NCBI RefSeq assembly: GCF_019649055.1 | Contig: NW_026570242.1 | Coordinates: forward strand, 1,178,001-1,242,000 | DNA: 64,000 nucleotides | Source of the DNA: Paramacrobiotus metropolitanus | Taxonomy: Eukaryota > Tardigrada > Eutardigrada > Parachela > Macrobiotidae | Direction of reading: 5' to 3' | Shown here: positions 1 to 64,000 of the stretch, piece by piece | Position numbering within the stretch: the stretch's first letter is position 1 | Layout: the number at the start of each line of letters is the position of its first letter | Notes under the pieces: generated by a model | Databases searched by the model: none | What the model was told of the DNA's origin: nothing | What the model saw: the letters and a program-made list of their open reading frames with translations, nothing else | Position numbers and translations under genes: made by a program

Positions 1-2478
1 GGAAGATCCATCATACACCGAGCAGATCGCATCACACGACTGGAAACGGAAGGTGAAATCCTCAGAGAGGCAAAGAAAGACCTCGACAAGACACTAGATC
101 AAAGGGCAAACACAATTATCGACCAGATGAGAAGAGTCACCGAAGCAAATTCACAATATGAGAAGTTAAGAAAGGACCCAAACGATCTGATGAAAGAATA
201 CCGACAGATGGAATCACTGAACAAAACGCTTCAAAAAGAAATCAAAGCACAGTAAAGTTCAGCAAAAGCAAAAGAAGAAGAAACAGCTGAACAGTGCCTT
301 AAGGAGCCGAAACGGATAGAGTCTCCGCCCCTAGGATATGGTGAGGTCCACTCGACTGAAGGTAGCTTTCATTTCAGAGCTCCCTTAAAGACGGGGACCG
401 GCCGAAGTGACGGCCAGGATGAAGAAAAGGTTAAAACCGAAAAGATCACCGACGACACTGAGTTGGCGAAGGGGCACTCAGGACCGATCGGCGGGATTAA
501 CCCTCGACCACATGAAACAGTACCGAGTGAAACAATTGTCTATAAATCCGACCATCAGCCAGTTAATCGGGAAGACCCACGGGTTTGCCAAAACGAGCAG
601 GAAAGGGTAGCTCGTGAAGAAGAAAGGCGAGAAAGGGAATACGGTGCTGAATATCACGCTGAAGCACAGCGATTACGCCGAGAAGAACGAAAGTTCAGAG
701 GAATCATGAGGGCAATGTCTCGGAAATCTGCACTGACCGATTTTGACGGCAACCGAGACGCTTTACTTGGTTGGATCCGTCAGGTCGAGAAAACTCAAAA
801 GACGTATGACCTTTCGGATGCAGCAATGATGCTGAAAGTCGCCAACGCAGTCAAAGGTGACGCGAAGGCGTGGTTTGACGCGGAAAGAGAAATTGACGAT
901 GAAGAAGAGGCGGAAGAACTAACCGTCGATGAATGGATGACGAAGTTCAAAGAACATTTTGGCGATCGCGACGAAGGAGCCAACGCCTTGAGGGAAGCTA
1001 TGACAAGATAGTTCGAGGCCGGCAAAGAAACGCTTGATCAATTCTATCAGGCGATCATACGCTTCAAATCGAAGCGGATCATTACAGAGAAGCAGGCCAT
1101 CGGATTCCTAATCCAAGGATGTAAGAACGATAGTGACCTTTATAAGGCACTTCGAGCGCTGAAATTTCATAACCCAATGGACATCGAAGAATTCGTCCCC
1201 ACATGGTCAACTGGCGAAGAAAAGTAAAAGGTCACGAGAGGCAACCGGACTCAAGACGACTGCGTCATCATTCGATCCGGTCAGATCGAAGAAGTCGCGA
1301 ATAGGCGACAAAACCAGTCGTGTTCGGCACAGATGCCAAGAAATATTTAGGAATTTCCGCCTTTAGGCACTCAAGAGGTGATCTTTGGCAACGAGCGAAA
1401 TGAAGGTCAGATATCGTACGCGACGATCGCGGCGATACAAACAGCGGTCCAGGAAGCGACCAAGTTTGCGATCTCAGCCCTTCAAGCGACAGCTCAACAG
1501 GCGGCTAGGGTAGCGCAGAACTCCCAAAGGAATGTCCAAGGGAATGCCCTGAATGGAGGGTTTGGCGGTCAGAGAATGGCTCAGGGGAATCCGGGCTTTG
1601 CTGGCCAGGGATTTAATGGTGGCGGAGTAGGCCAAGGAAATTTTAGGCCGAACCGCGGACAAGGGAATCAATGACCACGATATGGGTCGCGAATGAAGCG
1701 CTATTCACCATGATTGATGTATGGGTGGTCAATATATGCGCTGACATGCCAGAACTGCATGTACGGCAATCACCACACGCAGGCGTGTCCGTTTGCGGTA
1801 ACACCGTGGAACCAAAACCCTAACCGAGTTGTATACCAAGAATGGCTGATGCTGCGCAACAATCATGGTGGATGGCGCAACGGGATGGCAAATGGATATG
1901 TGCCACAGTCACGCCAAGGCGAACGGTATGCTGGTCAAGGGGGCCAGTGGAACAACGGAGGTCAAGGTGGCCAGGGTAATTTCGGCGGCCAAGGAAACTT
2001 CGGCGGTGGTCAAGGTGGCCAAGGAAACTTCGCCGGAGGCCAAGGTAACTTTGCTGGTCAAGGTGGCCAAGGCGGAGGAAACGGCGGATATGGCTCATCT
2101 ACAGGAGGCTTCCGAGGAAGAGGAAGAGGCCGTGGCGGCAACCGCGGCAATAACGGCGGCGGCCAATGGAACAACGGTGGCCAATGGAACAACGGCGGTG
2201 GTCAAGGAGGCCAGTGGAATAACTGTGGTCAAGGTGGCCAATGGAACGGTGGTGGTCAAGGTGGCCAGAATTTTGCCGGTCAAGGTGGCCAGGGCAACTT
2301 CGCCGGTCAAGGTGGCCAGGGCGACTTCGGCGGTCAGCAAGGCGGCTTTGCCGGGGGAAACCGGAACGGTTTCGGTCAGCAAGGCGGAGGCTTTAACTTC
2401 GCCCCAGCGAATGGTGCCGGTCAGGCGCGAGGAGCGCCGGTTCAGGGAATGGTCCAGGGAAACGTACAAGGTCAGTAG
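1..2478 (+). pseudogene. gag: Gypsy gag (capsid and nucleocapsid), interrupted by stops
   Basis: One reading frame (frame 1) carries the whole region. It is broken by TAA at 253, TAG at 1009, TAA at 1225, TAG at 1348, TGA at 1672, TGA at 1711 and ends with TAG at 2476. Residues encoded at 1-252 look like a coiled coil. About 720-1220 matches the Retrotrans_gag capsid domain (FDGNRDALLGWI, AVKGDAKAWFDA). A perfect CCHC zinc knuckle (C-x2-C-x4-H-x4-C) is encoded at 1747-1788 and is followed by a Gly/Gln/Asn-rich tail. The frame stays aligned across all stops, so the damage is point mutation, not indels. Several stops are one C-to-T change from CAA, CAG or CGA. It would have formed the virus-like particle shell and bound the RNA genome. 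Confidence 0.85.
1920..2345 (+). repeat. Coding minisatellite for the GQGGQ/GNF tail of gag
   Basis: Repeats of GGTCAAGGTGGCCA and close variants, with spacers encoding N-F-A-G or W-N-N-G, give a Gly-Gln-rich low-complexity nucleocapsid tail with an RGRGRG stretch. Such tails bind RNA. The repeat probably grew by slippage. Confidence 0.8.
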
Positions 2479-2651
2479 GCGCCGGTGAGCCTGCTGGTCG
2501 TCCCAGGATTCAAGAAAGTAACTCGAAATCGAGCAAAGGGGCGCGCAAAGGTCAAGAAAAGGGTATAAAAAGATTGCCGCAAGGACGGAAGAATCTGACC
2601 GAAAGGTCACCGCAGAAAGCAACTGCGGGAAGTCAAGAAAGTAGCTTGACT

Positions 2652-2930
2652 CAGCCGGGGATGACCGAAAGGTCACCGCAGAAAGTAACTGCGGGAAACA
2701 GGGTTGAAGGAAGGGCCTCAACTCTGCATCCGGATCAGCAGAAAGTAACTGCATCGAATGGTCACGAAAGAACTTGACGCTGCAACAAGTGCAGCCGGGG
2801 CCGACCAAAAGGTAACCGCAGAAAGTAACTGCGGGGAACAGGGTTGACGGAAGGGCCTCAACTCTGCATCCGGGACAGCAGAAAGTAACTGCAAATCAAG
2901 AAAGTCACGAAAGTAACCTTGACGCTGCAA
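2652..2930 (+). repeat. Two tandem copies of a ~140-bp unit between gag and protease
   Basis: Copy 1 (about 2652-2791) and copy 2 (about 2792-2930) share the order: AAAGGT(C/A)ACCGCAG, AAAGTAACTGCGGG, AGGGCCTCAACTCTGCATCC, then a second AAAGTAACTGC. A shorter related piece lies at 2598-2640. Stops occur in each frame, so no single protein spans it. Confidence 0.8.
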
Positions 2931-3091
2931 GGACAGCATACCGTCGAAAGAAAAAAAGCCGTCGAAAGACGTGCGTAATGAAAGGTCATAATATGAAGTT
3001 ATTGCGCAAGTGATAAAAGGTCACGAGAACGCACAAGAGAAGGGGCAAATGTGCGAAGTGGCAAAGCTCACGGGCAACGAGATCGCTGCGA

Positions 3092-3777
3092 ATGAGCAGA
3101 CGAAAGCCTTACCGAAAACGGATTGAAAAGTTCTCAGACATGCGACCCAACGTACCGAAACGGATAGATCGTTGGAGCTCGAAAGGTCTGATAGAGAGCA
3201 AGCACCATGCACCGATTCCAGTCAAGTGCCGAATAAGAGTGTTGAAACTGGAAGATGGAAATTTAACGAAACGGATCGAAGCTTACACGCACGAAGTCAA
3301 AGTGGGAAATAAAATGTCATGGCGATGCTTGACACTGGCGCAGAGACGTCTTTGATCTGTCAACAGTTTTGTGAAAGGAACGGCCTTCACATCTTACCGC
3401 TTCCGCCGAGAAGGACGGTGATGATCAAAGGTATCAGCGGAACGTCAGGCTTTCAAGTCACGCATTGCTGCGTAGGACCGGTGACCTTAAGAAAGAAAAC
3501 GAGTCAGCACTCGTTCTACGTCAGACCAGAGTCAGACGATGTTCAAGTCCTACTGGGATTCGACTCCCTTGCAAAGAAATTCGTCCTGATAGACGAGGAC
3601 GACGAGGAAGAAAGAGAAACCGAAGCTGAAGATGATGAGCCGAAATCCTATGCAAAAGTTAATGCAGGAAAGGTCACCGAACTTCAACCAAGAAATGATT
3701 CGGGGCAAACGGTTATCCCAGTACCAGAGGCACAGGGATCGAAGATTATAAGCAAAATGAGAATGGTGAAGAGCTAA
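3092..3777 (+). pseudogene. pro: Gypsy aspartic protease
   Basis: The retropepsin signature A-M-L-D-T-G-A-E is encoded at 3322-3345 with the catalytic Asp at 3331-3333. The flap-distal V-L-L-G-F-D follows near 3550. Upstream residues of the fold (E-V-K-V-G-N-K) lie in frame 2 at about 3295-3312 while the catalytic part is in frame 1, so a frameshift lies at about 3312-3318. An acidic D/E tail follows and the frame stops at 3775. The enzyme would have cut the Gag-Pol polyprotein. Confidence 0.75.
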
Positions 3778-4080
3778 TCCCAGTATCAGAGGCACAGGGA
3801 TTAGAAAATGCTAAAAGAAGCAAAAGGTCACCGAAGTCGAAAGGGACACAAAGGTCACCAACGATGGAACAAATTAGGATTATGCCAGCAGAAGCGCTGA
3901 TTGCAAAGAAACAGTCGCTAGTGTCAGGAATGGAGTGGTCCAGGCTAATCCCAGTACCAGAGGCACTGGGCACGAGAATGGTAGGGCCCAGAAAAGAGCC
4001 GGGACTGATGACTAGCGACGAAAGAGCACTATTCTCGGAAATACGAGATCAAGCCAGAAAGCAACTGGACACAAGGAAAA

Positions 4081-4120
4081 CAGAGCATGGTTCTCAGCAT
4101 ACCTTCGAACCACGCACTGC
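4081..4120 (+). repeat. Linker module, copy 1 of 4
   Basis: Shares TTCTCAGCATACCTTCGAACC and a CACTGC end with the copies at 4185, 8160 and 9788. Encodes T-F-E-P-R-T-A. Confidence 0.7.
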
Positions 4121-4184
4121 TGACGAAACATGCAACAAAGCAAGGGAGCGGGCGAAAGGTCGAAACACGCGCTCGCGCAACGAT

Positions 4185-4228
4185 GCAGCAAAGCGTAGTT
4201 GTCGTCGTACTTCCGAACCACGCTCTGC
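4185..4228 (+). repeat. Linker module, copy 2 of 4
   Basis: Begins GCAGCAAAGCGTAG and ends CCACGCTCTGC; encodes T-S-E-P-R-S-A in the same phase as the other copies. Confidence 0.7.
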
Positions 4229-5403
4229 AGATAAAGATATCGAAGTTATCGAAGTACCTTCAGGAGATAGTGTAATCGAAATTGAATGGGATGACGAATG
4301 GACAGATACCGACTCAGTTGAAAAAAAATAACTGCGTTATCACCCGTCCAAAACCAAAAGAACGGATGCCAGAAGGGGATAATCGAGTCGTCTGCCGTAA
4401 ACCAAGAGAATGGACGGCGGAGGAGAGAGCAACCTCTTGTCATCATGACTGGCACGACAGCGATGACCTTTCGACAGCGAGACCTCAAGAAAAGAGTGCA
4501 AAGTGCATGCAAGAAATGACGCAAGATGACCTTTCGGAATGGCCGAAATGCAATGAAGCAATCGCACGTCAATCATGAGAAAACTTCCCATGCCAGACTT
4601 GCCAAAAGCAAGTCACTTCTGGCAATGCTATCGAGAATGGTTATCAGTAGTAAAGAACTACATCATCTTCAGAGAAAAGTGGCTCCACCATTGGCAGCAA
4701 GAAGCTGATAACTTCATTCCCGAAAAGGCGGAGAAAAGCGACCCATGTTATACACAAACCCGATCACAAAGCTCGACAGAGAAAGGCGACGAGCATTTGA
4801 AGAGAACGAAATATGAGAAAAAGCTAGGATCGACTTATTCTATGAACTCAGAGTAAATTATCCATGGAAAGGTGAAGGAAGAACGTCGTTTTTCCAATTG
4901 GACTGGGCACACCGGTGTACGAGCTATTTGACCTTTACCAGGCCTGCCGCAAGAAAGGAAATTTAGGGCCATGGAATAGACAATGGGGAAAAATCCTTGA
5001 AGAGGTACCGATATTCACGGGAGATGTGCCATAGCCAAAGGTCACGAGAAAAAGACACGAACTTGGATTATTCGGTTATCCAAGAAAGAAATAGGTGACC
5101 TTTGCACCAGATCCAGATGGAGTGGAGTATCCCGGACGAGGCGGAGATACTTGGTGCATGTACTAAACCATACCGAGCGACGACTAGATCACAGAAGAGC
5201 TGAAGCCTAATTGCGTCTTTATCAGTGATAAGAGACCTAAAGGTCACGGCACAAGCGCTGAAAAAGAAAAAAACAAAGAGAACGGTACAAGTGCCGAAGA
5301 AATTAAAGAAACAGAACTAGAAGTCAGCACAAGCGCTGTTCACGAAAACGGCACAGGCGCCAAAGAAGAGCAAACTACGCACACAGCGTATGAGCTGGCT
5401 CAG

Positions 5404-8091
5404 ATGATCAAGGAACTGAACCAGGCGATTCGGGATAAGGAAAACGGAATCCCAGTAACAGAAGCAAAAAGGGCTCAGATGTCTCCGAAAGTGAAGAAAG
5501 CAGCGTCGTTAGTAGCATCACTGCAAAGGTCACTCGGTAATGGTGAGGAAGGGCCACCACCCGAGAAGAACGAAAGATCACTAAACGCGATGCTGGAAGA
5601 AAAAGAGCCAGAAAGGTCAGTTCCAAAAATTGATGAAAGGTCACCCGAAACTGGTGAGGAAGGGCCGCCAGTTGAAAAATCAGAAAGGTCACGGAATACC
5701 GCTCAAGCAAATGATTGCTTGGAAGACGAAGAAAGGGATAGGTCACGAGCAAGGATTCGCGCAACACGAACAAATCCAAGGACAGCTGCACGAAACGGAC
5801 GAAAGTCCAAGGAAAAGAACAAACCTCTGCCCGAAAAACGAAAAGCGAAAAAACTTAGCGCTTGTAAGGACGAAGGCGATGACGTTTCAACAGAAATTGA
5901 AGACGAAGGCGTCGATGAGCGACCGATCGAGAAAAAGAGCAAAGGTCAAGCGCTCGAAGCAAATAATAGCAGCGAATCCGACTCGGAATTCTCGAGTAAG
6001 AGCGACAACTCGACCACTTCTGAAGATTCTGGAGTGAGTGACCTTTCAGATCAAGAAGATCTGCGTGACCTTGACGAAGACGTTGAAAAGAACGAAGAAC
6101 AAGAGAAAGAGATCATTGTTCGAGGTGTTAAAGTGCAGAGAGCAAGAATCCCAGAACGAGCAAGCAAAGTCTACAGCGACCAGCGAGTCAAGTTAAGACC
6201 AAACTTGGCGACGCGCGTAAAGGTCAAAATGGGAGGTCATGTACCGCGTGCACAGAAGCTGATGTACACAGTGACGCCACAGAAAGATAATGAAGTCCGA
6301 CCGAGAACGGGAGTAACGGACCATAACGGCACTCGATTTGAAATCGTCATAGAAAACCGGAGCAAAAGCCGAAAGACCGTAAGGAAGGGCCAATTTCTCG
6401 GTTACGTAGAACATTACGAACACCTTGAGAATGTAAAGGTCAACTCGGCTGGCGTTGTGAGAAACGTTTTCGAAGATCCGGAAGTGGATGCAAAGACGAA
6501 AAAAGAATTGAATGACATCATTGAAAGATTAAAGTTAGAATCAGACCTAACTGAAGAACAAAAGAATGACGTGCGAAATGCATTTTGGGAGTTTTGGAAA
6601 GTTCTCCCCACGTCAAAGAAACCGTACGGCGAAGTCAAAGGGGTAACGCACACTATTGACACAGCCGATGCAAAACCGGTTAAATGCAATCCGGCAAGAA
6701 CAAGCTGGAAAGTTCGTGAATTCATCACGAGCACATCGAAGAGATGTTGCAGCAAGATGTCATCGAGCCGTCCGACGCGGAATGGAGTTTCCCGGTCGTA
6801 TTGGCCGCAAAGAAAAATGGCGACGGAACTATAGGGACAAGATTCTGTGTCCATTACATTCTTCTGAAAAAGTTGACGAAAAAGAATATCTATCCACTGC
6901 CGAACCCGGATGAACTGCTTGACGCATGCGCGGGAAACAAATACTACGGCAAGATGGAATTACAAAGTGGCTTCTGGCAGATCCCAATGGATCCAGCCTC
7001 GAAAGACAAGACGACTTTCGTCAGGCAGGACGGAATGTTCCGTTTCAAAAGAATGCCTTTTGGAGTCTGTAATTGACCTGCGACCTTTCAACTTTGCATG
7101 GATAAAGTCTTGTCGAACGCAAAGCGAATGGGTTGCGTTTTCGGCTACAATGATGACGTGATCTTTGCAGGGAAGACCTGGGAGATCTTCATGCAGAACT
7201 TAAGGAACGTCCTTCAAAGTTTGGTTGACGCAGGCTTCACAATTAAGCCGACGAAATGCTAATTCGGCATGCGCGAAATGGGATTCCTGGGGCACATCCT
7301 CAGTGAGAATGGTATCAGAATGGATCCCGAAAAGCTCATGGCAGTAAACGGCCAAAAGAAACCGACAACTGAACGGCAATTGAGGTCATTCCTAGGATTA
7401 GCGAATTATTACAGAAAGTTCATCCTTTGGATACGCGCAAAATACGGCGCATCTTTACGAATTGCTGAGACACGAGAAGAACATCAAAAGAGATTGGTCA
7501 GCGATCCATGATCAAGAATTCAATGACCTTAAGAAAGCGTTGTGTAAGGATCCAGTACTGAAGAAGTTCGATCCAACAAAGCCGACAGTGATCGACTGCG
7601 ACGCATCGAAGGAAGGGCTAGGTGCGATCTTGTCCCAAGATGGACATCCCATTGCATAAGCAAATCGCGTTTTGAATGGAGGAGAAAAGAATTACGGAGT
7701 AACGGAATGGGAAAGCTTGGCGGTAGTCTTCGCCGTTAGAAAGTTTAAGTCGTATATCGACTACTCCGAATTCACGGTGAGAACTGACCATAAAACCTTG
7801 ACGAATATTCTAAGTTCGGAGTCAAACAAGTCATGCATGAATCCCCGACTGACAAGATGGGCATTGGCACTTCAAGGTCACCGCTTCAAGATTGAATGCA
7901 AGCCGGGTAAATACTGCGACACCGCAGATGCCCTTTCAAGAGCGCCAATAGAAGGTCCCACTTGCAATGAAGAACAGCATGACGAAATCCCAGACTTCGA
8001 AGATTACAAGAACGAACTTACAGAGAAGAACCTCCGGTTGAAGTTTGGCAACTCTTCGTGCAACTGGCCGAAGAAAGGGAAGAAGGGCTAA
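5404..8091 (+). pseudogene. pol: Gypsy reverse transcriptase and RNase H
   Basis: Frame 1 (5404-6834) carries a charged linker with E-E-G-P-P repeats, then the start of RT (H-T-I-D-T-A-D-A-K-P-V near 6650). Near 6725 the frame moves to frame 3, which carries the palm. The first catalytic Asp is replaced by Glu (K-M-E-L-Q-S-G at 6951-6974). The catalytic box reads Y-N-D-D at 7146-7157, where a hydrophobic residue normally precedes D-D. TGA at 7074 and TAA at 7260 interrupt. Near 7425 the frame returns to frame 1, which carries the connection and RNase H with D-C-D-A-S, T-D-H-K and T-A-D-A-L-S-R boxes, and one TAA at 7657 replacing the usual Tyr. The Asp-to-Glu change alone suggests a dead polymerase. 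Confidence 0.85.
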
Positions 8092-9453
8092 AAGCCGACA
8101 TGAGAAGGGTTATGTCGGAAGAAAAAGAATTTGGAGACATGCGCTCGAGCATAAACGAGGCAGAGCGTAGTCGTCGTCTTACTTTCAAACCCCGCTCTGC
8201 TACCAGGATGAAGGTCAACAGAGTGAGAAAAGAAGCTTCGGAACGAAAAGACGGAGAGGTCATGAAAGATGGTCAGAAAAGAGTAGACCAGAATGACCGT
8301 CGCGAAGCAGAAATCCTCTCTGAATACATTCCGGAAGAGTGTCTCATGAGATTGCTGAGATTCCCAAAAAAAATTGAGAAAGGTCACAAACCTCTCCCGA
8401 GATGCAAGGTAATCACAGACTGGAACGAACTCAGCACCGCGGTAGTCCGCATCGTGAATCGCCAGGGTGACGAAGAAGAAGATGATGATACGAACTTGCA
8501 ATTGCGGATCAAGCAGCTAAAAGATGCGCACCTGGCAATGATCATCGATGAGTTTGAGCACCTGCAAGATGAAGACAAAAGGTCAAAGTTTGAGACGCAT
8601 TACCAGTTATGGAATGGCATACTGTATCGCGTCAAAGACCAGAAAGGAAGACTTGAAAGGACATATGTTGTACCGCTGCAAATGAGAAGGGCTATCATCC
8701 ATGCACCGCATAATGAAAAAGCAGCAGGTCACCTTGGCTTCGAAAAGACGCTAACCGCGATCCGGCTCAGATAATACTGGGACCGTATGAGCACGGATGT
8801 CAAGAATTACATCCTTGCATGCCGAGGATGTCAGTTTATAAAGACGCCAAGAAAATGTCCACGTGGAAAGATCCAAGAAATCTAAGTCGGACATCCATTC
8901 TTCAGAGTCTATGCAGACCTGAAAGGACCATTACTTCCAACGAAGAAACGAGGATATAAATACATCGCGGTCTTCATCGACCAGCTGACGAAGTACGTCA
9001 TAGCGGAGCCAATGAAAACAGCTACCGCAAAGGAATTCGCAAAAGTCTTTGTGAAGCATATAATTCTGGTACACGGAGCGCCACATATTCTCCACACGGA
9101 TCGCGGAAGGCATTTCACCGCAGAAGTTTTGAAAAAGGTTACCAACGTGTTTAAAATCAAACCACGTTTGGAACAGCGTACCAACCTGAAGGCCAAGGAC
9201 AAGTTGAAAGACAGATGCAGACTTTCAGCGATGGATGGTCGCAATACCTAAAAGCGGGAAATGAAAGGAAGTTCAACAAGTATCTTCCTTACGTCATATC
9301 GGCGATGTACCGCGCAGTACACGCAACGACGGGTACTCAGCATACTACATGCTTCACGGAAGAGAGATGACCATGCCAGAAGACGTAGTGACGAAGACAA
9401 ACATTCCGGACGATTACGGTGCCCCAGACAAATGGGTAGAAACTAGAACTTGA
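8092..9453 (+). pseudogene. int: Gypsy integrase
   Basis: Frame 3 carries the HHCC zinc-binding domain (H-N-E-K-A-A-G-H and C-R-G-C, about 8700-8835) and the DDE core. Asp 1 (V-Y-A-D-L) is at 8916-8918 and Asp 2 (H-T-D-R-G) at 9099-9101. A frameshift near 9155 puts the catalytic Glu (Q-V-E-R) at 9206-9208 in another frame, and a second shift near 9330 precedes the C-terminal part ending at 9453. TAA codons at 8772 and 8884 also interrupt. About 8092-8560, before the zinc domain, is a charged linker with one 41-bp module copy. Confidence 0.85.
8160..8200 (+). repeat. Linker module, copy 3 of 4, with inverted ends
   Basis: Begins GCAGAGCGTAG and ends CGCTCTGC, so its ends form 8-bp inverted arms around about 25 bases. 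Encodes S-R-R-L-T-F-K-P-R-S-A. Confidence 0.7.
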
Positions 9454-10250
9454 CCTTTTCAGAAGAAGTGGCGAAGTGCAACTTAGCCGAATCCGATTTT
9501 AGCCGAAAAGTTGGAAGATAAAAGTCATCAGACTTTATCCGGAAAAGCTGGCAACTAAAGGTCACCAGAAATTGCAGCGGGGGGAAGGTCACCCGAGCCC
9601 AAGCGAGAAGAAGCGCCTATTTTGGAAGACCGTGATGGAAAAAGAGTCAGCACTCATCCAGATGCGAAGGACTAAAAGGTCGTGGTGTTGATGAAGCAGA
9701 GAAAGGTCATCATACATCAGCAAGATGCAAAGTGTGGGAGGAAGGACCACCACACGAGAAAAAGCAATCAGAAGGAGAAGCAAATGAGCAGACCGTAGTT
9801 CTCAGATTACTTTCGAACCACACTCTGCAAGAAGAGTAGAATTAGCGAAGGGGCTAAAGCGCTTAGCGAATGGGCTAAGATGAGAAAGGTCACCAATACA
9901 GTTGAAATAGTTCAGTCAAAGAATGATGACAAAGGTCATCGTGAAAGAGCAGCGGAAAGTTTCAGCTCAGCGCTGAATAGCCTTGTTATTATAGGCGTAA
10001 AGACAGACGTTGAAAAATGAAATCAGTGACTTTAGCACGCACTTTAGCACGGCAGTCAATGGGACTTGCCAGTGCTCATTTTGTAGCATTCTTCAGTTGT
10101 GTTTATAAAGTTCTCGCAATCGCGTCGTTTCTCTCTTTCCATAGCGTAGGCGCTATTTAGCATTGCTAGATCTGTTTGGCAGACAGAATTCCGTCAATTC
10201 TGTGCTGCGCGTGAACCTTCATTGGGCCCACGCTTTCAGTTTCATTGTTA
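9454..10250 (+). other. Gypsy 3' region; LTR start not located
   Basis: After integrase the sequence keeps the A-rich, AAAGGTCA-dense composition to about 9935. It repeats linker pieces: E-E-G-P-P near 9733 and module copy 4 at 9788-9828. From about 10020 composition changes. A repeated TTTAGCACG is present at 10030-10055. No env-like domain is visible. An LTR may begin here but cannot be shown without its partner. Confidence 0.4.
9788..9828 (+). repeat. Linker module, copy 4 of 4
   Basis: Begins GCAGACCGTAG and ends CCACACTCTGC. Closest to copy 1 in its TTCTCAG centre. Encodes I-T-F-E-P-H-S-A. Confidence 0.7.
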
Positions 10251-10251
10251 T

Positions 10252-11392
10252 ATCAATCGACACCGACGGGTTGACTAGGTAGATTGGTGGATACAGTCGT
10301 CCATCTTACTGGAAAGTAGATTGCCGCCAGTGCACTGAGACGGCTCACTGCACTCATTGTAATCCATTTAGCTTATCGTTTCTTTTCGCTCATTTATAAG
10401 TTAAATAATATTGGTTTACTTAAACCCTGGGCCTACATGTTGAATAAGCAAGCAAACTGCTTCACTGATACACCCTTGAATTAATCATCAGTGTGGTCAT
10501 TGGATCCGAGAAACCATTTTTCATACTCACATAAACAAGCAGACAGTAGGGTTAACGTTGTTAGAGCCGCGAGCGTGTGCTCCAGGGATGTGGGTGTGGT
10601 TTCGTGGATACAGCTTACGCTGAATCGTCGATCGTGTCTGCCTTTGGCAGAGGCGTACAGCCAGTCTCCGTCGAGCAGTTGTCGTGTGCGCATATTTTGC
10701 CTCGGAAGAATCCTCGTCATCGATAGAGGGGAGTTAGCGTGCTGTTTTGTTCTTTTTTCTCTCATGATTGTCATCCCGATAGATTTTGTGTTGTCATGTG
10801 CAATTATTATTAAAATTGTGCCAATTTTATTCGTTTTTGGTGTGTGCTTTCCGCCACGTTCCTGCGTAGCGCAGGCACAGCTCCAACAACGTTTAAGAAA
10901 TATAAATCATTCAGACAGCCGAGAACAGTCAGATTCACAATAAGACAATAAAATGAATACAATGGCGTCATGCTCATCAATGGATGTCGCCATCAGATTG
11001 GTGGATGACCTTTACAGAAAGGTTGATGACCTTTTAGAAAGGTTGATGACATTAAAAAGAAGGTTGACGAGTTTTTTGAGACAAGCCAGTCTCACATCTC
11101 AGCTCCGCCGTTGTGTTTTTTTCTGTTATCTTTGGTTTTGTGTTGTAATTCGACGGTACAATGCGCCTGCATTAGAGGCTTTGGGCAAAGGATGTCATAA
11201 CCATCTCTTATCACTTAATGGTTGACCGCCAATAAGGTGGCAGTAAGAAAACGAAAAACGTCGGACGGCATTCAGGCAGAGTGGTAAACATATCTGGACA
11301 ACTGCATCCACCTTTCTGTCGGAGCATTGATGGCGTGTATTGACTATCACACTGTGCCTGAATGCACTCAATGGTGTCATTGTTACGAGTAG
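10252..11392. other. Non-coding repeat-derived region
   Basis: A 22-bp phrase (ATCAATCGACACCGACGGGTTG) at 10252-10273 recurs at 11393-11414. It is followed by AGATTGGTGGAT at 10281, which recurs near 10994 and 12580. An open frame of 150 codons at 10491-10943 has two hydrophobic stretches but no recognisable domain or splice evidence. I see no gene that can be supported. Confidence 0.5.
10995..11072 (+). repeat. ~21-bp minisatellite, AAAGGTTGATGACCTTTT type
   Basis: Three to four units. The core AAAGGT-tgatg-ACCTTT is an imperfect tandem palindrome with 6-bp arms. The same unit returns at 13724-13860. Confidence 0.7.
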
Positions 11393-11420
11393 ATCAATCG
11401 ACACCGACGGGTTGGCTCGG

Positions 11421-12573
11421 CCAAAGCCAGTAGACTAATCATAATGCAAGTCAAGAAGCAGGCATATCACGCGGTCACGAAGCCACGCCAGCTCCGCTGA
11501 TTAGAATAGAGCTAAGACCAGCTTCCTTTGATAGTTTTTGAAATTTATTCTATGAGTAATGAGCAATACCCGCGTGCATGCGGGCTTTGTAGTGCACTGT
11601 GCACAGAATATTTCAGACGAGAGAAAGCATGGGGCTCTATGGGAGAAATCAGCGTTTCTTTTATTTTAAAGTTTTTCAGGAGAGATTGGACTTTCAGGTA
11701 CAAAATAAAACAGAGATTTTTTTTCTCTACATCTAGATGCAGAATCTGTCAAGCAAAACTTTCTGAAATAGTTTCAGAAAGCATTAAACGAAATAGGCTT
11801 GTACTGCATTGTTGCACTGAACTGCCAAACGAGGGTGTTTGCAATGTGGTTCAACAGTTGGAATTTAGAGATTTTCGGTAAAACTCTTTTTGCATTGCTC
11901 AGCTTATATTTTCCTGGACAAGTTATATATTGAATTGTAGAGAATTAAATTCTCCACAGTTTGGTATGCAGCTAATGGCTGAAATAGCTCAAGAAAACGT
12001 AATATAAGCGTAAAAGACGTGCGCTCCTGTATGTGCCTATGTACAACTCTCTTCTGAAATTTCACCTGCGCAAGCGCTGTACAGGGAAATAGTGGGGTGG
12101 TCGTGCACACGGTTAAGGCTCATTCCTCGTGCAAGACAGGTGGAGGCGCTTGCTGTACGAGCTGTACAGAATAATGTGGCAAAACGGATGCAGCCTTTTA
12201 AAAAAATCACTCTAGAACAAGGAACTGAATATAGGAGATTCGGGAAACGTTCTGTTCTTTCCATTCACTCCGGTCATTTTATTTTTGAATCAGGTCATGC
12301 GCGTACAGATCGTAATGAATGGAATTTCGGCACAGATTCTTTTAAAAATTTGAGTGCAAAAAATTATGAGTCGGTCAAGGAACCGGATAGTCGACCACAT
12401 TATGCTCTAGGTGGTCACCGTGGAAATCGTTTGACTATCTTCCACACATGAATTGTTATGAATTTTCAAACGAATTTTTCAGCCATTCCTCCGCAGACTG
12501 GTATGCTAAGTCAGCGGAGTAGGCTTAACTGATCTTATCTGCTTCCTGGCTTGTATTAGTCTACTGGCTTTGG
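11421..12573. mobile_element. 1.15-kb non-autonomous TIR element with 5-bp target duplication
   Basis: The ends are inverted: CCAAAGCCAGTAGACTAAT at 11421-11439 and its complement at 12555-12573. Weaker inverted similarity extends inward to about 11500 and 12511. CTCGG flanks both sides (11416-11420 and 12574-12578). The flanks joined without the element match a related uninterrupted sequence at 10266-10290, which acts as an empty site. The interior has no transposase-like frame. The superfamily is not clear from a 5-bp duplication and these ends. Confidence 0.7.
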
Positions 12574-12578
12574 CTCGG

Positions 12579-12673
12579 CAGATTGGTGGTTGAGTCGTCC
12601 CTCATTCTGCCCACTGCGGCAGATAGGTGGATGCAGTCCGGCAGAAAGGTAAGCGACTCATCCACCAATCTGC
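12579..12673. repeat. Hairpin with 20-bp arms
   Basis: GCAGATTGGTGGTTGAGTCG at about 12578-12597 pairs with 12654-12673 with one mismatch. The loop contains GGCAGATAGGTGGATGCAG and GGCAGAAAGG. It belongs to the same repeat family as 10281 and 10994. Confidence 0.65.
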
Positions 12674-12827
12674 TGCATTTTGACGAGAAAAAGAATGCGA
12701 TTTCATTGTACTCTGTGCATCCACCATCCACCAAACACCTTTTTGCCGGTCACATGTAAATACATTCCGAGGTAATGCTTATCGGAATTGGTCGGAATGC
12801 ATGCGAGGTAGCATGCATTCCGAGGTA

Positions 12828-13341
12828 CAGTGAAACTGCTCTACAACATACACCCTCCGTTCCAGGCTTTCTGAATGTTAAAGAGGGGTGTATGTTATAC
12901 AGAAGCACTGCCCCCAGGGGCACTGCCCTCAGGGGCACAGCCCTCTCGGGGGTTACTTAACCAAAAAATTAACAAAATATCAGAGTATTGACATTATTCG
13001 GTCTGAATGTTGGTTTCGCTGCTCTTTTGTATGCTTGGAGTGGAGGATCCGGTACCAAACAGGTTAAAAACAGAAGCCGGAACTTTGTTTTAGAGACATC
13101 GAAATGGTTTTTTTCACCATCCTAGCCAACCGTATGTTACGCAGGGGTTGCATAAGCTGGTAATAACGTTACCGGTTCCATAAAAGGTGTATGTTAATAA
13201 TGTTATAGCTGTAAAGGGGTGAATGTTATACAGAGAACTGCCCCTGTGTTGTAGTCTACCGGACGGTTTGGTTCCCAGCCTCATGCATGCAGTAAAGGGG
13301 TGAATGTTATAGGAAGGTGAATGTTAACAGGAGTTTCACTG
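12828..13341. mobile_element. ~0.5-kb MITE, pogo/Tigger-like (Tc1/mariner) by its ends
   Basis: The ends CAGTGAAACTGCTCTACAACA (12828 inward) and CAGTGAAACTCCTG (complement, 13341 inward) form about 27-bp TIRs. A TA dinucleotide flanks each side (12826-12827, 13342-13343). The CAGTGAAAC start with TA duplication is typical of pogo/Tigger-group MITEs. Inside are two copies of AAAGGGGTGAATGTTATA (about 13215 and 13293). No coding capacity. Confidence 0.65.
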
Positions 13342-13723
13342 TAGCATGCGTGTTTTTTTCCACCTTTAAATAGTTCCTAAAAATTGTATGTACTGGTCCA
13401 ACTTCAAATCGCACCTACCTGGCGCTCAGCAGCGCACTGGATTGTTCTACCAGTTGTTACTAATGCCATGGGCCAGAACCGGCTCCGGAACTTTTTTTCC
13501 ATAAGAACTTTGAGACACTAATCACTAATATTGAACAATCTGGGTGAACGGTGTGCACGAATTCTTACCGCTAACACGCTGAATGAAACAATAAATTACA
13601 ACCTAGACATTATTTGTATGTCTAATCGTCATCAGGAATTCTGAGACAGACAAAAACGTGGTTGAGGTCAGAGGGGGGACAAAAAGCATGGTGTTCACTA
13701 CAGAAATATGGATTGCTTTTGCC

Positions 13724-13860
13724 GGAACGGTGGATGACAGTTGTCGAACGGTTGATGACCATCAGCAAAAAGGTTGATGACCTTTTGAGAAAGGTTAATG
13801 ACCCTGGCAGAAAGGTTGATGACCTTCATTGAACGTCAACCAACAACCCGTCAACCTTCC
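13724..13860 (+). repeat. ~22-bp minisatellite, second array
   Basis: Five to six diverged units of (A)GAAAGGTTGATGACC, ending in an inverted copy (GTCAACC...GTCAACCTTCC) at about 13835-13860. Same family as 10995-11072. Confidence 0.7.
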
Positions 13861-14120
13861 TGCCGGCTACACGCGCATTATTGTTATAATTTTTGAAGTT
13901 ACTGTAATTAAGAATTAATATTATTTATTACAAGAAACCACGCAGTTTGTTCGGTTCATCACCTGAACGGCAAGAAATGTGATAGATTGCCTAAAGCAGT
14001 GCTAATCAAAATGGTAATGCAGAATGGTTATACATGGTATTAAGCTAAGCCACATGAGAGAAAGGGGATTTTCAATTAGCCGGCCTCCCGTGGAAGAATT
14101 AACGTTTCCAACTCGCAAAC

Positions 14121-15049
14121 CTTGTATGGCAATGGCAGGAATTTCGCGTTCCATTTTGTAAGTGGACCATGCACAACTTTGAGTTTTGCCGGAGTTGGAA
14201 GGATACCGCAAGCACAGGTGTCCATCTGGCTGGAAGTACAACTCGCGTCCTGTAAAACATTCAAAACGAACGTTGGGAATAGTGATCATGGAAAAATTAA
14301 TCCAAATGCCAATCTAGGCCAATCTTCGTTAACCGGTCTAATGTCATGTTCTACTCCGTAACTTTGCTGCTAAAACTAAAACGCAGCAGAATCCTTATAG
14401 TGCGTGAAGTGCTCAGCAACTGCTGACCTATTGTAGCTTTAATTTTGTGAAGCCCAGTTATCAAAAAGCTTGTTGCCACGTACGCCCTGGGGCTAACATG
14501 GGCTGGCTAAAGCCTGGTTTGTTACCACGGACTAATAATGTGTGCACTGTTAGGTGACAGTGGCAAAACATTTGCGTCACCACTACCGTATACACCGACA
14601 TACTAGTCCCTCCGCCCTGCTGTATGGCTTTCTCCGTTTCTCAGAATTATTAATACTATCCAGATTTGAATTGATAAGAAGCGAGTGCATCGTTCAGCAG
14701 CCTTAAGCGAAAGCGATTTTGGCATTCGAAAAAGGTAGCACACTCAGACTGATAAAAATATACTTACCTGATGTAGATACAAAAGTGTTCCCTTGCTTTT
14801 CACCGGCAACACCACCAACTCATACCAAGGCACCTCTGATGTATAGACCCACAGCTCCATCTCCTTGCACCGTTAGATCTGAATCACAAAAATATCCAAG
14901 AACTATTCTTGAGTTCCATATGACCCTGTAGGTCTTGGTGTCGTAAAGTACTAAGTTCCCGGAGTTTTGAAGATGCAAGCAAAATTTGCCGGTTTCCGAA
15001 CAGAACTTTTCGTCAGAGTAAAGGTGGCTGTCCACCTTCATGATTCCAA
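14121..15049 (-). pseudogene. GNA-type (bulb-type) mannose-binding lectin, in-frame stop
   Basis: Two exons on the minus strand carry B-lectin repeats. Exon 15049-14768 follows an acceptor (TTTGTAG) and ends at a strong donor (CATCAG/GTAAGT). It encodes L-H-L-Q-N-S-G-N-L-V-L-Y-D followed by V-I-W-N-S, and L-T-V-Q-G-D-G-A-V-G-L-Y. Exon 14249-14121 follows TTTTACAG and encodes L-Y-F-Q-P-D-G-H-L-C-L-R-Y and A-W-S-T-Y. These match the Q-x-D-x-N-x-V-x-Y mannose-site pattern only loosely. The splice phases agree. A TGA at 14820-14822 stands where the fold usually has Trp (after A-L-V), so this copy is probably not functional unless the exon is spliced differently. No signal-peptide exon was found upstream. 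Confidence 0.65.
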
Positions 15050-15325
15050 CTACAAAGTAACAAAAAATACTTAACCAAGCTAATGTGCTTTGATAGACGA
15101 AATTTTAATGTGCACATTAAGGTACTTCGACTTCGTTTGGAAACCCAAGACTTATTATTTTAATGGTGTGTACGAGGCAGGAACATTCTGAGCGCGATTA
15201 TGACAGGGCACTTTTAACTAAGTGTTGCAGCATTTCGTAAATCGTGGTCGCTGGTCAGAGGAAAGTGCCTGGCTTGAAAATATTCTGAAAAGCGGCAGGT
15301 CGGGTCGAGAATTCAACAGAAACTG

Positions 15326-15420
15326 GGTGGGCAAAAGTAAGGGCGAACATTTTGTTGCCCCCGGACGATTTGATAGGTTTACTAATAAAAACGTCGCTGA
15401 ATATTTGAGGTCCATAAACG
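15326..15420 (+). repeat. Diverged relic of the 60.45-kb foldback element
   Basis: GGGTGGGCAAAAGTAAGGGCG, then GTTGCCCCCGGACGATTTGA and a following TTTACTAA.AAAACGTC, align with the right arm of the element at 60453-60857. Only one arm is recognisable. Confidence 0.6.
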
Positions 15421-15488
15421 TTTTGGTTGCTTTCAGCCGGTAGTTCACTTAGCTTTTTAAGCTGCAGTCGTTGCTATCGGAATCGGTC

Positions 15489-15542
15489 CGTGGATCACAA
15501 GAAACAGCTTCGGCTTCGCCTCCGCGTTTCTTGTGATCCACG
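15489..15542. repeat. Perfect 17-bp hairpin
   Basis: CGTGGATCACAAGAAAC at 15489-15505 pairs with 15526-15542 around a 20-base loop (AGCTTCGGCTTCGCCTCCGC). No flanking gene explains it. Confidence 0.75.
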
Positions 15543-15549
15543 ACCCGAA

Positions 15550-15795
15550 TCAACGAATAGCTCGGTTACTCACTCCCGTGGCGTTTTGAGCTCTGGATAG
15601 TGGTGGTAGCTTGATCACTCCCTGATTACAATTAGCGATTTTGCTCACTAGACAGTAGTGGTAGCTTGGTAACTCACTCACTCAGTTATTGATTTTGCTC
15701 ACTGGACAATGGTGATAGCTCTAGATCTTCACTGACTCAGTCAATCAGCGATTGTGCTCGCTGGTCAATGAAGGTATCTCGGTAATTCAATTACC
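15550..15795 (+). repeat. ~56-bp tandem repeat, four to five copies
   Basis: Units contain GGTAGCTTGGTAACTCACTC and GATTTTGCTCACTGGACA. The GGTAGCT-like starts fall at about 15604, 15660, 15713 and 15772, with a weaker copy near 15557. Confidence 0.75.
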
Positions 15796-16190
15796 TTAAA
15801 CTAATATAAATGCTGCCCTTTGCTTTAGCAATTGTTTAGAAAGGTGGTCCTGCCAAAATCTAGCAGCCTGATGTCCGTATGGTGAAGACCTACCATTATA
15901 TTACAAATTTGCCGATAACGAAAATCGATAGGTTACCTTGTGATTACTTAATTTCGTGGTTGGTGTGGTACAAAAATAAGTTCAATTTATTCTGTTTAAT
16001 TTGCATATTTAATAATTTATGTTGCATATATTGTATCCAGGCAAAATTTTTCCAAGTTCCAGGGTCACCTTGAATTTTTGAAACTGGGTTTGGAACTGGA
16101 TCGTTTGCGGCATCGTGCCGGCACGATTCTGACCGGACGTATTCAGAAACAAAAGTCATGTGATGCAGTTCTGGACCACGAGAGATCTCC

Positions 16191-16398
<208 letters not shown>

Positions 16399-16882
16399 AT
16401 CGATGCAGTCGGGAAGTACATAATAATGCGACACATGCGTGGGGGGTTAGGTTTATTCAATAAAGCTAAACCATGGGCAGAAAGCTTCTACCAGTGGGGC
16501 TGAGGCTCTGACCAAAGTGAGCACAATATGCTAACAGAACACGGCGCAACCCAATAAGACGGGCCGAAAGGTCATCTCCCTTATCCTAAAACAGCATGTT
16601 TTACTAAAAACATAAAGCTAGCACAACAGCGCAAGGAAAATTCTGAAAAGACTAAAAACGCAGACATCCATCATCCACAATGGTCCGAAGACGGGAGGGT
16701 GGGAGGAAACAACTTTCCGGCGAGTAAAATGATGGCCAGACTGCAGTGGTGGTGCTTATATAGGCATCCGGGTAGAAGTGGATCCTGGTTGTTGAATGGC
16801 ATCGAAACAATCGTAGGCAGCGACAGCCGGTTGGCCGCTGACATTCTCAAAATAATAAACAGATTCCAAAGGAATCTTCCAC

Positions 16883-17600
<718 letters not shown>

Positions 17601-18206
17601 GCAACTCTGAATTAACCGCACAGTACGCACATTATACATAGAACAAAAAAGGGTTTTCGGTTTGCAAAACAGTGTGAAAAATTGCCAATAGAAAGTAAGT
17701 GGTGCCTGACTGCCTGTGTTCACCACACTTCGTAGAGTAATAATGACTTCCCATTCCCATGACAGTACGTACTGCGCCAGCCCATGGTTGGGTTGTTACG
17801 TTCACATTGAGCATCCCGGTTCGGGAGCCAGCTACGTAACCCGCAGCTAGTTGTGAAATGATTTCTCTTTTCTCTGATTGGTTGCCGCAGTGTTCCGTAG
17901 ACTTTGCATATTAATGTTTTCCAAATTTTCTTCGGAAACTTATTTGTTTTTCCAAATTAAATGCATATGTATTGTACAATTCTACCAAATAAGGGCTATT
18001 AAACGATATATAGAGAGCAGGGATTGGCCCAGTACATCGTTCGTAGTAGGAGCGCAAACACACTGGCCACACCCCCTCTTAATCTTTTATTATTAAGGAT
18101 ATAATTTGTTATATAAATATAAAAAGTTTTACTAACCGGGCCACTCCGAGGAGCCTCTTTTTGGGGCGCATTTCAGCACGCTTAGTTTAACAGCGTCTAG
18201 TCCTGT

Positions 18207-18445
18207 TTACACTTCGCGAATGCTTGAATTCAAGCTTAATAAATTCAAAGTCAGGTTTTCAGTCATGTATTTCTTCATCAACTGGATCTCCTTCGCCAGT
18301 TCCGAAGACTGGTTAGAAGATGAGTTTCCTTCTCCAGCACTGGCTGAAGACGTGTTGGAAATCTGCTGTCGAGCTGATTCGGGTGCTTTCAGGACGTTGT
18401 TATTGTCATTTGAAGCCGGATTCGGTGCTGCTCGGACACTGGAAA
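18207..18445 (-). CDS. Terminal exon of an unrecognised gene (Ser/Asn-rich, coiled-coil end)
   Basis: The minus strand has an acceptor (TTAAATAG at 18446-18453), an open frame of 78 codons entered in phase 1, a TAA stop at 18207-18209 and an AATAAA signal at 18086-18091. The peptide is rich in Ser, Asn and Ala and then has a short helical stretch (E-L-A-K-E-I-Q-L-M-K-K-Y-M). The opposite strand is also open but has no splice signals. No family recognised; upstream exons were not found. Confidence 0.45.
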
Positions 18446-18453
18446 CTATTTAA

Positions 18454-19080
18454 AACACAAAACCATATAGTCCTATACCAGGAAAGTAAGGAAACCAGAA
18501 CCACATTACCACACGCAATCATAATTATTGAAGAAGAATAAGATATACATACATCTTTTATTTTTTTTAGATTTACATCTCATTTATATTAATGGCCGTT
18601 TAACGGATCCATTGTTTTGCCTGGTCTGCTTCGTCTCCTGAGAGAATTAGGCTCTAAGATGTTCCTCGCTGCTCGGGAATTTTGGTGTTTGGTTGAAATC
18701 CTTTTTACAGTTAGGCCTGTGAATTTCTCCCTCCCGCCATTTCCCCTTGCATTGTTTTGTTTGTCATTGTATTAATTTTGTTGCAATCTTCCAGTTCTGG
18801 CAACATCATGCTTACGGATGCTTATTATTTTGCTGACAGAATTAGTTGGGGAAAGCGGCAATTGCAAAGCACCAGGTGCGAGAAGTTGCAGGGCAGCCCA
18901 GCTGGATGAACTGTTATTATAGCATATGCAATTACGGACAAGGCCAATTGTGAAATTGTTAGCTTTCTACATGTACAGTAACCGAAACGATCTTTAAAAT
19001 TCTGTGATTCCAGCGTTGATGTTACAATGTGTACATACCCTTTTGAGTTACAACATCCTACAAATTCTTCTTTCTGTTAA
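18454..19080. other. Intergenic, nothing recognised
   Basis: AT-rich sequence without supported genes or clear repeats. It may contain introns of the gene whose last exon is at 18207-18445. Confidence 0.4.
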
Positions 19081-19084
19081 AGAC

Positions 19085-19495
19085 TGGCATTACGTACTGT
19101 TAAGTTATACCACAGCCCAATGAAATAGCCCTCCGACTCTCCAAATGTGCCATTGCATGCTCCATTTGATGATGGCCGGCAATCTTAATGAGTAAGTAAA
19201 CAAAGTGCCCCGATTTTGCAACAGCGATTTGTGCACCTATGGACAAACTGTGCGCAGCGTCAAGCGGCTGCCCACGGGCGCCAAAGCACAGCTCGCTTAA
19301 AAAAAACTTTCAGCCGCAGCCGGGCTTTGTCCACTGCCAGTGGTTTGTTTGTCCATAGGTGCACAAATCGCTGTTGCAGAATCGGGGCACTTTGTTTGCT
19401 TACTCATTAAGATTGCCGGCCATTATTTTCGGCCTGCTCATTGAGCACGACGGCTACTACGTAGTAGTATTATTGGGCTGTGGTAGTACTTTGTG
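19085..19495. repeat. Long foldback (inverted repeat), 77-bp arms plus outer arms
   Basis: 19172-19248 pairs with 19347-19423 with two mismatches, around a 98-base centre. The centre also pairs in part (GCGGCTG with CAGCCGC). Outer arms share ACCACAGCCCAAT (about 19110) and ATTGGGCTGTGGT (about 19471). It could be a foldback transposon or, if transcribed, a long hairpin RNA. Confidence 0.8.
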
Positions 19496-19780
19496 ACTTA
19501 CTAATTGTGGCATGATGACAGTACAGCGACACAATCACAATTATTGCTAAAATCCAGGTTGTCATCTCGAAAATTATGTTAAGTGGTACGCAGATTGTTG
19601 AAATATCACAAAACTTTAAGTTGTTGGACAGTTAGAGGAATTTAGTGCAACAAAGAACATTAACTTTCAAAAATCAAGATGTGTTTAAATCTATTTATAT
19701 TTCATGGGCGTTGTCAGAAAACAAATATATTACAGTATTTATACTACACTATTATTAGTCTATTTACTGTTACTAGAGGG

Positions 19781-20815
19781 AATTGACCAATTCACATATA
19801 GGACGGACTAGCATTCTATTGGTCGATTGTCATGTGGTTCGTTTGCCTAATATCGTCCAGCAGGTGTAGATTGTACAGACTGCTGCAGCATTTCTTGTGT
19901 ATTTCACTGCTTTTCACTTATTTCTTTTTGATCTTATAAAGTGGTGTGAAATTTTTTAATTGGCTAAAGGCCCTGATACAGTAGCTGGATATTTTTTTGA
20001 AATTGCGTCCTCCACTCGGGACCACTCCTCCTCATATACAGACCGTTTGTAGAGAAACGCAGGCCTGATTCTTCCACAGCTGAGTCTCGTCGCGCAATGC
20101 AGCTTGCATATGGTGGATTTGTTTTCCTGAATGCAGCAGATTGCGAAACGCAGGATGCCAGTTTAGCTGTGTTATCGTTATCTCTGAGATATAAGCCCCA
20201 AGATAAATCTAGAAAAATGTACGCGTATGTGGACGATTTTCTATGAACAGTAGGGAAGCAAGGGAGCGAACACCTGCATACAGTGGAATGAGTGGATTTT
20301 TCTCTGGCCTTGCACATCGCCACACTGCACACCGAACCATACACATAACGGCTTTTCTAAGAGCAAATAAAAAATGGAAGCAAGTTTTGCGTCTGTTGTT
20401 TTATTGTAACGATGTTTTTTTAATTCGTAAATATATTTGCGGTCAGCTAACTAACTTGAAGCAATTTGAAAGACTGATCGTAGTTTTTTTGTTGACAGAT
20501 GTGTGGGAGGTGGTGTGCTCACCATCAGCACGATCCGTGTTGGTAGACGACTTAAATCTTCGTCTCGCGACTGGTCTGGTTGACGGACTCAACCACTCAT
20601 ATTTTTAGTTGCAGCGCAATAGAATAATAAACAGCGCAAAAAAAACTATTTTGTTATGAAATAATATTCAGAATCGTACGATTTTCAGCTAGCCAGTTAG
20701 TGTCGAAAGCAATGCTGCCACTGCATACTACACAGCGATCTACACCTGCTGCAAATGCGAGACGGAAACCACGTGACCAGCTTACCACGTGGTTTAATAT
20801 GTGAATTGGTCAATT
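19781..20815. mobile_element. 1.03-kb diverged TIR element
   Basis: AATTGACCAATTCACATAT at 19781-19799 is perfectly inverted at 20797-20815. Weaker inverted similarity follows, for example CAGCAGGTGTAGAT near 19859 and its complement near 20730. GTTACTAG occurs just outside both ends (about 19768 and 20836), which could be a displaced target duplication. No transposase is visible inside. Confidence 0.6.
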
Positions 20816-22058
20816 AGCTGCAGCTTTTATTTATTGTTACTAGGCCAACAGATATGTTTTGTATCGGTATATCTTTGCACACGTGATAAAAGCTGCATCG
20901 GTAAATACCGTACAAGAATTACAATCGGTTATAGCCCTATTACAAATTGAGGGTGCATAGGTACAAGTCAATAACCGCAATGTTGTCACTTCAAACGGTT
21001 GCCGTTTAACTACAATTTTCGCATTGACGGTTTAATTTATTAAGGCTAACATTCAGGCCTTTGGACTTCGCCTTTTGGCCTTCCCAAACAACAGTAATAA
21101 AAAAAGCACGACTCTGGTAAAAAAAGCTTCAGTTGACTGGCAGTAACAGTTAGAACGAACCGACTGCAAAATTCTGCTCGTAGAACAAATCCACAAATTC
21201 TTCTCGATCCCGCAGCAAAAGAGCTTGTTGAAAAAATGTCGGGATCTATCTAAGCAAACATTAACTGCGAATATAGCGCAGTTTAGAAACTGAACTCGTA
21301 CCCTGAGATTGGCGATGAAAATCGCGCTGGAAGATAGGTATCACTGTCGCGCCAAATCCGGGCGATTCGATTCGGTATCTGGTCAGTGGTCAGCTCTTTC
21401 CAAAAGACAATAAAGTTCGAGCTTTACTAAATTTCTTACTGTTTCAATACTTTCGTACAACGGTTTAACACAGTCCAATATTCTGCGGTCATTCGTGTTA
21501 AAATGCACGAGTCCGTACAGGGATTGCCGTTTTCAAACACGATATCGAGAAATTATAGTATTGCATAGTCCTTAGAAGGATCTTAGTCATATATCATAAA
21601 AGATAGATCTTGTTTTAAATGTGTTCTGTCATGGGTTTTTTAAAATAATAATGCAGTGCAGCACTACTAATAATCAGCGCTATCTCGAGAAAGTTGTAAG
21701 TCAAGCTGTAAATGTGATGCTCCTTCCCTTTCAAACCGCCCCGTCCATGTCAAACCATCGCTAGTTACAAGTCGTCCAAATCCATAAAATCTGAAATAAG
21801 CTTACACTCAAACACGATGTATATGCTGGACTGACGTACATATTCTTTTCGATAAGAATTATTACACTGATTTCCAACGGTAAAGAGTGTAAACTATGTA
21901 GTTAAAGCTTGTAGGTGTCAGCGTGTTATTAGTACTTATTACCGTAGATTTCGAGGAGAAAGACAAGAAATACGAGTGGCCGGCTGTTCGTGTTGAAATT
22001 CAGTCTTTGTTAAGTTTATGTTCTGCAGGATTTGTCCTGGTATTCTTTTAATAGATCA
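20816..22058. other. Intergenic, nothing recognised
   Basis: No supported gene, long repeat or RNA gene. The right end is the 3' flank of the MORN-repeat gene. Confidence 0.5.
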
Positions 22059-22897
22059 TTAATTTTGCACGCACTTGTCGTCAGAGAATCCACCTTGATA
22101 TAAGCCGCTGCGACCACGGTATATCCCGAATCCTTCAAAGTTTCCTTTACGCATTATCCCCTTGAACTTCGTAGTTTCGGGTACTAAATTTATGAAACAA
22201 TCTGCCCCAGACAATTTGTCTTCGTTCCAAGTGCCCTCAAAAACCGATTGATCCTTGCATGTATATCTTCCCCACCCGTTTCGTTCGGGACCAAATAAGC
22301 CTTGCCCGTCAAACTGCCCTTCTGCAGTGTATACGTCAAGTAAACAAATAAATATGCCAAGTAAATAATTTACAAAGTGCGTTTAGTCGTCGCCATGATT
22401 ATATTCCTACCGTTTGCATTAATTCGCCGGGACCTCTGGTTTTCCTTTAATACATTAAGGGGAACCTTGCTTCCCCCCGTACAGCCGCTGAGTCGCTTAG
22501 ACGAAACAGTTTAATGACTGTTAAAGTTGACTACAGTTCAAGACCAGATTCTGGCCAACTCGGCATATCCGCTTGCGCAGCTGGACGAGAGAGCGGAGAG
22601 ATTTCGGCAGACGTTTTATCGCAGCGCATGTGGTGTTAACTGTGTCAACTTTAAGCTGTTTCGTGTAAGCGACTACCCGGCAGCTGTGGAGAAACCAAGG
22701 TTTACCTTAACTGTATGAAGGGAAAACTGGAAGTCCCCAACGGATTACTGCATCTCACATACCATATTCATCTCCATTCGCAAATTCAAATTCCTCATAA
22801 CTTCCTGCGTTTGCTTCCGCTGATTGTGCTGGTAGTGAGTGACTTTTAGCTTTCGGTATATAACTGGATGTACCGTTCAGGTATTCGTAGTCCAGTT
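22059..22897 (-). CDS. MORN-repeat protein, last two exons
   Basis: Exon 22897-22763 enters in phase 1 after TTAG and ends with a donor (TATG/GTATGT). Exon 22321-22059 follows CTGCAG and ends with TAA at 22059-22061. The joined phase is exact (1 nt plus 2 nt), and the codon across the junction completes N-G-D-E-Y-E-G, the start of a MORN repeat. Further repeats read G-Q-G-L-F, N-G-W-G-R-Y-T, F-E-G-T-W-N, G-I-M-R-K-G-N-F-E-G-F-G-I-Y and Y-Q-G-G-F. MORN repeats bind lipids or act as scaffolds, often in cilia. 5' exons were not located; the known part is about 131 residues. Its neighbour is a ciliary gene on the same strand. Confidence 0.7.
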
Positions 22898-24629
22898 CTA
22901 ACCCAGGCTAATTAAATTTGACAATCTATTTAAGTATTATTATTACGACTATTGTTATGTCATATTTCATCCAATCATGTCAAAATTAATTACATATACT
23001 CAGTCTTACGCTGAGCAACTTTGTTCGAATATTTGGACCAGACAGCAACGTATCACGTAGTTCAACCCGAGAACTTTGAATGTACTCATTTCGAACTTCA
23101 GTTTCGCTGATATTAGTGCCGGATTTTAAATAAGGATTCCAGGCTGCAGTCACCCGTTTCATTTTTGTGCCAGACTAATCCATGATAAGAGATACGTAGT
23201 TTGGGCAAACCCTCTAGTTGCTTTTGTGACACTGGTAATTGAGCTGACCGGAATGCAAGTTTAAATACAGAACTGTAACATAAACTGAAAATTGTCGTAA
23301 ATTAGCAAAATGTTTGATTTCCAGTAGTTCCAGTTTTCAGGAAGATCCAACTGCAGTGCATGGTGAATAATGAATAAAAAAACCGATTGATATGTAGATA
23401 AGGTCATAGCACCATTTAATCTTGGTTACTCATCAGCGAACGTCAATACCACCGAACTTGCACTTTCATTTTCTGCCTAAATTTTTTTCTGATACTGCAG
23501 AAAATAGCAACGTAAGAATTGCATTGTAAGTGTCTTACTACATGTAGATCAAATTCAAGCCATCAGGCTGAATAGACGCAGCACAGCGCTAGAAAAAAAC
23601 AAGCTCCACCTCGCCAGGAACGCTCAGGAATCCTGAAGTGGTGTTTTAAAGAGAACTGAAACGCGTGAATTCTACAACCTTACCCAAAGTGAAACAAAGC
23701 TGCTAACTGCGAACCAATTCCCCGTACGTTTCATAGATACATCGACCTCCGAAAGCTGCTAATGACGAAATTTGGGGTTTGAACCGGTAAGTGACATCCA
23801 GCATCGTTTTCAGAAGTTTTTTTTCTGGTTTTAATGATCTAGAATCATGCAGTGTTACTGAATAGCTTATACTCATGCGATTTGCATTCTGCATACATGG
23901 TTTGCACAATGATGCCATGTATCCAAAAGGCCGTGATACTTCGGAGAATTTTAAGGGTTTTGAATTAGCTTGCGTCATTGAAGTAGACCAATTTCTCAAC
24001 TTGGAAGTTGAATTCAGCTGAACACCACCAAGTAGCTGTAAGGATTATTGGGCCAAATGACTTTCCATGCTGGGAAATTGGAAACCGGTTGATGATAGTG
24101 GCTTATTGATCATCTTTTGGAATGCTTCTTGCAGAGCGCCTCGATTATGCTCATATTTCTATCGCATAAGTTCAACTTATTCACTGGCAGCGATTAATAT
24201 TAATATAAGCACAGCCGCTGGTAGAGCTGATGTGCAAGCGGTTGTGAATGAAAATTATGATGCTGTATATAGATGGTGGATTTACTTTTCGGAATCAGAA
24301 TAAAAATTACGTAATACAGTGCACGTAAGTGCCAAAGTTATTGAAGTATTATTGTCTACCTAATTGCAAAGGGCAACGTGCAGGCTGACTTTTTTACGTG
24401 ATACAGTTTTTATTAAACAAAATTAGTGGTCGACGAAAGTGGAAAACACAACAAACCTGCGGCAAAATATTTCAAATTTTGAAGAAAATGCGAAAAATGG
24501 CTAACAATGAAGGTATTTTACTGATCAGAGGTTGAAGTAAAAAAGCTACATTTGATAAGATTCCACCGTTGCTAAAGTTAAATCTCTAAACTATGGAACG
24601 AAATAGGCCGTATATATCACCTTTCCTAA
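22898..24629. other. Intergenic or 5' part of the MORN gene
   Basis: Upstream MORN exons may lie here but none could be supported. A 98-codon minus frame at 23703-23999 has no family resemblance or clean splice sites. Confidence 0.4.
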
Positions 24630-24660
24630 TTTATTGAAAGGTCGTGTAGAATATTGCAGT

Positions 24661-26686
24661 TTACATGTCATTATTAAAGTTCCTCAACTGAATAACATTT
24701 CCTTTCACAAGGTTACAGTCCTGTGTCTGCTTTTATTCTTACCTGCTGGATATCGTTGCCCCTCTTTCTAAGATGTTCAATTTCTTCCGTTTGGTATTTA
24801 AATATTTCACTGATCCTTTGGTCGCGCGCTTTACGAACATCTTGATCCAAAGGAGACTGTGCGTTCATGATCAGCTTTGCTATTTCATATTTTACCGCTT
24901 CCTCGTTCAGTAAATTCCGGGTGCGTTCGTGGATTAGACATGCCACACCAGCTTTTCTCGATGCTTCCATTAAAGTCAAGATGTACGCTTTCTCTATTTC
25001 GGCGTGTTGTTTTTGTGCCTGAATTTTGCAAGAAGCTGAGAAGATAGACCATTACAATTGGATGTCACAACAAAAGAAATACCTTCTGCAGTTTAACAAT
25101 TTCCACTTCCTTTCTCCATTGCAATCGACGCACAACTTCTTCTAGATTTTTAGAATGTTTCCATGTCTTTTTATGCTCCGTACGGACCGATACGGCGTCG
25201 TTAAGCTCGGTTTCACAGTGTTTTATTTCAACGTCATTTGTCTGAATTGGAGCGACAAATCGTGCGTATTCTTCCAATGTTTTGAAAACATCCTTTTCCA
25301 CTTGATCCAGCTTGGCTCGGCGGTTATTAAGAGTGTTCTTTAACTGAATTATCACACCAGAATTCGCCAGGTTAACGCCTTGAAAATATTTTCTCATTTC
25401 ACTAATGGCGCGTTCCTGACTTTGCAACATGTTGGAAAAGGTGGAAAGACGTTGCCGGTCGGAGTGGTCGTAATGCCGCTTGATCGCAGCTTCGGCACCG
25501 GACTGGGTGTCCGTGAAGAAATTCTCGAATGCATCGGCTTGCGCTTGTAAATTGTTCAGGAAATCTTCTTTGGCCGACTGAACATTCTGCATTCCTTGCT
25601 GTCAAGGGTACAACACCTTATGTACAGTATCGTTTTTACAAAGTATTAACAGAAATAGAGGCTTGAACCAGCGCATTTTTTTAAGATATTCCTACAAGCT
25701 TAACATCTTCTCCCAGTCGCTGCAGCAGATGAACGGTGTACTGCGTTGCTTCCTCCTGATTGTTCAGTACTCCCACGTACCTCTTTTCTTGCTGGTAGAG
25801 TTTCTCCTGGTTGGTTAGATAACGAGCTAGGTGGTTTGTCCGGCTTTCGAAGGCTTTACTATGGAACTCGCTAACCGCGTGCTTGGTTTTCTGTTTGTAC
25901 ACCTAATTAAGGGCCAAAGAAAACCGATGCCATGCAGAGTCAGTCAGAGTCTGACTGTCAGACAATCTCCGCAACTAGAATATAGAAACTATGTATATAC
26001 AGTAGGAATACTTCTGTAACTTTACCATTGTGGTATTTCGCATCTTAGACTGCAGTTCATCGGTTTCGCTGATTAACGCTTCGCACTGCTGCTGCATTCT
26101 CTCGGCTTTGGCTTGTACAAGATTCAACTGGTCCTGAAGAAAGAGTTTCTCTTGTGCTGCCATTCCTGCTGCCATGGCCATCTTCTGCTTATGCTTGTGG
26201 ATACGGATGGCCATCTTTTGAAGCTACTAAAATTCCAGGTCACTGCTTTACCGCTCTGAAGTCTCTTCAGCCAAATACAGGTTTTGTAAGCCAAATTATA
26301 GGAGTCAAATTACGAGTATAAGTACTTTGTACCTCAGTCATTGGCAGCGTATTGAGCCGTACAGAATCTGTAATCTTCCCTTTCCCTTTGGTCTCCCACT
26401 CTAACCCTGGAGGGGGCAGCTTCGTGTCGGGATGATAAACCTCTTCATGAGCCGCCACAATGAATTCCTCCACCAACACCACATCTGGAGCAGTGTCATC
26501 GATCGCGTCAAAACCATCATGTTCTCCGACAAATGGCTGATTTTGAACGATTGCTCTAAACAATGCCAATTTCTCCTGCTCGCTACGTCGAATATCATTT
26601 TGGAAAGGATGCAAAATTTCCTCGGGAGGCAAAATAGGAAATACTGGCAGTTTTCCCTTCTTCTTAGCCTTGCCTCCTTTCCCCAT
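24661..26686 (-). CDS. DRC4: DRC4/GAS8-like dynein regulatory complex subunit
   Basis: Six exons with consensus splice sites, all junctions phase 0: 26686-26333 (ATG at 26686), 26223-26026, 25902-25696, 25598-25083, 25018-24743, 24687-24661 (TAA). Introns are 55-123 bp. AATAAA lies at 24630-24635. The 525-residue product starts with a Lys/Gly-rich head, then is almost wholly coiled coil. Order and motifs follow GAS8/trypanin: V-Y-K-Q-K-x-K-H, a block near N-x-x-x-I-x-x-L-K, L-Q-W-R-K-E-V before a K-x-Q segment, and K-A-G-x-x-x-L-I-x-E-R near the C terminus. It is somewhat longer than typical GAS8 (about 480) and diverged. The family forms the nexin-DRC base plate on axonemal doublets and regulates dynein. 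The alternative is another ciliary coiled-coil protein. Confidence 0.7.
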
Positions 26687-26975
26687 CCTGTAGCACTAAA
26701 AATTGATATACATACAGTCAGCGAACGTTCGTAACTCAGAACTGGTGAAATCGCCATTGTTATTGAATATGTCCATTGACCATTGACACTTAGCAACAGC
26801 AAAATATGCCGCTGAATTAAAAAAAAAGTAGAAAAATATTTGCTTTTCACGTATTAAGCAATCCGAACTTAATGTTGATTACTGTGCTGGGCAACGGCGG
26901 ACTTGAGGAAGAAATATTTCAGCGCCGAATGTTGAAATTTTATTAGCAGCTGTGTTGTACCAACGTTACCATCCC

Positions 26976-29456
26976 TCACTCTCCGGGTTTTGCCTTCGTA
27001 ACTGCAGTTTCTTTTCTGAAAAAAACGTGCTGCTAAAGATAAGGAATACAGAAATTTAATAGCAAAGATGTTGGTACGACAGTATTCCTACCTGTGGTAA
27101 TGGGTCAAAACTGGTACACCGGGATATCTGTCGTCTACCTGCTCGAAACCTGACCCATTGATGATCTCTTGAACACCGGCCCGATAGCGGCTTTTGCGTT
27201 TGGATGGAACTGATGCCGTATTCTTTGACCAAACATCAAAACTGTCTTTTTCATCAGAATCTACACTGATTGCTGTTCCTGTGACAGTTGTTCCAGACGT
27301 TCGGGTTGTAGCTGGTGAATGAGGGCGCGAAGGGATGCCAAAACTTCCTTCGCTACTTCGCCCTTTGTACCTCTTTCTTAAGCAGCACATCAAGCAAAAG
27401 AGAATCAATATCCCCTAAACAAAAAAAAACTACTCTGAAATGGGATTTAAAACTCCGACTGAAAAGAATCAACGGTCTTATTCCTAAAATATCCAAGTTG
27501 TCGTACCGTCATTTTGGCATATGGAAACTTTGACCAAACATTTCGGCGTAGCCGCATGTAGTCATTTCGGCATACGGACACTGCGGCATACATACAATAA
27601 TTTCTTGATACTAAAAGAATCCAACAAGATCTACAAAATTTAAACAATCCAAAACCAAAAAAACTTAGAACCGCCTTAAGAAATTCAACAAAATCTAGAA
27701 GCATAAGAGGAGAAGAACAGTGCTTAAAAACACGGTGCGATAAAACGCGCACAGGCGATTTCATGCTTTGCAGAATTGCGGCATGCCGAAATGTCTGGAT
27801 GGCGAAATGTCTATATGCCGAAATGTCGTTTTGCCGAAATGTCTCTATGCCGAAATGTATGTGAAGCATGCCATTATAGTCGTGCCGTGCCATGGCATTT
27901 TACTGGATTGCAGTGCACCCACCAAAACGGATCGGGTAACGTCAAAGAGCGGAACAGCTAACCGTAGTAATCCGAGAACTTATAACAAAAAAAACTCACC
28001 AGTATGCCAGCGCATATTGCCAGAAGTCTTGAAACGCTCCAAACTGTAATACATTGTACTAAATCTTTATGTCCTTACAAAACTGTCTATAATCGTACGG
28101 TCAACCTTAAATACGAATCGGACCTTATGTTCGTGATAATTCTACCGTAATTATAAATTACGTGGGTCTTAAGTCTTATTAAGTGATAATTCTACCCTGA
28201 TTTATAAATTAATTGCCGGAAAGTGACACGGTACTGTACATGTACAAAATAAGTGTTCATACACAAAACTCTCACTTTCGCGCACTCCCAACGCTTTTCG
28301 TAACAGTTTTATTGCATTCCTTAGCCAAAACATTTGTATACATTGGTGCGAAAACCGTTCGTACCACAATATACGATTGGGGAGTTACGGCTTTGAGGAA
28401 ACTTTAAAAACTTTAAACGCATTTAGGTGTACCAACGTCTCATTATGGACAGATCTTAATTTTGCACAAAACGGCATATAAGCATGAAAATTGTTTCTAC
28501 ACGAAAGCGGGTTTCTATCATGTTTTTCGAATTTTAAAATGGTAAATTTTAAAAGTTTTAGAATTTATTTTAAAATTGAAAAATTGCCAGAATTCCAGTT
28601 AGCTTTCCTAGTTTCTTATTTGGTTCAGGTTTTATGTCTATTTTAATGAGCCTAATAAAAATTTGCCCGATAAAGGGAATGCCTCTTCGTCGAAACTGTT
28701 TAGGAGAGCGCGAACCCCATGCCCTGCACGAACCTGGCATCATGTACCGGCGAACTTACACTGCGATAAACATAATAATGTTATCTCTCACAGAATTTGA
28801 CTGTTTGTTTAGTACATACAGCTTGATACTGGGTCGACTCCGCGAAGGCAGCAAGCGTTCGGCCAGCAAGCGTCGGCTTCGATGAGCACCAGTGTAGTAT
28901 CTAACCAAGTTCCGTCCAGCCAAACCTTTCCGCCTGTTGCATCGCCAATTTTTGATGAAGTTAAGTAACCTTTGTGGCTTTGTCCATCCCTGTTGTATTC
29001 GATGGCATAGCATTTACATAGAAGCGTATTGGCGATAGCTGAACTGCTGTCTGAGTTGTTGAATTCTCGATGGACAGCGCATATTGAATTGGGCTTTCCG
29101 GGAGTTCCGATTACCCGAAGGCGGAAATCTATGATGGTTTTCGAAGAATGTACATAGTTAAATTTAATCAGCTCACTTTTGTTTCTTTCACATTAAGCGA
29201 CTTATGATTGTGTACCTCGCCTTCCCGCGGTGAAAATCTGAATGGTATTCGGATCGAAAACGCTGCTTAGAAAATAAGATGGAACCCCAGCGGCTAAAGC
29301 CGCCTCGCGCGATGCACTTGGGTCGTTGGCTGCTAAGGTTCGTATTGCTAACAGAAAAATCAGCCATATCCGCAGGAAGCAACCCGAAAACGGCTCTAAA
29401 ATGGTACCGTATGTGGCAAATCGCAAAATCAACAAAGATTTGCGACATGTGGGCAT
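26976..29456 (-). CDS. Novel single-pass membrane protein with signal peptide
   Basis: Five exons with consistent phases: 29456-29216 (ATG at 29456), 29128-28970, 28043-28000, 27414-27092, 27015-26976 (TGA at 26976-26978). An AATAAA signal is at 26939-26944. Total 268 residues. Residues about 27-42 form a signal-like core (I-W-L-I-F-L-L-A-I). The ectodomain has three close cysteines (S-I-C-A-V, L-C-K-C-Y) and N-x-S sites. One transmembrane helix is split by the intron at 27415-27999 (L-L-A-I-C-A-G-I-L then G-I-L-I-L-F-C-L) and is followed by R-K-R-Y, so the tail of about 110 residues is cytosolic. No family recognised. The 880-bp intron 2 could hide another exon. It lies 290 bp upstream of DRC4 on the same strand. 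Confidence 0.55.
27508..27862. repeat. Foldback of the GCCGAAATG family inside an intron
   Basis: The right arm (27773-27862) holds five units of about 17 bp with ATGCCGAAATGTC. The left arm (27508-27592) carries the same word inverted (CATTTCGGC). The centre is A-rich with AGAAATTC and CTTAGAA phrases. Related copies are at 34735-35235 and 38290-38910, and a single word at 31237. Confidence 0.7.
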
Positions 29457-30663
29457 TCTCAGATGTCCAAAACTTCTGTACGAGCCACATTTTCAATCAA
29501 AGCGTGATCTGACACTCTGTTGCGTAATAAGTAAGAAATGAGCAAGATTGGTCGGCCGGAATCAAGAGGTCTAAGGGCAAGTCAGTATTTCTTTTATCCA
29601 AAAAAATTTAGAAATTCATGTTTCAAGCGATTTCTAGTTCAACTTAAGATCTGTCCAGATTCGATAGGGCATTCGTTGTTGTGCCATGCCGCTGCATAGC
29701 GCTCTTGAGCCGGAAACGATTGAATTCTATATACTGAAGGACATATATCAGGAAAAGATAAAAACAAACTGCAGTTTATGGTGCGGAAATGAGCCTTTCT
29801 TTCATCATGATATTGTTCGGTACCTACAAGATTTAAATGGCAAGAAGTACTTATTTTCTGAGAAATCGTACGCAAAGCACTATCACAACACTGCAGGCAC
29901 AATCGTGTCCGACCATTTCGGCAGAGGGACATTTCAGCACAGGATATTATTTACATTTACTGTACGCGACGTTGATACGGTTGTTGTTGTTGTTGCATAA
30001 ACATACAGCGTTGATACGGTATGATTACTTCAATTGGTTTCTTAGCAATATGGTCGTGCAGTGACAGATGCCTGTCTAAATCCGTCTGGTTCCGAAGTAA
30101 AGCACACAAAAAATTACGTGACAAAATAATTTCGTGAGCCGCATTCAATTTTAGCATACTGATTTTCCACAGTTAGATTGCCTTTAAAAGCTTATTCTTT
30201 CAAAAACCAGTGGAATACGTGTCTAATGTCAAACAACCTCATGATATACAAACTCCATGCCCGAAATGAGTTTTATGAAATGCAGAAATGATTCAGCCGC
30301 ACAAGTTATTGAAACTACTGGACGTTCTGACTAAAATATACTTACCACATTTTGATTAATCTGGGAACGTTACCGAAGACATGAGCAGTAGAGAAGAATG
30401 CGGCAAAGCTTTTTCCTGCTTCCGGAATGAAAGGCATTTGCCGGGGCTTTGTTCCAAAAGCGACTGGGCGACTATCACGCTTGAACTACTAAATTATAGC
30501 CAAGCGTCCATGTGTTGGTCGTAACACACTGCACGCTATATAAGAATCGACCACCAGCACGGAATCCGTTGGACACTGCTTGTAGCATCACTTGCATCAG
30601 TTGCATGTGATCAAATAATGGAAAACTGCAACTAAAGTAGACGTTAATCAGCATCCTGGGGTC
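29457..30663. other. Divergent intergenic region between the membrane protein and galactosyltransferase genes
   Basis: The two start codons (29456 minus, 30664 plus) face away from each other, so promoters of both should lie here. A 104-codon plus frame at 29686-30000 has ordinary-looking composition but no recognised domain and ends in poly-Val coding repeats; I do not call it. Confidence 0.4.
30537..30544 (+). promoter_or_regulatory. Possible TATA box for the galactosyltransferase gene
   Basis: TATATAAG lies 120 bp upstream of the ATG at 30664, which leaves about 90 bp of 5' UTR if it is used. Confidence 0.35.
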
Positions 30664-33600
30664 ATGGTACCCGTTCGAACTTTGCAACCACGCGACACAT
30701 TATGCCGGGTCGTTATCATAGCCATCGTCACTGCATTCTCCTTGACTACTTTCTCCTATATTTTGTTTGGGAACATCGACGGTCGGGTCGGCTGTCCTAC
30801 TTGGCTCATTTTTATGACAAATTATAGCAAACCAATGTGCAGTGTCAGCGGGTATTATGATTCCAAAACGCAGCACGCCCGCCGTTTGCTGATCTTCTAC
30901 GATATGGAGCAACGCCTAAACGGCTCCAGTGCGCGACCGTTGTGCGGTGCACAGCCGGCCACGCTGATTGGTCGGCGCAACATTTCGCTGGTGGTACGGT
31001 CAGATCAAAATATTTTAGCGGACAACCCTCTTGTGCAGAACGGAGGAGCGTATCGGCCCAGCAGATGCGAGCCACGGCACAGTTTTCGCTTGGCGGTGAT
31101 TGTTGCGTTTCGGGACCGCCAGCAGCATCTGCGTAAGTTATGTTTGGTGGTTGTGTTGGTAGCAGAAATTTTCGCTTGAATTATTTCAACATGAGTAATA
31201 CTAGTTGCATTGCGACTTCAAAAATTTTAAAATGTGAAATGCCGAAATGTGACACGCCTTCAGACATGCTTGAAGAAGAACGATTTCCCCTCCCCCTCAA
31301 ACACGGAATCTTTGTGTGACAAACAAATGTTTGTCACAGAGTTTTCGATTTCTCACATACTTTTTTGGACGTGAATGGCACTCATTGAGTTATGGTTTCA
31401 ACACACACTTGCGTCAAACATTGCTGGACACTCACTTCAAACGTGATTTACGTGTGTCAAGATCAAGTCTGCGGGTACCGCGACGGTAGCACGTCAGTTT
31501 ACTGACCTACGTTACCTGGAAGTGCAACATCCGGTCGATAGTTGTGGTGAGCGAAATTCCAAAACGTATAAACGCATTCACATGAAACCATTAATGATAA
31601 TAGTGAATTTATTGTGTTTCGTGCGAAAGTGCAGCGGACAGTGAACGGAAATTTAAAAAAATGGAAGGCAATGTGGAAAGGTCACAGTAGTGAACAACTT
31701 GACATTACGTGCAACAACTTGACATTACGTCTTCGCTGAATGAGCCGGGAACAGCTGTGGCGGTTACGCCATAAGCAGTCGTTGGTATGGGGTAGAGAGG
31801 GAGACAATGAAGTTCCAGCTGGGACGAAGACTGCGTGTGTTGCCTGAAACAAAATCAAACGACACGGCAAACACGAGATTTGTGTGTTTGTCCCTCCCCT
31901 CGGAGACGAGCGTACTGTGACGTTTGCTCGAATTTGAATATTCAAGGATGATGCTGACGCTATTTGTCTTGCTATCTACATGTATCTGTGAAACTTCTTG
32001 TTTCTGTATTACCAGCCTACCTTGAAGGCTTCATACGACTTTTTACGATTGTGATACCTCGAAAAGTTGCTGCCAGTTTTTGTGACAGCTAACCTTGAAC
32101 GCTTGACTACAGCCTCATGCAGGTGTTATTCCTGATTCTTGTATACGTTAAGTCGGCTGAACAAACATAAAACAATAACACTTCGTGCGAAGCGCGATGT
32201 TGACTAAGGAATTCGCTTCAAAACCTAAAAGTAGTTGTAGAAAATTACTGAAACGTTTTATTCGATAGACCCTTCTACGCTTGTTTTAACGGATATCAGG
32301 TTTTTTATTCTGGCAAATTTGGTTAAACTTCAAAATGCTCTAAACACATAAGTACGTAACTACATTTTTTATAATGCACGTTTACCGACATTGATATGAT
32401 CTGTGTATTGATAATAATTTACTATTTTATTTGGCCAAGCTGTTTTATAAATAGTTTTACTGTACTGTATTGTTTGTGCTGAGGGAAAGCAGCCTGTAGA
32501 GCGGGACGAAACAACAACACACAGATTGTAACGTTTGTGTTACGCATCCCGCGTCATGAAAATTACGTACTCGCAGTGTGAGTGTCAAATCGTGGCAGTT
32601 CTTAATTTTACTTCGAAATCTACAAGCAGCATGGCTCACTCAAAAATGCCTGTGATATCGGCCGCCTTCTTCTTACTTAATTGACCTGATACGCGAATTA
32701 TCATGAATGTATGTAACGCTAGAAAAAATTATGCTATGGCCCTGGCAGTTGGGCACTTCTGTCGAGTGCTGATGTGGCAGTATCTTTATAGAAATCCTCT
32801 TGAACAATCTTCATCCATTCCTGCAGCGTCAGCAGTTAGAGTATACCATATTCGTCGTGGAACAGGCTGGAAATGCAACGTTTAATAGAGGTACGATAGG
32901 CGATTTTTTTCATTGAGAACCCTGATCAGCAACAAATCTGCATATTTTTAATTCAGTGTAATAGTCGCCCGGAGCGCAGCGAAATTTATTTTTATCTGAA
33001 ACCAAAAATTGTCTGTCTGTTACGGAAGTGAGCGGATAACATGATTATCACTTAATGGATTACTCGCAAGCATGTGTATTTACGACGATTCATGTCGACG
33101 CAAACATGCATTATCGCATGCATGCATTATCGACTTTCATATCTTCATAATATTATCGACCTGTCATCATATTATCTTCATATTTTTGCTAAAAACGGTT
33201 TTCGCGCCAATGAAAACAAAACAGTTGAATTCACAATGTCATAAGATAACGGAAAAAAGTGGTTTTGGGCGTCACAAAGTGTGTAAAAACGCGTTCTCGT
33301 ACACGAATTTTATGTGAGCCTTGTGAGGTACCGGGATAACTGCCATAAAACAGCGATGATAAGTAAGCATCATTGATCGATGGTTTTAATAGTGAGTCGT
33401 GATAGAAATTTTTAAGCATAAGTAAAGAGAATTAGTTGGTGGTTGCAACTACTTCGATTAACCTTTAGGCCGAAGATGAAAAAGTACAACTTGTAAAAAA
33501 AGTACAAGTACAAAGAAGATAAAAAAGTACAATTACTGTACTCGTATTAATTTTAGAAGATAGATGACTTCTCTCCACAGCGTTCCTGAAACACTTGGGT

Positions 33601-35859
33601 CATGGCCCACGGGGGAAGCTAGCTATACTCTTAGTGAAAGAAATCGGCAGAGGACTTCAGCTGCACACGGTTGAACCACGCTTCTATGAATTTCTCCGCC
33701 AACGGTTGTCAGCGGGGTAACGCCGATCAGTACTCGGAACAGTGGATGGACCGGCAGCTTTGAATGAAATTTTGGAAATTTTGGTGTTGTGATTTTCTGT
33801 TTCTTTTCAGTCTGCAATGTGTACGCGTTTATGAAATAAAAATCTGACCTTTAGGTAATTCTACTTATACCGCTTGCTGAAGACCAGATTATAAACCAGT
33901 TTCACGTTCCTTTGTCGTAATCCCAAAAACTGCAGGTAGAGATCATTACAAGGGATCGTTAAGTAACAGACAGTAATTAAAAATTAAGACTTGAAACGAT
34001 ACGCTTCGGCAGCAGACTTTCAGAGCCTGCACGCCAACTAATTTTGTGCCGTGTATATTAAGTCGCTTCCTTTAAATAAGAGCTGCGCTCCGGTCTGCCA
34101 GTTGCACAATTGCAGTCTGCTGATTCCTACCTAGTCAGTAACATGGTCTCCAAATTTCAATGGGGAAAAGTGCAGTACAATAGTTATTCCACAGAGTACA
34201 AAGAGTTTTATGTTTACAATGGACTCAGTTATAATAACGGCAGTAAAAAATTACCCATTTTCTACATCGTGAAATCGTAAATAAATTTGTCATATTTATA
34301 TTCATAAAACTGATTCATATGTAAATAAATTGTCTTTCGATTTTCGAAGGTAAATTGTTTAACGTGGGGTTCCGCGAGGCCGAAAAATTCTTCGCGTATT
34401 CTTGTTTGGTTTTCCACGATGTCGACCTCTTACCCGAGAACGACGGCAACTCTTATTCCTGTCCGCAAGAGCCAACTCTGCTTTGCAGCGCTATAGAGAA
34501 ATTCAAATACCTGCCACTGCCTGATCATCATTTAGGCGGTGTGGTGTCCTTTAGCAGTCAGCATTTTCGTCAAGTCAATGGTTTTCCTAATCTCTACTGG
34601 GGCTGGGGTAAGTTTGTGTTATGATAGCTTTCTCAGTACAAACACCATTAGCGAGAACAAGTAAAATCATGCGAAGTGGCTATTTTGCCAGTCTTTGTGT
34701 CAAAATAAGCTCGTTGATTATTTGCCGCACACTGCCCTTCTTTTTCTTGCTGGCGGCCGATTGCTTTCGCCGTTTGCATTTCACCCGAAGTTTTCGGCCG
34801 GCATCCACTTTGGCGGCCGTTCGTTTCGGCCACGTTATTAATTTTATTATTATTTCGGCCAGCATTTTCTTCGGCTACCGTACAATGCGGCTGTAGATCT
34901 ATCGGAATTAAACTTGCCCAACTAACCCCAGAAACTTAAGGAAGCCTAACGAAATCTAGGAGAATCTAAGGAAACCTTAGCAAGCTGGAAAAAACCTAGG
35001 ATACAGTACTCGTAACTTAAGAATAAGAAACATAAGAAATTCACCTAACATATTCTTACCGCGGCAAAAAAAAATGGATGACCAGCCGACAAACCCACAG
35101 TCTGCGCCTCTGCGGCAGCTACTCTGTAAATGGCCGCAGATGCTGCCGCAACATAGCAAAAGGCTGTTCTGCCACAAAAGTTGCGGCAAACTAGCCACTC
35201 CGTTTTCGGCTCGTTATGGGCAGCCGATCATAACATACTCTGTAGATCGATTTTCTTTATAACCACTTACGATCCCGCCTGCAAATTTCTCTGATACGGT
35301 GTACTGGAGCATTTAGTCTGAGAAAGGATTATTCTTGAATGATATTATTGAAAGGACTGTATTATATTATTTATTCTGTGCTTTAATTTTGTGTGAATAT
35401 TACGAGCTGTATAATTTAGCGGCAGGTGTTGTAATTTCTTTTGCGAAGAGAGATGATTGAGAACATATATAAATGGTCTCATTATTGGTTTCAGGTCGCA
35501 GTGTGAAATCCTGGTTAACTGAACATGAAACCAAAATAAAAAATTAAGCTAAGAAATTAACAGATTAAATGCGTCATTTGGAAAGCTATTTAGGTGGGGA
35601 AGATGATGATCTGAGCCAGCGGGTGCGCGCGCGTATCGGCAAGCTTCGAAGAGCACCGCTGGATGTCGGCCAGTACACAATGATTAAGCACGCAAGAGAT
35701 ACCGGGAATCCGATAAATCCGCAGCGATTTACTATGGTAGGAACCGCCGCGAAGCGTTTCGCCACGGATGGCCTGTCCAGTCTATCATATACCGTCATTA
35801 AGTTGCAGCTGAAGCCATTGTACACCTGGATTCTGGTTGACATTGGTCAGCCCATTTAA
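30664..35859 (+). CDS. Beta-1,4-galactosyltransferase family enzyme; one middle exon not found
   Basis: Exon 30664-31132 gives a type II membrane start (helix I-I-A-I-V-T-A-F-S-L-T-T-F), a stem, then N-G-G-A-Y-R-P and A-F-R-D-R-Q-Q-H-L. Exon 34350-34607 gives N-V-G-F, the metal-binding D-V-D, and W-G-W-G. Exon 35594-35859 completes W-G-W-G-G-E-D-D-D, then M-I-K-H, N-P-x-R-F and the stop. These are the donor, Mn and acceptor motifs of Golgi beta4GalT enzymes, which transfer Gal or GalNAc from UDP-sugar to GlcNAc. All junctions are phase 1. About 36 residues expected between Q-H-L-R and K-L-F-N-V-G-F are missing; their exon was not found in the 3.2-kb intron. AATAAA is at 36126-36131. Confidence 0.85.
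34735..35235. repeat. GCCGAAATG-family foldback in a galactosyltransferase intron
   Basis: Repeated GGCCGA, TTTCGGCC and GGCGGCC words at 34750-34885 face GCGGCA, GGCCGC and TTTTCGGCTCG words at 35100-35230. The middle has CCTAACGAAATCTAGG and related AGAAACCTTAG phrases, as in the 27.5 and 38.3 kb copies. Confidence 0.6.
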
Positions 35860-36326
35860 CATTATTGTGAAGAGCTTTTGTGCCAAAGCGGAACATGCGC
35901 AAGAATTGAATGACCACCCTTTTCATAGAAGCGTTGTGCCTGCTTCTATCAGCAACATGGACTTGCCGACTGCTTCAATCAAGCTAGTGTCTGTACGCTT
36001 GAAACTGTTTCACAGGCAGTTTTGATGCATTTTCCCAAGGCAGTTTTAGCGCAGCCAGGAATGTGAAGTTGCTTGTTTGTATGCGACAATCTGGTATATC
36101 TTGCACGAGTAGGATGTAGACTAACAATAAAAAAAGGCTTTCGCTTCGGGAAGGCCTAGAAACGCAGAATATAAATTTGAACAGTATTTCACAGCAAAAT
36201 GCAATCAAGGACAACCTACAGAAAACACTTAGTTCACTTCAAATCCGTCCAGTATAATTATGGAATCCAGACAGAAGATAAAACGGTCGACGCGGGTATA
36301 CGTTTCTTTATTCTTAGTGGTATTAC

Positions 36327-37452
36327 TGGTGGTCGTTGATCTATGCTTGACGTCTTCCCAGTCTTCAAGCATGGGTCGGCAAAGTTACCTTTGCCTCCCC
36401 TTTGCTTTTGCTTTCTCACTTTGCCTTTTTCAGCTTCACCTTTACCTTTGCCGCCGTCAATACCTTACCTTCTCATTTTACCTTCCCAAAAGAATAACCT
36501 TTGCCGTCGATTATCACCGTTGCGTAACACATCACCGTCAAACACTTTATTATTTTCGGAATTTATCGTCCGTATCCACCTTTGTGAAATTATTGCTCAA
36601 ATTGTTAATACAAACACCAAACGATAACATCGCCCTTAATCTAAATTTGATAACTGTGGTGATCAGGACACGTACGAACCAGGTCACTTTAATGGTTGCA
36701 TCGTGTTGGAGAGAGGGACTAGGAACTGCAATACTGAACCTGCATTAAAACGTTTACGTTGCACAGAGATGCTACGATAATAAATGAGCGTCAAGAGCAT
36801 AAATTTGTCTGATGCCACGAAGAGCGTCACGGTCCACTTTTTTAATTCCACAAATCAAATACCATTACCCAGTGGTCTTGGAGATCGCGCTTGTGCAATG
36901 ATGTGGTGGTTAGCAACCACCGCTAGTATAAATGAAAAAAGTCGGCATCCTGAATATGGTCCTGCAACAGGACATAGTGCCCTCCCTGCCGGTGTTTGTA
37001 AAAATGGTCCAAAGCGTTACTAACACTTCAGATGCTGTAATCATAGACCACAGGCTACTCTAGCGTACATTCAGGATATTACATAGAATTCAGAAGCTAA
37101 GACCATTTATAGCTGGTACCGTGTGAAAGCGGTGATTCTCCAGAGGCTTCCTGGGAGCGTCAATTCTCGCACAGGATCCGAAAATCCTAAATCTTCTATA
37201 GGCACTTATTACGCCAAAATGCCGCAATTCGGTACAGTATATCATCACTTAGAAGTGTTTGACGGTGATGTGTCACGTTACGGTGATAATCGACGGCAAA
37301 GGTTATTTAAAACGGCTTTTGGGAAGGTAAAATGAGACGGTAAGGTTTTGACGGCGGCAAAGGTAAAGGTAAAGTTAAAAAAGGCAAAGTGAAAAGGCAA
37401 AGTCAAAGGGGAGGCAAAGGTAATCTTGACCCCCTTAAGCATCGACGTAACT
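36327..37452. mobile_element. 1.1-kb element with ~200-bp terminal inverted repeats
   Basis: 36350-36555 and 37250-37450 are inverted copies. Shared blocks include TTACCTTTGCCTCCCCTTTG, CATTTTACCTTCCCAAAAG, ACCTTTGCCGTCGATTATCA and CATCACCGTCAAACACTT. The arms are dense in ACCTTTGCC/GGCAAAGGT. The 700-bp centre has no recognisable gene. The open frame at 36260-36748, with a signal-like start, runs into the left arm and is probably chance. Confidence 0.75.
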
Positions 37453-37540
37453 CAAACATCCATGCCACCGCCCGTTAGGGTGTCATTTTCACTGAACCAA
37501 CGGCAGGGTCAGACGTATTGTATTCAGTTTAACCCAGATG

Positions 37541-37886
37541 TTATTCACCTGCAAATTTTTTAGGCGTACCAGTGGCAGTGATACGCAGAAAAGTGTTCGT
37601 ACTTGGTGATTTGTACCGGCATAATATAAGTTCGCACCGCGTATACGTACCACTACCAACCTGACCGCAGTCAGCAGAGAAGGAACACTGAAGATTTGTG
37701 TTGCCCTGACCCCTGTTGCATACTTCCGTAGACAACAGTATACAAACACACAGGATTTCACTACACACACTATCACAACAGAAATACCAACACAGTAACT
37801 TCCGCCTAGGTACACAGTGGCACTAAACACTATTGCTTTCCCTAAACGAAGGTCACTCACAGCATAAACACCAACAGGATTAACAT
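37541..37886 (-). CDS. Small secreted cysteine-rich protein
   Basis: Exon 37886-37861 begins with ATG and encodes a strongly hydrophobic start (M-L-I-L-L-V-F-M-L). A GTGAGT donor and a TGATAG acceptor bound an 91-bp intron. Exon 37769-37541 continues in phase with C-V-C-I-L-L-S, then a mature part with C-N-R, L-Q-C-S-F, A-D-C-G, T-R-C-E and L-C-R spacings and ends at TAA (37541-37543). A donor at 37548 (GCAG/GTGAAT) could instead splice onward. The pattern suggests a disulfide-rich extracellular peptide of about 80 residues. No family is assigned. Confidence 0.4.
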
Positions 37887-37889
37887 GAC

Positions 37890-38289
37890 TTTATGACAGG
37901 ATTCACTTTAATCTTACGGATGTTCACTCGAACCAAGTCACACCGTAACTCTCGCAAAAGTTGAACACAACTGCAACTCGCCGATGCTAGCCTACGATGA
38001 AACGCAGCTTCAGATCGGAGGCTGCCGATAAGAACACGGTTGGAATACGTCATCGCTAATGCAACAGGGTACACGCGACTCACGTACATACGCACCGTAA
38101 ACTCGACAACACAATACCAATAATGTAAGTACCGGGTAGCTGAAAAAATTGGCGGTCTCATGACTCTCATGTAAACTGTCGCACTGGATCCGTCCAATGT
38201 TCGATTGCCATAATCTTAATTTCGTTCGAAAGAGCAATGTTTACCGCATATAAAAATTAAACTCGGAGTACATTATGCAGAGGTTTGAT
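37890..38289. other. Intergenic, nothing recognised
   Basis: No supported gene or repeat. It may carry the promoter of the small secreted protein at 37886. Confidence 0.4.
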
Positions 38290-38910
38290 TTTATCTTAAA
38301 TTGTTTGTAAAAATTTGGTAGGTTTTGATGATGTCCTCAAAATGGAAATCTGAAATTACCTTATTATAAATCAAAAATTGATGTTGTTCGGCAGGTTGGT
38401 TTCTATTTTTTCTAAGGTTTCTCGGGTTTGTGTGGGTTTTCTTGGGTTTTCTAGCCTTCGCCCTCGTGACGGTTGCCTTGATGCGATCGTCCATGTTTTC
38501 TCAGTCTTCTTAAGGTGATGCGGATTATTTGTCTTCTTAAGCTTTTTTAGAAGTTTTCGCATTGTGTCTGCTATATTGGTTAGTGTATTAAATGCTAGTG
38601 ATAAAGTTTTCTCAATTTTGTTTGATTTTTAAAAGTTGCACCATGGGATGGTAAATTGTTAATGCGATGTCATAATGTCATTTGCTAACCTTTTTTTGGA
38701 TTTAAGTTTCCGACAAATTTTATATCGAAAGTAACGTTTTCCCGTAAATCTATCCAAAATTAGTTACGGCCGAAATGTACTGAGGCCGAAGTGATTGGCG
38801 GCCGAACTGAATGACGGCCGAAGTGATTCGCGGCCTAAGTGAGTGGCGGCCGATAAACTTTGGCCGAAATGAACGCGGCGGAAATGAAAACGGCCGAAGT
38901 GATCGGTAGC
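38290..38910. repeat. GCCGAAATG-family element, third copy
   Basis: 38765-38905 holds about eight units such as GGCCGAAATG, GGCCGAAGTGAT and GGCGGCCGAACTGA. Upstream 38290-38560 has TCTAAGGTTTCT and CTTCTTAAG phrases, the complement of those in the centres of the 27.5 and 34.7 kb copies. A distinct left arm is not obvious. Confidence 0.6.
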
Positions 38911-39812
38911 CCACGGGACAATTTTCATGAAATTCGTAAGCAGGGATATTCATAGAAATTTCTGGCCAGCCCTTCAGAAGTTTATCTGGTTCAACACTGC
39001 CTCTGCAAGTCCAATACATAAGCTTCGTTAAAAAGATAAAACCGGCATTTTTTGGTGCAGTCCGTAATGCGGCCAAAAATTAGATCAAAAATATTCATAA
39101 AAATTAATTTAAAAAACCAGCATTTTTTCGGAAAGTTACAAACTGTCCTGATTGCATTAACTCTTTCTGTGAATGCACGATGTCTACAACTTTTTTCATA
39201 ATCAAAGTAGACGTCATGCTCTAGATAAACACTGGAGATTTTCCAAATAGTACGTACGGGAAGGCAGTGCTACGAGATTCTGGGTTTTGATACCTGGGAC
39301 ACGGAAAATTTTCACCCGATTTCAAGTGGCTCCAGTGCAAACGAGCATGACTAAACATTTTTAAGAACGGTTTGCTGATTTTGGTAGTTGAATGCATTTT
39401 CTGTCAAATGAGCTTAAACAGTTTGCGGTGCGACAACGGATCTCCAAGAAACAAACGAAAATCCGAGACCGCCATTGTGTTCAGCCACCCGGTACTTATT
39501 GCTGTTTTTAGGTTCCTGTAAGAGGAGGAATTTATAGATATGTGTCGATTGTCAGCAGACTGGAAAAGGCGCTCACGATTGCGTTCACTCAGGAATCAAT
39601 AAAGGGGAAACAGTTCAAACAAAAACACGCAAGAGCCAATCTGGCTTTGGATAATGTAGCACGACGCAGTTCGAAGACGATAAGTTAACGTGCTGATCCA
39701 GCTGCTCTGTCAGAACCTTAATTTTAGTTACATCACCCGAGCGGGTTTTATCAGGAAAATTACCGGTATGCAGGCATTTTTCCTCCGTAAAAGACCGCCG
39801 ATTCGTCTCCTG
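38911..39812. other. Intergenic, nothing recognised
   Basis: No gene, tRNA or clear repeat supported. Confidence 0.4.
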
Positions 39813-40025
39813 TCATCTATTTGAGCGGCAGGATACGGTTGATTCCGGGTAAGGTTGGGTATTAGCAAACCGTGGTTGGGCGATCTGCACCGCATTCATT
39901 CTGCTCTGAAGGATAGCGGTGCAGCGGTCCTTCTCCTTCCTTATCCCTTGGCAAAGCTGTTCGAGCGCAGTAAGTTGTTCAGTTAATCGTTGGTGGTTTA
40001 CCAAGTGCTCGAACGCGCTTAAGTT
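39813..40025 (-). CDS. Orphan terminal exon beside the Polinton
   Basis: An open frame of 70 codons after a possible acceptor (GCTAG at 40026-40030), ending with a stop at 39813-39815. The peptide is helical (L-T-E-Q-L-T-A-L-E-Q-L-C) and then has a short basic/polar tail. The Polinton begins 88 bp upstream, so if real, the element sits in the preceding intron. No matching exon was recognised beyond 60203. No family recognised. Confidence 0.3.
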   Translation of the reverse strand, partial: NLSAFEHLVNHQRLTEQLTALEQLCQGIRKEKDRCTAILQSRMNAVQIAQPRFANTQPYPESTVSCRSNR

Positions 40026-40107
40026 CTAGCGGTAACTCTGACGTTCAGGGTCTTTATAGCTTGGCCGCTCCGTCGTGCTCGTCCATCCTGTGCCGGTTGC
40101 ATCGTTA

Positions 40108-40113
40108 TAGAAC
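40108..40113. repeat. Left Polinton target-site duplication (TAGAAC)
   Basis: Matches 60197-60202. Confidence 0.7.
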
Positions 40114-40417
40114 AGTAGATTCAGCAAGCAGTTTGGACCCGTTCTATTGTTCTCTACAACAATGTACCCTATAATTAAGTAATTATCTATTGTTCGCGTG
40201 CGTTCGAGCGTAACGTGCGTGCGTAAAGTAATTATCTAGTGTAGTGGCGCGTAACCGTACACTAATTACAGGTGTACACTAATTAGGGCTAATTATACCT
40301 TACGTAATACTGTACACTAATTACAGGTATACTCGAAAAACAATTACAAATTTAATTTTGTTTTTTAATTAGTTTTTTGTGTTTTTTATACGTTTTTTGT
40401 ATGTGTAAAGTTGTTTT
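40114..40417 (+). repeat. Polinton left terminal inverted repeat, 304 bp
   Basis: Starts AGTAGATTCAGC. Read base by base against 59894-60197, I find no difference. It contains internal repeats of GTACACTAATTACAGGT and TAATTATCTA. Confidence 0.95.
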
Positions 40418-40690
40418 TTGTTGTTCTACAGTGCACCGCTCTTTAGAATTTCAAACTGCAGATGCCATGGTATTTTATTAAACTCATCGCATTTGTAGTT
40501 TGAAAGTGTAAAAACGACGGTACAAAGTATACAGTGTACTACAAAATAACAGAGGTTTACGTAATACTCACCCAGTACCACAGTGACAATATCTACCCGA
40601 TTCCAGAAACAGAACAACAAAAAGACATTCCTATTCCACAAAGAAAAAACCAACAACAAACGTACACTTAGGCACGAAAACAGAACTGCG

Positions 40691-42624
40691 CTACAAAATC
40701 AACAGTGCAGTACTACTGATGTCGGTACGTCCACGCTGCCCGCGCTTGCCACGTCGAGCACCAAGGAAGGAGCCGCGAGTGCTGGCCAAAGTATCCCGCT
40801 GCTGCAAACGCGAGCTGCCCAGGTCTTGAACATGCTGGGGTGCCAATGACGGTGGTACGGTACCAACAGGAAAGAAGATGGATTGGGCCACAGAACCAGA
40901 CGAGCTCGGTTCCACAGGTGCTGCAGACGGTTGAGCGGAACCAGAAACGACAGCCGGCGGCAAGACGGACGGTGCAGCAGGCGGAGGAACAGGCGCTAAT
41001 GGTGCTGCGTTATAATTCATGCTACCGCCAGTGGTTCGTGGCTTAAAATCCTGCAGATCGTTTACAAGCTGTACATCGGCAGGCTTCAAGGTGACACGTT
41101 TGGCATGGATGGCTGCCTTGTTGGAGTCTTCGAACAGCTGAACCAAGAACATTTCTGTGGATTCCTGGAGGGCCATCAGGGCAGGGACTTGCCAGCGTAA
41201 TTCAGGATTGATGCCAGCACAGATCTCACGCACGAAACGCTGAAACGGAAGCTTTCGGCAGAGTAGTCGTGCGTTGCAAATGCTTGATGTCCTGCAGGGC
41301 TTTCTCGCCGGGGCGCGCACGCTTGCGAAGCCTTTTGCCTTTCTTCGTGCGCTTGGTCGGCTGTTCTGGAGGCTGCAAAACTGGGTGTCCCGGATCATCG
41401 CCTTGGTCGTCGTCATCATCAGAACCACTAGCTGGTAGCTCCAGTACGTCCAGGGCGGAGTCAACGCTCAGACGCGCAGCGTGGAACTCAGCGGTCTTCT
41501 GACGGATTCGTTCCACGTTGACGGGGTTAGGAGCCGCTAATCCACCTTCCGCTTCCTCATCGGAATCCGGCTGAGGCGCTCTGAATAAAATTTCGAAAAA
41601 GTTGAGTAAGTGACACACATGCTGCATGTATACGTTTTACCGGGCAATTTCGAAAAATGCTTATAATGATATTTTACGTACTGTGAGGACCCAGGGGCAA
41701 AACCAGACCGGTTGGACGCTGCAGAACTCAGACCCCGTTCTCGACTGGCTGATCCAATCGGACTGGAACTGAAATTTCGAAAACCATAAGTAAACGAGCA
41801 ACGTTCATAATTCTAGTGCAGGATACTGGACAAAATCGAAAATTCTCACCTAGGCAAGCCGTTGCTGTACGTAGTGCCGTCCATCGTCTTCCTGGCTCGC
41901 CCAGTTCCACGACCGGAGGTTGTCGGTTGAGGATCCCTAGAAAAAGTACGCATGTGTATAACAGAAGATCAAAGTTGCAGTAAAAGTTTTCCCATGGTAC
42001 CCGTATGAACTAGCGTAGGTGGTGTAGTCCATGGTCTTTCGCGGAGCAGGCTCTCGGTGAACAGACTTGGAAGTGCGCTCCGGTACCCCTTCATCCGATC
42101 AACCTGAAGACGAAGCCCCATCTTCCTCCTCTGTATTGTAAGGAGGATCTTTCTCTGGGTCGTCCTGCGCTTCTTCCTCCAGATCACGCGCGTACTCTGT
42201 GCGGTTGTCGGTCTCATCTTCTCCGCCGTCGACATCCTCGACATCAGACTGGGGGCTCAGCGGACGTTTCAGCCCAACAGAAGAAGGTATTTCTGGAGAT
42301 GCGGAGTGACCTAAAATGTACACGTTAACGAAAATAAAATTTGTATTTTTTATAAAGGAAATTGTGTTACCGCTGTGATACGTGAGGCATCTGCATTGCC
42401 TCAGGGACACCGATGACTCTGTCCAGAGGAATGACGGGATTAGCGTCAACTCCATCGGCCTCAACATGTTCCTGGACATTCATGCTACCGTTGTCCTCAG
42501 CGCCTGGACCGTCTGAACTACGCTCCGGGACGTCCCCGTTCGCAGCTGCATTTTCAGATACCAGCTGAGGCACACGACTGAGGACGTTGTTCATCAGCGA
42601 GACTACGTCATCAAGTACAGACAT
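40691..42624 (-). pseudogene. Polinton gene with a histone H3 fold and very long N-terminal tail
   Basis: The histone fold (about 41315-41045) reads R-A-R-P-G-E-K-A-L-Q-D-I, L-L-C-R-K-L-P-F-Q-R-F-V-R-E-I, V-P-A-L-M-A-L-Q-E-S, L-V-Q-L-F-E-D-S-N and A-I-H-A-K-R-V-T-L-K-P-A-D, which is H3 alpha-N through alpha-3 and loop 2. Exons: a 42624-42372, b 42310-42001, c 41936-41850, d 41768-41682, e 41580-40691. Phases agree at b-c, c-d and d-e; exons c and d are both 87 nt. The tail before the fold is about 300 residues, acidic and disordered; after it come Pro-rich and basic (R-R-G-K-R-G) segments. Breaks: the a-b phase does not fit, TGA at 42099-42101, and a frameshift at about 41262-41270 inside alpha-N. 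It would act in packaging element or host DNA. Whether it is H3-, CENP-A- or virus-type is open. Confidence 0.85.
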
Positions 42625-42984
42625 CCTACAACGTACGCAGGGTTTAATATTAATAAATGCACGTGCATGTATGCTACCTAATATATGTACGAAATTTCGA
42701 TTTTGTTAAGTAGTCGATACAATTTTTTCTCTGGACTTAGGTTTGCAACGAAATTTCGAAAAACAGTCTGCAACTTACTTTTTTTTATTTACAAGGACAA
42801 TAGCAAATTTTGAGACAGCGTGTCATGTCCGCACAAAATAAGAAGAAGTACAAAGATCATTTTTAGGACCATCGCAAACGTACATAAACGAGCGTAACAG
42901 AACAAGTTTGTGCGTCATATCACAAAGTGTGAACTTCAAATTGCACGCTAAAATCACAAAAGCAATACCGGGAGATATTTCAAA

Positions 42985-43621
42985 CTAATCAGTGCGAGGG
43001 CTATCTTCAACACTTTCGTTTAAAACGGACATTTCGAAGCTGTTGTTTGTACCTCCAGAACTCTGCTTGATACAGCGGCGTTTAACAAACACAACAGCAC
43101 TGGCCACAACAATACAAAAAACGGTTATGCCGATGATCGAGTAAATAATATTAGGGACGGTAAAATCAGAGTCCGGATCCTGTACAGATGGAACGATCGT
43201 CGAGGTAGAAGCAACAGTCTGAGTGGCTGTAGTTCGCGTGGAGTTAAGCACTGAAACCGATGTCGAATCCGCTGGTACAGTTGTGGTCAGCGGAGCACAG
43301 TCAGTTAGCACGATGAAGTCCACAGGGATGGTTCAGTACAGTTGACCAGGGGTTGTCACGGGCGTCTAGATACACCAATCGTGGAAAGGTAGTCCTGAGA
43401 CCGGCGTAGGGCACTGCATACAGCCGATTTCCGCTCAAAAGTACATGTTTCACCCAAGTCTTTGGCGCAGTCGGTAGTGGGACGGCAGTCAGTCGGCGAT
43501 TAGCGCAATTAACCACGCCTTCCTGGTAGTCGCAGAGGCAGTGTTTGTAGCAGGGAATCCAGCCTCCTGCGTGACAACCAACCAGAAGAGTCATACCCAC
43601 GATGAAGTACATCAGCATCAT
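42985..43621 (-). pseudogene. Polinton leucine-rich-repeat type I membrane protein, two overlapping frames
   Basis: The first frame (43621-43301) has a signal peptide (M-Y-F-I-V-G-M-T-L-L-V-G-C-H-A), an LRRNT-like cysteine set (C-x3-C-x-C-x8-C) and one to two LRRs (L-L-S-G-N-R-L, L-V-Y-L-D-A-R-D-N-P-W). The second (43323-42985) has a Thr/Ser-rich stalk with N-S-T sites, a transmembrane helix (I-I-Y-S-I-I-G-I-T-V-F) and a short tail (K-R-R-C). The frames overlap by 23 bp, with a stop between them in the second frame, so a single indel could separate halves of one receptor-like protein. They could also be two genes. It is not part of the Polinton core and may be a host capture. Confidence 0.6.
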
Positions 43622-43734
43622 CTAGAACATTGCAAGCATCTATCAGTGCAATTTTATTTAGCGCTCATTTGAAGATTTTCAGTGTCCTAACTCCAGCAAT
43701 ATTTCTCAAGTCTAACTGCAATATTTCCGCAATC

Positions 43735-44484
43735 ATGTCCATGGAAAAGATTGCACATGCTCTGTTTCCTATTGGACCTGGTCCACGCACTTTGAAAAAC
43801 GGAATAGTCTACTACCCGCAGCTAGATGCTAAAGATCTCAACGTCTTGCAGACCGTTTACAACCACCTTAAAGACCGTTTTATGGCAGCGCAGAAATTGT
43901 ATCCGGATATTACAATTGGAGTGCGTTTGCAGTTTACAAGAGATGACTGGTTCCATCAAAGCCCTATGGGCGAAGTTGCGTTCGCTTTGTATCCGCTGGA
44001 ACCAGCAAAGGGTGGTCTCCAGGCCGGAGGCCAGCTGTCATGCAGAATTACAAACGAAGACGAATGGCGCCGTGTCATACGAGATTTGGCTCATGGCAGG
44101 CTCCGCAATTATCTGAAGTATTACGTGAAAAAATGGAGAAACGACCACCCAAATTATGGATACAAGATTCAACAAGTCATCACAGTGGAGTGCCCTGACA
44201 GTACTGGTGTGAAGGTCTGGAGCGAGTGCGTGATGGGAGTTGGATTGGAGGAAGGGAATGAAATGCCGAAATTTGACTACTATTATCAACGTGTTGACAA
44301 GTTTGAGAAAATGAAGTTGCTGAAGCCTGGACACGGACCTCCAGCTACGCAACCGGAGGATCTACAAGAAGAGGACGAAGGATTTCAGGATGGTGCGTTC
44401 GGGCCGCCATGCAACCCAGACTGGGGCGACGAAATGAGTGGAATTCCACCGGATATGAAGATCACGGACAGCGATTGCGAATAA
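43735..44484 (+). CDS. Polinton accessory protein, 249 aa, intact, unknown
   Basis: An uninterrupted intronless frame. I start it at ATG 43735 (M-S-M-E-K); an earlier in-frame start at 43630 would add a hydrophobic stretch. The middle is mixed alpha/beta (T-I-G-V-R-L-Q-F-T-R-D-D-W) and the C terminus is acidic and Pro-rich. No transmembrane helix or nucleotide-binding motif is visible, and no family was recognised. It is one of few frames here without a break. Confidence 0.65.
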   Translation: MSMEKIAHALFPIGPGPRTLKNGIVYYPQLDAKDLNVLQTVYNHLKDRFMAAQKLYPDITIGVRLQFTRDDWFHQSPMGEVAFALYPLEPAKGGLQAGGQLSCRITNEDEWRRVIRDLAHGRLRNYLKYYVKKWRNDHPNYGYKIQQVITVECPDSTGVKVWSECVMGVGLEEGNEMPKFDYYYQRVDKFEKMKLLKPGHGPPATQPEDLQEEDEGFQDGAFGPPCNPDWGDEMSGIPPDMKITDSDCE

Positions 44485-44575
44485 GGTACCCTGATTGTAC
44501 AGCTTCTTTCCAGTCAGTCGACAATAAATTTCGGTACATTTTGGATAATAAGTTTGTTTTAAAGTTTTAGTTGGA

Positions 44576-44818
44576 ATGGATCCGGAAACACCGCCTCCCA
44601 TTCCCGTCGTCGAGCGGAACTCGAAGGGGATTCTATTCTGGGCTTTATTTTACGCAATACCGTTCATTTTTTCGCATGTTATACGAATTATTACTGTCCT
44701 TGCGCTCAAGGTTACTGACAGATTTCCTGTCCACAATATTATTATGCCTTTAATTTCATTCATGTTCAATGAAACTCGACGTATGCTGACTGGTGGAAAT
44801 GGAAGTACAACTCAGTGA
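44576..44818 (+). CDS. Polinton small membrane protein, 80 aa
   Basis: Starts at ATG 44576. It has a Pro-rich head and one or two hydrophobic helices (I-L-F-W-A-L-F-Y-A-I-P-F-I-F, I-I-T-V-L-A-L). It overlaps the ATPase start by 26 bp, so they are probably co-transcribed. A virion membrane or assembly role is only a guess. Confidence 0.55.
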   Translation: MDPETPPPIPVVERNSKGILFWALFYAIPFIFSHVIRIITVLALKVTDRFPVHNIIMPLISFMFNETRRMLTGGNGSTTQ

Positions 44819-45457
44819 CAATTTCATGCACCCGACTTCTATTCTTATTAGTGGCAATTCTGGCTGCGGTAAAACAACCTTTGTGGCTAATATTTTACGT
44901 TACAATAAACTCGAAATCCCCGGAGCGAATATTTTGGTTTTACAAACAATACCAGCCGCTGTACGATACGCTTATCAGAGAAGGATTTCCTGTCACTTTT
45001 ATCGAGGGACTGCCAGACGAAATCTCAAAACCAAAATTTTTTGACAAATCGTACCTAAATCTGTGTGTAATCGATGATCTGCACTTGGAAGATTCTACCA
45101 GCAAGCACGTGGCCCAACTATTTTGTAACGGCGGAAGGCATTCAAACACCACAGTAATATATCTTACGCAGAACTTGTTTTTTAAACAAAGCTTCGGCCG
45201 CGACATTAGACTGAACGCCAAAATAATTATCTGTTTCCAAAAATCCACAAGACCGACAACAACTACAAATTCTCGGACGACAACTTTTCCCTCATAAGTT
45301 GAATTATTTTCTTGAATCAGTTAATGCTGCTTTTGAACGACCATATGGATATATAGTCATCGATCTACAGCATACGACTAGCGACCGTTTTCGTTTAAAG
45401 ACTGCAATTTTTGGTGAGAATTCTAACCGCTGCACCGAAGTATTTATTCCTGCATGA
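44793..45457 (+). pseudogene. Polinton FtsK/HerA-type DNA-packaging ATPase
   Basis: Walker A (G-N-S-G-C-G-K-T-T) is encoded at 44853-44879 in frame 3. Walker B (L-C-V-I-D-D-L-H) near 45061-45084 and the downstream T-Q-N motif are in frame 1. The C-terminal part is in yet another frame and ends at TGA 45455-45457. Two indels, near 44930-44945 and 45240, therefore break it. The family pumps genomic DNA into the capsid. Confidence 0.85.
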
Positions 45458-45783
45458 TGGAGCGTAGCAAAACGGTATCAAACATCGACCTACTGTCGTC
45501 AATTGCAAAAAGCAGGCCAAAGCTTGCAAAAGCAATCATAAAAAACGCAGAGGATACTCTCATTGACGCAATTTCTGAATGTGCGCTACAAATTGTGGAA
45601 GGACAGTTCCTGTCGCTGAGTCTTCTAAAGCACTGCGAGTAAAGCGAGTCCTGCCGTATTTGAAACTTTTATCAAAAAAATCGGTTTCTCGGCGTAAGAA
45701 ACGAAATTTTGTTGGCTAAAGGCTACGCGCTGTTGTCTCTCATTCTACCACCAGTCTTAAGTTTTATTCTTGGGAAAGTGTAA
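45454..45783 (+). pseudogene. Polinton small basic protein of a conserved Polinton family
   Basis: ATG overlaps the ATPase stop (ATGA). The open part (45454-45642) has K-L-A-K-A-I-I-K-N-A and I-S-E-C-A-L, a pattern I associate with a short protein found beside the ATPase in many Polintons. The expected Arg/Lys-rich middle and hydrophobic C terminus continue in other frames to 45783, so it is frameshifted. Function unknown; a core or scaffolding role is possible. Confidence 0.5.
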
Positions 45784-45784
45784 A

Positions 45785-46507
45785 ATGGCAAAACGCATGT
45801 TTTTGGTAAACAAGGATCAACTGCGAACTCGCAGTAGATCGATTAGTCCAAGCGCAAATGTCCCGCCAACAGCGACTCATATGGATTATTTTGCACGGCC
45901 TTTACATCGATCGTATCAGGATATGGGGGCATTCTTGCACGACCGCAATTTGACCACACGAGAAAAACTCAATGCACACGAAGATGCGATGGCTCGATAT
46001 GAAAATTATTTAAAACAAGCGTATGCCCCAGCAGCCCATTTAAGACCTCCTGACGATGTTGACAAGCCAACCCAGGGTACTCCAGGAATCCAAGACGACG
46101 TGTTGCGTGTAATGGAGCTACTGCCTGAAAAACAACGAAGCGCTGCACATAGTTTGCTCAACCATCTTCTAACTTATGGTGGAATACGGGTCGGGCGGAA
46201 TCTGCAGCTGATAACGCAAGGCATTCAACGCGAGGGTACCAACGTCGTTGATTTACTACGCTGGATAACGGCACCTACGAACCCTACTTCAAAACAGAGT
46301 CTCCCTGAAGGACTGCACGACATCTTTTCTGCCATGAAGCACAGCAACGCGCCGGTATCTTTGATAACAAACGCAAATAGGCGCAATACTTACCGTGTTT
46401 TCCAGCCATCCGATGATGATGAAGACGAGTATCATACGCCAACGAATAGTCGAAACCGAACACCGGAACTCCTCGGGACCACGGTCGTGGGTGCGGTACT
46501 AGCTTAA
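45785..46507 (+). CDS. Polinton conserved protein (M-A-K-R-M-F-L-V type), 240 aa
   Basis: Uninterrupted. ATG 45785 gives M-A-K-R-M-F-L-V. The body has a charged helix, then a compact region with G-I-R-V-G-R-N-L-Q-L-I, V-V-D-L-L-R and an acidic/polar tail. Its position and N-terminal style match a recurrent Polinton protein downstream of the ATPase. No enzymatic motif is visible. Confidence 0.55.
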   Translation: MAKRMFLVNKDQLRTRSRSISPSANVPPTATHMDYFARPLHRSYQDMGAFLHDRNLTTREKLNAHEDAMARYENYLKQAYAPAAHLRPPDDVDKPTQGTPGIQDDVLRVMELLPEKQRSAAHSLLNHLLTYGGIRVGRNLQLITQGIQREGTNVVDLLRWITAPTNPTSKQSLPEGLHDIFSAMKHSNAPVSLITNANRRNTYRVFQPSDDDEDEYHTPTNSRNRTPELLGTTVVGAVLA

Positions 46508-46844
46508 GATCATAATGCTGTGCTGTTGTTGTTTGACGGCAGTGTTTCTTGTAATTTTTTCTTTATTTGTGCTTTTACTTGACAACTTTTGCGTGTTTGC
46601 ACGTCAGTTTTTCTTCTTGACCATAAAAATAATAAAAAAATGCGAGAAAGTTCCTTGTTTTTGATTTCAATATAGCAGCAACACTTTATACATAGGGAGA
46701 GAGTATTGCTTATTAGATACATTTTTCAAACATACTTCAGGACGTTTGCACACACGAAGATGTTTTTTGGCAAACAGTTTTAACAAAACATCATTTCGCT
46801 TCCAGTTTTATGATATTCAAGTTTATCAATGATTCGACGAAGAC

Positions 46845-47250
46845 TCAACCCACGACAAGAATAATACAAGAAAAAATACAGAACAGTCCACACAAACTAG
46901 AATTAGGATGCTGCAATTGAGTATGGTTTTCTTGGTAATGACCATGAGCGTCTGGAAAATTTTCCACAATGAATTTATCAAATTCGATTCCATAAAACAA
47001 TGCTGATTTTCCAAAGGAATCGAAAACGTGATAGTTTTGGGTTCTTGGCAAAAACTGCTAGCCAGTGCTGCCCTGGCAAGGCTTTCTTATCGCTGTTGAC
47101 AATAAGAGCGACAGGATATTTTATCTTTTTCAGCTTTGGAAGTGCGTCTCTTGCGAATACTCCGACAAAAATGCCTCTAAGACAGGGGTCGTGCCGCACT
47201 ATATCCAGCAGTTGTAGATTATTCATTTTCAAGCACGCTTGTATGGACAA
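46845..47250 (-). pseudogene. Polinton adenain-type cysteine protease
   Basis: The first frame (to about 47040) has G-I-F-V-G-V-F-A-R-D-x-L-P, V-N-S-D and the catalytic His in G-Q-H-W. The second frame has F-D-S-F-G and the catalytic Cys in S-S-L-C-G-L-F near 46880. A frameshift near 47040 separates them. A likely start is the Met codon at 47226, overlapping the capsid gene end. The family matures capsid precursors. Confidence 0.8.
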
Positions 47251-48559
47251 TAGACATTCCTCCGCGAGTCTATCTCAACCAATGCATTTTTGTTGTAATA
47301 AATAAGAATAGATAAGGTATTGGTAGTTGGTGTAGAAAATGTTAGCGAGAGACCAAGAATGCCTTTCTTGGTTGGGTTTATACAAGAATGGTCCCCAATA
47401 TCCGGTTCCAGATTGAAACCATAAATAGCAAATCCGTTTCGCCAATCAGACTGCGTGAATGGTAAAGCGGAGTTTTTGTAAATCATTCCTGTTGTTTCGA
47501 GGAGACTTTGATACCCATCTCTTGAGTTAGTATCCGAAATTTCGAGAGCTTTACCCGGAAACGGTTCTGAATTAATGTAAGTTATAATCTGGCTAACGCC
47601 GTATCTGTCGAAACGATAGGGATTTCGAGCAATGTTTCCACCAACAGCCTCCGCATGCACTAAGGCCACGAAAATTTGTTTTGGTATCACACCTCGAAAC
47701 AAATCGTCCCTTGACCAATGACTGCTCCCGTTTGGGATAGTCATCTCCAGAACGTTTGATTCTACGTACGGAATCATTGCGTTCCGTTTTTGAATCATTA
47801 TTTCGTGGGCCAAAAGAAATTCCGGGTCCAGCTTAATTTTTCGTAATTTAAGTGCCGCTCGTTTTATAACGATTATAAGGTCCGGTTGTGCAACAGATGA
47901 TACCAAGGCAAACCTGTCTTTTGAGCGCGATAAAACAAGTTTCATATCAATTTTCGAGGGTATCAGACGTGGTTGGTTCGCGAGATCGCTCGGGAACTTC
48001 ATAAACATGTTCCACATGGTACCGTTTGCCAACTGCTCTCGACGAGCAGTGTAACCCTCGTTAAGCTGAATATTGTTCGGATTAGGATCAGGTACGGCAA
48101 GGCTGAATGAGTCAAAAAGATTGAGTCATCCAGCGAGAAACCAGAGCCCAGCAACTGCTTTTGGCCATCATTCCGTAGTTTAAAAGGTTTTCAAAATATG
48201 AAGAATAATGCGAAAGGGACGGATTTGAAGAAACCGTTTCACTGTTGAAAAGAAGTTCGTGTCCGCTGAACAAACTTCGCGCAAAATTATTTACAGGTCC
48301 CCATTCGATAGCCAGCCGGCGCGGCGTTCGCAGATGTTAAAACAGCGACGTCAAGTAGGATAGAGCTGTGCGCTAAATCAAGCATTTCATCTGGCGTCCC
48401 GGCAATTTCCCAGCTAATAGTATCCACATCTAAAGTATTTCCGATAGGGTTGTAGAGAACATACTTTGCTGATTCGATTGCCGTCTGAGTTGGAGGTAAG
48501 GAAAAATGATCAAGCTCAGATTTTAAGCATAGAGGCGCGTGGGGATGGACGTCCGCCAT
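47229..48559 (-). pseudogene. Polinton major capsid protein (double jelly roll)
   Basis: ATG at 48559 (M-A-D-V-H-P-H-A-P) begins the N-terminal part with K-S-E-L-D and P-P-T-Q-T (to 48287). The C-terminal part (48032-47229) has L-V-L-S-R-S, N-P-Y-R-F and E-I-D-x-R-R-N-V. The 48033-48286 stretch between them is in mixed frames, so at least two indels break the gene. The expected length of roughly 440 codons fits the Polinton family. Confidence 0.85.
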
Positions 48560-48570
48560 TCTCAAATGAG

Positions 48571-49063
48571 TTAGTGTAAAATGGTGTTTAAAGGCAATCG
48601 AAGTCGTTTACGATGGCGACGGGTGCGATGGGTGTGCTTGGGAGTCCGCTTTTTATGCAAACGTTTTCCTTTTGGCTTTTTTGAAACTGATTTGGTGCGT
48701 CGTGTGCGTTTTTTCTTTATTACTGGCTTCACCGAAGTCTTTTTAGTCTTGCGATGACGCTTACGTCGTTTGCCCTTCCCCTTTTTCCAAATCAGCGGCC
48801 ATGCTTGCCAGAGTTTCACGCGTTCTTGACTGGGCGGAGTCTAATAAGGTTGTCTTATTCTGCATAACATCGTTAACAACGTTTCGACCCAAACGAACCA
48901 AATTAGGAAAAATAACATTTTTTGCTGTTCGAGCAAGGCTTCCGAAAAAATTTCCCAGCGAGCCGTATCCATTCTGTACATGACCGACATTTGAGGTATA
49001 ATTTGGAGATAATAGTTGGACATAAACTTGCGCGGGAATCGAAAAACTATTAACTTCATCCAT
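48571..49063 (-). pseudogene. Polinton minor capsid/core protein, pVI-like with basic tail
   Basis: The first frame (49063-48761) has Y-G-S-L-G-N-F-F-G-S-L-A and an amphipathic helix as in adenovirus pVI-like Polinton proteins. The second (to 48571) is nearly all Lys/Arg/Thr (K-R-R-K-R-H-R-K-T-K-K). The switch lies near 48775-48785, which suggests a frameshift inside one gene. Two separate proteins, one pVII-like, are the alternative. Confidence 0.6.
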
Positions 49064-49470
49064 TATCGACGGCGAAAATTGAATTGCAGAATCGTTGTTC
49101 CTTTATCAAAATCAACTGCACGTCCTTCAAGATCAGTTATCGAGAAGAGTAAACGATCAAACTGACTGTTTTCGACGTTAATATACTGGAGTTTAGGAAC
49201 ATAAGCATTTCCACTCGTAACTTGTTTGGTCGGAACAACCGCAAGAAGGGGCACTCGTGTTTTATTAACAATCTGACTGCGCACTAGATCGCTTAACACA
49301 CACAACGTTCCGAGATTTTTTGATCTTAAGTTTGGCGGACACTGGACATAAGCCAAAGCTACTTCAAATTCAGTCAATAACTGAATATAATTAGGCAAAA
49401 ATACACTGAACTCAGATGGAGAGTTACCAGACACTGCGTCAGAAGTGACTGTTATATTGAAATTTTCCAT
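49063..49470 (-). CDS. Polinton minor capsid protein (penton-like jelly roll), 135 aa
   Basis: Uninterrupted. M-E-N-F-N-I at 49470, then F-S-V-F-L-P-N-Y-I, F-E-V-A-L-A-Y-V, L-S-D-L-V-R-S-Q, V-P-L-L-A-V-V-P and L-Q-F-N-F-R-R-R match the Polinton minor capsid family. Its stop codon abuts the next gene's start. Confidence 0.8.
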   Translation of the reverse strand: MENFNITVTSDAVSGNSPSEFSVFLPNYIQLLTEFEVALAYVQCPPNLRSKNLGTLCVLSDLVRSQIVNKTRVPLLAVVPTKQVTSGNAYVPKLQYINVENSQFDRLLFSITDLEGRAVDFDKGTTILQFNFRRR

Positions 49471-49546
49471 TTTTCAAACCAGAGCAACAATTGAAAAATT
49501 TCGAAAACACACTGTAACTTTTACTCTCAGAGGTATTAAGACTCGG

Positions 49547-50776
49547 CTACACGACTTTTTCGAAATCCAGATTTTTATAAAAGAATGAGTCCCAACCGTT
49601 TAAGCTGTGCAACTGAAATCCATTTGTCGAACTTTTATGCCACCCAACGTAACGAATCAAAACTTTGTTGCCTTTTCTCGAGAGCACTGTGATTTCGGCA
49701 GACTCAGGAGTGTCTTTAGGAACTTTCTGTAATTCCCACATATAAAACGACCGTCCATTTCTTCATTTAGCAAGTCTTCGACTTTATACATAGGAATTGC
49801 TTCATGTATTTTGCAAAGTTTTACTCGATATACTTCAATTGTCCACCCTGGTGTATATCCTTTCTCCATATGAGTCTTTTAGCGAAAGGCGAACAAAATC
49901 ACCAACACGTGGCGTTTCTTTAAGCGCTCGTTTTGCTGCATATTCTGATTTGTCCCCGTACAAAATTTTTTAAACTTCTCGGTTTTATCTTTAGTTACTT
50001 CGTTTGGCGTATGAAACTTCAAACTTCTATGTGGACTGTTGTTATACGCATCAATAAATTTTTGAATAACATCAATCCACCTCTTTGTCCGGTTATGCGA
50101 AAAGTATCTAAACAGCTTTGTGGATAAAGTGCGATTGAGACTTTCGACTTGACCCTTTGATCTCAGCGTTGTTTGTTGAAAAATGTTCGATTCCGTATTC
50201 ACTCATTAAACTTTGAAACTCCGAGTTGTAGAATTCCGTTCCCAAATCAGTTTGGACTTTATTAGGTATAAACCCACAACGATTCAAAATTAACTGAAAA
50301 GCATCCTTTACATCCACAGCACTTTTACGTTTAATTGGTTCAATCCACGCACGTCGAGAAAACAATCTTCAACAACAAGAAGGTAATTATACCCATCATT
50401 CTGTTTAGCGAGAGCAGTGTAATCAATTAAGTCCGCCTGCAGCTGATCTTCAGGTCCGGGAACAACAAAATGCAAGCGTTGAAATTTTTTCGCACGGGTT
50501 TATGTAACGTATACGCTTTCTGGCGGCTGAGAAATTCTTAACGGCTTCAGGTGAAACAGTGTCTTTGGAACGTTTTTGCGCTTCTCGTAGAAGAGGAACG
50601 ACACCACCAAACGCGCCAGGAGACGAAGGATCAAAATAAATTTTTTCAGTAAATTTTCCATGGATGATTGCAGCAAGACGATTGTCAAGTCCTTTTGGAA
50701 TCGTGGAATTCAAAACTGAATACGCATCTGGCCTCGCCAAACAGTCAAACATTTGTAAAACATAATACATGAACAA
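49547..50776 (-). pseudogene. Polinton integrase (rve family) with C-terminal chromo-like region
   Basis: The N-terminal part (Y-F-D-P-S-S-P-G-A-F-G-G) is at about 50640. The first catalytic Asp segment, near 50430, lies in another frame. The core has Q-T-D-L-G-T-E-F (50255 region) and the Glu in V-E-S-L-N-R (50150 region). The tail has K-G-Y-T-P-G-W and a chromo-like L-I-R-Y-V-G-W-H near 49650. At least three frameshifts separate these. The family inserts the linear element into host DNA and makes the 6-bp duplication. Confidence 0.85.
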
Positions 50777-50803
50777 ATTTGAACGCTCTGGCCAGTATAT
50801 TCT

Positions 50804-51133
50804 TCAACAACTTCTGAACAATACACGCAGAACTTTTTTATTTACGGAATTTAACAACGTGTAAAATAAGCTGTCCTTGTACTCTCGATCTTCCGAACGA
50901 TCCATGCAAGTGTGAAGGGGTCTATACGGTAACAAGCACGGACACCATTCTTTCCGATTTCAAAACTGCTGATTGAGTAAGCAACCCAGAATGTACTTGA
51001 ACGCCGCTGTACATCGCTTATAAGCGGTTCGTTTAGAACAATGAAAATCAAGACGATGATCGCAGTCTGTGCATAGACCAGAAATCAGTTCGAGCTTTAA
51101 TGTACCATCGTTATCAGACTTTAAAGTAGACAT
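50804..51133 (-). pseudogene. Polinton small Cys/His protein, interrupted
   Basis: ATG at 51131-51133. A short frame contains C-T-D-C-D-H and H-C-S-K, which could bind zinc. It meets an in-frame TGA near 50962, then continues open with C-P-C and L-H-T-C to a stop at 50804-50806. No family recognised. Confidence 0.4.
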
Positions 51134-51162
51134 TGCGATTCAGAGACATCAACAACCAAGTA

Positions 51163-54100
51163 TTAATCAATAAAATATCCTGGATCGTCGTTATCGAGAT
51201 CCTCGGTTAACATATCAGGATTAAAGCGTTCCATCAACTGATTTACAATTTTGAACTCTAGAGAATCAACTGCAGGAAAATGTATACCGTGATAGCCAAG
51301 TGGAAAAGTTTCGAAGTCACGCCCAATAACACGACTGGTCACAGTACAACCAATGCGGCGAATCAACGGCACTGTCTGAATGCTTAGCTTATCGGTATCC
51401 TTTTTAAATGTAATATCGTGACAAGCCGTTATCTGTGTGGGACCATCACCGAACAACATCGACTTCAATGTTTTGATATTGACGCGATCTTTAAGCCCAT
51501 CACTCTTTGGGATTCCTTTGCACTTAATGCGCTGTTCACCATTGCTCATAACCTGGCAATACGTTTTCTTTGCGAGTGCAGCCCATTCGACGAAATGCTT
51601 TCCGCCGAGGTCGTCGGATAACTGTCCAATGATCTCACCGACAGGGGATCATCCGTTCCCGGAACACTCACAAACATAACGGAGTCAGTATCGCAATAGA
51701 GCAGACGATCTTCCACAGCTCTGAGCGCTTTAAGTAACTCGAGTTGAGCAAGCTCAGTCGTGAATTTACCGATGTATGGGTTAGTGCGTTTGTTTGGAGC
51801 TACCTAAAACATTTTCGAAAACGTGCCGAGATTAGTTACCGCAGGACTGAAACATCACTCTACAAGACAAAAACGAAATTTCCATACCCATCCAGCTTTT
51901 CTTGAAACGTAACGTCAATCGAATTTCCTTCGTTAACCATGCGAACATCGTTCGTTATGTACTGGTTGTTGAAGACAATGTCCTTCATATCTTTGTATGT
52001 GTGGCAGTATTTATTCTGCCGATAAATTTCCTTCATGACATACCTATTAAGGAAAATGATTCAAGAAATGATTAAACACTCTTGAATCACATTCTTACCG
52101 TCCCCAAACGCAGTTGGCACTGATCTTGCTGGAGTGCCGTAAGCCAGGGTTGTAGCTGACTTCTTCGGGCGTAAAATAATTCCAAGCTCATCCTCATACT
52201 GCTGACAGTAGCGAATCTTCTCTTAGTCGTTGTAATGTGTGAAGGAAAACCACTGCTGATGATTTTAGCGTGAATGAGATCGAGCAAAAACTTGGCAAAA
52301 ATTCCTCCTGTTCGTGTATCTTTGTTAAATTTACTGCGGTTCGGAAATTGGTGCACTCATACACTTTACGAATCAAATATCGACACTTGACACTTACATA
52401 TCCATTCTTTGACAGCTTGTGAGGACACGTCCTGCACAGAGTATACACTGTACGACCGTCAACCAATCGGCATGGAAGGGTGGGGACTTTCAAGTCGTAC
52501 GGCGGCCAGACAAAACAGTACACGACGCCAAAGTATTCATTCAACCTGAACGGCTTTTGGAGGCTGGAAAATCCGGAAAAATAATTTTTGGATGTCCGAC
52601 AGGATATTCCCAAAAATCATAACCGATGGATACAAAGAAATAAAATCCAAAGCTTTTCCTTTACAACCATCCGGAATGTCTTTGTAGATCGAAAAGACTT
52701 CTGTTCGACCCCGAATAAATGATCACGGACATTCATGCGCTTCCGGAAGTCATTTCCAACTGTAATCTCTCCACTTTTAACTTTTCGTCGAAATCGCATT
52801 CCCAAATGCTTCTGAACCCTCGCACACGCACTTCAGGGTTTTCTTGGTTAGGATAAACGTTTCTAATGTAGTGCTCGACTCTTCTGTCTCCCTCCCGCAG
52901 TTCGCCAAAAGTCTTCATTCGTACTGTGTTCATACGGGAGGATTGGGAAGCACTTCCGACAGCCATGCCAAAAGCACCCATAAAACTGCCACACATCGCC
53001 AAACTCGTCAAATCCGTCCACGGGTATGGACCAATATACAATTCCCTCTAGCTTACGCGCATGGCGTACTTCCGTTCCCGTTCTATTCTCGAACCACGTC
53101 ATCCACTGAATAGCCTTATCGCTTTGATTATGCGCCCTGCCGTAGCCGTTCGCTGGAAGTATTCCAATCGTTTCAGGTTGCAGGTAGTGCACTTGAAAGG
53201 CTTTCATAACGGCCGAAGGATTCGTGGGTTCGTCGAAAGGATCCAACCCGGGAAAGAGATTAGTAAAGGATGAACGCGTAATCTTGGCACACTCGCGTAG
53301 GACCAGAACGTCGTTGACACAGTATTTTTCGCACTCATCCATAAGATTGTAGTTATTTCCGAAGATGTGTACGGCATTGGTGTACCATTGCTCAAACTCG
53401 CTTATCTTCGATGCAGACATCCGTTCAGTATTGAAGAACTCCTTAGCTGAAATTTCGAAAAGTCTTGGTACGTCCAACAGGAAATAAATACCTATGCAAG
53501 TTTACTAAGCAATTTCGAAAATTTATCTCACCTGGCACCGGGCCAATGTAGTTTTCGTTTTCAGGAGTATTAAATAAATACGGGAAAATCCTTTGAGGAC
53601 CAGGTGGCTTATTCCGAGATCCTTTGAAGCTCCGCCAGACTTCTCGGCATAAACGAAAGCGTATCCACGAATCTAGCGTTCACTCCTGGTACTGTGATCA
53701 GAGTAAGACTGGCACCATCTTGAATTTTACGAGCATAATGTCCTTGGCCTTCAAGTGCTCGAAGGATAAAATAGTTATCATATCGTCGTCCGTTGTGTGA
53801 CAGGAAAGTGCAGTGCTTTGTATGTTTGAAGATCCATTCAAGTAAATCATCAGCGCACGAATTGCCACGAAATGTCAGGCTAAAGTTATCGTCGTCCAAA
53901 CACATAAGCGCCGCCATGTTTGGATAATGGTAGCGTGAATTATCCAAACCAGCTTCAAAATCGAAAACAAATTTCTTGCTCACAAACTTCGTAATCCGTA
54001 CATCTGATGTAACTCTGTTCGCTGGTCCATTTTCCAGGTTGGAGACTTCCTTGCGAAAAGAGTCATTAAAGTCCGACTGTGCATCAGTCTCGTCAAACTC

Positions 54101-55528
54101 ACTTGCTGACTCTGCTATAGTACTCTCGATCACTGAAATACATCCGTCGCTGTCATCATCGTCATCATTACAATCATCGTCGGAAACGTTATCATCAACT
54201 CCAATGCTCTTTGAACTAAGAGATTTTTTCTTCACCGCCTTTTTTGCTTTTTCTCCGCATAGAATAAAGCATAAATGACTGCGCTCCACCATTTCTTTAC
54301 AATTTCTGCATTGAGTTGTGTAGCACTGATGCGGACCGGTATGGACACGGTTAGGTGGATTTACAAACACACCACACTCAGAACATCTTTTCCAAACTTC
54401 GCATATGGTTTTTTCTTTTGTGTAGTATCCTTTGTTCACCTTATGGTTGTCGAAACATTTCTTTGAATAAAACGTGCGATTGCAGTCTCCGCACAGAAAG
54501 TCTTCGCGAGGCCAATCGTATCGACCACGTCCGTAACATTTTACGCCTCCGCATAGATTGCAGAAACCAAAACACTTATGTTGGCGTTTATTCCTGTAGA
54601 ACACACCGCATGTCTCGCAACGGCCATCGAATCCCATTAAAGCGTGAGGCTTTACCACAGCATCAAAGTGCTTGTTGTGGTAGATTAGTGTCACTAGGTG
54701 TTTACACTCCGGGGAATCGTACGTTTCAGCAAACTGGCATTCTGCGTCAATCACACGCAACTGGCAGTCATACCGCTCACGTAAAACTTGAGAAAATTTA
54801 TCCAGTTCTATTAACCCGCATGGTTCCGGAAAAACTTTGGCTTCCCATCGTAACCTTTGGGCAAGATCGTGCTGGAATTTCTTGCTGGAATCTCGGATCT
54901 TATTGTAATTAGGAAGTTCCAAGACCTTTGCAAGCACTACGGCAATCACTCTAGAGCAGCACAGCGTATTATTCGGATCGTATTTGTTATTCGGCCGAAT
55001 TACGACAACACTTTTACGCTGTTCGAGGTATTCCGAGAGTTTAAAAGCCAGACGATTCTTTCTGATAGAACGGTTACCTGCTCCAATAAGGTTGTGAACG
55101 ACCAAGAACGTACAGCGAAATGACTCCGAAAATGTGAACTCAGTATTTCCACTTCGATTTGCACGTTCGATCAGATCAAGAACAGTCTTTGCTGTGAGTT
55201 CGACGGCCGTCTTGGTTCCCGTTGAAATAGCCCCTCTTGTTAGCGAGTCGTGTTGCAGAATTATACGAACGGCGTCGTGAGGCTCGACGGAGTGTTGATT
55301 GTAAAGGTAGTTCAAAAGGTGCTCAAACATGTAGTACAGACGATACATCGAACCTTCAGCGTCGGTCGGGTCTATATGGTCGTGGCGAAATATGGTAAAG
55401 CTGTCCTCAACCGTGTGAAACCTTGCAGATGGGGTTATCTGGCGAGTCTCTGGCTTTATTGAGTATGCCGGGCTACAAGTGCACACGTTTCTCAATTTTT
55501 CGAAAACATTCAGTAAACTAAACAACAC
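51163..55528 (-). pseudogene. polB: Polinton family-B DNA polymerase, spliced and broken
   Basis: A 639-codon N-terminal frame (55528-53609) has a Cys/His-rich zinc-finger block (about 54640-54280), an Asp/Ser linker, exonuclease I F-D-F-E-A (about 53955) and exonuclease II N-G-R-R-Y-D-N (about 53785). Exo III (V-N-D-V-L-V-L) is near 53300. The polymerase A box S-L-Y-P-S is near 52630 and the C box Y-C-D-T-D-S-V at 51679-51699. Introns are visible at about 53488-53530, 52042-52098 and 51808-51890. Frameshifts lie near 53630 and between 52600 and 52100. The enzyme is the protein-primed type that copies the linear element. The true first exon is uncertain. Confidence 0.9.
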
Positions 55529-55641
55529 AACAATTCCGTACAGCAGTTACCATGCAAAATCGAAAATTACAATCGATTAATAAACGAAAGTAAATGTAAC
55601 AGATAGAAACAGCCACTAATATTTTGACATCAATATTGACA

Positions 55642-57352
55642 TTATAAGTTAAAAGAACGCCATGCGGAGAATATTCTAATGCCTTGAGAGTAAACGTAGT
55701 GAGAAAATTCCCGGTCTTTAAGGAGATGCGACTTACAGAAGATGACCATAGGCATTCTGACGAGCAATCGGAGCCGGAGCATCCCTCGTGATGGCGCAGT
55801 CGACTTCCCAGCTCCTGTCATAACATCTGGCTGCCGTCGTAATACAAATTCTTCGTAGAACCGACGGTTCATTTCGCTTCGCAATCGTTCTTCCTGATCC
55901 AAGCGTTCACGACGCTGCCGCTCCTCCATCTCTCTCAGTTCACGTATGTAGACGTCGTATCCTTGAGCTCCGTGACCACCTTCCGCAAACAGCTGCGTCT
56001 TCGGACTTTGGTATTGCTGTTGAGACGGATGATAGTCTACGATGAAAGGTCTTACGATAGAACAAATATACTAAAACTAAAAAAAAAAAAAAAAAAACTG
56101 CTCTCCTCACTTGAGATGTAGTTGGTGTTGGATGCGTTGAAAATTGCCGGACCCGGAACGTACGAACCGTTCTGCTTCGTGTACCCAGACGTTGACGGTG
56201 CAGAAAAATCGTTGCGAGTTAGCATCCCAGTTCCGTTCTGGACAGCGTAGGTCGGTGAAACTTGACCCATGGGAGGAAAACTTGGGACGGCTGCTATAGT
56301 TTTGCCTTTACCAGCAAAACTCTGATGCAGACAATGGTACACTATAAGAACGAAAATTTATCGAAAAAGCATGGTACGGGATAGAAGGTTATAAGCCTTT
56401 AGACGATTTACAAAACAATTTCGAAAATCTGTTATCTTGCTGATATTTAACTTCTAAAATGTTTTTTTTAGAATTCTTATCATAAAAAATAACTTACTTC
56501 CAGTCGAGCTGGCCACAACTTCGTGCAGGTTTGGTTGAGAAAACCGTTTTCGCTTTGCAACTTTCATTGGAGCATCCGGGATAGGACGGCGCTTTGTGGA
56601 TGACGCAGGAGATGGTGGCGGGGAAATGATTTCGATTTCTGGAACATCCGCACTTCCGGTCTGCAAGTAGACGTTCTCTTTATCAGTTCCCGATGTATCC
56701 ACAATTCCCAGGCTTTCCAAAACTTCATTTCGTCATCGTTGGGCATGATTGCCGGCATAGAAGGATGGCGCGGATCGTAAATGTTGGCGCTCGTGTTGAG
56801 AATCGGCTCTTTCCGTCAAGCGTTGGTGCGTCGTTGCCAAAAAAGTGCGTACGGCGGATACTTCTGCATTTTCGGCACAGGATACGTACAGTTCGTCAGA
56901 CGGTCGTAGTTCTCGGGTGCCAAGACAATGGCCATGAACATAGTGTAATGGTTGAGAAGAAACCCAAGCTCCTCAGCACCAAGCGAATGCGCGTACACCA
57001 CTGACTCAACATTGGTTGGACGAATAGGCACCGTGTCAATAAACTCGCCCGCTGCCACTCGCTCAACACGATCGTAGTTAAGCTGATAAACTGTCTCGCC
57101 CAATTCAGTGTAAAAGTTGACCGAGAAACACAACGGACGATCAGCGTCGCCGAACAGATACACGAGCGAGCGCTCGTTCAAAACTCGCTGGGCTGCAACA
57201 CCTCCTGCGGCCAGTACGACTTGCATGTGATCTCGCAGCTCATGTCCACGCACGTTGGTACCAGGTATTTTGGCAACAAAAGCGTTGACCAACGCCCGGA
57301 AGATAAGAGATTCTTTGCAAGACTTAACTCTGGATTTAACCTTTCGAGACAT
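55642..57352 (-). pseudogene. Polinton spliced gene of unknown function, nuclear-like
   Basis: ATG at 57352 (M-S-R-K-V-K-S-R) opens a frame to TGA 56816-56818. The same frame continues past the stop to about 56735, then an adjacent frame continues with P-P-P-S-P and a basic V-A-K-R-K-R. A donor (GGAA/GTAAGT) near 56500 and an acceptor near 56343 follow. The next exon has a run of 19 A/T at 56079-56097, and the last has R-E-M-E-E-R-Q-R-R-E-R-L. One long regulatory or tegument-like protein with one stop and one frameshift is my reading; two or three genes are possible. No family recognised. Confidence 0.45.
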
Positions 57353-57957
57353 TTTCGAAACGACGACATTTGTGAAAAACAATAGGCGATTCCCTACACA
57401 AGCGATGAACTTCAGAAACGGGATTTTACGCGAACGAGAGACACACAAGTTCAAAATGTCAACTGATGAGATCAAATATCAAATGAGCCGCATATCTGAC
57501 TTCGCGACAACGAAAAGCATCACTGACCTAGTTTGTAATAGATTCGTCCAATCAAATGGCTAGATACGATGTATAATCGTATCACGCTTCGTACAGCGCT
57601 AGCTGTACACGCCGCCCACCTTTGTATAATGTTTGCATAATGCAGGTGAAACTGAAGCGCAACAAATAAAATGCCATACATCTGTCAGTTTAATTGAGTG
57701 CAATTACATTGACTGCTGTCAAATAGACGCAAAGCAGCCAAGCGTGTTGAAACGCTATTCATACTGTTGTTATAATATCCAAGCCACGCGCGTTGGATTC
57801 ATTCATTCGTACAGTATCTACAACGGATCACTTAGCGAAAGAAAAAACAACATGTGCGCGACAAAAAACAAACATTCGCGTATAATTAAAGGAGATTTTA
57901 CAGTTGTTCTTTTCAACACCTTTTGAATAGTCTCCCGTTTAGTGAAGCAGTTGTCTG

Positions 57958-58481
57958 CTATGAAATTAGTGATAACAACAAGTCTGTGTTTTTCTTAGTG
58001 CCGTTTGCAGCTATAAACTCATAACCCGCTTGATACACAGCCACAATCAGTGACTCGATTTCGGGGATTTGATGAAATTCTTTGGAGCGCACACTCGCGT
58101 GCGCCAAGGATTTCTGTACCAGCTCAGCAAAAGTAGCCAGCACGTCGGCATCGTTGCCGACAGCGTCTTTCACCTCCGCCTCGATATCCTGAGTGTAATC
58201 CTTGGGAACGCTCAGGTCTGGCATGACAGCCTTCCCACTGGCACGAAAAGCCCGATTGCTGGGAACACTGTATCCCTGCTCTACAAATTGCTCGTCGAGC
58301 TCACGCTGCATCGCTTCTTCAACCCCTCAGCGGTTTCCAGATCGATCTTCTTTGGTTTGGAAGAGCACAAGTAATGGCGATCGTAAAGTGCTGCTTCCGC
58401 ATTTAACCGGTTGATTTTCTCTTCATCACTTTCCCGCATACGCATCTTCATATATTCTTTATATGATTTTCGACCAGACAT
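57958..58481 (-). pseudogene. Polinton accessory protein, frameshifted, unknown
   Basis: ATG at 58481 starts a charged helical frame (K-E-Y-M-K-M-R-M-R-E-S) to about 58285. A second frame from 58311 (M-Q-R-E-L-D-E-Q-F) continues to a stop at 57958. They overlap by about 30 bp in a way that fits one indel. No recognised domain. Confidence 0.4.
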
Positions 58482-58499
58482 CTAAAGATATTTAGATTT

Positions 58500-59893
58500 T
58501 TCAGAAATTTTATTCAATTCTGTCTAAGCGAAGCGAAGCGATGCAGCGAAGCACATACAATTACGGCCCATTCACACAAGCGAAGCAAAGTAGCAGCTGG
58601 GCTAGACTACCGATACTCTAGTTTATTATTAGAAAAAAACATAATCAATATTAAGGAAAAATCATATAGCCACAATACCACATACAGCCATACACAAGCA
58701 GAAAATTTCGAAAAAGCTTGGTAAACTACCGTACATTTGTGTTACATAACATTACGTTACTCGGTAATTTCGAAAAAATTTTAAAAATTTGACACTTTAA
58801 AAAAATTTCTGTACATTGTAGTAAATTACGTAAAGTCTACAGGGAAGTAACGACTTGCGCACAGTTTAAGACATTTTTAAAATTTAATTGGAGCGCATGA
58901 CGTGAAAGTACTGTACTGATTGCGCAGGTTGCGTATTGGCGCTAACAGAGCATGCATACTACTCGAACGCATTTATTTGTATTTGCATTTTAAAATAATG
59001 AAAATACGTAAAAATTCAAAGAAATCCCGTAGTTTTTTAATATTTATTTAAGTTTACAGTGCAGACTTACGTTTCTGCTGATGGAGAAAGCTTGGCAGGC
59101 GATAGAGAACAGGGGACCACGAAGGATCAGTTGCAGAGCTTGCGGGAGAAATGTAACAGGGTCTCCGTTGACGGATCCTGTGCATCGCAAAACCCAATGT
59201 CAGACCCGTGTTTTTATAAAATAAAAAATATTTTATAAGTTTCTCTACCTTTTTTGGAGGTAGAGGAAGAGTGTTTCGTTGTGGTACAGGCACAAATCGA
59301 AGATCGACGGCCAGATACCTGCAATCAGCACAGTGCACAGTACAGCAACAGGTGCTCAACAAAAAACCAACACCGCGGTACCAAAGTGCACTTTTCAGCA
59401 GAAATTTACTGAAATAATCAGTAAAAAAACTTACTGGGCTCTAGGTAGGCCAAGTGATGAAGGCTATCGACGCCAGAAACCTGAAAAAAAACAGGTCTGC
59501 TGAATTTTGTCAGCAAAAACACAACAAACAGGCACTCCATGCTAATCTTACGATATCAGCAAGCAACAGGTTTTTCTTACCTTATTCCACGAAGTGCAGA
59601 CAGTTTTCCACGGAATCAGACACCGACGACACTTTTCAGCTGGAAAATTTATAAAACAACGAGAAGACAGGGATTTCGCCGCAAAAAACCGAGAGACAGA
59701 CGTTCATCAAATTTTATAAAATATTCAAAATTCCAACACGATGTATCGGAATGCGCACAAGATGGCTACCAGCGTTCTTCGCAACGCTCAGTGTGGTGGC
59801 GCTGCGGTACGCACGCATATGCACAGCGCATAGTGCATACTCGCACATACGCGCATTTACGCGCACATATATTAATTTTTTATTTATACATAC
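58500..59893. other. Polinton right-end spacer
   Basis: Contains AGCGAAGCGAAGCGATGCAG near 58530, two AATTTCGAAAA words (58706, 58765), and short frames at 59054-59362 (minus) and 59539-59925 (plus) without domains. A GTAAGT donor lies on the minus strand near 59072, so a leader exon may be present. I call no gene. Confidence 0.4.
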
Positions 59894-60197
59894 AAAACAA
59901 CTTTACACATACAAAAAACGTATAAAAAACACAAAAAACTAATTAAAAAACAAAATTAAATTTGTAATTGTTTTTCGAGTATACCTGTAATTAGTGTACA
60001 GTATTACGTAAGGTATAATTAGCCCTAATTAGTGTACACCTGTAATTAGTGTACGGTTACGCGCCACTACACTAGATAATTACTTTACGCACGCACGTTA
60101 CGCTCGAACGCACGCGAACAATAGATAATTACTTAATTATAGGGTACATTGTTGTAGAGAACAATAGAACGGGTCCAAACTGCTTGCTGAATCTACT
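59894..60197 (-). repeat. Polinton right terminal inverted repeat, 304 bp
   Basis: Exact reverse complement of 40114-40417 by eye. Confidence 0.95.
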
Positions 60198-60452
60198 AGA
60201 ACGCATTCTGCGCCGGCACGCAGGAAACCATGTGTGTGATTATTTAAACGGTAATATCGGCAGTCGTGGTCGTGGGTGTTTGTCCGGACCTATGGTCAGA
60301 AACGTTAGCTGTCAGGTTTTCCTTTTTAAACTTAATTTAAGTCAGTGCAGGTAGCCCATATCCGGCTAGGATGACATCTATCATGAGATTTTAAACCTGG
60401 CTGGAGTTACGGTAATCGATTCTCAGACTATTTCTACGATTTCATGTCTGTA

Positions 60453-60857
60453 ACCGACCAAAACGTCCGGACGACCAAGACGTCCGGTGGACGTTTCGGT
60501 CGTTAAACCGACCAAACCGTCCGGGGGCCAACGAAACGTCCGCCGTAAATTTTTCCCACCTAAAATTTTTTGCGTTCTCGATGCTCGATGCGACCTGAAG
60601 ATCCTGAGGCTTTTCAGCTCGGACACTTTGGTCGGAGCACTGTTTCAGCCCGGACACTTTGGTCGGACCACTATTTCAGCCCGGACACTTTGGTTGGAAC
60701 ACTGTTTCTACCCTGCTCCGAATCAGACGCAAAAAATTTTGGGTGGGCAAAGTTTACGGCGGACGTTTTGTTGGCCCCCGGACGGTTTGGTCGGTTTAAC
60801 GACCAAAACGTCCGCCGGACGTCTTGGTCGTCCGGACGTTTTGGTCGGTTTCCCATG
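60453..60857. mobile_element. 0.4-kb foldback element, GACCAAAACGTCCGG type
   Basis: Arms of about 125 bp (60453-60577 and 60730-60857) are inverted copies. They share ACCGACCAAAACGTCCGGAC, CCAAACCGTCCGGGGGCCAAC and AAAATTTTTTGCG. The centre has three to four copies of a ~33-bp unit (CGGACACTTTGGTCGGA). A diverged relative lies at 15326-15420. No coding capacity. Confidence 0.8.
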
Positions 60858-61320
60858 TCTCAAAGAATACACCCTTTAATTACAACCGTCGCGTACGGTC
60901 GGTCCTCGTCCCATTCAGGACATATCCCGTGCTTGTGGAGTTGGCCGGCTATCAAGCTCTTCCGGCGCATTCTTCGACGTTTAGTCCTTTCCTTTTGGAT
61001 TAAGCGATGGAGCTTGGGTAACTTTGACGATTTTGGCTGGGTTTTCCGACTGTGCCCGATGACCTGTTTGGGATCGCGCTTCGGTAGATTGCATCCCCGG
61101 TTCTCGGACACATTGTAGATCGCAAAGCAATTTTTGGGTAGCCGTTAACCCTAAAGCTATCGCCTTGACGGTTGCCTTTTGGACAAATTCGTAGTCGGCC
61201 CCGGTAAGTTTTGTTCGGTTTCCTTGTTATGCGGCCGGTATTTTGGGTCGACCAGCTGAGGTTTGTTTGCTGCACTGTTGACCTCCAACCGCCCAGTTAG
61301 GTCACCAGCATCTTCGACTC
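60858..61320. other. Decayed sequence, possible transposon remnant
   Basis: A minus frame at 60860-61111 encodes a Lys/Arg-rich peptide that looks coding-like (K-R-R-R-M-R-R-K-S) but no family was recognised. Confidence 0.3.
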
Positions 61321-61730
61321 TACGCGACGAAACTGACCAAAGCCCAACGGAAAGCAGTACGGGCCATTACTGATTACAAGCAGCGGGTAACTCCCGAGCT
61401 GTATCAGGAGTTGCGCATCCTGACGCTATTTTACCGTTGGAAAAAGTCGGAAGCCGTCAGGTTGTACAAGATCTACAACCATGGAGTGTGCAAGCCTCCG
61501 CCCTACATGGTTGAAATGGTCGACTTCAAGGATCTGTCATCGCAGTGCAATCTCCGTCCGGAAGCCGAAACGAATCCATGCCAGAGCAAAACAGAAAATC
61601 GGAGAAAGCACGCTCGCATGCGATTAAAGAACGTTTTTGAGCTTATTCAAAAAGTTAATTCAGAAATATTCAGTGTTAGCGGTGTTGGTATTTTCAAGTT
61701 CGCTCTGATACGCGTTGCTCTGTCTTAATA
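61321..61730 (+). pseudogene. LINE-like reverse transcriptase C-terminal fragment
   Basis: The plus frame encodes L-T-K-A-Q-R-K-A-V-R-A-I, then V-T-P-E-L-Y-Q-E-L-R-I-L-T-L and a basic R-L-Y-K-I-Y-N region, the style of the C-terminal end of non-LTR retrotransposon ORF2 proteins. It is an isolated fragment; the upstream part is not recognisable. Confidence 0.4.
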
Positions 61731-64000
61731 ATAGCTTTTGTACTATTTTTTGCTGCATTTTTACCGACCAGACATTGAAGTCCTGTTAAGCGGGTTGTCT
61801 GCTCCTGATACATGAATGAATGACTGAATGAACTGAGTATCTCTCGCCGGGTAAATTCTTCCTTACGATACTGCTTTCCAAACAGAAGAAGATTGGATCC
61901 CGCCATCCGAGATAATATCGGTGCAGGGTGTTGCATCCGGTGGGAACAGGTGTTGCATCCGTCTGGTTATCATACACACCCGTTGAATGGCAGCTTGCCT
62001 GTCTGCCAAGCTGCAGTACGATTCCACTCGAATATTGCTAGAACCATACCAGCCGTCTTGATCCGCTTAGTGATCGGCTTTCCAATGCTTAAATAGTTGG
62101 GAAGCCAATTTCCCTGTTTGTGTATTTCGGTCCGCTCTGGATGGCCCTTCAAGGGCAGCATGTATGGGCAAAATCGTTATCGGTATCCGCTGTCCCTTGT
62201 TTGGCTAATTTTTTTTCCCATGGTGGTGGTCTTAGGCCGATGATATCCATCCTGAACGACGATCGTCAATCGGCCTGGTATCTCGTGGTAATCGTTGTAA
62301 CGTGTTTTCGTTCCACCGTGTGAGGAGCTGGTCGGGATGTGATTCCGATGCCGCATCTATGTAGTTATCGGTAATAGTAAATTAGTAACGGATGCCGTCT
62401 GACTTCCGCTCCACCATCGTTTCGTCCACGTGGATGATTCTGGTCTATATCTGACGGTGAACCGTCCGCTCGTTCCTCTATTTAGCATCAGAATGTTTGG
62501 GTACCGCTGGTACTGGCGACTCACGGTCGTCGTCATCGTCTCTGCCCAATTTCAGCGATCCGTCCGCTTGTTGGCTGTCGTCATCAGCGTCCTCGTCATC
62601 CTCCCCTTCTTTCTCTTCTTTGGAAGGTTTCTCGAAATCTTTTTCCTCCGCTTACATTTTCTTTCTTTTAGCCCCACCTGACCTTTTGTAATTGTTCGGT
62701 TGGGAAATTGATAGATCCATGGGTGAGGGAAGGTGGGATGTTGACGGCACAGGTTGGGTGTCCTTTGATGCAAATTTTTTTCTCCTGCCCCGAGCTTACC
62801 CGACTGCGTTTAGGGCCACTCGCTTTATGGTGGAAGTGCCGCTTGGGGGGGGGGGGCGAAACACTCTGACTCAGGATCTTAAGTTCGCCAGGCGCTCGTT
62901 GTCGGTTGGTGGGAGTTCGGCATGCGACGCTGCCCCCGACGGCCTGGTAATCTTCTGCTGTTCCTCCGCAGTTCTTCTTTGGGTTCATCCTGCGGTCTGC
63001 CAAACCATGCATACTCCGTTTTATCGTGTACGTAGGTCATAAATTCGTTGACTGCACCACGACCGAAAATATTCACTGCAATTGCTTTTCCCACCACCCG
63101 CTATCTTATCAAACAGCTTCAGCCTTTTCGCTGGGGTAGTCTTTCCGATTCGTGCCCTGGCGGTGGTGTCGATTTACTTCTTCCGGTACTGGACGTAACC
63201 TTGTCGGCATCCTTGAGCGGAATCAGCTCGTACATGTTGGCCGGCACTTTAAAGCAGTCCCGGTTACGGAACTTGTTCAGCCACACTGCTGCCTTCTGGC
63301 GCCATCAGTTGACTGCTGCGGTTATACCCAGCCGTTGGTACAGTTCCGGTGTTACCCGTTCCATGTCATCGGTGTCCAGTAATGGTCCCTAAGGCTCCAT
63401 GCTGCCGTTTCATGAGCTCTTTGCTCTCCCGAAGGACGCTGCCGATCAAGCCAAAGCACAGTAATCTATGCATGCTGGACGATATCGTCGTGAGAAAGAC
63501 TCGCTGAAATTTAGTCAGTCCAGATTTCGCGCGTTTGATCTTCTGGATGCCGATACCGCTTGTCGCATTTCAGATCTTTCAAGTAACGAACTGCTTCTTA
63601 GGCGTCGGAAAATCTACAGTTCTACACTACAAGCTATTATCCGAATCACCCTCAGCGGGAGGTGCTGGTGCGCCATGAGGAATTCCATGTTGGCCCATGG
63701 AGACATGTTAGAGCAGCCCATGTTAGCCCTATGACTTCCATGGCAACAAGCTTTTGAGTGACCACTGGGAGGCACTCTCCGAACTGAGAAGATTCTGTTG
63801 CAATTTGAAAGACTCAGATCGATTGAGTTGAACTTGAGATAACTGTTAAGGAAGGAAAAGGGCCGAAACCTTACAAGAAATGTATACCGTAGTACTTTGT
63901 ATTTGTTAATAATAATTTTTCGCAATTGCTCCACTTAACCATAGCCATACACTTAACCACAGCATATGGTTAAGTGCGAACGTATGGTAAGTGTGGATAC
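61731..64000. other. Decayed transposon-like region
   Basis: Short coding-like pieces on the minus strand include H-V-D-E-T-M-V near 62420 preceded by an Asp-rich stretch (62520-62545). This resembles the start of a piggyBac-type DDE core but is too short to assign. A run of ten G is at about 62847. The last 100 bases carry inverted CTTAACCATA words (63935-63985). No intact gene. Confidence 0.3.

What the first reader, a model, noticed from the sequence alone, without database searches (positions are those of the whole stretch)
40691..41580. Histone H3 fold encoded inside a Polinton
The minus strand inside the TIRs encodes an unmistakable H3 fold: alpha-N R-P-G-E-K-A-L, L-P-F-Q-R-F-V-R-E-I, L-F-E-D-S-N and A-I-H-A-K-R-V-T-L-K-P. 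Histones are known in some large DNA viruses, but I know of no H3-like gene described as Polinton cargo. Loop 2 and alpha-3 are close to canonical H3, while the tail is about 300 residues, acidic and unlike H3 or CENP-A. It could package element DNA in a capsid, chromatinise the episome, or perturb host nucleosomes.
Basis: partly seen in the sequence, partly recalled or inferred. Interest (0 to 1): 0.93.

Follow-up and report, generated by a model that had tools for sequence, protein, structure and literature searches.

The report
Tardigrade Polinton carrying a histone H3
A virus-like jumping gene in a tardigrade genome carries its own altered version of the DNA-packaging protein histone H3; sister elements keep the gene open and exchange different versions of it, which suggests that it matters in the contest between the element and its host's chromatin.

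Summary
The finding holds and is stronger than stated. Window 40114-60197 is a 20,084-bp Polinton with identical 304-bp inverted repeats in the tardigrade Paramacrobiotus metropolitanus. Its leftmost minus-strand gene encodes an H3-type fold (Pfam Histone 4e-22; all 60 listed PDB matches are H3 kinds). This copy is frame-broken between alpha-N and alpha-1. It is not alone: 16 of 41 related element loci carry the gene in the same slot and orientation, 9 with an open frame of 288-330 aa, in four lineages with 36-53% fold identity to host H3. In two lineages the fold is under purifying selection (dN/dS 0.06-0.17 in the five intact, informative pairs), unlike element-less relic copies (0.6-0.8). 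The histone end is exchanged between elements: C18 joins a C84-type backbone to a C43-type histone end. A related Polinton group shows no histone. Best reading: a captured H3 that pairs with host H4 and forms variant chromatin lacking the H3 tail marks, helping the element avoid silencing. Gene, copies, constraint and exchange are shown; pairing, deposition and effect are inferred. Single H3s are known in other viruses; my searches found none reported in a Polinton.

The parts
40114..40417 (+). left terminal inverted repeat (304 nt), flanked by AGAAC
59894..60197 (-). right terminal inverted repeat, identical, followed by AGAAC
40691..41467 (-). ORF with histone fold from alpha-1 on, then C-terminal extension
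   Evidence: Pfam Histone 4.1e-22; PDB H3.3 3.4e-22
41226..41636 (-). ORF in another frame with the main exon of the N-tail and alpha-N (RPGEKAL); overlaps the previous ORF, frame break between the two
   Evidence: main exon 41229-41579 of P0007
41684..42032 (-). N-tail exons 1-3 of the annotated gene model (about 42000-42032, 41855-41935, 41684-41770)
   Evidence: P0007 peptides mapped to the window
42985..43621 (-). LRR N-terminal-like membrane protein gene, two overlapping frames; neighbour of the histone in the elements examined
   Evidence: LRRNT E 0.034, below cut-off; conserved in 9 of 9 flanked loci; membrane segment by eye
43606..44484 (+). conserved ORF of unknown function used as element marker
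   Evidence: 50 matches, 41 loci; no protein-database relative
44552..45642 (+). packaging ATPase pieces
   Evidence: Pox_A32 E 0.006, below cut-off; 151 matches in the assembly, only 150 of 310 candidates scored
46826..47086 (-). adenain-type protease piece
   Evidence: Peptidase_C5 E 0.0044 on 46848-47057, below cut-off
49879..50368 (-). integrase pieces
   Evidence: rve E 1.7e-7 and rve_3 E 7e-4, both just below cut-off
52537..53501 (-). family B DNA polymerase pieces
   Evidence: DNA_pol_B_2 E 1.5e-4; DNA_pol_B E 0.0052; both below cut-off

Best explanation
An ancestor of one Polinton clade in the tardigrade Paramacrobiotus metropolitanus captured an H3-type histone gene, which became a standing element gene between the terminal repeat and the LRR/membrane-protein gene. 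The protein is a single H3 fold with a new N-tail (157 aa in the annotated gene model, without the H3 tail motif) and an 87-147 aa C-terminal extension. I found no other core histone in the element, so it must use host H4. Most likely it enters nucleosome-like particles with host H4 on element DNA and perhaps on host chromatin; because its tail has no H3K4, K9 or K27 context, such chromatin would escape tail-based silencing. Versions are exchanged between co-resident elements at the histone end, as expected of an accessory gene in conflict with the host. SHOWN: gene, place, copies, constraint on the fold, exchange. INFERRED: capture from a host, pairing with H4, deposition, anti-silencing effect.
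For: Same slot and divergent orientation in 16 of 41 marker loci; open frames of 288-330 aa in 9 of 16. Fold dN/dS 0.06, 0.07 (lineage B) and 0.13, 0.13, 0.17 (lineage C) between intact copies, upper limits 0.15-0.42, against 0.62-0.84 for four paralogue pairs of relic copies. Mosaic C18: breakpoint near +1254, 0 of 1000 shuffles. Eighteen of 90 fold positions identical in four lineages and host H3, including R42, R69, R72, H113, R116, T118, L126; DNA-contact plus H3-H3 bundle positions 8 of 21, expected 4.2, p 0.024, uncorrected, classes recalled. No other core histone in 30 ORF pieces scanned with Pfam.
Against: No expression or biochemical data. The window copy and 6 others are broken or truncated. 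Three of nine B/C fold pairs have dN/dS intervals that include 1 (few changes or the broken copy C266), lineage D is uninformative, and the A pair gives 0.69, confounded by the frame break. Core hydrophobic positions are not specially kept (6 of 28, expected 5.6), and lineages C and D keep only 11 and 8 of 28, so H4 pairing is uncertain there. Whole-ORF dN/dS is 0.18-0.85 in B and C. The structure model was poor. Known relatives with a shown function were not available for comparison.
Confidence: 0.5

Rival explanations
1. Decoy or poison: the protein binds host H4 or H3 chaperones without forming productive nucleosomes and so disturbs host chromatin assembly while the element replicates.
For: Only the H3 partner is found in the element; chaperone-site letters (H3 87-90) differ between lineages and from host H3 (read); core positions poorly kept in C and D.
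Against: DNA-contact and bundle positions are kept rather more than expected (8 of 21, p 0.024), which a pure decoy would not need.
Confidence: 0.2
2. Virion core protein: it condenses element DNA inside the capsid.
For: Polintons can form virus particles (recalled; PMC6431247 passages say many encode capsid-like proteins); basic C-tail in lineages A and B (pI 10.2-11.9).
Against: A very basic ORF (48574-48840, by eye) could already do this; the sister Polinton group shows no histone; acidic N-tail.
Confidence: 0.1
3. CENP-A-like role: it marks element or host DNA for segregation.
For: W in place of F84 in lineages A and B and loss of T107 in all four (read); both recalled as frequent in CENP-A.
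Against: Closer to host H3 than to the host CENP-A candidate C26: 48/95 against 40/93 (C19), 46/95 against 38/93 (C16), 36/95 against 28/93 (C84), 34/95 against 24/93 (C393); no loop-1 insertion and Q68 kept; no tree link.
Confidence: 0.06
4. Passenger: a captured host gene without function, on its way out.
For: 7 of 16 copies, this window's included, are broken or truncated; A pair dN/dS 0.69, confounded.
Against: Fold dN/dS 0.06-0.17 in five B and C pairs of intact copies; open frames in 9 of 16 copies although the folds share only 36-53% with host H3; relics outside elements look unconstrained.
Confidence: 0.07

Closest known systems
Single viral H3s, e.g. Manila clam xenomavirus H3 (review PMC9145170: section on single H3s read in full, other passages)
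   Same: A lone H3 in a DNA virus, some with a longer N-tail; presumed to work with host histones.
   Different: Those are 73-87% (single histones overall 73-89%) identical to host or eukaryotic histones in the fold by that review; these are 36-53%, have a C-terminal extension, form four lineages and lie in an integrating Polinton of an animal.
Bracovirus H4 (same review, passages)
   Same: A captured single histone with an extended N-tail in an animal-associated viral element.
   Different: H4, host-like fold, carried by a domesticated nudivirus descendant.
'Histoid' genes of Xeno-class adomaviruses, a clam adomavirus with adintovirus-like virion proteins, and a tailtomavirus (preprint PMC11071296, passages)
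   Same: Histone-like genes in midsize DNA viruses of or near animals, one with Polinton-related virion proteins.
   Different: Only remote histone similarity is reported there; no Polinton with PolB and integrase carrying an H3 is described in the passages seen. Sequences not compared here.
Giant-virus histone doublets (L035; same review)
   Same: H3 fold encoded by a DNA virus.
   Different: Fused folds in one ORF (L035, two folds by reading); L035 is the longest branch of the tree.

Membership tests
Polinton/Maverick | terminal inverted repeats of hundreds of bp | tested here: met
   304 nt, identical
Polinton/Maverick | 6-bp target duplication (recalled) | tested here: inconclusive
   exact 5-bp AGAAC on both sides
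Polinton/Maverick | family B polymerase and rve integrase | tested here: met
   pieces match DNA_pol_B_2 1.5e-4, DNA_pol_B 0.0052, rve 1.7e-7, each below the curated cut-off because the genes are broken
Polinton/Maverick | adenain-type protease and A32/FtsK ATPase | tested here: met
   Peptidase_C5 0.0044, Pox_A32 0.006; weak, below cut-off
Polinton/Maverick | major and minor capsid proteins | tested here: inconclusive
   no Pfam match on the candidate ORFs; not folded
Histone H3 | histone fold closest to H3 among core histones | tested here: met
Histone H3 | alpha-N with RPG | tested here: met
   RPG in lineages A and B; RMG or RLG in C and D
Histone H3 | N-terminal ARTKQTARKS tail | tested here: not met
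   absent on reading P0007 and the open frames
Histone H3 | pairs with H4 and enters nucleosomes | not testable with these tools
   needs biochemistry
CENP-A (CenH3) | loop-1 insertion; closer to CENP-A than to H3 | tested here: not met
   no insertion; four of four lineages closer to host H3 than to candidate C26
recent single viral H3 class (PMC9145170) | single H3 gene without other histones | tested here: met
   no other core histone in 30 ORF pieces with Pfam
recent single viral H3 class (PMC9145170) | 73-89% identity to the host counterpart in the fold | tested here: not met
   32-48 of 90 positions, 36-53%
Histoid (PMC11071296) | homology to those proteins | not tested
   sequences not at hand

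The most novel reading that the evidence does not exclude
A clade of animal Polintons carries a fast-diverging, exchangeable set of H3 variants that build silencing-resistant chromatin with host H4 on their own DNA: an element-encoded epigenetic state whose versions are reshuffled between elements as the host's chromatin defence changes.
Probability: 0.3. Interest if true: 0.88.

Novelty: new variant of a known kind. Interest (0 to 1): 0.74.

Why it matters
Virus-encoded histones are debated as recent theft or ancient relics (PMC9145170), with little evidence of what keeps them. Here one animal genome holds many related copies, intact and broken, with a selection signal, a presence/absence pattern between sister element groups and a recombination record. 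That makes it testable what a genomic parasite gains from its own H3, and adds a chromatin protein to the genes that travel on Polintons.

Tried and rejected
Single host H3 insertion or assembly accident: rejected by 16 loci with the same slot. Giant-virus source: not supported; the one viral-contig match to host H3 (L035) has two folds in one ORF by reading and is the longest branch. Viral-contig scans with A1, A3 and the ATPase gave no relative, and phage records no match. The spider protein P0012 scored 1e-36 against A3 but is a fused model of an ordinary histone cluster (97% to host H3). The structure model (mean pLDDT 61, pTM 0.29) and its three weak PDB matches, all to nucleosome structures with rmsd about 12, add nothing. 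The tandem histone pieces on C251 and C103 were considered as domesticated genes; no element gene matched within the 10-kb loci and dN/dS is 0.62-0.84 between paralogues, so relics are likelier. The tree cannot show one origin: element rows need two changes in the free tree, while holding element plus solo rows together raises the likelihood by 1.22 (p-AU 0.60).

Full report
OBSERVATION. The window is G000:C22:1178001-1242000 of a 169.8-Mb assembly in 533 contigs. The host is taken to be the tardigrade Paramacrobiotus metropolitanus, because the protein P0007, 'uncharacterized protein LOC129586777 [Paramacrobiotus metropolitanus]', maps onto the window's own exons near 42000-42032, 41855-41935, 41684-41770 and 41229-41579. 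The element runs from 40114 to 60197 (20,084 bp), with 304-nt identical inverted repeats and AGAAC on both flanks. Pieces match family B polymerase, rve integrase, adenain and A32 ATPase, each below Pfam's curated cut-off, as expected of broken genes. Minus-strand ORF 40691-41467 matches Pfam Histone at 4.1e-22; the 60 listed of 176 PDB matches are all H3 kinds, the best H3.3 at 3.4e-22. Alpha-N lies in another frame, ORF 41226-41636, so this copy is broken between alpha-N and alpha-1.

NOT A SINGLE COPY. I searched the assembly with three histone lineages (38, 27 and 32 matches) and with the neighbouring marker ORF 43606-44484 (50 matches, which I group into 41 loci). Sixteen of the 41 have the histone 1-2.5 kb away in divergent orientation: C22 (window), C19, C16:1637k, C9:118k, C36:274k, C84, C18, C43, C95, C266, C393, C250, C441, C115, C9:237k and C442. 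Nine of these besides the window were checked with flanking DNA: histone, LRR/membrane ORF, marker and ATPase come in the same order in 9 of 9, the ATPase only partly matched in C36. Among marker loci with a match of 42% identity or more, 16 of 20 have the histone; among the 21 at 38% or less, none has a listed match. Of the four without it, C246 has a reverse-transcriptase-like ORF (by eye) in the slot; C55 and two at C90 were not opened. Two of the 21 (C25, C32) were opened: the LRR gene is there and a histone-fold profile found nothing. Nine of 16 copies have one open frame of 288-330 aa: C19, C16, C9:116k, C36, C84, C18, C43, C393, C250. Seven, the window copy included, are broken or truncated.

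SELECTION. Fold dN/dS by Nei-Gojobori, all 13 within-lineage pairs. Lineage B: C16-C36 0.06 (95% 0.01-0.15), C9-C36 0.07 (0.02-0.21), C16-C9 0.40 (five changes, interval includes 1). Lineage C: C84-C18 0.13 (upper limit 0.25), C84-C43 0.13 (0.29), C18-C43 0.17 (0.42). With the broken partial copy C266: 0.19 (0.41), and 0.35 and 0.34 (intervals include 1). Lineage D: two, zero and two changes, not usable. Lineage A: 0.69, confounded because part of the window ORF is out of frame. Of four between-lineage fold comparisons two had saturated dS and two gave 0.45 and 0.23. Whole-ORF values in B and C are 0.18-0.85 and exceed the fold in 6 of 9 pairs (the other three are those with C266), so the tails look looser. 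As a contrast, the histone pieces without element genes on C251 and C103 (three tandem units on each of two contigs whose long blocks are 94-99% identical) give 0.62-0.84 in four paralogue pairs and 0.70 in one pair of counterparts; two further pairs had no synonymous change.

EXCHANGE OF THE HISTONE END. Between C84 and C18 the LRR, marker, ATPase and ORF45761 genes differ at dS 0.02-0.12 but the histone fold at 0.52; between C18 and C43 the histone differs at 0.22 and those genes at 0.26-0.73. Along the DNA, C18 sides with C43 from the terminal end to about +1254 from the low end of the histone ORF (90% of informative sites) and with C84 beyond (9% side with C43); 0 of 1000 shuffles reach this break. 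C16-C36 shows histone dS 0.38 against 0.06 (LRR) and 0.04 (marker), the two genes that could be compared; its shuffle test also gave 0 of 1000, but for a small step outside the gene (0.24 to 0.05 near -444), so I do not call it a mosaic. Between lineages A and B the marker and ATPase are 93-95% identical (dS 0.85-0.94), the LRR protein 70-74%, and the histone fold 51-52% with saturated or near-saturated dS. So the histone end seems older than the backbone split and to have been replaced or swapped.

WHAT THE PROTEIN KEEPS. At H3 positions 42-131, C19, C16, C84 and C393 share 48, 46, 36 and 32 of 90 residues with host H3. Eighteen positions are identical in these four and host H3: R42 G44 A47 F67 Q68 R69 V71 R72 A88 L92 Q93 E97 A111 H113 A114 R116 T118 L126. 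DNA contacts hold 5 of 12 (p 0.058), the H3-H3 bundle 4 of 10 (p 0.108), the two together 8 of 21 (p 0.024) and the hydrophobic core 6 of 28 (p 0.51); the residue classes are recalled and the four tests are not corrected. The N-tail part within the main exon has net charge -2 in C19 and -8 to -16 in the other five copies analysed; the C-tail is 87-147 aa. I see no H3 tail motif.

ORIGIN. The host has intronless H3 genes (C25:257-267k, L010), intron-bearing ones split after ALQ (L027, L028), divergent H3-like genes (C3, C15, C47 twice, C167) and a CENP-A candidate (C26, by its loop-1 insertion, although PDB ranks H3.3 first). The element fold is uninterrupted in the intact copies, while the N-tail has three introns in the gene model. 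In a 73-column tree the nearest host row is 1.33 changes per site from lineage A and 1.7 from B; one clade of element plus solo rows is not rejected (p-AU 0.60) but not shown either. Protein-database searches with A1 (11 hits) and A3 (2 hits) found H3- or CENP-A-type proteins and the window's own gene; in both only about 8000 best candidates were scored. I could not search other tardigrade genomes.

FUNCTION. Shown: a retained, constrained, exchanged gene. Inferred: as no other core histone was found in 30 ORF pieces, nor another H3-like fold in any window ORF of 20 aa or more, the protein relies on host H4; kept DNA and dyad contacts argue for deposition; a foreign acidic tail argues for chromatin that H3-tail marks cannot silence. 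Decoy, core-protein, CENP-A-like and passenger readings are given as rivals. My confidence that this is a real, selected Polinton gene is about 0.95; that its job is variant chromatin with host H4, about 0.5.

LITERATURE. Nine searches: Polinton/histone (65 papers, 30 listed), Maverick/histone/nematode (34, 20 listed), Polinton/tardigrade (2), P. metropolitanus/genome/histone (4), adintovirus/histone (5), histone H3/Maverick/Polinton (11), viral histones (11, 10 listed), Maverick/tardigrade (2), Polinton/cargo gene (3). None showed an H3 in a Polinton. Most papers were judged by title and start of abstract only; I saw passages of PMC12721341, PMC12220804, PMC11244446, PMC11071296, PMC11071193 and PMC6431247, and of PMC9145170 passages, abstract and the section on single H3s in full. 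Only open-licence papers are held, so absence from print is not established.

Noticed in passing
window 42985-43621 (-); L036 1145-1816; L037 2883-3581: A short LRR N-terminal-like protein with a membrane segment (by eye) sits beside the histone and is also present in related Polintons without histone; it too diverges fast (70-74% between lineages A and B).
   Followed up: partly
L014-L016 (C251) and L020-L022 (C103): Three tandem element-type histone pieces on each of two near-identical contigs, without element genes within the loci; dN/dS 0.62-0.84 between paralogues.
   Followed up: partly
G000 genome-wide: 151 Polinton ATPase matches, a lower bound since 150 of 310 candidates were scored: a Polinton-rich animal genome.
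   Followed up: no
L039, L040, L041, L042 (C15, C47, C47, C167); L011 (C3): Several divergent host H3-like genes, four of them with an intron in the fold: an unusually varied H3 family in a tardigrade.
   Followed up: no
L036 2184-2795 and 3925-4998 (C25): UDP-glycosyltransferase-like ORFs (by eye) beyond the LRR gene where the sister group has the histone; cargo or host flank not settled.
   Followed up: no
window 16193-16394 and 16886-17060: Two long AT dinucleotide runs about 500 bp apart, the cause of many inverted-repeat reports.
   Followed up: no
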